DNA of 32,498 nt, taken from positions 1 through 32,498 of the forward strand of contig VGWI01000019.1 in the NCBI GenBank assembly GCA_016873655.1, in the 5' to 3' direction. Shown here piece after piece: positions 1 to 32,498 of this stretch. The translations under genes were made by a program, and so were the position numbers. The first letter of the stretch is position 1, and every line of letters starts with the position of its first letter. The notes beneath the pieces were generated by a model. It saw only the letters and a program-made list of their open reading frames with translations. It had not been told where the DNA came from and made no database searches. Source of the stretch: Lentisphaerota bacterium. Lineage in GTDB: Bacteria > Verrucomicrobiota > Kiritimatiellia > UBA8416 > VGWI01.

Positions 1-209
1 GGCCCGGCCATCCAGCAGGATGGGAGCGATGTGCCCGACGCCCAGTGGTCTGCAAAGATGTGGGCCGGTTGAACGGCGACACCATGTCTGATTGCGAGAG
101 ACTGGCAGAAAGAGACCTGGTTCTCGATCGATGGAAGCGCCGGTGACTTTTCTTCCCTGCAACTCCGGGCGTATATGGATGCCTTGATCATTCGTGCCGT
201 TCCGTGAGC
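1..209 (+). pseudogene. C-terminal fragment of an unrecognised protein, interrupted by in-frame TGA
   Basis: Frame 1 from the window edge has coding-like codon use (GC-rich third positions) up to a TGA at 70-72. The same frame continues convincingly as ...ARDWQKETWFSIDGSAG... to a second TGA at 207-209. The two halves (23 and 45 codons) look like one C-terminus broken by a stop or by a nearby frameshift. The upstream part lies outside the window and I do not recognise the family. It could also be the true end of one gene followed by chance coding character. It converges on the btuD end at 459. Confidence 0.35.
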
Positions 210-328
210 GCATGTTGCCATGCGGCGAGCGGGCGGGCAATGTCCGCCTTCAGGATGGCAACTGATTGCCCGTGAACTCGAAGGCCGCGCCGCTGTTTCC
301 ATCCCATTGACATCCCACAGGAATCCTG

Positions 329-378
329 ATCGTAATCATAATCATCTGCTACAGAGAGGATTACGATGAGGATTACGA
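329..378. repeat. Inverted repeat ATCGTAATC / GATTACGAT with an extra GATTACGA
   Basis: A perfect 9-bp arm (329-337) pairs with 359-367 across a 21-nt loop, and a further GATTACGA follows at 371-378. The stretch is AT-rich compared with its surroundings and lies between the left-edge fragment and the end of btuD. It may act as a terminator or be a dispersed repeat; there is no T-run, so a simple intrinsic terminator is not obvious. Nothing else was recognised in 210-458. Confidence 0.4.
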
Positions 379-458
379 AGGGAAGTTCAAGAATCACAAT
401 ATCGCAGACTATTTCAAAACATCAGCAAATACGGGGTTTTGTGATCGTGAAACGTTCC

Positions 459-1319
459 CTATGGGATGCTAGTGTTTCCATCCTTGCCTGTCAGCGTTGT
501 TCCCGCGGGCGAAGAGTCGTCCATCCTTGGAAACACGGTGACTGTGCCGGTCAGTTCAGACCGCTCGGCCGACACGTGGCAGCCGTAGGCCGACTGGAGA
601 ATGTGCTCGGTCAGAACGCTTTCGGGCGCTCCGTCCGCGACGATGCGGCCATCGAGCATCAGTAGAAGCCTGTCGCAGAACCGCGCGGCCAGATTCAGGT
701 CGTGGGATATCATGACGACCGTCATTCCTGCGTCCCTGTTAAGCCGGCGGACTATCCGCATCACGTCGAAGCAGTGGATCATGTCGAGGTGCGAGGTAGC
801 CTCATCCAGCAGGATAACGCGCGGCGACTGGGCCAGTGCCATTGCGCAAACAGCCCGCTGTTTCTCGCCGGCGCTCAACTCTGTGAGCAGGCGCGAGCGC
901 ATTCTGAGCATATCGGTCTGGCGGAGAGCGGTTTCGACCGCGAGCGAATCCGAACCGGACGGCCCGTGCCAGCGGGGCATCGAGGCGGTTCGCCCGATCT
1001 GAGCAAGTTCCTCCACGGTGAAAGCCATCGGCGTCTCCAGTTCGGACGGAACGACGGCGGCGAGCCTTGCCCGCTCCGAAGACTGCATTCGCGACACGTC
1101 ATGGCCGAAGAGAGAAACACAACCCTGCGAAGGCCGGCACAGGCCCGTGATGCAGCGGAGCATCGTTGTCTTGCCGGCTCCGTTTGGGCCGATGAGGCCG
1201 ACCATCTCGCCCTCCGCGATCGAGAGAGTCACGTCCCTCAGAACCGGTTGCGAGCGGTAGCCGGCGGTGACCGATCCGAAAGTGATTGCCTCGCGTGAGT
1301 TGTCCGTCAGTCCACCCAT
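459..1319 (-). CDS. btuD: Cobalamin-type ABC transporter ATP-binding protein
   Basis: This is a 286-residue cytoplasmic ATPase that would power the BtuC-type permease encoded just upstream. Walker A GPNGAGKTT lies near residues 44-52, the ABC signature LSAGE near 148-152, Walker B VILLDEAT near 168-175, followed by the MISHD switch-histidine region. I use the ATG at 1319 (MGGLTDNS). The 619-aa track ORF carries an N-terminal shadow of btuC. It overlaps the btuC stop by 13 nt, so translation is probably coupled. The FecE/BtuD family also serves siderophores and heme; the cobalamin assignment rests on the nearby cobO. Confidence 0.85.
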   Translation of the reverse strand: MGGLTDNSREAITFGSVTAGYRSQPVLRDVTLSIAEGEMVGLIGPNGAGKTTMLRCITGLCRPSQGCVSLFGHDVSRMQSSERARLAAVVPSELETPMAFTVEELAQIGRTASMPRWHGPSGSDSLAVETALRQTDMLRMRSRLLTELSAGEKQRAVCAMALAQSPRVILLDEATSHLDMIHCFDVMRIVRRLNRDAGMTVVMISHDLNLAARFCDRLLLMLDGRIVADGAPESVLTEHILQSAYGCHVSAERSELTGTVTVFPRMDDSSPAGTTLTGKDGNTSIP

Positions 1320-2287
1320 CCGCGTCTCCTGCGGTTCTGAAGAAGTGCAAGGAAGAAAGGCCCTCCAATGAGTGACGTAATTACGCCGACCGGGAGCTCG
1401 CGCGGCGCGAGTACAGTCCTTGCCACAGCGTCGGACAGAGCCAGGAACACGCCGCCGGCGAGCATCGACGCCGGGATCAGACGGCGGTGATCCGGGCCGG
1501 TGAGCGTGCGGGTGACATGCGGGACCACCAGCCCCACGAAGCCTATCATTCCGGAAAGTCCGACGGCCGCCCCGGTTATCAGCGTGGCAAGCCCGAGTCC
1601 AAGCGGCACAACAACGGCGCAGCGAACGCCGAGGTGGTGCGCGGCCTCGTGTCCCAGGGTCATGGCGTTCAATTCGCGCGACATCAGCCACAGGATTCCC
1701 GAGGCCGGAAAAATCGCCAGCGCGCACGCCTCGAGGAGTGCCGGGTCGGATACCTGGAGGTTGCCGAGCATCCACCACAGGACCGAGTGGAGGCCTCTCG
1801 CCGGCGTCACGGTCACCATGAACATCAGCAGGCTGGAGGCGACGGAGCTGACTATGACGCCGCTCAGTATGAGTCCGTATACCGATATGCGTCCTCCCCA
1901 TGCCGCAAGAAGGTAGACGGCGAAGAGGGCGAGTGCGGAGGCCACGAAGGCCGACAGCGGCACCATGAACACGTTCCATGCCGCCAGGCCGGTGAGAATG
2001 GCGCCTGCGGCGCCGAGTCCGGCCCCGCCGCTTATTCCCAGCACGTATGGCTCGGCGAGCGGGTTGCGGAGAATTGCCTGCAGAACAGTGCCGGCGCAGG
2101 CGAGCCCGGCGCCGACGACAAAACCGGCGGCAACTCGCTGGAGGCGCAGGATCAATATGGATCTGCCGAGTTCCGTGCCGCCGTCGGGCAGTATGAGTCC
2201 GGCCGGGCCGAAGAGAACGCAGGTTGCCAGCACCAGCGGGGTTGCGACAATGAAGGGCCACAGCGGGATTCTGCGGGCGTGCATCAT
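1307..2287 (-). CDS. btuC: FecCD/BtuC-family ABC transporter permease
   Basis: A 326-residue inner-membrane permease with the many hydrophobic helices of the FecCD family. Family-typical stretches include the RLPR-like LRLQRVAAGFVVGAGLA, NPLAEPYVLGISGGAGLGA and GFVGLVVPH. Length is usual for the family. Its start overlaps the btuF stop by 4 nt (ATGA) and its end overlaps btuD by 13 nt, so btuFCD is one translationally coupled unit. Likely substrate is a corrinoid, inferred from the BtuF-like partner and the cobO two genes upstream; siderophore transport is the alternative. Confidence 0.85.
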   Translation of the reverse strand: MMHARRIPLWPFIVATPLVLATCVLFGPAGLILPDGGTELGRSILILRLQRVAAGFVVGAGLACAGTVLQAILRNPLAEPYVLGISGGAGLGAAGAILTGLAAWNVFMVPLSAFVASALALFAVYLLAAWGGRISVYGLILSGVIVSSVASSLLMFMVTVTPARGLHSVLWWMLGNLQVSDPALLEACALAIFPASGILWLMSRELNAMTLGHEAAHHLGVRCAVVVPLGLGLATLITGAAVGLSGMIGFVGLVVPHVTRTLTGPDHRRLIPASMLAGGVFLALSDAVARTVLAPRELPVGVITSLIGGPFFLALLQNRRRRGWVD

Positions 2288-3159
2288 CGGTTTCTGGCCT
2301 CCGAAACCACTTCATCAAGCAGCCGCAGCCCCTCGATTATCCTCGGGCCGGGCCTGAGTAGGACGTCGGGATTGAGGTCGTCGCGGACCATTCGTGTCTT
2401 CACTGCCGCAACGCCGCGCCATCCGGGCCTCTTCCTTACAGAGTCAGCCGCAGCCCCGGAAGAATGGAAGCAAAGGATGATCTCAGGGTTCTTCATGATG
2501 ACCCACTCAGGCGAGACCTGGTAGTAAGCCGCCGCCGACTCGTCGCCGATATTGACGCCGCCGGCGAGGCGTATTGCTTCAGACAGAAAGGACGCCTTTC
2601 CGGCCGTAGTCAGAGGGTCGTCCCAGATTTCGACAAATACCCTTGGGCCGGGAGGGGGAGTGACGGAGCGTCTGCGTTCAAGTTCCGCCTTCAGCGACGA
2701 TGCCAGCACGGAGGCCTGTTCGGAGCATCCGACTATGGCGCCGATCTTCTCCACGGCGGCGGGTATATCGTCGAGTCTGCCGCACTCAACGTGCTCGATC
2801 CGGATGCCGGCGTCCGCGAGCCGTCTCGCGTCGGCCTTGTCCTGCAGATCGCTTTCCAGCACAACGTCAGGCCTGGCGGCAATGAGGGATTCGATTGAAG
2901 GAACGCCGAAATCGGCGAGAACGGGCACGCGACCGACGATCTCCGGCGGATAGTTGCAGGCGCTGGACCTGCCCGTCAGCCGGTCTCCGGCGCCGACGGC
3001 GCATACTATCTCGGTCAGGTTGGGCGCGAGCGAAACCACGCGGGGTCCGGAGCCTGCCTGTCCGGGCTCCTGCTGGCGCGCGCAGCTGAACAAGACGGCC
3101 GCAACCGCCGGCGCGGCGGCCTGGATGACTCGTGAGTATGGGGCTGAGAGAGTTTTCAT
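2284..3159 (-). CDS. btuF: Cobalamin-type ABC transporter substrate-binding lipoprotein
   Basis: A 291-residue periplasmic binding protein of the TroA/BtuF class. From the ATG at 3159 the protein has a signal peptide ending in a lipobox-like AVLFSC (Cys26), so it is probably a lipoprotein. RVVSLAPNLTEIVCAVGAGD is the classic first beta-strand region of BtuF-like proteins, and PDVVLESDLQ and a C-terminal LRPGPRIIEGL segment also fit. The longer track start at 3285 would place 42 non-signal residues ahead of the signal peptide and is rejected. It is followed by btuC with a 4-nt overlap. Confidence 0.85.
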   Translation of the reverse strand: MKTLSAPYSRVIQAAAPAVAAVLFSCARQQEPGQAGSGPRVVSLAPNLTEIVCAVGAGDRLTGRSSACNYPPEIVGRVPVLADFGVPSIESLIAARPDVVLESDLQDKADARRLADAGIRIEHVECGRLDDIPAAVEKIGAIVGCSEQASVLASSLKAELERRRSVTPPPGPRVFVEIWDDPLTTAGKASFLSEAIRLAGGVNIGDESAAAYYQVSPEWVIMKNPEIILCFHSSGAAADSVRKRPGWRGVAAVKTRMVRDDLNPDVLLRPGPRIIEGLRLLDEVVSEARNR

Positions 3160-3281
3160 TCGTCTGTCCAACTGACTCCGGGACGATAGATTGCCAGGGA
3201 CCCGTGAACAAGAAACTTGTGCGGCTGTTCCGGCGGGCAGTGTGAATGCCGGCGGGAAGCGCCGGGCAGTGCCCCGGCCGA

Positions 3282-4760
3282 TCACTTGCGGAAGATGGCA
3301 CTGAAGAACGAGGCGGCATCCTCCCTTCGCAGTTCACCGAGCGCCACAAGCAGGAAAAGATAGATCGCCGACATGACGGCCAGTTCGACAACGGCGGCAA
3401 ACCCGGTGGCGGAGATAGCGAAGCCCGGCGCGGCAGCACACGATGCCGCGGCGGCGGCGCGCAGGAATGATAAGACCGGAACCCGGAAAGGCAGTTCGCG
3501 TCTCACCGCAAGGATGCCCGCAACCGCGCCGACGGATTGTGATGCCAAGGCTGCGAAGGCCGCGCCGGTGAGCCCGAAACTCCGGGTGGCGAAGAAGGTG
3601 ACAGGCGTTGCGGCGGCGAGGGTGGAGACAGCCAGAACCAGCGCTCTGCCCGGCCGGTTCGTGGCGCCAAGCAGCGAAACCGCAAGGGCAAGCGTCGATG
3701 TGGCCGCCGCCGCTGCCATAAGGATGACGAGATACGGCGCGGCCGCGGAGTAGGGTGGAGAGAACACCAGGGCGCAGATGCCGGGAGCGGCGGCCGCGGT
3801 AAGCAGAACGGCAGGCAGGAACATCAGCGCCAGCAACCGGAGCGACTCGGCTGCCACCGACCTGGCTCTCGCCGCGTCGTCCTGCGCCAGTGCCGAGGAG
3901 ACACGCGGGAAGACGCTGGCGCTCAGGCCGCCCGCGGAGACTATCGATATGCGTGAGAGAGCGAACGCCGCGCCGTACAGCGCAAGACCCGTCGGGTCAG
4001 ACGTAAGACACTTGGCAAACCACAGGTCCAGGCCTGCTATCGTGGCGATGGCCATGGAAGTGGGTAACGCCAGCGCGCTCCACGCGGCTGACCGGCGCAT
4101 CAACTCGGGGTACTCGTCAGTGGCCTCCGTCCCTGCGCGGGCGGCAAGCACAAGGAATGTGCCGAGAATTGCGGCCGCGGCGGCGCCGGCCGCCTGGCCT
4201 GTCATGGCGCCCAACGTGCCGAATCCGGCGACGATGAGCAGGACCGCCGCCGTCGTGCGCACGAGTGCATACGTGAAGAGTATCGCCGAGGCGGACGCAT
4301 AGCGCCTGATCGCGGTCAGGACATTGCGAGAGAACGACAGTCCGCCTGCAAACGGGACCTCGCACGCCGCGACCAGGAGAACGGGCAGAAGCGCGCGGTC
4401 GCCGAAAATCCCCGAGATCGCGGGTGAAGAGGCGAGGAAGACCGCGAAGATGGCCGCGACCGCGAGGGCGTACGCGCGGCCGCCGCGCCGAAGCACGTCG
4501 CCAAGCCGTGAATGGTCTTCGGAAAGTATCTTCGGGAAGCTGGACACGATCGCGTTGGCGACAGGGATCTTAAACCAGGCTGCAATCGAAATTGCGAGAA
4601 CAAGCCTTGCGTAGGAGCCTGCATCCAGCATTCGGGCTCCGACCATGTGAATAGCCGACCCCAGCGCAAGGGCCGTGAGTTCGGCCGAAGAAAGGAATAT
4701 CACCCCCCTGGCTGCAGGGGCGTGGCGCGGCGCGGCGTTTGTTTTGGCGTCCTGCGGCAT
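3282..4760 (-). CDS. Polysaccharide-type flippase (Wzx/MATE-like membrane protein)
   Basis: A 492-residue integral membrane protein, rich in Ala/Leu, with about 12-14 hydrophobic segments spread along its length and the layout of the polysaccharide biosynthesis/MOP exporter superfamily. It would move a lipid-linked sugar or related substrate across the inner membrane. Start is the ATG at 4760 (MPQDAKTNAAP), 5 nt after the cobO stop; the track's 583-aa version includes cobO sequence read in another frame. It sits between cobO and btuF, an odd place for a flippase, and no glycosyltransferase is adjacent. Substrate cannot be told from sequence. Confidence 0.75.
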   Translation of the reverse strand: MPQDAKTNAAPRHAPAARGVIFLSSAELTALALGSAIHMVGARMLDAGSYARLVLAISIAAWFKIPVANAIVSSFPKILSEDHSRLGDVLRRGGRAYALAVAAIFAVFLASSPAISGIFGDRALLPVLLVAACEVPFAGGLSFSRNVLTAIRRYASASAILFTYALVRTTAAVLLIVAGFGTLGAMTGQAAGAAAAAILGTFLVLAARAGTEATDEYPELMRRSAAWSALALPTSMAIATIAGLDLWFAKCLTSDPTGLALYGAAFALSRISIVSAGGLSASVFPRVSSALAQDDAARARSVAAESLRLLALMFLPAVLLTAAAAPGICALVFSPPYSAAAPYLVILMAAAAATSTLALAVSLLGATNRPGRALVLAVSTLAAATPVTFFATRSFGLTGAAFAALASQSVGAVAGILAVRRELPFRVPVLSFLRAAAAASCAAAPGFAISATGFAAVVELAVMSAIYLFLLVALGELRREDAASFFSAIFRK

Positions 4761-4765
4761 GGTAG

Positions 4766-5311
4766 TCAGAACTCTATCCCGCGGATTGATGCGGCGCCGG
4801 AATCGAACTGGTGACGCAGTTGCTTCATCTCCGTAGCGATGTCGGCAGCCTCGATAAGGGCTGAGGACGCGTCGCGGCCTGTGACTACCACATGCATTCC
4901 CGCGGGGCGCCCCCTGATGGCGTTGAGGACTTCGGAGTCGGAGAGGATGCCGTGCTTCACCAGGTATGTCAGTTCGTCGAGAACAAGCACGTCGAAGCCC
5001 GGCGCTGAGAGGAGCCTCTCCGCGAACGCCCATGCCCCTTTCGCAGCGGCAACATGTTCATCGCGGCGGGCGGGTGAGTCCCACGTGAACCCCAGGCCCA
5101 TGGCATGGACTTCGGCGCGGTCGCCGAAAGACCGCAGCGCATCCAGTTCTCCGGACCGCCAGGGGCCCTTGAGGAACTGGATCATGCATACGCGCATGCC
5201 CTGTCCGAGCGCGCGCAGCATGCAGCCGACTGCCGAGGTGGTCTTGCCTTTGCCGTCGCCCGTAAGAACGATCAGAGTTCCGCGCTTTTCAGAGTCCATC
5301 GTTTCCGCCAT
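4766..5311 (-). CDS. cobO: Cob(I)yrinic acid a,c-diamide / corrinoid adenosyltransferase
   Basis: A CobO/CobA/BtuR-type ATP:corrinoid adenosyltransferase of about 181 residues, which attaches the 5'-deoxyadenosyl group to cob(I)alamin. The P-loop GDGKGKTT lies near residues 18-25, followed by the family stretch MIQFLKGPW and by VLVLDELTYLVKHGIL. The track start at 5350 is a TTG inside a preceding small ORF. I prefer ATG 5311 (MAETMDSEKRG), with ATG 5299 possible. With btuFCD downstream it indicates salvage and activation of B12. Confidence 0.88.
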   Translation of the reverse strand: MAETMDSEKRGTLIVLTGDGKGKTTSAVGCMLRALGQGMRVCMIQFLKGPWRSGELDALRSFGDRAEVHAMGLGFTWDSPARRDEHVAAAKGAWAFAERLLSAPGFDVLVLDELTYLVKHGILSDSEVLNAIRGRPAGMHVVVTGRDASSALIEAADIATEMKQLRHQFDSGAASIRGIEF

Positions 5312-5336
5312 TCCGGCAATGCCGGACACAAGGGCT

Positions 5337-5429
5337 TTACTCCCCGCCAAGCACCAGCGGGGCGACAGCCTCTATCGCGTCCGCGATCGGAGGAAGAGAC
5401 AGTACGACATTTGCCGCATAGGGAACCAT
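5337..5429 (-). CDS. Possible 30-residue ORF between fabF-like gene and cobO
   Basis: ATG at 5429 opens a 30-codon frame (MVPYAANVVLSLPPIADA..., ending LVLGGE) that stops at 5337, 26 nt before the cobO ATG at 5311. Its amino-acid make-up looks protein-like, and it is in the same frame as the end of the upstream ketosynthase, 33 nt past that gene's stop. It could be a small peptide, a leader, or leftover sequence of a longer lost gene. No family recognised and no clear ribosome binding site. Confidence 0.3.
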   Translation of the reverse strand: MVPYAANVVLSLPPIADAIEAVAPLVLGGE

Positions 5430-5462
5430 CGGTCTCAAACGCCATGGCGGATGAGAACCGGT

Positions 5463-6704
5463 TCAAGCCTGCCAGGGCTTGAAGACGGCCACACAGTTGT
5501 TGCCGCCGAACCCGAACGTGTTCTTCACGACGGACGGACGGTCCGGCACGACCATACCTTCCCGCGGAAGGACGATCTGACATTCGGGGTCCGGCGTGTC
5601 CAGGTTGATGTTGGCCGGAATGCCGCCGCGGTTCATGCCCAGGATGCAGACTATCGTTTCCACGACGCCGCAGGCGCCGAGGAGGTGGCCGAAGTAGGAC
5701 TTGTGCGAGACCACCGGTATGCGATCCGCCTCGGCACCCATGGCGATGCGGATTGCGGCGGCCTCGCTGGTGTCGTTCGAGCGCGTCGCCGTGCCGTGCG
5801 CGCTGATGAATCCCACTTCGGACGCGGATATCCCGGCCGAGTTCATCGCGGCGGTGATTGCGCGCGCCTGGCCTTCCTTCTCCGGACGTGTGATGTGCGA
5901 GGCGTCGGAGCTGTCGCCGTAGCCGGTCATCTCCGCCGCCGGGGTCACTCCGCGCGCGCGGGCATGCTCCTCGGATTCGAGAAGTATCGCGCCGGCCCCT
6001 TCGCCGAGGACGCAGCCGTCGCGTGCGGCGTCGAACGGCCGGCATGCCTTCTGCGGGTCCGGGTTGGACGACATGACGCCGAGCTTGCTCCAGCCATTGA
6101 AGACGAGCGGGTCGAACAGGCAGTCTGTTCCGGCGCAGATCACCGCGTCTGCGTAGCCGTGCAGGATCGTGCGGTAGCCCGCCCCGAGCGCCGCGGTGCC
6201 GGATGAGCAGGCGGACATTACCACGTAGTTGGCGCCGGACAGCTTGTAGCGCATGGATACCTGGGCTGACGCCGCGTTGGGTATGAATCGGGGCAGCGAC
6301 GACGGCCGCACGGCAGCCGGTCCTTCGCGGAAGAAGAGTTCCGCGATCTCGTACATGCTGCGCCACGAACCGTGGCAGGCCACGATGCTGGTGATGTCCG
6401 TGGCGGTATCCGGCTGGAGCGATGGGATCGCCCCGGCCGCTTCGAGCGCCTGGCCGGCGGCGAGGACGCCCATGTCAACCGCGCGGTCCATCGGGCGGAT
6501 CTTCGCCGCCTTGAACGCCGGCAGCAATTCGCCGTCGTCTATCTCCGCGCCGGCCGATTCCTTCAGGCCCGAGACATCGAACGCCTGTATGCGGCGGATG
6601 CCGCACTTCCGGGCGACCATGTTTTTCCAGAACGTTTCGATATCGAGGCCGACGCTGGTGACGACGCCCATGCCCGTCACAACAACCCTGCGCTTGTCAG
6701 TCAT
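5463..6704 (-). CDS. fabF: 3-oxoacyl-ACP synthase (FabF/KASII-like ketosynthase)
   Basis: A 413-residue condensing enzyme that would extend an acyl-ACP chain with malonyl-ACP. The Cys-His-His triad is intact: Cys166 in MSACSSGTAA, His303 in SAHGTATRSND and His340 in SHKSYFGHLLGACG, with Lys335 also present. A C-terminal NTFGFGGNN loop is typical. Start ATG 6704 is preceded by GGAG about 7 nt upstream. It lies 20 nt downstream of a fabG-like reductase, so the pair performs condensation plus ketoreduction. Without acpP, fabD or fabZ nearby, it may serve a specialised lipid or polyketide-like chain rather than housekeeping fatty-acid synthesis. Confidence 0.88.
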   Translation of the reverse strand: MTDKRRVVVTGMGVVTSVGLDIETFWKNMVARKCGIRRIQAFDVSGLKESAGAEIDDGELLPAFKAAKIRPMDRAVDMGVLAAGQALEAAGAIPSLQPDTATDITSIVACHGSWRSMYEIAELFFREGPAAVRPSSLPRFIPNAASAQVSMRYKLSGANYVVMSACSSGTAALGAGYRTILHGYADAVICAGTDCLFDPLVFNGWSKLGVMSSNPDPQKACRPFDAARDGCVLGEGAGAILLESEEHARARGVTPAAEMTGYGDSSDASHITRPEKEGQARAITAAMNSAGISASEVGFISAHGTATRSNDTSEAAAIRIAMGAEADRIPVVSHKSYFGHLLGACGVVETIVCILGMNRGGIPANINLDTPDPECQIVLPREGMVVPDRPSVVKNTFGFGGNNCVAVFKPWQA

Positions 6705-6724
6705 CGCTTTTCTCCGTGCGTTTG

Positions 6725-7468
6725 TTACCACATCTGCAGGCCGCCGTTGACGTGCAGCACCTGTCCGGTGACGTAAGACGAGTCGTCCGACAGAAGATAC
6801 AGGACGGGGCCCGCCACGTCTCCCGGCGTGCCGAGCCTGCCGAGCGGGATTCCAAGTCCGGCGCGCATTTCCTCCGTCAGCATGGCGGTCATATCCGTCT
6901 CGATCACGCTTGGGGACACGGCATTCACCCGTATGCCGAAGCGCGCAGCCTCGAACGCGAGGCTGCGGGTGATGCTGACGAGCCCGGCCTTGCTCGCCGC
7001 GTAATCGGCGCCCATCCACTTGCCCGGCCCGTGCGCGGAGATCGAGGCGATGTTCACGATTGTTCCCGTCTTCCGGCGGCGCATCAGGTTGTACGCCTCG
7101 CGGCTGGCCTCCATCGCAGACTCGAGGTTCGTGGCGAAAGTGGCGCGCCAGTCGTCAAGGTTCATTCCGCGGAAGGATCCCGCCCGGCCGCCGCCGGCGT
7201 TGTTCACAAGGCCGTCAATCCCGCCGGCTGCGTCGGCGAAACGGGTCACGGCCTCCGCGGCGGCCGCGGGGTTGGCGAAATCGGCCGCGAGGGGGACGGT
7301 GCGCGAGGCGTCGGGGCAGAGCGCGGCGCAGCATTCGGCAACGCGGGCGGAGTTGCGGCCGTGGATGCCGACTGTCGCCCCTTCGCGCAGGAGCGACCCG
7401 GCTATGGCAAGGCCGATGCCGCGCGTGGACCCGGTAACGAGGATGCGTCTATTTTCAAATCGGTTCAT
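6725..7468 (-). CDS. fabG: 3-oxoacyl-ACP reductase (FabG-like SDR)
   Basis: A 247-residue classical short-chain dehydrogenase. The nucleotide-binding TGSTRGIG lies near residues 12-19, NNAG near 89-92, and the catalytic Ser142/144-Tyr156-Lys160 set in IASIS...YAASK; the usual active-site Asn is at about 114. The C-terminus YVTGQVLHVNGGLQMW is the usual FabG ending. It would reduce the ketosynthase product with NADPH. It starts 22 nt after the pilT stop without a clear Shine-Dalgarno and is followed by the fabF-like gene, so the two probably share a transcript. Other SDR substrates cannot be excluded. Confidence 0.85.
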   Translation of the reverse strand: MNRFENRRILVTGSTRGIGLAIAGSLLREGATVGIHGRNSARVAECCAALCPDASRTVPLAADFANPAAAAEAVTRFADAAGGIDGLVNNAGGGRAGSFRGMNLDDWRATFATNLESAMEASREAYNLMRRRKTGTIVNIASISAHGPGKWMGADYAASKAGLVSITRSLAFEAARFGIRVNAVSPSVIETDMTAMLTEEMRAGLGIPLGRLGTPGDVAGPVLYLLSDDSSYVTGQVLHVNGGLQMW

Positions 7469-7490
7469 TGTACGGTTGCGGGGCGGTTGC

Positions 7491-8582
7491 TCACGTGGCC
7501 AGGATGCGGCGACCCTCGTCGAGGAATATGCCCTGCAGGTTCATGCGCAGCGATTCGGGGCTTGTCGCAAACCGCATGCCTTCCTCTTCGGTGATCTCGC
7601 CTTCGCGGATAAGTGTGTAGATCGAGTGGTTGAACGACTGCATTCCGTCGTCTCTGCCGGTTTCCACCGCCGCCGCGAGGGTCGGAAGCTGGTTCTTCTC
7701 GATGAGTTTGCGCACGGTCGGGGTGTTGATCATGATTTCGACAGCCGGCACGACGCCGCCGGAGATCCCCGGGATCAGGCGCTGACATATCACAGCGCGC
7801 ATGTTTGCCGCGAGCGCCATGCGGACCTGGTCCTGCTCCTCGGACGGGAAGACGTCGAGCATGCGGGTGATTGAAAGATCGGCGGTTGACGAGTGGAGCG
7901 TGGAGAACACGAGGTGGCCCGTTTCCGCCGCCAGCAGGGCGGTGCGTATGCTAACCGCGTCGCGCATCTCACCGATCAGTATGACGTCCGGGTCCTGGCG
8001 CATGAGGTGTTTCAGGGCCGACTCGAAGCTCTGGGTATCCAAGCCCACCTCGCGCTGGCTGATTACCGACTGGTCATCAGCGAACAGGTACTCGATCGGG
8101 TCCTCGACAGTGATGATCCTGCACCGTTCCGCGTGGTTGATTTCGCCGATCATTGCCGCGAGCGTGGTTGATTTGCCCGACCCGGTTGTGCCGGAAAGCA
8201 GCACGATGCCCCGTTCGGAATGCGCGATATCCTTCAGTTGATCCGGGAGATGGAGCGACTCGACCGTCGGGATCTCAGTCTTCACATGCCGCATGGAGAT
8301 GCATGGGATCCCCTGTGTCATGAACGCATTCACACGGAAGCGCCCGACGCCCGCCTCCTGGTGCGAGAAATCCGCCTCGTGCTCTCTCTCGAAGACGGGG
8401 ACGATGTGTTTCGGGAGGATATCCTGCAGAACGGCGAACATGTCATCCTTCGACAGCGAAGGCAGATCGGTGCGGGACAATTCCCCGTGCACGCGGAAGA
8501 GCGGGGGAGAATCCGGCTTCAGGTGCAGATCCGAAGCATCGTGATTGACCACTTCGGCCAGGAGGTCGTGAATCATGGACAT
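7491..8582 (-). CDS. pilT: Type IV pilus retraction ATPase PilT
   Basis: A 363-residue secretion-type ATPase of the PilT family, which disassembles the pilus during twitching. The N-terminal ASDLHLK motif is present. Walker A GTTGSGKSTT lies near residues 131-140, the Asp box ITVEDPIEYLF follows, Walker B is DPDVILIGEMRD, and the His box is TGHLVFSTLHSSTA. Start ATG 8582 (MSMIHDLL) has AAGGGG upstream; ATG 8576 is the alternative. No other pilus gene is in the window, and PilU cannot be firmly excluded. It heads the minus-strand run that continues into fabG-fabF. Confidence 0.9.
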   Translation of the reverse strand: MSMIHDLLAEVVNHDASDLHLKPDSPPLFRVHGELSRTDLPSLSKDDMFAVLQDILPKHIVPVFEREHEADFSHQEAGVGRFRVNAFMTQGIPCISMRHVKTEIPTVESLHLPDQLKDIAHSERGIVLLSGTTGSGKSTTLAAMIGEINHAERCRIITVEDPIEYLFADDQSVISQREVGLDTQSFESALKHLMRQDPDVILIGEMRDAVSIRTALLAAETGHLVFSTLHSSTADLSITRMLDVFPSEEQDQVRMALAANMRAVICQRLIPGISGGVVPAVEIMINTPTVRKLIEKNQLPTLAAAVETGRDDGMQSFNHSIYTLIREGEITEEEGMRFATSPESLRMNLQGIFLDEGRRILAT

Positions 8583-8837
8583 GGCGGCGGGCCCCTTCTG
8601 TTTGGCGGGAGGATAGCCGAGAACACCGTTGCCGGGCAAGGGTTGTGTCCGGCCACCGCCCAGCCGACTGGCCCGGCAAGGCCAGGCCCCTGTGACAACG
8701 CCGCCGTTCGGTCCCGGGCGGCCATCCTGCCGGAGCCGTGTAAGCCCCTGTGAACCCACCTGCCGTTGCAGCCGCGGGTCTGTAAAGCTCCTGGCCGAAC
8801 GCCAGCATGGTGCTGGGGTATGCAGGGGAGGGGCAGG

Positions 8838-8924
8838 ATGAAGAAGGATGCGAGCAAGGAGCAGTTCTGGCGGGAGGCGATAGCGGGGGCGGGGAGCAGC
8901 GGACAGAGTGCGCTGGCGTACTGT
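8838..8924 (+). pseudogene. Remnant of an IS66-family accessory protein (TnpA/orf1-like)
   Basis: An ATG at 8838 behind GGGGAGGGGCAGG opens MKKDASKEQFWREAIAG, then ...SSGQSALAYC. This matches the pattern of the IS66 orf1 helix-turn-helix proteins (SxEQWRxLIxxxxxSGLSVxxFC). The similarity stops abruptly after the Tyr-Cys pair, where the usual FYxWRRxL segment is missing. It is therefore a start-only fragment of about 29 codons. No IS66 orf2 or transposase remains nearby. The family call is from memory of the motif. Confidence 0.45.
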
Positions 8925-8950
8925 CCCAGAAGTATGTTTGCACGCTATCC

Positions 8951-8978
8951 GTTCCCTGCCGGCTGGTCCGGCAGGAAC
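8951..8978. repeat. Hairpin in the IS-remnant region
   Basis: GTTCC-C-TGCCGG pairs with CCGGCAGGAAC over a CTGGT loop, giving 11 bp with a single bulged C. It lies just after the IS66-like fragment and could be a terminator or the end of a mobile element. No T-run follows on either strand. Confidence 0.45.
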
Positions 8979-9102
8979 GGCAGGTTGTGTAGGCATATGC
9001 AAACTGCTGGTCCCCGCAGTCCCGCACCTGCGCCGCGGCACCTGTGCTTCAGCAGCCAGCCGGCCGTATTAAGACAGCGGGTTTGTTAACAGAATCTAGG
9101 TT

Positions 9103-9309
9103 CTAGGTCTGACTCTGGGAGGCTCTCGTTGAATCGATCCTCTTAGGGCCTTTCCAGATGATCAGGAGCTTGAAGGCGACCGGAATCACAGGAATCAGTA
9201 GCGCCGACTTGAGCCTGTCATGGGAGGTGGCCGCAAGGAACACGCAGATGAAGACAAGCATGGCCATTTCCCATCGGACCCATTCCCATGACAGGGGGTG
9301 TGGTTTCAT
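9103..9309 (-). CDS. Small hypothetical membrane protein, two predicted helices
   Basis: A 68-residue product (MKPHPLSWEWVRWEM...) with two hydrophobic segments, AMLVFICVFLAAT and ALLIPVIPVAFKLLII, separated by a charged loop, and a basic tail (WKGPKRIDSTRASQSQT). ATG 9309 follows GAAAGAAG about 5 nt upstream; the track's longer start runs back into the direct repeat. Its start lies 17 nt from the edge of that repeat and it follows mazF on the same strand. Base composition is lower in GC than its neighbours, suggesting acquisition. Family unknown. Confidence 0.5.
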   Translation of the reverse strand: MKPHPLSWEWVRWEMAMLVFICVFLAATSHDRLKSALLIPVIPVAFKLLIIWKGPKRIDSTRASQSQT

Positions 9310-9325
9310 TATCTTCTTTCTTATC

Positions 9326-9357
9326 CTGATGCCCCAACGTACCACATCAACCACGGC
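9326..9357. repeat. Direct repeat copy 1 flanking the mazEF module
   Basis: CTGATGCCCCAACG then TA then CCACATCAACCACGGC. The same sequence, with C in place of TA, recurs at 9976-10006. This copy lies immediately after the mazF stop (minus-strand sense) and just upstream of the small membrane-protein gene. Unlike copy 2 it is not backed by an inverted partner, so if these are recombination sites this one is a half site or degraded. Confidence 0.8.
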
Positions 9358-9360
9358 TGG

Positions 9361-9690
9361 TCACTTGGTGAACATCTCCTGAAGTGTATCCAGGACCTGG
9401 TTCTGGATTCCTGCGGAGATGGTTCCGAGCCTGCGGATCAAGCGTGTCTTGTCCACCGTACGAATCTGGTCAAGGACGACCTGTCCGCGTTTGCCCTGGA
9501 ACATGCAAGCGATGCGTGAAGGATAGGGCCGCCCCCTGGTGGTCATGGGCGCGACAATGACGGTCCTGATATGATTGTTCATCTCGTCGGGCGAGATGAT
9601 GAGGCAGGGGCGGGTCTTTCTGATCTCGCTTCCTCGCGTGGGATCAAGCGAGATGAGAAACACGTCAAAACGGCTGGTCACCATTCCCAT
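9361..9690 (-). CDS. mazF: MazF/PemK-family toxin (endoribonuclease)
   Basis: A 109-residue PemK/MazF-fold protein, a ribosome-independent mRNA interferase that halts translation when not bound by antitoxin. It has the family's N-terminal DVFLISLDPTRGSEIRKTRPCLIIS, with the Glu-Ile-x-Lys-x-Arg-Pro region, then VIVAPMTTRGRPYPSRI and GQVVLDQIRTVDKTRL. The set of conserved positions appears intact, so it is probably active. Its start overlaps the antitoxin stop by 13 nt. Some family members have lost toxicity. Confidence 0.88.
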   Translation of the reverse strand: MGMVTSRFDVFLISLDPTRGSEIRKTRPCLIISPDEMNNHIRTVIVAPMTTRGRPYPSRIACMFQGKRGQVVLDQIRTVDKTRLIRRLGTISAGIQNQVLDTLQEMFTK

Positions 9691-9932
9691 TCCTCCTCAT
9701 CCCACGTCGATCCTGCCTCCGCGACGCGATCGAGGAGTTCATCATCCCCGCATTCCCTCATACGAGCGAATGCGCTTGCCCAGCCTTCACGGGGAAGGGA
9801 GGCTGAGCGAATCACCAATTCGTGGTGTTTCACCTCCATCTCTACTTCGTCCTCAAAACCGCACTGCTCAATCACCGGCTTCGGAAGGCGAATACCCCGG
9901 CTGTTTCCTATTCTGACAAGGGTTGCTTTCAT
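9678..9932 (-). CDS. mazE: MazE/AbrB-family antitoxin
   Basis: An 84-residue protein with an N-terminal SpoVT/AbrB swapped-hairpin DNA-binding domain (KATLVRIGNSRGIRLPKPVIEQ...VEMEVKHHELVIR) and an acidic C-terminal tail rich in Asp/Glu/Trp that would wrap the toxin. It neutralises MazF and normally represses its own promoter. The short palindrome ATTACA-A-TGTAAT sits directly upstream of the ATG, where an operator or a leaderless start could lie. No Shine-Dalgarno is visible. Confidence 0.88.
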   Translation of the reverse strand: MKATLVRIGNSRGIRLPKPVIEQCGFEDEVEMEVKHHELVIRSASLPREGWASAFARMRECGDDELLDRVAEAGSTWDEEEWEW

Positions 9933-9933
9933 G

Positions 9934-9946
9934 ATTACAATGTAAT
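9934..9946 (-). promoter_or_regulatory. Palindrome at the mazE start, candidate autoregulatory operator
   Basis: ATTACA-A-TGTAAT is a perfect 6+6 palindrome two bases upstream of the mazE start codon, in an AT-rich island. Autoregulation by the AbrB-type antitoxin is usual for such modules. Its closeness to the ATG and the lack of a ribosome binding site suggest a very short leader. Confidence 0.4.
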
Positions 9947-9975
9947 TACTCGGAAGCTCCGTGTCAATCTGTGTG

Positions 9976-10006
9976 CTGATGCCCCAACGCCCACATCAAC
10001 CACGGC
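9976..10006. repeat. Direct repeat copy 2 flanking the mazEF module
   Basis: CTGATGCCCCAACG then C then CCACATCAACCACGGC, matching copy 1 except for one TA/C change. The copies are 650 bp apart and bracket mazE-mazF. Homology to copy 1 ends at CACGGC, after which copy 2 continues into a strong hairpin. Confidence 0.8.
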
Positions 10007-10035
10007 GCGGCTTCCGCGCCGAAGCGTTTGAGGCA
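9980..10035 (-). repeat. attC-like imperfect palindrome
   Basis: The outer arms TGCCCCAACGC (9980-9990) and GCGTTTGAGGCA (10024-10035) pair except for one extra base and one substitution. The inner arm CGGCGCGG/CCGCGCCG (10003-10021) is perfect around a CTT loop. The 56-nt length, imperfect symmetry with an extrahelical base, and a GTTGGGG core read on the minus strand just before a gene start resemble integron attC sites. The core departs from GTTRRRY at its last base, and no integrase is present. An unrelated palindrome is possible. Confidence 0.45.
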
Positions 10036-10038
10036 GTT

Positions 10039-10245
10039 GTGTACGCCCAGCATGGGCGTGAACTCATGGGGTGCAAGTCCCCTGCAGGGGGCCAGTGTAT
10101 GAAACTGTGAGCCGAAGGCAACTGCGACGCCGCGACATGCCGACCGAAACGTTCAAGCTCAAGACGCATCGCCGTAACGCCATCGAGGGGAGTGAAAAGC
10201 CAAGTCTCCCCTGGGGACCGGCATCGGAAAAGGCAGATGAGAAAT
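10039..10245 (+). mobile_element. Truncated group II intron, 5' (domain I) segment
   Basis: GTGTACGCCCAGCATGGGCG followed by GGGGTGCAAGTCCCC is the typical 5' start of bacterial group II introns. Further domain-I-like text includes GTGAGCCGAAGGCAACTGCG. The right limit is a guess. There is no reverse transcriptase/maturase ORF and no recognised domain V, so only the 5' fragment survives. It begins 3 nt after the attC-like palindrome and runs opposite to mazEF, the orientation reported for class C attC-targeting introns. The call is by pattern memory; a covariance-model search would settle it. Confidence 0.5.
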
Positions 10246-10340
10246 ATGGAACGATACCTGACCGTGCTTCTGGCCCTTGGCGGCGGTTTCCCGGACCGTG
10301 GAGTCTGCTGGCGGATGTGAATCAGGAGAAGCCCGCCTTC

Positions 10341-10361
10341 GCCCTTCGACAAGCTCAGGGC
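10341..10361. repeat. Short palindromic element GCCCTTCGACAAGCTCAGGGC
   Basis: Outer arms GCCCT/AGGGC form an imperfect hairpin 35 nt beyond the tmRNA 3' end. It may serve as the ssrA terminator region. A related CCCTGAGCAAGG occurs in the hairpin cluster at 22404-22415, suggesting a dispersed family. Confidence 0.4.
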
Positions 10362-10395
10362 TACGGCGCGGCATTCTTCGCATCACGGCGAAAAA

Positions 10396-10784
10396 TGGTG
10401 GAGGCGGGGGGAATCGAACCCCCGTCCGAAATGGAGTCACATCAGCATCTACGTGCGTGTCCTGCCCTTATTGTCTCGCCCGTTCAACTGCCGGAAGGCG
10501 GGCTATTGAACCGGCCAGCGTCCACGCCCGCCTTCGCACAAGGCTAATGCGGGTTTTTATAGTTTCATCCGCGAACCCGGTCGCCCAGCGCACGGACTAG
10601 CCTGCTGTCGTCGTTTCGATCCGCCCATCAGGCGTCGGCGGCGAAACGTCACGGCTTAATTAGGCCGCGAGAGCCAGCTCTTCGTTGGCTTTTGTGTGTT
10701 TTGCCCGGATGATTAACGAGGCCTACCGGACGTCCTCGGCACGCAACTGAAGCTTCAACCACCCCGTCGAAACCAGTCGCCCCC
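10396..10784 (-). ncRNA. ssrA: Transfer-messenger RNA (tmRNA), tag AKHTKANEELALAA
   Basis: Read on the minus strand, the 5' end GGGGGCGACTGGTTTCGACG and the 3' end GGGGGTTCGATTCCCCCCGC... with encoded CCA are diagnostic. The 7-bp acceptor stem GGGGGCG/CGCCTCC closes with one G-U pair. The resume codon GCA at 10704 opens AKHTKANEELALAA and a TAA at 10660-10662; the LALAA end is the usual protease-recognised degron. Length is 389 nt. tmRNA with SmpB rescues stalled ribosomes. Its 3' side abuts the accessory region, a common integration spot. Confidence 0.97.
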
Positions 10785-10805
10785 GGATGTGAAAGATCTG
10801 CGTAT

Positions 10806-10834
10806 AGAATCGCGCATTCGGGGGGAGGAGTCAA
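10806..10834 (-). promoter_or_regulatory. Sigma70-type promoter for ssrA
   Basis: On the minus strand TTGACT (10829-10834) and GATTCT (10806-10811) are separated by 17 nt; TATACG overlaps one base further on. Predicted transcription would start near 10799, leaving a short 5' leader to be trimmed before the mature end at 10784. Confidence 0.55.
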
Positions 10835-10914
10835 TTCTGGTTGTAGGCCCGGCCGGCTTGCTGTATCCAATGCGTGCGGCGTGCGGGGCTGTCTGCCCGG
10901 CATGGAGGTCGAGC

Positions 10915-11871
10915 ATGAAGACCGGCTACAGGATCGATGGCAATGCGCTTGTTCCCTGCGACGGCGGAGAGGCCAGCGTTCTTGTCTACGGCGAGCTTTC
11001 GGACGACGAGAGGTCCGAACTTCTGCGGACGTACGACATCGACCCGCCGGACCTGGACGGCGTGTTCGACGCGGACGAGGTGCCGCGCGTCGAGTTTACC
11101 CCTGAACGGACTTTCATAATCTGGAAGCGCCCGGACAACGCCACCCGGGACAAGACGGTGCAGTTCGAGGTCTCCTCTTTCGGGCTGATCTACACCGAGT
11201 CGCGGGTTGTCGTCATCGTCTCGCGCGGCACGCTCCCGTTCAGCGGCAAGGAGTTCAGGAAAGTCGGTTCGAACGTGGATTTTCTTCTCCGGGTCATGCT
11301 GTCCTGCGTCCATCACTACCAGGGCCATCTCAAGGCCATAAAGCTGATATCCCAGGAGTTGCAGGCCAAGCTTGTCACGTCCATGGAGAACCTGTACCTG
11401 CTCCAGATGTTCTCGCTTGGCGAGAGCCTGATCTACTACCACAACGCGATCGAAGCGAACCATGCGGTTCTCGGCAAGTTGCGTGGCGCGGCTGAGCGCC
11501 TGAAGTTCTCTCCGGAACAGATCGAGATGCTGGATGACGTGATGATTGAGAACCAGCAGGCCGGCAAGCAGGCGAGCATATACTCGACGGTCCTTTCAGG
11601 CCTCATGGACGCACGGGGCAGCATCATCAACAACAACATGAACGTCCTGCTGAGAAACCTCACCATCATCAACGTCGTGTTTCTGCCGCTGAATCTCATC
11701 GCCAGCATCGGGGGGATGTCCGAATACAGCATGATGACGCGCGGGGCCGACTGGCGGATTGCCTACCTTCTGTTTTCGTTCGCGATGGTGGTCATGGGGT
11801 GGGGGACATGGTGGTGGCTCAAGCGCACCATGCTTCACGAATACGGCGCCGGAATGAAGAAGGGCCGCTGA
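10915..11871 (+). CDS. corA: CorA-family divalent cation transporter with GMS in place of GMN
   Basis: A 318-residue inner-membrane Mg2+/Co2+-type channel. A soluble alpha/beta N-terminal domain and long helical stalk lead to two C-terminal membrane helices (about residues 248-264 and 282-300). The signature before the second helix reads IGGMSEYSMMTRG (about 265-277), so the canonical GMN selectivity motif is GMS here. Start ATG 10915 has GGAGG 6 nt upstream; the track's earlier start runs through the ssrA promoter region. It is divergent from ssrA and convergent with the class IV aminotransferase. Ion preference may differ from classical CorA. Confidence 0.85.
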   Translation: MKTGYRIDGNALVPCDGGEASVLVYGELSDDERSELLRTYDIDPPDLDGVFDADEVPRVEFTPERTFIIWKRPDNATRDKTVQFEVSSFGLIYTESRVVVIVSRGTLPFSGKEFRKVGSNVDFLLRVMLSCVHHYQGHLKAIKLISQELQAKLVTSMENLYLLQMFSLGESLIYYHNAIEANHAVLGKLRGAAERLKFSPEQIEMLDDVMIENQQAGKQASIYSTVLSGLMDARGSIINNNMNVLLRNLTIINVVFLPLNLIASIGGMSEYSMMTRGADWRIAYLLFSFAMVVMGWGTWWWLKRTMLHEYGAGMKKGR

Positions 11872-11936
11872 CAAACTCGCGCCGCAGGCTGAAGAAGAGA
11901 ATGGCCGGCGGGACTATGACGGGAAGCGTGCCGTTG

Positions 11937-12908
11937 TCAGTTGAAGATGCCTGCGCGGAAGCGGGGAGATGTCCTGATTTCGGCGCTGAGGAGCGCGTCG
12001 AGGGCCTTCTGGACGGAACCAGGCTTGCCGTCACCGACAGGCCGTCCGTCGAACTCCACAGCCGCTGACACGTTCCATGTTGTGCCGACGACGAGCATTT
12101 CGCGCGCGGTCTGGATGGCCGAGCGCGGAACTGGGGCGAAGCGCGCCGAGGCGAGCAGTCCGCGGGGCACGAGTTCCTGGGCCAGGGCCATCACGCGCAG
12201 CATCGTTGTCCCGGCCAGTACGCCTTCTATGTCCGGGAACACGAGGTCGTTGCAGGCTGTGACGAGGCCGACGTTCTCCGTAGCGCCTTCGGCCATGCGG
12301 CTCTCGGCGTCGAATGCCAGGGCGAAGTCCACGCCCGCATCCTCGGCTTCCATTTTCATGAGCACGTTCGGCAGGTAGTTGCAGCTCTTGACGCGTGCCA
12401 GGAATGGCGGTTTCTGGGGGATTGCGCTCGTAATCCCGCGCGCGCCGCCGGGGTGCGCCTCCATGAACGGCGTACGGGCCCGGGTGATCATCACGAAGAG
12501 CTGTGCGCCTACCGAATCGCGCGGGTTCACCCCGAGACTTCCCGGACCGCGCGAGACGTAGACGTTCACCGACGCATCGCGCTGTCCTGCCGCGCGGGCC
12601 GTCTCGAGGATGATGGACGACATCTCCTGTTTCGAGACGGGGCAGGCGATCCTCATGCTGGCGGCCGAGTGATAGAGGCGGTCGATGTGCGCGTGCAGGT
12701 TGTAGATGGCCCCGTCCACGCACTTCATCGCCTCGAATATCCCGTCGCCGCGGTGGACCATGTGGTCGTCAATCGGCACGAGCATCAGTTCCGGATCGGT
12801 CACGATGCCGCCGTACATGCTCGAATACATCGCAAAGTAGTTCTTGTGGTGAGGGCGGCGCAGAGCCTGCAACAGCGTATCGGAATCCTTAATCCCGTAG
12901 ACTTTCAT
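11937..12908 (-). CDS. Class IV PLP aminotransferase (branched-chain/D-amino-acid type)
   Basis: A 323-residue fold-type IV PLP enzyme. The PLP lysine is Lys174 in ARVKSCNYLPNVL, and the conserved Glu211 lies in AEGATENVGLV. The N-terminal VPIDDHMVHRGDGIFEAMK and AGTTMLRVMALA are also family hallmarks. The subgroup includes IlvE, D-alanine aminotransferase and aminodeoxychorismate lyase; sequence alone does not decide, and the gene is not beside branched-chain biosynthesis. Its start overlaps the lipA stop by 4 nt (ATGA), so it is the last gene of the lipB-lipA operon. Confidence 0.82.
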   Translation of the reverse strand: MKVYGIKDSDTLLQALRRPHHKNYFAMYSSMYGGIVTDPELMLVPIDDHMVHRGDGIFEAMKCVDGAIYNLHAHIDRLYHSAASMRIACPVSKQEMSSIILETARAAGQRDASVNVYVSRGPGSLGVNPRDSVGAQLFVMITRARTPFMEAHPGGARGITSAIPQKPPFLARVKSCNYLPNVLMKMEAEDAGVDFALAFDAESRMAEGATENVGLVTACNDLVFPDIEGVLAGTTMLRVMALAQELVPRGLLASARFAPVPRSAIQTAREMLVVGTTWNVSAAVEFDGRPVGDGKPGSVQKALDALLSAEIRTSPRFRAGIFN

Positions 12909-13831
12909 CCTGTCTCCATTTTTCGATCATTTCTTCCGGACCGTCTAGGCCCGGCATCAAGAAAGGCATCCTGTTCGGGCGAATGGTACGAGCTGCGCAC
13001 GAGCGGTCCTGTAACTGCCACCGCGAATCCCATCGAAAGCGCGGCCCGGCGGTATTCCTCAAACACATCGGGCCGGACATACTCAACCACGGGCGTATGG
13101 CAGGCGGAGGGGCGCAGGTACTGGCCGGCAAAGAAAATGTCGCACCCGGCGTGTCGGGCATCACGCATGACCGCGACGACCTCTTCGGGGGTCTCGCCCA
13201 GTCCGAGCATGAGGGCCGTCTTTGTCACTGATCCGGCACCGTGCGCGCCGGCAATGACATCGAGCGACCGGCGGTAGGACGCGCCCGGCCGAACCTTTGC
13301 GTAGAGGGAAGGGACCGTTTCCAGGTTGTGTCCGAGGATTGCCGGCCCGGCGTCGAGAACCGTGCGCAGGGCGGAATCCGATCCGGCGAAGTCAGGTACA
13401 AGGGCCTCAACGCGTGTTGCCGGGGAGGCTTCGCGGACGAGTCGAATCGTTTCGGCCCACAGCGCGGCGCCGCCGTCGGCGAGGTCGTCGCGGGTGACGG
13501 ATGTGATGACAACATCGCGCAGAGCCATGCGGCGCACGGCCGCCGCGACGCGGCGCGGTTCGTCCTGGTCCGGCGGCATCGGCGGTTTCGCAGTGACCCC
13601 GCAGAAGGCGCAGCCGCGGGTACACAGGTCGCCGAGAATCATTATCGTGGCCCGGCCGTGTTCCCAGCATGTGCCGCGGTTCGGGCAAAGCGCCTCTTCG
13701 CAAACCGTGTGCAGGCCGCTTTCGCGCAGAAGCCGGGCGGTGGACGTGTAGCCCTTGCCGCAACCGGCGCGAACCCGCAGCCAGTCCGGTTTGGGCGGGT
13801 TCTCCGCGCTTTTCCGTGTCGCCGCATTCAT
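12905..13831 (-). CDS. lipA: Lipoyl synthase
   Basis: A 308-residue radical SAM enzyme that inserts two sulfurs into protein-bound octanoyl groups. The auxiliary cluster cysteines are Cys44, Cys49 and Cys55 (CEEALCPNRGTC), and the radical SAM triad is Cys70, Cys74 and Cys77 (CTRGCAFC). The LipA-specific C-terminal RSSYHS is present, supplying the Ser that ligates the auxiliary cluster. Start ATG 13831 shares one base with the lipB stop (TGATG); the track's longer ORF reads through lipB in the wrong frame. It works with LipB on E2 and H-protein subunits. Confidence 0.95.
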   Translation of the reverse strand: MNAATRKSAENPPKPDWLRVRAGCGKGYTSTARLLRESGLHTVCEEALCPNRGTCWEHGRATIMILGDLCTRGCAFCGVTAKPPMPPDQDEPRRVAAAVRRMALRDVVITSVTRDDLADGGAALWAETIRLVREASPATRVEALVPDFAGSDSALRTVLDAGPAILGHNLETVPSLYAKVRPGASYRRSLDVIAGAHGAGSVTKTALMLGLGETPEEVVAVMRDARHAGCDIFFAGQYLRPSACHTPVVEYVRPDVFEEYRRAALSMGFAVAVTGPLVRSSYHSPEQDAFLDAGPRRSGRNDRKMETG

Positions 13832-14544
13832 CAAGAGCCGCCCTTCTTCTCCGCACCGGCGAAAACGCCATCGTATCCGAAGGCCCAGGCGAATGCATCG
13901 GCAATTCGTTTCTTCACCTCGGTCATCTCCATGTCTCTCTCCAGCAGAGACAGTGACGTGACACCGCGGTCGCGGATTCCGCAGGGAACAATCCCTGAAT
14001 ACCGAGTCATGTCCGGGCGCACGTTCAGCGCGAAACCGTGCGTTGTGACCTGGCGCGAAACCCGTATGCCCACAGCCGCTATCTTCTCCGTACCGACCCA
14101 CACGCCGCGGTGGTCCGGGTCCGTGCGCGGCTCGATTCCCAGTTCACGAAGGAAGCTGGACACGGCAAGTTCGATCATTCCGACGTAGTCGGCAACGCCG
14201 ATTGCCAGCCGCCTGAGGTTCAGGATCGGATAGGCCACAAGCTGGCCCGGACCGTGGTATGTGGTCTGTCCTCCGCGGCCCGTGCGCACGATGTCAATCC
14301 CCTGCCGCTCCAGTTCGTGTTTCGGCAACAGGAAGTCGGTATCCGCGGCGTTGCGCCCGAGAGTGTAAACGTGGGTATGCTCAAGGAGGATCAGCGTGTC
14401 GCCGCGCGTCTCCTCCGCGCGTTCCGCGGCCATGCGATCCTGCAGTTCCATTGCCGGGGCGTAGCGCATTACGCCGAGATCCAGCACGGCGAGCCGGTCG
14501 GCGGGTCTATGCGGTAGCGGATCGGGTTGCCGGTTCCCGGTCAT
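13831..14544 (-). CDS. lipB: Octanoyl-[ACP]:protein N-octanoyltransferase
   Basis: A 237-residue LipB-type transferase that moves octanoate from ACP to apo-lipoyl domains. Family motifs: RTGRGGQTTYHGPGQLVAYP (about 87-106), the catalytic Lys154 in TEKIAAVGIRV and Cys188 in YSGIVPCGI. Start ATG 14544 overlaps the stop of a possible 33-codon upstream ORF. It is followed by lipA with a 1-nt overlap, so octanoyl transfer and sulfur insertion are co-expressed. Confidence 0.95.
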   Translation of the reverse strand: MTGNRQPDPLPHRPADRLAVLDLGVMRYAPAMELQDRMAAERAEETRGDTLILLEHTHVYTLGRNAADTDFLLPKHELERQGIDIVRTGRGGQTTYHGPGQLVAYPILNLRRLAIGVADYVGMIELAVSSFLRELGIEPRTDPDHRGVWVGTEKIAAVGIRVSRQVTTHGFALNVRPDMTRYSGIVPCGIRDRGVTSLSLLERDMEMTEVKKRIADAFAWAFGYDGVFAGAEKKGGS

Positions 14545-14642
14545 GCAGACTCCAGGTCCAGGAGTTCAGGGAAGACACGATGCCGTCTTCGCTCCATGGC
14601 GAATTCCGGCAGGCGCGCGGTGACTGTTCGCATATCGTGCAT
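14541..14642 (-). CDS. Possible small ORF overlapping the lipB start
   Basis: ATG at 14642 opens MHDMRTVTARLPEFAMERRR... and ends ELLDLESA with a TGA that overlaps the lipB ATG (ATGA). The coupled stop-start geometry is like the other junctions in this operon, but the reading frame is short and Arg-rich. A second overlapping frame (ATG with GGGAG upstream) competes with it. It could be a leader ORF or chance. Confidence 0.22.
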   Translation of the reverse strand: MHDMRTVTARLPEFAMERRRHRVFPELLDLESA

Positions 14643-14774
14643 GGAGGGGCATGTTACTCCCGTATCCTCCGCCGGGCAACAGGATGGAGAGGGGCCTCCG
14701 GATGAATGGCGAAGGATGTGGCAAGCGCGAATGCTGCGCGTTAGTATGTGCCAGGTTTCAGATGCGGAGGGATG

Positions 14775-15620
14775 ATGGGCGCGCCGAGTGTAGTGGTAAC
14801 AACATATGACTCGCCTCGCACGCTGCGGCTCGTTCTTCTGGCGCTCGCACGCCAGACGCTGAAGCCGGCGGTTGTCGCCGTGGCTGACGACGGGTCCGGG
14901 CCCGACACCGCCGCCATGCTGCGCCAGGCGGCGTTGGCAATGCCTTTCCCCATAGTGCATGTCTGGCAGCCGGATGACGGGTTCAGGCTTGCGCGCAGCC
15001 GGAACAACGCCTGGCGGGAGCTGCCCGAAGGCCGCGTCGCAATGCTTGACCAGGACATTATTCCCCATGCCGGATGGCTTGAGGCCCATGCCGCGCCTGG
15101 GAAGGGACGCGTCGGGCTCGGCGCCGCCATGGATCTTCCTGAATCCGCCGTCGTGGAAATCACTGAAGACGCTGTTACGTTCGGCCGGTTTGAGTCCATT
15201 CTTGCCCCCGGAGAGATGGGCCGTCTGCGCAAACTGCGGAGGAAGTGCGTTCTTCAAGCCTTCCTGAGGGCCGTCGGGCTGGCACACAGAGCCAAGCCCA
15301 AACTGCGCGGCTGCAACTTCTCGGCTGACCTTTCCGATCTTCGGGCCGTGAACGGGTGTGACGAGGAGTTCGTCGGGTGGGGGCAGGAGGACGACGATCT
15401 CGGTATGCGGCTCTACATGGCCGGCGCCAGGCCGGCCATACTTGTTGACAGCGCGCTTGCTTCCCACCTGTGGCATCCATCAAGGGCGACCGGACGATGG
15501 AAGGACGGGCCGAACGTACGGCGTTTCCAGCGGCGCGACATCGCCGCCCGCTGCGAAAGGGGCATGGATGGCGCGCGTCCGGACGTGAAGGTCTTCAGGT
15601 ACCCTTCCGGTCAGCCGTAA
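14775..15620 (+). CDS. Family 2 glycosyltransferase
   Basis: A 281-residue GT-A-fold enzyme, cytoplasmic face, adding a nucleotide-activated sugar to a glycan. PSVVVTTYDSPRTL starts the fold. AVADDGSG and the DQDIIPH motif (DxD-like metal site) follow, and FVGWGQEDDDLGMRL is the C-terminal ED-type motif seen in GalNAc/Gal transferases of this group. GGAGG at 14766-14770 fits ATG 14775 better than ATG 14772 or the upstream GTG. Its last 26 nt overlap the end of the convergent O-antigen ligase-like gene. Acceptor unknown; probably surface polysaccharide. Confidence 0.85.
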   Translation: MGAPSVVVTTYDSPRTLRLVLLALARQTLKPAVVAVADDGSGPDTAAMLRQAALAMPFPIVHVWQPDDGFRLARSRNNAWRELPEGRVAMLDQDIIPHAGWLEAHAAPGKGRVGLGAAMDLPESAVVEITEDAVTFGRFESILAPGEMGRLRKLRRKCVLQAFLRAVGLAHRAKPKLRGCNFSADLSDLRAVNGCDEEFVGWGQEDDDLGMRLYMAGARPAILVDSALASHLWHPSRATGRWKDGPNVRRFQRRDIAARCERGMDGARPDVKVFRYPSGQP

Positions 15621-16809
15621 TTCCGATCGCCACGGCCGGCAGCCACAACTGAAGGACGTAGGCCAGGTTGTCCGGGAAGTCGCCGAGTCCGTAGACAAGA
15701 AGCAGGACGGCGATGCACCACGTCACGCCAGGCCACAGTCGGTCTCCGAACCCTGTCTGGCGGGAGATATGGCGCAGCAGCAGCGAGGAGACCGTGAACC
15801 ACAGCGCCATGCGCAGCGCAACTCCGACGCATCCGAGCTCAAAGAACGCCTTTATCCAGTACTGGTGCGCGTGGGGAAACACGAACGAAGCTGGCGGCGG
15901 ATTGGACGCGTAGTAGACATCCTGGAAGAGCTTCTTCCCGTAGCCGTGTCCCAGCACCGGGCGACGGAGCGCCAAATCCATCGTATGCGACCACACCACG
16001 CTTCGCTCGTTCAGCGAGCTGACGTCGCCATCCCCGAAGCGCGGGTTGATCAGCGAGATGTTTGCCACGGCGGCTGAGACGGCAGCCGCGAGGAGCAGGC
16101 ACCACAGGAGTTTCTGGCGGCGGGTCGGAAGTATGACCCCGGCGGCTGCAACGGAGGCGGCGAAAGCGATCTGCGGACCGCGCGAGGCCAGCACCATCAG
16201 GTACAGCAGGTTAAGCGCCGCGCCGGCGGCGCATGCCGTCCGCGCGGCCGGCCTGCGCCCGGGTTCAACCGTCGAGGCCGACAGCACGAGCAGCGCCGCC
16301 GCGGCCATGATGCTGGCGACGTTGGGGTGGTTCATGACATAGGGCCGCGCGAAACGCGCCTCGGCCATCAGTCCCGGGCCGAGCTGGACCGCCAGGCGCG
16401 CCAGGTCGACGGCAAGGTAGGATGTGACGGCCCAGGCGCCGGCGACCATTGCGCCCGCGAGACGGCGCGGGGTGAAGAACACGACCGGGATCGCGATGGC
16501 GGCCAGGGTCTGCGGAAGCACCTTCAGGAGCGCGCGTGCCGATGCCGCCGGCGAGACCGAGGCCGGCAACAGCGCCAGCGGCACGGCGACCAGAATGAGC
16601 CACGCCATGCCGGCGGGCGAGCGCCATGCTTTGAATCGCGAGCGGTCCGCGGTCAGAGCGACGAGAAACAGGCAAACGCAGACGGCGAAGTGCGCGAAAT
16701 GGGAAGGCGCGGTCCAGACCGCCATCGACAGCGCGAACGCGATCCCGGCGCGCGCGGCCGCCGGGGCGGAATCGAGCCTGGACATCAGCCGGCCAACAGC
16801 GTTCTTCAC
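15595..16809 (-). CDS. O-antigen ligase / polymerase-like membrane protein
   Basis: About 404 residues with roughly ten to twelve hydrophobic segments and the Wzy_C/WaaL signature in the large periplasmic loop: NERSVVWSHTMDLALRRPVLGHGYG, then HAHQYWIKAFFELGCVG with the conserved His. It would join or polymerise O-chain at the outer face of the inner membrane. I choose the GTG at 16809, which overlaps the upstream hydrolase-kinase stop by 4 nt (GTGA). The track's GTG at 16881 would overlap by 76 nt, and ATG 16785 is another option. Confidence 0.78.
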   Translation of the reverse strand: MKNAVGRLMSRLDSAPAAARAGIAFALSMAVWTAPSHFAHFAVCVCLFLVALTADRSRFKAWRSPAGMAWLILVAVPLALLPASVSPAASARALLKVLPQTLAAIAIPVVFFTPRRLAGAMVAGAWAVTSYLAVDLARLAVQLGPGLMAEARFARPYVMNHPNVASIMAAAALLVLSASTVEPGRRPAARTACAAGAALNLLYLMVLASRGPQIAFAASVAAAGVILPTRRQKLLWCLLLAAAVSAAVANISLINPRFGDGDVSSLNERSVVWSHTMDLALRRPVLGHGYGKKLFQDVYYASNPPPASFVFPHAHQYWIKAFFELGCVGVALRMALWFTVSSLLLRHISRQTGFGDRLWPGVTWCIAVLLLVYGLGDFPDNLAYVLQLWLPAVAIGITADRKGT

Positions 16810-19055
16810 TGCCTGCTCCCGTGTGCCGGCGGGCGCGGCGGCTTGCCGGTTATTCTGCGGATCCACCTGCGCGGTATCCACCGCTTCTTGCCGCGCAGCC
16901 GGTCCTTGAGGAAGTGTTTCAGGTCATACCTCACAAACGGCATGAAGAAGGCGGGGCCGAACCTGACCATATTCTCGTTCGCGTAGGCGGCGAGGAACAG
17001 GCGGCGCCCCTTCCAGTTCAGAGGGTGCAGAACGCGTCGGAGATCGCGCAGGCGGCAGCGGGGCGACACGGCGTGGGTATGAAAACGAGCGCGAGCGGTG
17101 TCGATCAGGCAGAAGACAGGCCTGCCGTTCTCAACGCGCATGAGAATGTTGCCGGCGGAGAGGTCGCGAAAGTACACGCCGCGCCCGTGCATGTTGCCCA
17201 GGAAGCGGGCGAGTGCGCGGTGGACCTCGATTGGGGCGAGCCCGAGATATTCGGTTCGCCCCTTCTTGAAACCGTCGAGCGCTTCGCGGACCGAGCCCTG
17301 CGAGTCGAAGAATTCAGTGGCGAACAGGCCGTTCGTCAGCGTGTCGGCCGGCTGCCAGAGCGCCACGGGGCGGGCGGTGTTGACGCCGCGCCGCAGCAGT
17401 TCCGCGGCCCCGTTCCAGCTCTTCAGAGCCCGCCCGACCCGCCAGCGCTGCATGAACCGCTTGTGGCCGGCGCGGATTCTCACTGTCTTGACGACGATCC
17501 GGCGCGTCGGATCGGAAGGATGCTCCGTTTCAATGACCTTGTTGCGCCGGTCGCGCATGACTCTGCCGGCCGCTGATTCCAGCGCTTCGCGCGTCAGGTC
17601 CGGATCAGGGCCGTTACCGGATCCGGCGCAGACGAACAGGCCTTCCGGTGTTGTCCTGCACGTGAAGCGGACATCGGCGGCCGGCCAGACACGGAGCGCC
17701 TTGACGACCGCGGCCGTGGGCATGACTTCAGGCGCGTCGTCCTGGGGCCACACAAGGTAGACCGGCGACTCGCCGAATGAAGGCGGAGCCGAATCCAGGG
17801 CTTCGCCGTCGCGGGAGTACACAGAAGCGTTTCGCAGGGCTTCGGGCGTGTAGCAGCGCTGCGCGGGCGCGCAGAGACCGTTGGTTGTCCAGACGACATG
17901 GATGACGCGGCCGTCCTTCCGGAAGCAGTGTATCTCCAGACCGTTCCCGGACGACGGCGAACGGTCGTATGTTGCTCCGGCTGTGAAGAGGACGGCGGCG
18001 CGCATTGAGTGGAAGGCCGGGCGAATGCGGTAGCGGCGGGGAGAACCGGGCACGCGTCCGTAGAAGGTGACGTGCGGGACATCCGGGTACTCCATCGTGC
18101 CGTCGTCTATCAGGCCCTCGCGCTGGCTGATGAGCGGGCCCCAGTAGATCCTGTCCGGCGCGCCTGCCGCAGCGAGAAGGCAGAGGTAGCGCGCGCAGTA
18201 GTCAGCCTGCTTATCCTCGGTGTCCGGCAGTATGCGGTTTATGCGGCGCAGGCTCCATGCGACGTGAGTGCTCCAGGTTCGGGTCACGCCGTAGAGCGCG
18301 CCGATGCGCGAGAGCAGAACTGCCTTGCGCACCGTGTTGCATTTCGCGATGCCGGCCATGCCGCGGCCGAGTATCTTCGGGTCAAAGGCTTCCGGTTCCG
18401 TTGCGCGCTCAGCGAACAGGTTGTTCGTATGAATGTCAGGCAGCATCCGCATGTCGCGCAGGATTCCGAGGAGTCCCGCGTTGTAGACGGGTTCGAAGTC
18501 GGTGACATTGGGGCCGGCGAGGGTGACGCCCCTGCGTCTCGCTTCGCCATGGGCGGCGGCCCACGCCGCGAGGAAGCCTTCGGGGCTGTAGCCTGTCCAG
18601 CGTCTACGATTGCATGTCGATCCGATCTCAATCGCGTCCAGGCCGTTGCGGTGACTGTCCAGCATGTCCGAGACAAACGAGCGCCAGCGCGAGACCGCAG
18701 CGGGGGATGGCATCAGCGCCGCTTCCTCGAACGGTTGCACGAGGTGCAGGCAAATCCGGTAGCCTTCGGCCGCGAGGGCCTTGAGAAGGGTTTTCGCCGG
18801 TGTGTTCGCGGAGGTCGGCGAAAAGTCAACGCGAACGTTGCGGACGTTGAGATCGCGGAGACGGTCGAGGACATATCCGACTGAAGCCGGATCATCCCCT
18901 GCCGCCACGCAAATTCCGAAGAAATCGCCTGGCACCGGGTGCTGAACTGCCGGTGCGACCGGAAGGCGCCGGAGCAGTCCGCCGGTTCCCCACGCGCGCA
19001 GATTGTGCGCGGCAAAGGACGCGGCCAGTCTTTTTCCTGTCGGGATTCCGCTCAT
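16806..19055 (-). CDS. Fusion: glycoside-hydrolase-like barrel plus Kdo/WaaP-type LPS kinase
   Basis: A 749-residue protein. Residues about 40-450 resemble a clan-A glycoside hydrolase (GH5/GH39-like TIM barrel plus beta domain): NVRVDFSP, RICLHLVQPFEEA, AIEIGSTCNRRRWTGYSPEGF. Residues about 500-735 match the lipopolysaccharide kinase family: Lys523 in IVVKTVRI, the catalytic loop HGRGVYFRDLSAGNIL (Asp631, Asn636) and LIDTARARF (Asp652). In the hydrolase part the usual EIGNEP motif reads EIGSTCN, so the acid/base Glu is absent. There is no signal peptide, so it is probably cytoplasmic. Start ATG 19055. It is coupled to the O-antigen ligase gene. Confidence 0.75.
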   Translation of the reverse strand: MSGIPTGKRLAASFAAHNLRAWGTGGLLRRLPVAPAVQHPVPGDFFGICVAAGDDPASVGYVLDRLRDLNVRNVRVDFSPTSANTPAKTLLKALAAEGYRICLHLVQPFEEAALMPSPAAVSRWRSFVSDMLDSHRNGLDAIEIGSTCNRRRWTGYSPEGFLAAWAAAHGEARRRGVTLAGPNVTDFEPVYNAGLLGILRDMRMLPDIHTNNLFAERATEPEAFDPKILGRGMAGIAKCNTVRKAVLLSRIGALYGVTRTWSTHVAWSLRRINRILPDTEDKQADYCARYLCLLAAAGAPDRIYWGPLISQREGLIDDGTMEYPDVPHVTFYGRVPGSPRRYRIRPAFHSMRAAVLFTAGATYDRSPSSGNGLEIHCFRKDGRVIHVVWTTNGLCAPAQRCYTPEALRNASVYSRDGEALDSAPPSFGESPVYLVWPQDDAPEVMPTAAVVKALRVWPAADVRFTCRTTPEGLFVCAGSGNGPDPDLTREALESAAGRVMRDRRNKVIETEHPSDPTRRIVVKTVRIRAGHKRFMQRWRVGRALKSWNGAAELLRRGVNTARPVALWQPADTLTNGLFATEFFDSQGSVREALDGFKKGRTEYLGLAPIEVHRALARFLGNMHGRGVYFRDLSAGNILMRVENGRPVFCLIDTARARFHTHAVSPRCRLRDLRRVLHPLNWKGRRLFLAAYANENMVRFGPAFFMPFVRYDLKHFLKDRLRGKKRWIPRRWIRRITGKPPRPPAHGSRQ

Positions 19056-19277
19056 TGCGCGGGATGGTAGCCTGCCGTTTTGAGGAAGGCCAGTTTGATG
19101 ATGGGCGCGCCGCGTCCGGAGGCGCGGGCATGGCGCATGGGGGATGGCACAAAGAGCGGCGCGGCCTGCGCGTAACGCGTCCACGGCGCGGATTCTGCTT
19201 TCGTTCTGCGCTTTGCAGGCTAGTATTTGCGCTGTTGCCGGTGATAGTGCCGGCTGAACAGACGGAAGGAGACGGAT

Positions 19278-19775
19278 ATGGCGCTCAAGAAGGAAGTTGA
19301 AGCGATTCTGAACGAGCAGATCGTGAAAGAGTTTGACGCCGCTACGGTCTACAACGGCATGTACATCTACTTCGAGATGGAGCTCTTCAAGGGTTTTGCC
19401 GCCTGGTTCAAGGACCACGTGGGCGAGGAGATGTCGCACGCCGGGCGGATCATTCAGTACATGCTTGACCGCGGTGTCGCGCCGGAGATTCCGGCCACGA
19501 GAAAACCGAAGACGTCCTTCCCGTCGGTGTTGGACGCGATGAAGGCGGCGCTGGCGCACGAGCGAACCAACACGGCAGGAATTCACGAATGCCTCAAGGT
19601 CGCGCAGAAGGCCGGCGATCCGGCCACGGTCGAGATGCTCCAGTGGCTCGTGAAGGAGCAGGTTGAGGAAGAGCAGTGGGCCGAGGAATACGTGCAGATG
19701 GTGAAGAAGGTCGAGAAGTCTGTTGGCGGCATGTACGCATTTGACCACGCCGTCAGCAAGCGAGTGAAGGCCTAG
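19278..19775 (+). CDS. ftnA: Ferritin-like iron storage protein
   Basis: A 165-residue four-helix bacterial non-heme ferritin, oxidising Fe(II) and storing Fe(III) in a 24-mer. Ferroxidase-type residues are visible in helix A (NEQIVKEFDAATVYN), helix B (DHVGEEMSHAGRI, the ExxxH pair) and helix C/D (EQVEEEQWAEE). A strong GGAAGGAG lies about 8 nt before the ATG. It is transcribed alone, with a TAGTAT -10-like element at 19221-19226 and its own intrinsic terminator after the stop. Confidence 0.92.
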   Translation: MALKKEVEAILNEQIVKEFDAATVYNGMYIYFEMELFKGFAAWFKDHVGEEMSHAGRIIQYMLDRGVAPEIPATRKPKTSFPSVLDAMKAALAHERTNTAGIHECLKVAQKAGDPATVEMLQWLVKEQVEEEQWAEEYVQMVKKVEKSVGGMYAFDHAVSKRVKA

Positions 19776-19790
19776 TTTGCGGTCATGACG

Positions 19791-19830
19791 CCGGCTGCAT
19801 GTCTCAAGCGTGCAGCCGGTATCTTTTTTT
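19791..19830 (+). terminator. Rho-independent terminator after ferritin gene
   Basis: CCGGCTGCA (19791-19799) pairs perfectly with TGCAGCCGG (19811-19819) over an 11-nt loop, followed by TATC and seven T (19824-19830). It separates ferritin from the ABC operon that starts at 19863. Confidence 0.88.
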
Positions 19831-19862
19831 GGGAGAGGCTCATCCATGCCGTCGGCCCGGCC

Positions 19863-20609
19863 ATGAACCCGATACAGGTTGAGGATCTGGCTGTCTCTTA
19901 CCGGACGCGTTCCGGGGTCGTCGAAGCCCTGCGCGGCGTTTCCTTTTCGGTGGAGGAAGGCGGAGTCGTCGGGTTTCTCGGTCCCAACGGCGCGGGCAAG
20001 ACAACCACTCTCAACGTTCTTCTGGGCTTCGAGGAGCCGACTTCCGGCAGGGCCCGCTTATACGGTTGCGACAGTACATCAAGCATCGCCCGCCGCCGTG
20101 TCGGTTTCATGTGCGAGCATTCCAGGACGCATCCGTTCCTGACCGGGCGCGAGCTGCTTGTTATGGCCGGGAGGCTGTTCGGTATGCGCGGAAGCGCGTT
20201 GCGCCGCGCGGCGGACTCCCTTCTCGAGCGTGTCGGACTTTCCGGCGCCGCGGACAGGCGGACGGGGACTTACTCGCGCGGCATGCTCCAGAGGATGGGG
20301 CTTGCGCAGGCGTTAATCAACGATCCCGACCTCGTGATTCTGGACGAGCCGACCAGCGGGCTGGACCCGGTCGGGCGGGCGCGTGTGCGTGAGCTTATCG
20401 CCGGTCTGAGAAGCGAAGGAAAGACGGTGTTCTTTTCTTCGCACGAGTTGTCGGAAGTCGAGCTCGTGTGTGACCGCGTGCTGATGCTGGTGGCCGGACA
20501 CATTGCGGCTTCGGGCAGTGTTGATGAGCTCGTCAGGGACGGAGAGAGCCTGGAGCGTTACTTCCTGAAGCTCGCCGCCGAGCGCGGCGGGGAAGGGGGA
20601 GTGTCGTGA
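19863..20609 (+). CDS. ABC-2 type transporter ATP-binding protein
   Basis: A 248-residue ABC ATPase. Walker A GPNGAGKTTT lies near residues 40-49, the signature-like YSRGMLQRMGLAQAL follows, Walker B is LVILDEPTSGLDP, and FFSSHELSEVE is the H-loop. The signature is SRGM rather than SGGQ, common in ABC-2 exporters. Start ATG 19863 has only weak ribosome-binding potential; the earlier in-frame start lies inside the ferritin terminator. It overlaps the permease GTG by 4 nt. Substrate unknown. Confidence 0.85.
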   Translation: MNPIQVEDLAVSYRTRSGVVEALRGVSFSVEEGGVVGFLGPNGAGKTTTLNVLLGFEEPTSGRARLYGCDSTSSIARRRVGFMCEHSRTHPFLTGRELLVMAGRLFGMRGSALRRAADSLLERVGLSGAADRRTGTYSRGMLQRMGLAQALINDPDLVILDEPTSGLDPVGRARVRELIAGLRSEGKTVFFSSHELSEVELVCDRVLMLVAGHIAASGSVDELVRDGESLERYFLKLAAERGGEGGVS

Positions 20610-21391
20610 CGCGGCCGTTAGTGCTTTGCCACGCCGTTTGGCTGGAGGTCTTCCGCCGCAGGGATTTCTACGTTCTGCTCATCCTCATGACGGCGATGTT
20701 CGCGTGGCTCCTGTCGGCCGATCTTTTCGGATCATCCGCCGCGTCGCGCTATGTGCTGGACGTCGGCCTGCTCTATGCGTGGGGCGGTTCACTGATTCTT
20801 GCTGTTACCGCCGCCGCGCGGCAGTTGCCCCGCGACGAGGAGATCGGCGCGGTCTTCATGATGCTGGCCAAGCCGGTTACACGGTGGGACATGGTGTTCG
20901 GGAAATGGCTCGGCACATGGTCTGTCAGCGTCGGCGCCACTGTGGCGCTGTACCTCGCCGTGCTCGCCGTTTCGGCCCTGCGCGGGCGGATGCCTGACGC
21001 AGTATCCGTCTGCCAGGCTCTTCTCCTGCACGGCTGCGCTCTTGGCGTGGTGTCGGCCCTGGCGCTGGCCATTTCGACAAGAATGAGTTTCGGCGCTGCT
21101 TCGACAACGGCTTTTGTCCTGCTTGCCGCCGACTACGCGGTGGTCCCGAAGATCCCCGAGCTGATCGGCGGCGAGACCGGGCTGAGAGCGGATCTGCTGC
21201 TCCTTCTCTACAAGGGCCTGCCGCACCTGGAGGTGTTCGATCTGAGGCGCAGGCTTATACACGGCTGGGGCGCGGCGCCCGCCTCGGCCATTCTCATTTC
21301 CGTGGCCTATGGCGTTGCCGTGACCGGGGCTCTTCTGGCGCTTGCATGGCTCGGATATCGGAAGAAGCGTTTTCCGCGGCAGGGGGGCTGA
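20606..21391 (+). CDS. ABC-2 type transporter permease
   Basis: A 261-residue membrane protein with about six hydrophobic segments, in the style of NosY/ABC-2 permeases: short cytoplasmic start, FYVLLILMTAMFAWLL, the PRDEEIGAVFMMLAKPVTRWDMVFGKW coupling region, and a basic tail RKKRF. It starts at GTG 20606 overlapping the ATPase stop (GTGA) with GGAAGGGGGA upstream. With the ATPase it forms an export-type or membrane-remodelling transporter. The next gene starts 2 nt after its stop. Confidence 0.8.
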   Translation: MTRPLVLCHAVWLEVFRRRDFYVLLILMTAMFAWLLSADLFGSSAASRYVLDVGLLYAWGGSLILAVTAAARQLPRDEEIGAVFMMLAKPVTRWDMVFGKWLGTWSVSVGATVALYLAVLAVSALRGRMPDAVSVCQALLLHGCALGVVSALALAISTRMSFGAASTTAFVLLAADYAVVPKIPELIGGETGLRADLLLLLYKGLPHLEVFDLRRRLIHGWGAAPASAILISVAYGVAVTGALLALAWLGYRKKRFPRQGG

Positions 21392-21393
21392 GC

Positions 21394-22269
21394 ATGGACG
21401 GGTGGACGCGCTGGTCTGAACGCGGCGATCCGCGCGCTGGCTGGGCCGCTGTTGTCCTTTTTGCAGGCGCGGCGTTCGCGCTATCGTGCCGCCTGGATCC
21501 TGAGGCCGTGATCGGAACCGGTGCAGGCGTTTCCGGCGTTGAGCGCGCACTTGGCGGCGCAAGGTCGCTTTTGAGTGCAGGCCTGTACGAGCGCGCGGAC
21601 CAGTATTTTCACAAGGGCGTTCCCCACAGGAGACGGGCTGCCTACAGGGACTTCTTTGTCCGCCTGAGGGAGTTGGTGTCGCCGGATGCACACCTTCACG
21701 CCGAGGGGGCCGAGATGGCCGAAGTCATGCCGTGGCTGAGTCTGGCCGCCCGGGCAGACGAGAGAAACGTTGAAGCGTACAACGTGGCTGCCTACTGGCT
21801 TCTGAAGATGGGGGACGATCGTGAATCCGAGCGGGTGGTTGCCGAGGCGGTATCGAAGAACCCGCGCGACTACAGGCCGATGGTTGAGCTGGCGCGAATC
21901 CGGCTTTTCCGCGGTGAATTCATTTCCGCCGCCAGTGCGATAGACCGCGGGATAGCGCTCTGGCCGGTGCCCGACACCGAGGAAAGCGAAAGTGCACGGC
22001 ACGATCTTTCCTGGTTCCTCGACATGCGCGCTTCTCTATACGAGTTCCAGGGCCGTGGGAGCGAAGCCGTGGCATGTCTGCGGCGTGGCCTGAGCCTGTT
22101 TCCGGCTAGGACCAACTCACTGGGGCGCATTGCGCGGATCGAAAGTGGCGAACTGGATCCGGCTGGCGCGGAGCGCCAGCTCCGCAACGTCTTTGGAGGC
22201 GGAAAGACCGTGTGCGCGCGTGAAGAGGATGAAGCGGACCACGAGCACGAACACGAGCATGAGCACTAG
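21394..22269 (+). CDS. TPR-like protein with N-terminal membrane segment and His-Glu tail
   Basis: A 291-residue protein with a hydrophobic segment at about 18-30 (WAAVVLFAGAAFALSC; signal anchor, or poorly matching lipobox) followed by helical repeats of TPR type (LLSAGLYERADQYFHKG, NVAAYWLLKMGDDRESERVVAEA, GEFISAASAIDRGI). The C-terminus is EEDEADHEHEHEHEH, alternating His and Glu, a likely metal-binding tail. ATG 21394 follows AGGGGGGCTG and starts 2 nt after the permease stop, so it belongs to the ABC operon and probably works with it in the envelope. Family not recognised. Confidence 0.65.
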   Translation: MDGWTRWSERGDPRAGWAAVVLFAGAAFALSCRLDPEAVIGTGAGVSGVERALGGARSLLSAGLYERADQYFHKGVPHRRRAAYRDFFVRLRELVSPDAHLHAEGAEMAEVMPWLSLAARADERNVEAYNVAAYWLLKMGDDRESERVVAEAVSKNPRDYRPMVELARIRLFRGEFISAASAIDRGIALWPVPDTEESESARHDLSWFLDMRASLYEFQGRGSEAVACLRRGLSLFPARTNSLGRIARIESGELDPAGAERQLRNVFGGGKTVCAREEDEADHEHEHEHEH

Positions 22270-22323
22270 TGCGGGTGCGGGGAATGATTCCGTTCCGGCG
22301 AGGCGCTTCCTGCCCGCGAACCC

Positions 22324-22494
22324 GACCTATTCACGAAGCCGCCTCGTGGATAGGTCGCCCTACGGGTTTCGACTCCGGCCCTGCGGGCCTGCGCTCAGGG
22401 TAGCCCTGAGCAAGGTGCGCAGCACCGCGTCGAGGCCTGCTGCGGCGCGCGTTGCGCCGCGGCAGGCGGTTGTGAATGAACGCGCAGCGTTCAT
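22324..22494. repeat. Cluster of at least five hairpins between convergent genes
   Basis: Stems: 22324-22336 with 22344-22356 (13 bp, one mismatch); 22394-22400 with 22404-22410 (CTCAGGG/CCCTGAG, perfect); 22414-22418 with 22422-22426 (GGTGC/GCACC); 22436-22448 with 22454-22466 (13 bp, one G-T); 22476-22483 with 22487-22494 (ATGAACGC/GCGTTCAT). No ORF is supported. The region separates the ABC/TPR operon from the GAF gene and looks like a composite of REP-like elements that may also terminate both transcripts. Confidence 0.7.
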
Positions 22495-22523
22495 GAATAA
22501 TCCGGGCTAAACCGCTGAGACGG

Positions 22524-23375
22524 TCAGGCCCGGCGTCCGCCGGACGACGGCGGTTTGCCGGAATACAGGTGCGGATACATGCGGCGTTTGCAGTACGGGC
22601 ACAGGTCGGACGTGATGCGGGTGCCGGCCTTGTCCTGGACGTATGTCTCGAGCGGTATCCAGTCGCCGTGGTGGGTGTGAACCCGTTTGCAGTTCGTGCA
22701 AAGCGTCATTTCCTTCCCAAGCATCCTGGAGAGCGCTTCATGGAGTTCCTTCTCGGTGAGAACATGCATTTGATTCGCGGCGAGCCTTCTTTCTGCGGCG
22801 TGAAGAAGGTCGGCGACGAGTTTCAGCAACAGGATGTCATCCTCATTCCACTCCCTGGCAGCGTGCACATCGTCAAACCCGAGGAAGCCGGACGGCGGGC
22901 CGTCGCCGGGGACAGGCACCGCGAGGAGCGCGCGGATTGACTGAGATTGGAGCATCTTCTGTTCGGCCGCCGCCGCGCGCGGCATTGAGGCGACATCGCC
23001 AATGAGGATGTTCCGCTTGGCCCTGATCATTTCCGTCCACCAGGGGTAGCCCGAAAGCGGCAGGTTGCGGAGCTGGCGAATCACCGACTCCACGCCTGGA
23101 GCGCACCACTCGTCAGTGTTGTTCATTGTGCCATTATCCCAGTCGATCCTGAAAATGTAGGCACGGCCGCACTGCACGGTCGACGCAAGTTCGGCAAGAA
23201 GTTCCCCGGCCGGTATGTCCGCTGAAGAGATAAGCATTCCCGAGACGCGGGCCACGGTGCGTTCCATCTTCAGACGCAGTTCGAGGGCAGCCTTGAGCGT
23301 TTCGCACTCCGACTCCAGTGCGAGTGCCCGCGCCTTCAGGGCCGCCTCCGTGTCCGGGTGGTGTCCGGTGACCAT
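22524..23375 (-). CDS. GAF-domain sensor protein with Cys4 C-terminal motif
   Basis: A 283-residue soluble protein. A short coiled coil (about 10-40) leads into a GAF-type domain (about 40-200: GRAYIFRIDW, RNILIGDVASMP, IRALLAVPVPG, GFLGFDDV). The tail has LCTNCKRVH...W.PLETYV...SDLCPYCKRRMYPHLY, a CxxC...CxxC arrangement known at the C-terminus of many bacterial PAS/GAF sensors. It has no kinase or GGDEF output domain, so it probably signals by protein contact or metal/redox state. ATG 23375 has GGAGG 8 nt upstream. Confidence 0.78.
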   Translation of the reverse strand: MVTGHHPDTEAALKARALALESECETLKAALELRLKMERTVARVSGMLISSADIPAGELLAELASTVQCGRAYIFRIDWDNGTMNNTDEWCAPGVESVIRQLRNLPLSGYPWWTEMIRAKRNILIGDVASMPRAAAAEQKMLQSQSIRALLAVPVPGDGPPSGFLGFDDVHAAREWNEDDILLLKLVADLLHAAERRLAANQMHVLTEKELHEALSRMLGKEMTLCTNCKRVHTHHGDWIPLETYVQDKAGTRITSDLCPYCKRRMYPHLYSGKPPSSGGRRA

Positions 23376-23402
23376 CAGATAAACCTCCGGTCAATTCGCG
23401 AA

Positions 23403-23420
23403 TGTAGGAATTACCCTACA
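23403..23420 (-). promoter_or_regulatory. Perfect palindrome upstream of the GAF gene
   Basis: TGTAGG-AATTAC-CCTACA, arms of 6 bp with a 6-bp spacer, 28 nt upstream of the GAF start codon. Position and symmetry suit a dimeric regulator's operator overlapping the promoter. Regulator unknown. Confidence 0.4.
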
Positions 23421-23522
23421 CGGTGCACCCGACCCGGTCCAGCGGAAAACCATGCGCAAACGGGAGCAAACGAGAACGGAAACAGGGATTTCCGTGCATG
23501 GGGGGGAGACGAATGGAGGAAG

Positions 23523-24515
23523 TCAGGGCGTTGTGGCGTCGGCGAGGATGCGGGCCACGGCATGTTTCCATGGGATTCCCGCGGCTGCGACGGCGGCGGG
23601 GAAGGCTGCCTGAGACGATATGTCGGGGTTTGCGTTGACCTCGATCACGAAGACATCGCCGGAGACGTTCATCCGGAAGTCCACACGCGCGTAGCCGCGG
23701 CAGCCAGTTGCCAGCCATGTCCTGCGAGCGATGTCCCTGATGCGGCCTGACAGTTCCGACGGTATTGGCGCCGGGACGCGGCGTGGCGAGACAACGCCTG
23801 GGATTGTGCCTTTCACCCATTTCACCGCGTAGTCCACTATGCGCGGTCTGCCCGGCGGCATGAGACCGAAATCTATCTCCGACACAGGCATTGCTTCGAC
23901 GTCTCCGTCCAGCGCCAGGAGCGAGACGTTGAACTCACGGCCGTCTATGAAATGCTCCACGAGGGCCTGCTGAGAAAAACGGCCGTGAACCCGTTTCACC
24001 AGACGGTCGAGCGAGGAGGCGTCCTGCGCGATAGAGTCCACCTCTATCCCCTCGCTCCCGTCGGCCTGGTCCGGCTTGACGATCCATGGCGGAGGCGGAA
24101 GCGCGTCGCATGCAGGAATCGCGGCGCCTGGTTCAACTGTAAGCCCTGCGGGTGTGATGATCCCGGAATCGGCGAGCACGGCTTTTGTGCGAGCCTTGTT
24201 GAACGTGAGCAGCAGATTCTCGGACGAACTGCCGGTGCAGCGGCGGCCGTGCGAGCGGCAGACTGCCGGAACCAGGTTGAAGTCATGGATATCGCCTTCC
24301 AGTGACTGGACAAGGTTGAAAACGCACTCCTCGCGGCCGAAACCAAGAGTCGCCGGTATGTCCGACAGCCGCCTCACGCCCGCCACGCGGTGTGGAATGC
24401 CGAGGGCCGTGAGTCCTTCGACTGCCGCGCCGACTTCCGCGAGCACGCCGAACTCCGACTCGTGCCAGGCCGACTCCTCACGCGGGACATTGTGAAGGAC
24501 AAGCACGGAATTCAT
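23523..24515 (-). CDS. ATP-grasp ligase, D-alanine-D-alanine ligase-like
   Basis: A 330-residue ATP-grasp enzyme. ECVFNLVQSLEG resembles the Ddl N-terminal segment; FNKARTKAVLADSGIITPAG, PWIVKPDQADGSEGIEVDS (ATP-grasp lysine and loop), EHFIDGREFNVSLL and DVFVIEVNANPDIS (metal ligands) follow in order. The last motif differs from the usual Ddl EINTLPG, so it may ligate other amino acids or peptides rather than make D-Ala-D-Ala. Start ATG 24515 lies 8 nt downstream of a TATTCT -10 box, suggesting a leaderless mRNA. Confidence 0.75.
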   Translation of the reverse strand: MNSVLVLHNVPREESAWHESEFGVLAEVGAAVEGLTALGIPHRVAGVRRLSDIPATLGFGREECVFNLVQSLEGDIHDFNLVPAVCRSHGRRCTGSSSENLLLTFNKARTKAVLADSGIITPAGLTVEPGAAIPACDALPPPPWIVKPDQADGSEGIEVDSIAQDASSLDRLVKRVHGRFSQQALVEHFIDGREFNVSLLALDGDVEAMPVSEIDFGLMPPGRPRIVDYAVKWVKGTIPGVVSPRRVPAPIPSELSGRIRDIARRTWLATGCRGYARVDFRMNVSGDVFVIEVNANPDISSQAAFPAAVAAAGIPWKHAVARILADATTP

Positions 24516-24523
24516 GGCGGTGC

Positions 24524-24552
24524 AGAATAGCCGCGGCGGACGCAAAGGGCAA
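24524..24552 (-). promoter_or_regulatory. Promoter of the ATP-grasp gene, leaderless type
   Basis: On the minus strand TTGCCC is followed after 17 nt by TATTCT, then 8 nt (GCACCGCC) and the ATG at 24515. A start site 6-8 nt downstream of the -10 box would fall on or next to the start codon. No ribosome binding site exists. Confidence 0.5.
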
Positions 24553-24770
24553 CACGGCGCGGTTCGAGAAGGTCCTGATCCGCGTTGCTGGATGATGAGC
24601 GTGCGTCTGCCATGCGGACCTGCGTTTCCCGGGGAGTCCTCGCCAGGACGGAGAGTGGCGAATCCGGCTGGTGACTGAACGCGTGTCGCTCCGGCGTGCC
24701 GCGGAATTGCGTTGAGGAAAGAAATGCGTTCTCCCGTGCGGGCCGGCGGCAGCGGTGTCGGGGCTGTGCG

Positions 24771-24800
24771 TTGACACCGGCCGAGCGCGTTTGCGATAAT
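24771..24800 (+). promoter_or_regulatory. Near-consensus sigma70 promoter
   Basis: TTGACA (24771-24776), an 18-nt spacer, then GATAAT (24795-24800). Transcription should begin near 24807, giving about a 40-nt leader with an AGGAAAGG element before the GTG start at 24848. Confidence 0.75.
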
Positions 24801-24847
24801 CCGATCTTCGCGGGGCAAGGATTACGGCAGGAAAGGACAGATTCCAA

Positions 24848-25348
24848 GTGGCCACAGAACTGAACGACGGACAGAAGTCGCTTGTTGCGGAATGGATCAA
24901 GGCCGGCGCCGGTCTTTCCGAAGTGCAGAAAAGGATACTCGGAGAGTTCGGCATCTCCATGACCTACATGGATGTCCGCCTTCTCACGATCGACCTTGGC
25001 GTGCAGGTTAAGAACAAGGTCGAACCGCCGCCGCCGAAGCCCGTGGAGCCGGAGCCTGCGTTGTCGGATGTGGAGTCTTTTCCGTCCGCAGCCGGCGACG
25101 TGCTTGAAGATGGCGCTGATGATGGCGCGGGCGGGAATGTGACCGTTGGTGTTGACCGGATAATGAAGCCGGGCAGCCTTGTCAGCGGCACGGTGAGGTT
25201 CTCGGATGGAGTGTCCGGCACATGGATGCTGGACAGGATGGGGCGGTTGGCGTTGCAGACGGACACGCCCGGCTACAGGCCCAGCGCGCCCGACCTGCAG
25301 TCGTTGCAGGTTGAGTTGCGGAAGGCTCTTGAACGCGCCGGGTTCTGA
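24848..25348 (+). CDS. Conserved-looking hypothetical protein with Pro/Glu linker
   Basis: A 166-residue soluble protein starting at GTG. An N-terminal helical region (KSLVAEWIKAGAGLSEVQKRILGEFGISMTYMDVRLL, resembling a small helix-turn-helix or docking domain) is joined by a linker EPPPPKPVEPEP and an acidic stretch to a beta-rich C-terminal part (MKPGSLVSGTVRFSDGVSGTWMLDRMGRL...). No family is assigned. It has its own strong promoter, implying steady expression. It is followed 42 nt later by the HAD gene. Confidence 0.7.
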   Translation: MATELNDGQKSLVAEWIKAGAGLSEVQKRILGEFGISMTYMDVRLLTIDLGVQVKNKVEPPPPKPVEPEPALSDVESFPSAAGDVLEDGADDGAGGNVTVGVDRIMKPGSLVSGTVRFSDGVSGTWMLDRMGRLALQTDTPGYRPSAPDLQSLQVELRKALERAGF

Positions 25349-25390
25349 CATGGGACATTTCTTTGGCGTGGCGTCACGAGTAGACGTGAG

Positions 25391-26416
25391 ATGACCGATA
25401 TCCGGCTTATTGTCTGCGACTTCGACGGCACGATAATCGGTCGCCAGGACGAGCACATCCTGTTCGAGCGGTTCAGGGACCAGCTCCGGCGGCTGAAGGA
25501 AGAGAAAGGCACTCTCTGGGCGGTTAGCACGGGGCGTTCGTCCGACAGTTTCTGGCGGTGTTTCGGGCCCATGTCGTTATTCGGCATGGAACCGGACGTC
25601 GTCATAACCCGCCACGCCTACATAACCGGCGGGCGTCTCGGCAGGACGTGGAGGCACGTGCTGTGGAACCTCAGGATTCATTACCTTCTTCTACTCACGC
25701 GCGCGAGGATCCGCTTCACGCTCAGGAACTGGCTGCACGAGATTACCGACGGCATTCGCGGTGCGCACCCGATAGCGCTGACTGAAGACAGGCTGTGCGT
25801 GCGTTTCGACACGAGGGAGGCGTGCGACGTTGCCGTCGACATGCTGAACGGGTTGGCCGCCGAAAACCGGCACCTGATGGTGTTCAAGTATCTCAACGAG
25901 GTGGACGTGCGATCCGTGCCGTTCACCAAGGGTTTGGCGGTCGCTGAGCTGGCCCGGCACCTCGGGATAGCACCGGGGCAGATACTTGTTATCGGGAACG
26001 GTCACAACGACCTGAGCATGATGCAGCCGGACGTGGCGGGCATGGTGGGGTGTCCGATGAACTCCGAGGCGGAGGTCATGGAACACGTGCACCGCGTGGG
26101 AGGGCATATCGCCGGCCGGCCATCGCTTGAGGGGGTAATCGAAACGATTGATGCCGCCGTGTCGGGCGCCATGAACAGCATGCTCCCTGAGTGGTGGCGT
26201 CCGGCGTCGGTCGGCGTCAACCCCAGGCCGGCGAAGCGGCACCGGCAGAAATGGCCGAAGGGAAGAAAGGCGCGCATCGCCCTTGTCATAGGCGTGATCT
26301 ACATCGTCCTGCTTGTTTTCTGCGAGTTCGGTCTCATTCCGAAGGTCGGCGGATTGATCAGGTGGCCGTTCACTCTTCTTTCGGGTTTTGTCGAGAGTAT
26401 GGGGAAATGGCTATAG
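25391..26416 (+). CDS. HAD-superfamily hydrolase (Cof-like) with C-terminal membrane segment
   Basis: A 341-residue protein. Motif I DFDGT is at residues 10-14, STGRSSDSF is motif II-like, Lys196 lies in VPFTKGLAVAEL, and IGNGHNDLSMM supplies motif IV acids. These are the marks of Cof-type sugar-phosphate phosphatases. After a basic linker (RPAKRHRQKWPKGRKAR) comes a hydrophobic helix (IALVIGVIYIVLLVFCEFGLI), so the phosphatase seems tethered to the membrane by its C-terminus, unusual for the family. Substrate unknown. Confidence 0.82.
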   Translation: MTDIRLIVCDFDGTIIGRQDEHILFERFRDQLRRLKEEKGTLWAVSTGRSSDSFWRCFGPMSLFGMEPDVVITRHAYITGGRLGRTWRHVLWNLRIHYLLLLTRARIRFTLRNWLHEITDGIRGAHPIALTEDRLCVRFDTREACDVAVDMLNGLAAENRHLMVFKYLNEVDVRSVPFTKGLAVAELARHLGIAPGQILVIGNGHNDLSMMQPDVAGMVGCPMNSEAEVMEHVHRVGGHIAGRPSLEGVIETIDAAVSGAMNSMLPEWWRPASVGVNPRPAKRHRQKWPKGRKARIALVIGVIYIVLLVFCEFGLIPKVGGLIRWPFTLLSGFVESMGKWL

Positions 26417-26432
26417 GCGGCAGGGAGGAGCG

Positions 26433-27230
26433 ATGAAGATAGGGTTCATAGGCGGCGGAAAGATGGCTGAGGCCATGGTTGATTCCCTGATCGCACGGAA
26501 GGTGGCGGTTCCCCGGGCGGTGACGGTCAGCGATATAAGCGCTGCGCGGAGGCGGGCGCTGAAAAAGCGATACGGTGTGGCCGTAACCGGCAGCAACGCG
26601 GAGGCTGTTCGTGTTTCCGACGTAATCGTGCTCGCGGTGAAGCCGCAGGACCTTGCCGGGGTTCTGGCAGGTCTGGCAGCCTGCCCGGCGTTGCGCGGGC
26701 TGGTGATTTCGATAGCGGCGGGAAAGACTCTTGCCTTTCTCCAGGCGGCCCTTCCCGGCGCGCGTGTGATCAGGGTGATGCCGAACCTGGCGTGCCAGGT
26801 ATCGGAAGGAATGAGCGTGTTCTGCGCCGGACGGCGCGCGACGGCTTCCGATCGCCGCACGGCGGCGCGGGTACTTGGCGCGATGGGACAGGTAATCGAG
26901 CTTCCCGAGTCGAGGTTCGACGCCGTAACCGCGCTCAGCGGGTCAGGTCCAGCTTTCCTTGCCTATGCCCTGGACGCGCTAGTCGAGGGCGCTGTGGAGC
27001 AGGGGTTGGAGCGGCGTGACGCGGTGCTGCTTGCATGCCAGACGATGCTCGGGACGGGGCTGGTGTTGGTCCGGAAGGGGCTTCGGCCCTCGGAGTTGAT
27101 CGCCGCTGTTGCCTCGCCAAACGGCACGACCGCGGCAGGGCTGGCGGTGCTGGAGAAGTCAGCCCTGAGGCGGACGCTGGCCCGCACGGTGCGGGCCGCG
27201 GCCAGGCGCAGCCGCGAACTGAGCCGCTAA
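26433..27230 (+). CDS. proC: Pyrroline-5-carboxylate reductase
   Basis: A 265-residue NAD(P)H-dependent enzyme for the last step of proline synthesis. Rossmann motif GFIGGGKMAEAM (about 4-15), VIVLAVKPQDL, VIRVMPNLACQV and the ALSGSGPAF...DALVEGAVEQGL signature, then ASPNGTTAAGL, all in the usual order and length. ATG 26433 has AGGGAGGAG upstream; it starts 16 nt after the HAD stop and probably shares its transcript. Confidence 0.94.
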   Translation: MKIGFIGGGKMAEAMVDSLIARKVAVPRAVTVSDISAARRRALKKRYGVAVTGSNAEAVRVSDVIVLAVKPQDLAGVLAGLAACPALRGLVISIAAGKTLAFLQAALPGARVIRVMPNLACQVSEGMSVFCAGRRATASDRRTAARVLGAMGQVIELPESRFDAVTALSGSGPAFLAYALDALVEGAVEQGLERRDAVLLACQTMLGTGLVLVRKGLRPSELIAAVASPNGTTAAGLAVLEKSALRRTLARTVRAAARRSRELSR

Positions 27231-27236
27231 AGAAGA

Positions 27237-27264
27237 ACGGCCGCCCGGTTGCCCCGGCGGCCGT
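27237..27264. terminator. Hairpin between proC and acyl-CoA dehydrogenase genes
   Basis: ACGGCCGCC pairs perfectly with GGCGGCCGT over a 10-nt loop in the gap between two convergent genes. There is AAGAA on the left and a T-rich CTTTCCT some distance on the right. It probably works as a bidirectional terminator. Confidence 0.65.
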
Positions 27265-27291
27265 CCCTGTCGTCTTTCCTGATGTGCGCCG

Positions 27292-28455
27292 TCAGACCGA
27301 CGCGGCGGATGCCTTGATGATGTTCAGCGCGATGACTTCGCGCTGGATCTGGTTGGTGCCTTCGTAGATCTGCGTGATCTTCGCATCGCGCATCATCTTC
27401 TCGGCGGGATATTCCTTCATGTAACCGTATCCGCCGAAGATCTGTACGGCATCGGTTGTGACCTTCATGGCGACGTCCGACGCGAACAGCTTGCTCATGG
27501 CGGAGATGCGGGAATAATCCTTCGCCCCGCTGTCAATGTAGCGCGCGGCCGCATACACGAGGGCGCGGGCGGCCTCGACCTGCGTTGCCATGTCGGCGAG
27601 CATGAACTGCACGCCCTGGAAGGAGCAGATCGGCTTCCTGAACTGGCGGCGCTGGCGGCTGTAGGCCGTTGCCTCGTCCAGGGCGCCGGCCGCGATGCCC
27701 AGCGCCTGGGCGGCCACGCCGGGGCGCGACTTGTCGAGGGTCTTCATCGCCACGATGAAGCCCATGCCTTCGCGGGCGATGAGGTTCTCCTTCGGGATAC
27801 GGCAATCCTGGAAGATGAGTTCCCGTGTCGCCGAGGCGCGGATACCCATCTTGTTCTCCTTCTTGCCGAAGGTGAAGCCCGGGGTGCCCTTCTCGACTAT
27901 GAAGGCGCTGGCGCCGCGCGCGCCCTTGGCCTTGTTCGTCATGGCGATGACGGTATAGATATCCGCCTCACCGCCGTTGGTAATCCACTGCTTGGTCCCG
28001 TTCAGGATGTAGCTGTCGCCATCCTTGACCGCGGTTGTGCGGATGCCGCCGGCGTCGCTGCCGGCTTCGGCTTCGGTCAGGCCGAAGGCCGCGATCGATT
28101 TGCCGGACGCCAGACGCGGAAGGTACTTCTGCTTCTGTTCTTCCGACCCGTGGAGGATGATCGGGTACGTGCCGAGCCCGGTCGCCGCAAGGGCAAGCGA
28201 GATGCCGCCGCAGACCTTGGAAAGCTCCTCGACCGCGATGACGGTTTCCATGACGCCGCCGCCCATCCCGCCGTACTTCTCCTCGATGGAGATGGCGAAG
28301 AGGTCCGACTTGCGGAAGACTTCAACCGCCTCCCACGGGAACTCGTTCGCCTCATCGTACTTCTCGCGGATCGGCTTGAGTTTGTCTTGGGCGATCTGGC
28401 GGCTCAGATCGCGGATCATTTCCTGCTGCTCGGTCAGAAAGTAGTCCATGCTCAT
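27292..28455 (-). CDS. Acyl-CoA dehydrogenase
   Basis: A 387-residue flavoprotein that introduces the 2,3-double bond of acyl-CoA and passes electrons to ETF. FAD/substrate motifs: FGLTEAEAGSDAGG, NGTKQWITNGGEAD, RRQFRKPICSFQGVQFMLADM and the C-terminal YEGTNQIQREVIALNI with the catalytic Glu. It is closest in style to short-chain/butyryl-CoA dehydrogenases. ATG 28455 (MSMDYFLTEQQ) has GGGGGAAA upstream. No ETF genes are adjacent. Confidence 0.92.
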   Translation of the reverse strand: MSMDYFLTEQQEMIRDLSRQIAQDKLKPIREKYDEANEFPWEAVEVFRKSDLFAISIEEKYGGMGGGVMETVIAVEELSKVCGGISLALAATGLGTYPIILHGSEEQKQKYLPRLASGKSIAAFGLTEAEAGSDAGGIRTTAVKDGDSYILNGTKQWITNGGEADIYTVIAMTNKAKGARGASAFIVEKGTPGFTFGKKENKMGIRASATRELIFQDCRIPKENLIAREGMGFIVAMKTLDKSRPGVAAQALGIAAGALDEATAYSRQRRQFRKPICSFQGVQFMLADMATQVEAARALVYAAARYIDSGAKDYSRISAMSKLFASDVAMKVTTDAVQIFGGYGYMKEYPAEKMMRDAKITQIYEGTNQIQREVIALNIIKASAASV

Positions 28456-28647
28456 TCTTATTTCCCCCGGTATTGTGCATTCCAGCCGCCGCCCCCCGTG
28501 ACTAACGGCGCGCGGCGTAAATGGCGCGCGGATCATAGGTTGGGGGGGCGGTTGCGGGCAAGCTCAAATGCCGTCTTTGCGGCTTGTGTCGGCGGTGTGT
28601 CGGTACGGGTGGCTGGCCAGGGGATGTGGCGGGGCGGTCAAACCCGG

Positions 28648-28676
28648 TTGCGGGGCGATGGGTTGAGGGGTAGAGT
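28648..28676 (+). promoter_or_regulatory. Promoter of the toroid gene pair, very short leader
   Basis: TTGCGG (28648-28653), 17-nt spacer, TAGAGT (28671-28676), then 10 nt to the ATG at 28687. Transcription would begin within about 4 nt of the start codon and there is no Shine-Dalgarno. Confidence 0.45.
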
Positions 28677-28686
28677 GCCTGGCCTG

Positions 28687-29646
28687 ATGACAATCCGTGA
28701 GACGAGAACGAAGCAGCGCGCGCTTACGCAGTCCGAGCGGATGCTCGATGCCGCCCGCGGAGCGCGGAGTTATCTGCCGGCGGAGATGCTTGAAGAAACG
28801 CGAAGCTTCCTGCGCCGTCAGCAGGGGGCCGGCGGGGGGTTCATCGGGCGCGGCGGGAGCGAGGATCTCTACTACACCGTCTTCGGAATAGACGCGATGC
28901 ATGCCGCGGGGATCGAGCCTGACGCGGGGCCGCTCGGCAGTTTTATCCGGTCGTTCGGCGACGGCAACGGACTCGACTTCATGCACTTAAGCTGTCTTGC
29001 GCGGTGCAGGGCCAGGGCGCTGCCGCCCGACCCGGCTGTTGCCGTCCGCGTGTCGCGGCGGATCGAGGAATATCGTTCGCTTGACGGCGGGTACAACCCG
29101 CAGAAGGGGGCAGGGCGCGGCTCAATATACGGCTGCTTCCTTGCGAATGCCGCCTGCGAAGATCTCGGCATCGCCACGCCCGAGCCGGCCAAGTTGCTGA
29201 AAAGCGTTCTTTCGCTGCGCATGGAAGACGGGTACTTCGCGAACGAGTGGGATATTGACCTTGCCAGCACGAACGCGTCGGTTGGCGCGCTGCTGCTGAT
29301 TCGGCGCCTTGGCGGACAGCCTGATCTCAAGTCAGTCGAGTGGCTGATGGAGCAGCGGCATGAGGCAGGCGGAATAAGGGCAGGCCCGCTCGCGCCCTTT
29401 CCTGACCTGGTTTCGACGGCGACGGGCCTCTTTGCGTTGCACGAGTGCGATTCCGATCCGGGGGCCCGGTTCCGTGAAGCCTGCGTCGCGCTTATCGAGG
29501 CCCTGTGGCAGGACGGCGGATTTGCGGGACATCTTCTCGAGGATGCCGCCGATTGCGAGTACACGTTCTACGGGTTGCTGTCGCTCGGGTGTTTGAGCGC
29601 TTTTGCGGGCGGTGGTCGGCAGGAGGGCGAACGAGCGGGTGAATGA
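28687..29646 (+). CDS. Prenyltransferase/squalene-oxidase-repeat protein (alpha/alpha toroid)
   Basis: A 319-residue protein with repeated helical hairpins and Gly-Gly turns: QQGAGGGFIGRGGSEDLYYT, SLDGGYNPQKGAGRGSIYG, MEDGYFANEWD, HEAGGIRAGPLAPFPDLVSTATGLFAL and WQDGGFAGHLLEDAADCEYTFYG. This pattern matches the prenyltransferase beta-subunit/terpene-cyclase toroid. No DxDD is present and the length is about half of an SHC. It overlaps the next gene, so the two products may form a complex. Function beyond the fold is unknown. Confidence 0.7.
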   Translation: MTIRETRTKQRALTQSERMLDAARGARSYLPAEMLEETRSFLRRQQGAGGGFIGRGGSEDLYYTVFGIDAMHAAGIEPDAGPLGSFIRSFGDGNGLDFMHLSCLARCRARALPPDPAVAVRVSRRIEEYRSLDGGYNPQKGAGRGSIYGCFLANAACEDLGIATPEPAKLLKSVLSLRMEDGYFANEWDIDLASTNASVGALLLIRRLGGQPDLKSVEWLMEQRHEAGGIRAGPLAPFPDLVSTATGLFALHECDSDPGARFREACVALIEALWQDGGFAGHLLEDAADCEYTFYGLLSLGCLSAFAGGGRQEGERAGE

Positions 29647-31423
29647 CAGTCGTGAATTCAGGCAGGCGGTTCTTGAGCGCCTGATGGGCGAGCGGGCGGG
29701 GCCGTGCTGGGAGGGGCGTCTTTCCAGCAGTGCGGTTGCCGCTGCGGTAGCGGTCTTTGCGCTTTCGGTCGCGGACCGGTCGGGCCATCGCGAAAGGATA
29801 CGGCGCGGGCTCGACTGGATTGTCCTGGCAAGGAACCCGGACGGCGGCTGGGGCGATTCCCCTGAAAGCCCGAGCAACCTGACCGCGACGGTGCTTGTAT
29901 GGTCGGCGCTTTCGCTTTCCAGGAACGACTTTCCCGCCCATGTCTCGGCGGCGGAGAGCGCGCGCCGCTGGCTTATCGGGCATTGCGGCGGGGACGACGC
30001 GCAAGCCGTGCGGCGCGCGGTCCTGCGCAGGTACGGCGACGACAGGACCTTCGCGGCGCCGATCCTGACGATGTGCGCGCTTTCGGGGAGGCTGGGCCGT
30101 GAGTCCGAGGCATGGGACGCCGTGCCACAGTTGCCGTTTGAGCTGGCCGTACTTCCGAACTGGCTCTTCAAGGCGGTACGCCTCACCGTGGTAAGTTACG
30201 CACTTCCGGCGCTCATCGCCATCGGGCTTGCCAGGCACAGGCGCGCACCTTCGGCCAACCCCGCATTGCGGGCGCTGCGCAATGCGCTTGCCCGGCGTGT
30301 TGTCCGGATCGCCGGTCGGATGCAGCCCTCGAACGGCGGCTACGAGGAGGCCACGCCGCTCACGGCATTCGTCGTGATGAGCCTTGCCTCCGCGGGCCTG
30401 AATGAGAACGAGGTGGTGCGCCGGGGTGTCCGGTTCCTTTGCCAGTCGCAGCGCGATGACGGCGGATGGCCGATAGACACCAACCTGGCGACGTGGCTGA
30501 CAAGTCTCAGTCTGTGTGCGATCGGCAAGGAAGGCGTGGAGACGCTCCTGACGCCTTTTGATCGGCGCGCGATCCTGCAATGGCTGCTGGGTCAGCAGTA
30601 CACGCTGCAGCACCCCCTTACCTTCGGGGCGGCCGGCGGTTGGTCCTGGACCGACCTGCCCGGGGGGATGCCGGACGCGGACGACACATCAGGCGCGCTG
30701 CTTGCGATCCATGCGCTTGCGCCGGATGAGCCTGCTGTGCTTGACGCCGCTCATCGCGGGGTTCGATGGCTTCTCGATCTGCAGAACTCGGACGGCGGCA
30801 TGCCCACGTTCTCAAGGGGGTGGGGCAAGTTGCCGTTCGATCGCAGTTGCCCGGACATCACGGCCCATGCGATGCAGGCGTTTGTCGCGTGGGAACCGCT
30901 TCTTGCCGGTCCGGTGGCGGCTGAGGTAAGGGCGGCGTTCGGGAGGATGACGGCGTATCTCGCACGCAGCCAGGACGCGGCCGGGGCGTGGAAACCACTG
31001 TGGTTCGGGAACCAGCATGTTGCCGGCGAGGGCAACCGCACCTACGGCACCGCGCGCGTACTCCTTGCCATCGAGACCCTTGGCGGCGAAGCGGAGCCGC
31101 GGATTGCGGCGATGCTTGAGCGGGGGCGGCGATGGTTGACTGAGAGCCAGAACGCCGACGGCGGGTGGAGCGGTGACCGTGCGTGTTCCGCGTCGGTTGA
31201 AGAGACGGCGTTGGCCGTGTCCGCGCTTGCACGGTATCCGGGCGCGGCTGATGCCGTGGCCAGGGGAATACGGTGGCTCGACGAGAGAACCCGGGGCGGG
31301 ACGGAATTCCATGCTGCGCCGATCGGCCTGTACTTCGCCAGTCTGTGGTACTCGGAGCGTCTCTATCCCGTGATCTTCACTGCCTGGGCGCTCTCACGCG
31401 CCGGCGGCAGGGGCGGTTGCTGA
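29639..31423 (+). CDS. Squalene-hopene cyclase-like terpene cyclase
   Basis: About 594 residues with QW-type repeats (ARNPDGGWGDSP, QRDDGGWPIDT, LQNSDGGMPTF, QNADGGWSGD). The class II cyclase protonation motif DxDDT appears as DADDT near 346-350, the place expected for SHC. WFGNQHV...NRTYGTARVLLAI aligns with the SHC WGxNYxYGT region but is altered. It could cyclise a squalene-like polyprene at the membrane. Start GTG 29639 overlaps the upstream stop by 8 nt, with AGGAGG before it; the track TTG 29603 is less likely. No squalene synthesis gene is nearby. Confidence 0.75.
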   Translation: MNDSREFRQAVLERLMGERAGPCWEGRLSSSAVAAAVAVFALSVADRSGHRERIRRGLDWIVLARNPDGGWGDSPESPSNLTATVLVWSALSLSRNDFPAHVSAAESARRWLIGHCGGDDAQAVRRAVLRRYGDDRTFAAPILTMCALSGRLGRESEAWDAVPQLPFELAVLPNWLFKAVRLTVVSYALPALIAIGLARHRRAPSANPALRALRNALARRVVRIAGRMQPSNGGYEEATPLTAFVVMSLASAGLNENEVVRRGVRFLCQSQRDDGGWPIDTNLATWLTSLSLCAIGKEGVETLLTPFDRRAILQWLLGQQYTLQHPLTFGAAGGWSWTDLPGGMPDADDTSGALLAIHALAPDEPAVLDAAHRGVRWLLDLQNSDGGMPTFSRGWGKLPFDRSCPDITAHAMQAFVAWEPLLAGPVAAEVRAAFGRMTAYLARSQDAAGAWKPLWFGNQHVAGEGNRTYGTARVLLAIETLGGEAEPRIAAMLERGRRWLTESQNADGGWSGDRACSASVEETALAVSALARYPGAADAVARGIRWLDERTRGGTEFHAAPIGLYFASLWYSERLYPVIFTAWALSRAGGRGGC

Positions 31424-31568
31424 AGCCGCATTCTGCCCCCGGTTTTCCGTCTGGTTTGGGTTTGAAGCGGTATGGCCTTTCAGCTACACGTCCCGGCACT
31501 GTATTGTTGCGGGGGGATGAAGCCGGGGCGCGTGTGCCGGCGCGTGGAAAGACGTGGAAGTCCAATCC

Positions 31569-32498
31569 GTGACGCGTGAGAAGCTATATTCCTATGGTGT
31601 GCAGGCCCTTGCCGTCGGGCTGGGCGTAGCGGCCGTCTCGATATGGGTGGCCGCGCCTGCCGGGGTGCGTATTGAGAAGAGTCTTCCCGGGATGGATGGG
31701 CGCAAGGTGGTTGCGAGGGCCGGCGGTGGGGCCGAGGCAAAGGTCTCCTTCAAGGCAATGGATGGCAGACCGTCGGAAATGAAGGGCGCCTGGCCGCGTT
31801 TCCGCGGCGCCGACTTGAGCAACGTGGCAGATGACGGTGTGAAGCTCGTTGACTCATGGCCGGAGACAGGTCCGTCCGTCGTGTGGTCTGTGGACCTTGG
31901 CGAGGGTCATGCCGGCGCGGCGATATGGAAGGGGCGCGCGTTTGTTCTCGACCATGACGAAACACGCAAGGCCGACTTGCTCAGGTGTCTTTCGATGGAT
32001 GACGGCCGGGACATCTGGCAGCGCTGGTACGATCTGCCCCTGAAACGCAACCACGGCATATCAAGGACGATACCGTCTGTTACCGACAGCCATCTTGTGA
32101 CCATCGGGCCGCGGTGCCATGTCATGTGTGTCCGTCCGGACTCGGGCGACCTGGTGTGGATGATCGACATGGTGGAGCGTTACGGCACCACCGTACCGGG
32201 CTGGTACGCGGGCCAGTGTCCGTTGATAGACGGCGGCGTGGTTGTTCTGGCGCCCGGCGGCACCAACGTTCTTGTGACCGGCCTGGACATCGAGACTGGC
32301 GAGGCGATGTGGGAAACGCCGAATCCCGGCGGGTGGAACATGTCCCATTCCTCCATCGCGGTCATGGAGCATGGCGGACGCAGGATGTACGTGTACGTCG
32401 CGATCGGCGGGACAGTCGGCATCGCGGCGGACGGTGACGATGCCGGGTCGATCCTGTGGAAGTCGACAGAGTGGCAGCCGTCGGTCGTCGCGCCTTCG
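31569..32498 (+). CDS. PQQ-like beta-propeller membrane-anchored protein, partial at the window end
   Basis: An open frame of 310 codons from GTG 31569 to the window end, absent from the ORF track because it has no stop here. An N-terminal hydrophobic segment (ALAVGLGVAAVSIWVAAPAG) anchors it. WPRFRGADLSNVADDG is the characteristic entry of PQQ-propeller proteins in this group, followed by blades SVVWSVDLGEGHAGAAI, DIWQRWYDLP, DLVWMIDMV, EAMWETPNPGG and ILWKSTEW. GGAAG lies 8 nt before GTG. It may bind PQQ or serve as a BamB-like scaffold. The rest lies outside. Confidence 0.8.
   Translation, partial: MTREKLYSYGVQALAVGLGVAAVSIWVAAPAGVRIEKSLPGMDGRKVVARAGGGAEAKVSFKAMDGRPSEMKGAWPRFRGADLSNVADDGVKLVDSWPETGPSVVWSVDLGEGHAGAAIWKGRAFVLDHDETRKADLLRCLSMDDGRDIWQRWYDLPLKRNHGISRTIPSVTDSHLVTIGPRCHVMCVRPDSGDLVWMIDMVERYGTTVPGWYAGQCPLIDGGVVVLAPGGTNVLVTGLDIETGEAMWETPNPGGWNMSHSSIAVMEHGGRRMYVYVAIGGTVGIAADGDDAGSILWKSTEWQPSVVAPS

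Follow-up and report, generated by a model that had tools for sequence, protein, structure and literature searches.

A mazEF module in a Lentisphaerota genome as a probable former integron cassette flanked by decayed half-sites and an intron remnant

Recombination at attC sites requires a folded hairpin with R and L boxes. Toxin-antitoxin (TA) modules are found as integron cassettes in chromosomal arrays such as that of Vibrio cholerae, and such cassettes reportedly resist being lost from arrays (PMC11023631). CALINs are cassette remains that lie away from any integrase and are defined by detectable attC sites (PMC7923331, PMC9024848). For group IIC-attC introns, the insertion site is R'' on the bottom strand of attC, with the intron oriented against the direction of cassette transcription; terminators are reported as a further target (PMC7923331).

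Here we describe a mazEF locus of a Lentisphaerota bacterium that shares features with all of these systems. The window analysed is the whole stretch of 32,498 nucleotides of contig VGWI01000019.1 (assembly GCA_016873655.1). As in TA integron cassettes, one TA module lies between two GTT boundaries and is homologous to cassettes of three related genomes (G019, G010 and G379), whereas its flanking half-sites fail the attC model and the window holds neither an integrase nor an array. Like a CALIN, the locus would represent cassette remains away from any integrase, but attC sites are not detectable there. The sequence beyond one boundary agrees with group IIC-attC introns, including one on plasmid OW968333.1, in its 5' end, its orientation opposite to the cassette and its stem-loop 5' exon ending in TT, but it differs from them in comprising only the first 50-200 nt, with no maturase and no domain V, and in having a degenerate attC as its 5' exon. 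We consider it probable (roughly 0.7) that mazEF is a former integron gene cassette whose sites have decayed to L'-R' halves, one of them carrying an intron remnant; a decayed cassette of this sort is a known kind of mobile unit in an unusual state of preservation. The features discussed below are as follows (a slash marks the exon-intron junction).

9103-9309, minus strand: small membrane-protein-like open reading frame of 68 aa, starting shortly after repeat copy 1.
9326-9357, minus strand: repeat copy 1, member of the 32-/31-nt repeat pair; putative right half, without a left half, of the attC that a mazEF cassette should have at its 3' end.
9361-9690, minus strand: mazF toxin gene, 109 aa (Pfam PF02452 PemK_toxin, E=9.5e-30).
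9678-9932, minus strand: mazE antitoxin gene, 84 aa (Pfam PF04014 MazE_antitoxin, E=5.9e-6).
9933-9988, minus strand: putative cassette leader, from G^TT to mazE; ACAGATTGAC...GTAATTACATTGTAATC is common to the G019 cassette.
9976-10006, minus strand: repeat copy 2, putative right half (L'-R') of a decayed attC.
9979-10038, plus strand: stem-loop forming the 5' exon of the putative intron; its terminal GTT abuts the intron 5' end, and it reads as a degenerate attC bottom strand, GCCCCAAC GCC ... CAGTT/.
10039-10090, plus strand, antisense to mazEF: 5' end of a putative truncated group IIC (attC-type) intron; at most 92% identity over 52 nt to plasmid group II introns, aligned with five introns.
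10396-10784, minus strand: tmRNA gene (ssrA), a neighbouring housekeeping gene and the only Rfam match in the window.

The MazE-like antitoxin gene precedes the PemK/MazF toxin gene, and the pair is predicted by Pfam to be a type II TA module. Comparison with the G019 homologues gave dN/dS values of ~0.08 for mazF and ~0.10 for mazE, indicating that mazEF is still under strong purifying selection, as expected for a TA pair that is costly to lose.

The module is bracketed by two copies of a minus-strand repeat of 31-32 nt, GCCGTGGTTGATGTGG(TA or G)CGTTGGGGCATCAG, spaced 649/650 bp apart. The near-identical pair ~650 bp apart around mazE-mazF described in the first-pass annotation was confirmed by the coordinates and by BLAST, in which the copy-2 region, used as query against the whole 3.08-Mb genome, recovered copy 1 (E=1.4e-5, 94% identity), a similarity well above chance genome-wide. 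Pattern searches of the same 3.08 Mb returned no third copy, so that a REP-type element was rejected, and the further copies that the annotation had proposed to look for did not appear. The repeat was likewise absent from 31 genomes of the same order (pattern search), and the core pattern gave 21 scattered matches in 84,980 species genomes, about chance level by our estimate (~13).

The two copies are also identical over 12 nt past the crossover, unlike ordinary different cassettes, and ordinary cassette insertion gives no account of this near-identity. The near-identical half-sites would point either to one boundary that was duplicated or to two closely related attC sites. GCATCAG occurs also in the leader of the G009 mazEF, which lies in no detected cassette; copy 1 may thus have arisen by duplication of a boundary, possibly that of a second mazEF cassette since lost. 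The start and end of mazF share a 12-nt match, GTGACCAGCCGT (repeat family D4), which overlaps copy 1 and may mark the rearrangement. A 12-nt direct repeat, ACGGCTGGTCAC, lies at window positions 9353-9364 and 9670-9681, at the end and start of mazF, with 9353-9364 overlapping copy 1.

These features bear on the explanation that a chromosomal mazEF, never part of an integron, came to be bracketed by simple local duplication of a 31-bp stretch, and that the copies end in GTTGGGGC by coincidence. The restriction of the repeat to two copies in the genome, the 12 nt shared past the supposed crossover and the lack of an attC score all speak for it, and GCATCAG in the G009 leader means that part of the repeat may be leader copied downstream. 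Such a duplication nevertheless leaves unexplained the intron 5' end at copy 2, the match of the boundary to that of G019 and the resemblance to attC right halves, and we regard it as unlikely.

To score the repeats as attC sites, a covariance model (R1) with paired R and L boxes was built from 31 aligned sites out of those gathered from related genomes having integron integrases. When run as a control on a plasmid from another phylum that carries a class 1 integron and was left out of training, the model recovered six attC sites. With filters off, it found nothing above 4 bits at either repeat in 8900-10400, and scans of the window for R''...R' motifs with L-box pairing gave no credible attC at the repeats. 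The repeats are not intact attC sites, and the literal attC claim fails. The attC-like palindrome that had been reported at copy 2 is present as such, TGCCCCAACG...CGTTTGAGGCA around a perfect 8-bp hairpin; its attC identity did not survive, with a score of at most 4 bits and L'' and L' boxes that do not pair, for which reason the palindrome is not a canonical attC and the copies are better described as putative decayed attC remnants. Its folding energy is unremarkable (z=-1.8; 9/200 shuffles fold as well). Copy 1, as had been noted, has no inverted half and consists of the right half only.

The copies do resemble the right half of attC, with left halves missing or diverged. The R'-like GTTGGGGC lies on the minus strand at 9981-9988 in copy 2 and at 9331-9338 in copy 1, and the G^TT crossover in copy 2 would fall between 9988 and 9987. 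Both copies carry a GTTGGGG(C) core whose last base is not the Y of GTTRRRY; GTTGGGG is also R' in true attC sites of G011. When a weight matrix made from 57 attC right halves was scored on 64,942 window positions, the copies ranked 20th and 22nd with scores of 8.6 and 8.4, at the low end of the real attC range (median ~16), and 19 other window positions exceeded copy 1. The right-half resemblance is thus suggestive and not decisive, given these 19 higher positions and the original choice of the copies partly for GTTGGGGC.

The cassette ancestry is argued for mainly by the homologues. The closest MazF found (87% identity) is encoded in G019, another genome of the same order, where mazEF is flanked by attC sites scoring 41.1 and 44.2 bits, within an array of ~40 attC over roughly 33 kb; the array begins next to an intact intI at 39.3 kb and ends at ~74 kb of the contig. 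The G010 (71%) and G379 (68%) modules lie between attC sites of 35.0 and 23.6 bits and of 35.6 and 33.0 bits, respectively; the sites of the G010 cassette have degenerate R boxes. In G128, a 20.1-bit attC site directly follows mazF. Of the 18 mazEF homologues outside the window's genome, 14 had no attC detected next to them, so that the family is found in the group both as an integron cassette and as an ordinary chromosomal module. In the chromosomal integron at G019:C7 ~40-74 kb (~40 attC), the cassettes of mazEF and of a Phd/VapC-like pair adjoin, and the order mazEF then Phd/VapC-like pair recurs in G010. Upstream of the G128 mazE, GTGTGGAGTGCGAGTCCCCACGC... resembles another group II intron piece.

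The cargo is thus homologous to known cassettes, and its boundary is at the equivalent position. The copy-2 GTT lies 56 nt upstream of the mazE ATG, compared with 55 nt for the G019 attC core, the two leaders being homologous and alignable, and the copy-2 R' stands where the G019 cassette has its attC R'. On the other side, the copy-1 GTT lies 22 nt past the mazF stop versus 59 nt for the attC core in the intact G019 cassette, so that ~37 nt are missing downstream of mazF relative to G019, approximately what R'', L'' and the loop would occupy in an attC.

A clue absent from the first-pass annotation adjoins copy 2, where an apparent intron 5' end fits insertion in an attC. From 10039, the plus strand reads GTGTACGCCCAGCATGGGCGTGAACTCATGGGGTGCAAGTCCCCTGCAGG, which over 52 nt is as much as 92% identical to the 5' ends of group II introns, and a 5' end of the GTGYG type is present together with the conserved sequence after it, GTGTACGCCCAGCATGGGCG; weaker intron homology may continue to ~10240. 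The matching intron in plasmid OW968333.1, located within a class 1 integron, contains an LtrA coding sequence and is recognised by Rfam group II models; other introns sharing this start are present in G001 and G003, both of the same order. Rfam models detected no group II intron across the window, nor did an E-value search of 9300-10420, so that the evidence for the intron is its nucleotide similarity to the 5' ends of introns. No catalytic domains, domain V or maturase were found at this fragment; the remainder of the intron is gone, R'' with it, and the end of ssrA follows at 10396. The reading of GGGACTTGCACCC...CCCATGCTGGGCG as the 3' end of an upstream cassette was rejected, because this sequence is the reverse reading of the intron 5' end. 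Further group IIC introns with 5' exons resembling attC bottom strands were seen at G003:C152, G003:C39 and in G001.

The putative intron sits directly after the stem-loop and antisense to the cassette genes, with the 5' exon GCCCCAACGCC...GAGGCAGTT/GTGTACG. Given that IIC-attC introns also target terminators (PMC7923331) and that the copy-2 stem is mostly the inner 8-bp hairpin, copy 2 might be an ordinary hairpin, such as a terminator-type stem, that was hit by a group IIC intron, mazEF having arrived otherwise. However, no T-run follows the copy-2 stem on either strand, mazEF and ssrA are both transcribed in the minus-strand direction, the beginning of the stem, GCCCCAACGCC, agrees with how attC bottom strands start at other introns (TCTAACGCC, TTTAACGCC), and copy 1 is left without explanation, all of which makes this origin very unlikely.

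The remark that no integrase is visible holds for the window and not for the genome: the search of its remainder that had been suggested turned up an intact integron-type integrase on C2 (TIGR02249, 471 bits), an internally deleted intI on C125 and an intI fragment on C85. The covariance model also detected about nine attC elsewhere in the genome (three strong sites on C125, three on C109, and one each on C17, C74 and C16). The C2 integrase lies beside lexA, and the 20 kb examined there contained no attC. The integron machinery of this genome itself appears degraded. The C2 gene, at G000:C2 194-2828, is located between lexA and a second tyrosine recombinase, and an integrase of this type paired with a second recombinase match is likewise present in G026, G028, G013, G001, G009 and G004. 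The region G000:C125 388-3818 is a small decayed integron with a deleted intI, three strong attC and intervening genes that include a glyoxalase-like gene and a membrane protein gene.

With an intact integrase on C2 and GTTGGGG serving as R' in attC sites of a relative, the copies might be taken for intact functional attC of an unusual type and mazEF for a live cassette. We find this hardly credible, as a model that detects class 1 attC in another phylum gives no score here and copy 1 is without a left half. On the far side of copy 1, the 68-aa reading frame matched nothing in Pfam or NCBIfam, had no homologue among 30 genomes of the order and is not followed by an attC; it is possibly the next cassette, or unrelated.

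Against the cassette reading stand the scores of at most 4 bits, the unpaired L''/L', the 12 nt shared past the crossover, the low right-half scores and the 14/18 homologues with no detected attC. The first-pass annotation had named a missing attC score, a lack of further copies and an arrangement fixed in all relatives as marks of a simple local duplication; the first two were found, whereas the arrangement is not common to relatives and one of them has the intact cassette form. Of the integron-cassette layout it proposed, the ancestry is retained, on the strength of the homologues between attC in three genomes, the GTT position, the attC and intI of the genome and the intron 5' end, and the identification of the repeats as attC is not.

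A decayed-cassette history would take as its starting point the observed homology, boundary positions, intron 5' end, intact attC around the homologous cassette and failure of the attC model at this locus. An integron integrase would have joined mazEF at attC sites, with the left boundary at the copy-2 GTT and the right boundary at the copy-1 GTT. A group IIC attC-type intron would later have inserted in the bottom strand of the copy-2 attC, at the R'' position, and the intron itself would then have been truncated, with loss of R'' from this site. A deletion would have removed ~37 nt (R'', L'' and loop) from the copy-1 attC, and the module would have become fixed in the chromosome with mazEF intact and selected. 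We infer this order of intron insertion, deletion and fixation. Because only the L'-R' half would be kept at both sites, the integrase should no longer excise the cassette, which is probably immobile. A further idea, which we hold to be quite improbable, is that half-sites flanking a TA cassette are a selected 'locked' state, kill-on-loss TA cassettes being favoured to lose their left attC halves and so to pass from mobile to permanent by a repeatable route, with G010 as an intermediate.

If the decayed-cassette reading is correct, the locus would document a route from integron cassette to ordinary chromosomal pair, along which selection keeps the cargo intact and the recombination sites degenerate, in one case perhaps through intron insertion. 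The attC score alone, used as a cassette detector, would miss such fossils, and one mazEF family would occupy integron arrays as well as plain chromosomal sites in this group of bacteria.

Follow-up and report, generated by a model that had tools for sequence, protein, structure and literature searches.

LPS core kinases are important for outer-membrane integrity, and their choice of sugar is little understood. One of these kinases, the LPS core heptose kinase WaaP (PF06293; structure 6dfl), resembles the protein studied here in its kinase fold and catalytic residues and in the LPS-gene context of a sister family, but the solved WaaP is a protein of about 260 residues that covers no more than the kinase half, whereas our protein adds a barrel of ~400 residues. 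The closest known counterpart of that barrel is PslG, a Pseudomonas aeruginosa endo-glycosidase of the GH39 type (5bx9, 4zn2, 9g17), which has the same (beta/alpha)8 barrel with a C-terminal beta domain and is the best fold match for both of the domain orders reported below. The catalytic pair of PslG consists of the acid/base Glu165 and the nucleophile Glu276 (PMC11912335); when aligned to GH39 sequences, our protein instead has Thr147 and His264 at the equivalent columns, where the kinase-first sister family has Ala and Glu. Unlike PslG, our protein is fused to a kinase and lacks an export signal. Finally, the same clade contains GT4-WaaP and GH2-WaaP fusions, which also join a carbohydrate-enzyme domain to a Kdo/WaaP-type kinase but use other carbohydrate folds, and the GH2 version retains both catalytic motifs.

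We found no published description of a barrel-kinase fusion in the open-access literature, although one may exist elsewhere. What is new is the fused barrel, its lost catalytic pair and the existence of two domain orders, whereas the kinase is of an already known kind.

The fusion gene and its neighbors

The window analyzed is the whole of a 32,498-nucleotide stretch (contig VGWI01000019.1 of the Lentisphaerota bacterium assembly GCA_016873655.1), and its features are collected in Table 1. The reading frame of the fusion gene runs through 749 codons without an internal stop, from an ATG at 19055 to a TGA at 16808-16806, as the first-pass annotation had placed it on the correct strand. The frame is open further upstream, and this ATG was chosen as the start because relatives start near the same point. 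The gene is present in one copy in its own genome, and its product is conserved at roughly 40 to 50% identity in about 20 genomes, from which it follows that the open reading frame is not a chance frame. Hydropathy analysis gave no evident signal peptide or transmembrane helix (maximum 19-residue mean, 1.18), in agreement with the earlier claim that a signal peptide is absent.

TABLE 1 Coordinates of the fusion gene, its parts, the adjoining ligase gene and the split gene pairs
Feature	Position	Strand	Evidence or remark
Barrel-kinase fusion gene, 749 aa	16806..19055	minus	ORF, PF06293, conservation, AlphaFold2 model, Foldseek
GH39/PslG-like (beta/alpha)8 barrel + C-terminal beta domain, residues ~40-440	17736..18938	minus	Model, Foldseek, hhalign
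EIGSTCNR, residues 143-150	18606..18629	minus	Thr147 in place of GH39 acid/base Glu
His264 codon, end of strand beta-7	18264..18266	minus	In place of GH39 nucleophile Glu
WaaP/Kdo-type kinase domain, residues ~490-735	16851..17588	minus	PF06293; basic tail at end
Lys523 codon, ATP-binding Lys	17487..17489	minus	Invariant, 15/15
Asp631 codon, catalytic Asp	17163..17165	minus	Invariant, 14/14
Asn636 codon, Mg-binding Asn	17148..17150	minus	Invariant, 13/13
Asp652 codon, Mg-binding Asp	17100..17102	minus	Invariant, 12/12
O-antigen ligase-like gene (Wzy_C)	15595..16809	minus	PF04932, 64.4 bits; probable GTG start
Split kinase/barrel gene pairs	L251:7239-9390 and L252:7427-9542

The stop codon of the fusion gene overlaps the probable GTG start of the Wzy_C ligase gene through the sequence GTGA. 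The proposed coupling to an O-antigen ligase thus holds for this genome, given the overlap and the Pfam score of the neighbor, but a conserved link is rejected, since no ligase gene was seen beside the fusion gene in the relatives' loci that were inspected. A GT2/galactosyltransferase-type gene (window 14748-15620, plus strand) is convergent with the ligase gene. Elsewhere in the window, positions 28531-31423 (plus strand) encode two adjoining alpha-alpha-toroid proteins of the squalene-hopene cyclase/prenyltransferase type. A role in antiphage defense was considered and rejected: PADLOC returned no match for the query protein and only weak, kinase-only matches for a sister protein.

A WaaP/Kdo-type kinase with its catalytic residues in place

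The query protein matches PF06293 with 27.7 bits (cut-off, 21.3) over residues 536 to 677, and its relatives score between 21.8 and 57.3 bits. Together with this gathering score, the four catalytic residues Lys523, Asp631, Asn636 and Asp652, which stand where they had been annotated, place the domain in the Kdo/WaaP family; each is invariant when counted only over the relatives that cover its position. The NCBIfam equivalog cut-offs are not reached for RfaP/WaaP (12.6 bits versus 170) or for KdkA (21.1 bits versus 142). The protein ends in a basic tail that would suit a peripheral membrane protein, its net charge over the last 60 residues being +13 (relatives, +10 to +13). This known kind of kinase looks able to phosphorylate cell-surface glycolipids.

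A GH39-type barrel without either catalytic acid

By sequence, the barrel gave zero matches to Pfam and the PDB; Glyco_hydro_39 (PF01229) likewise had no match in the query protein or in its genome. The fold was recognized in an AlphaFold2 model of residues 30 to 460, built with 57 distant relatives (pLDDT, 82.6; pTM, 0.86), which shows eight strands (residues 46-51, 73-78, 100-105, 139-144, 178-185, 208-213, 259-264 and 302-307) and then a C-terminal beta domain. A Foldseek search with this model returned PslG (5bx9) as the best PDB match (E = 3e-18), followed by other GH39 enzymes, which bears out the earlier assignment to a clan-A-type barrel.

Profile-profile alignment of the barrel with GH39, the latter represented by seven matches to the GH39 model from related genomes, gave E values of 6.5e-8 and 2e-8 (hhalign) and placed EIGSTCNR on EVWNEPN and THVAW on GECGC. 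Thr147 therefore stands at the column of the strand-4 NEP acid/base Glu, as had been suspected from the motif, and His264 stands at that of the strand-7 nucleophile Glu, a second loss on which the first-pass annotation had not remarked. The PslG-like fold is thus present, both GH39 catalytic acids are missing from the query barrel, and an intact hydrolase is rejected, as the relatives agree with the profile alignment at these two columns.

Barrel-first relatives

A class-wide search of 346 genomes found barrel-kinase homologues in about 19 genomes of many families, the query's own included, and a phylum-wide draw added one more member from another class. The window has relatives in genomes deposited as Kiritimatiellia/Kiritimatiellae, which makes a member of that class its most likely source. 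A scan of genome contigs with the query sequence alone gave zero matches. The acid/base column of the subfamily holds Thr in 18 of 19 sequences and Val in the other, and the nucleophile column, readable in 17 sequences, holds His (15), Val (1) or Tyr (1); the additional member from the phylum-wide draw has Thr and Asn, respectively. Neither Glu nor Asp occurs at either column in any of the barrel-first sequences aligned. The barrel-only member of one genome (G336; L171:1151-2329) lies directly beside an LptF/G gene and has Val in the acid/base column and His in the nucleophile column.

A kinase-first sister family and split genes

Most of the distant matches in the same genomes have the domains in the reverse order, with the kinase preceding the barrel in a single frame of about 735 aa. 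When 84,980 species genomes were scanned with a profile, 215 relatives emerged, 80 of which were kept, and residues were counted over the 78 readable proteins among them. Kinase-first is the commoner order, with labels that include Kiritimatiellae, Lentisphaerae, Verrucomicrobia (including Akkermansiaceae), Pseudomonadales, Cellvibrio and Marinimicrobium, among others. Its acid/base column is occupied by Ala (72 of 78 proteins), Val (3) or, in the remainder, Gly, Thr or Cys, while the nucleophile Glu is present in all 78. His449 is near-invariant (77/78), and roughly a dozen polar residues of the pocket do not vary between phyla. The suggestion that the barrel is catalytically dead therefore stands for the barrel-first subfamily, which has lost both acids, but does not transfer cleanly to the kinase-first family, which has kept its nucleophile Glu.

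One full kinase-first protein was modeled separately from the query barrel (pLDDT, 92.6; pTM, 0.90), and its fold matches PslG and WaaP. For the kinase of this family, WaaP (6dfl) is both the nearest solved structure by profile (E = 1e-13) and the best match by fold (E = 7e-11). One genome (G056) contains both domain orders. In two genomes of one genus outside the class (G495 and G552), kinase and barrel are encoded by adjacent genes with an 11-base overlap, beside an ABC transporter gene.

A search for the same domain pair in other genomes had been proposed; as the fusion recurs in about 20 barrel-first genomes and in the 78 kinase-first proteins that were read, the possibility that two genes were fused by sequencing is rejected. 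By the same counts the arrangement is not unique to this gene. Fused in two orders and split as overlapping adjacent genes, barrel and kinase very probably work together.

Positions common to both domain orders

We aligned 75 kinase-first and 16 barrel-first barrels and observed 17 functional-looking positions that are near-invariant in both orders: Q107, W124, E143, N149, R150, W153, D186, F187, E188, R217, P221, E222, K244, W267, R289, W305 and D317. In the AlphaFold2 model most of them lie past the C-terminal ends of strands 3 to 8, on what used to be the active-site face. Neither member of the GH39 catalytic pair is included, which in our reading indicates that the function shared by the two orders would not depend on hydrolysis.

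With respect to the origin of the two orders, the barrel-first members form one well-supported clade in the trees of both domains, and the kinases of the kinase-first members form one clade as well. When five other kinases are included for comparison, the fused kinases of the two orders cluster together, with moderate support (87/88), a grouping by which a single fusion followed by a reversal is favored but not proven.

Genomic context

A core LPS gene, counted as LpxK, GT9 heptosyltransferase, lipid A acyltransferase, LptF/G or a KdsD-like gene within 3 kb, was found at 30 of the 80 kinase-first loci and in 2 of the 39 stretches, each up to 18 kb long, that served as controls. The enrichment persists after leaving out the three loci that supplied query proteins (Fisher P = 2e-4), with an effect size that is approximate, as loci of this kind were the source of the query proteins and the control set was one of convenience. 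The LptF/G, LpxK, GT9 and lipid A acyltransferase neighbors were confirmed by Pfam. The signal is weaker for the query's own barrel-first subfamily, in which 3 of 19 loci have a core LPS gene and 9 of 19 have any LPS, glycosyltransferase, kinase or ABC gene; neighbors there include GT4 with a second Kdo-type kinase, lipid A acyltransferase and LptF/G. The query's own genome has a Kdo-transferase-type gene and a cluster of Kdo-type kinases, including a GT4-WaaP fusion (L180:6798-8747, contig C38), accompanied by further kinase-like and glycosyltransferase genes.

Proposed function and alternatives

On balance, we consider it somewhat more likely than not that the query protein is a cytoplasmic LPS-core kinase with a GH39-derived, nonhydrolytic glycan-binding barrel, in which the LPS-core substrate, the binding of glycan and the presenting role are what we infer. 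The fusion protein would work in LPS core assembly from the cytoplasm, probably as a peripheral membrane protein, and its kinase domain would transfer phosphate from ATP to a sugar of the growing lipid A-core or of another lipid-linked glycan. The barrel, presumably descended from a GH39/PslG-type glycosidase and deprived of hydrolysis, would bind the acceptor glycan in the conserved pocket on its old active-site face and thereby set the specificity or timing of the kinase.

Because its nucleophile Glu is invariant, the barrel of the sister family may carry out chemistry and not merely bind, and this residue keeps alive the main, though rather unlikely, alternative, namely, that the kinase-first barrel, perhaps the ancestral one, is a retaining transglycosidase or glycosyltransferase whose product the kinase phosphorylates, the nucleophile having become His in the query subfamily. 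The Glu would form a glycosyl-enzyme from an activated donor with no need of a general acid, and its invariance, combined with the prevalent Ala at the acid/base column and the near-invariant His449, is the pattern expected if the leaving group needs no acid. The polar pocket residues that are invariant across phyla are in line with such a transferase, as are the GT4-kinase and GH2-kinase fusions of the same clade. The query subfamily, however, has the nucleophile replaced by His, Val, Tyr or Asn yet keeps the other pocket residues, so that it cannot use a retaining-transferase mechanism.

It is unlikely that the barrel serves instead as a regulatory or docking module for a protein partner (e.g., acyl-ACP, Lpt or a glycosyltransferase) and not for a glycan. 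P. aeruginosa WaaP is reported to be stabilized by acyl-ACP (PMC6147952), and kinases of the WaaP type would on that account use protein partners; the barrel-only gene beside LptF/G fits such a module, too. Against it, the residues common to both orders cluster where the barrel strands end on the former sugar-binding face and not on the outer helices.

Quite unlikely, in our view, is a scheme in which the kinase-first barrel acts as a cytoplasmic glycosyl transferase, using a phosphate-linked donor to extend the LPS core before phosphorylation, while the query subfamily would have lost this chemistry or rewired it through His264.

With respect to the substrate, we regard it as improbable that the target of the kinase is a glycan other than lipid A-core (capsule, exopolysaccharide, an O-unit or a lipid-linked oligosaccharide). 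The Wzy_C-type ligase next to the query, the GT4 and Polysacc_synt_2 genes among other neighbors and the exopolysaccharide enzyme PslG as the fold match all point to such a glycan, but the sister-family neighbors LptF/G, LpxK, lipid A acyltransferase and heptosyltransferase argue for the lipid A-core. Lastly, although a few relatives are broken or cut short (G050 is frameshifted and G032 lacks the kinase catalytic loop), an assembly artifact or decaying pseudogene has virtually no chance of being the explanation and is already refuted by conservation, as fusions are intact in many independent assemblies, with invariant kinase residues and a conserved pocket.

A kinase that is widespread, carries a former glycosidase in its own chain and occurs in two orders, and once as overlapping genes, would offer a natural setting in which to test whether a glycan is presented to a kinase. 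The family occurs in phyla that are mostly uncultured and also in Gammaproteobacteria such as Marinimicrobium and Cellvibrio, in which laboratory work would be feasible.

A GH2 subtype at the same loci

In several loci, a cytoplasmic-looking GH2 subtype with both catalytic motifs (GNE and SEC) is encoded near the fusion gene (e.g., L043:7518-9323). This subtype occurs in 37 of the genomes searched, and 33 of these 37 match the fusion profile as well (hypergeometric P of about 2.5e-13; some of the matches are kinase-only). It is fused to a Kdo/WaaP kinase in G056 (L034:14328-17384), the genome with both domain orders, and its gene adjoins a Kdo/WaaP kinase gene in two others (G328 and G040).
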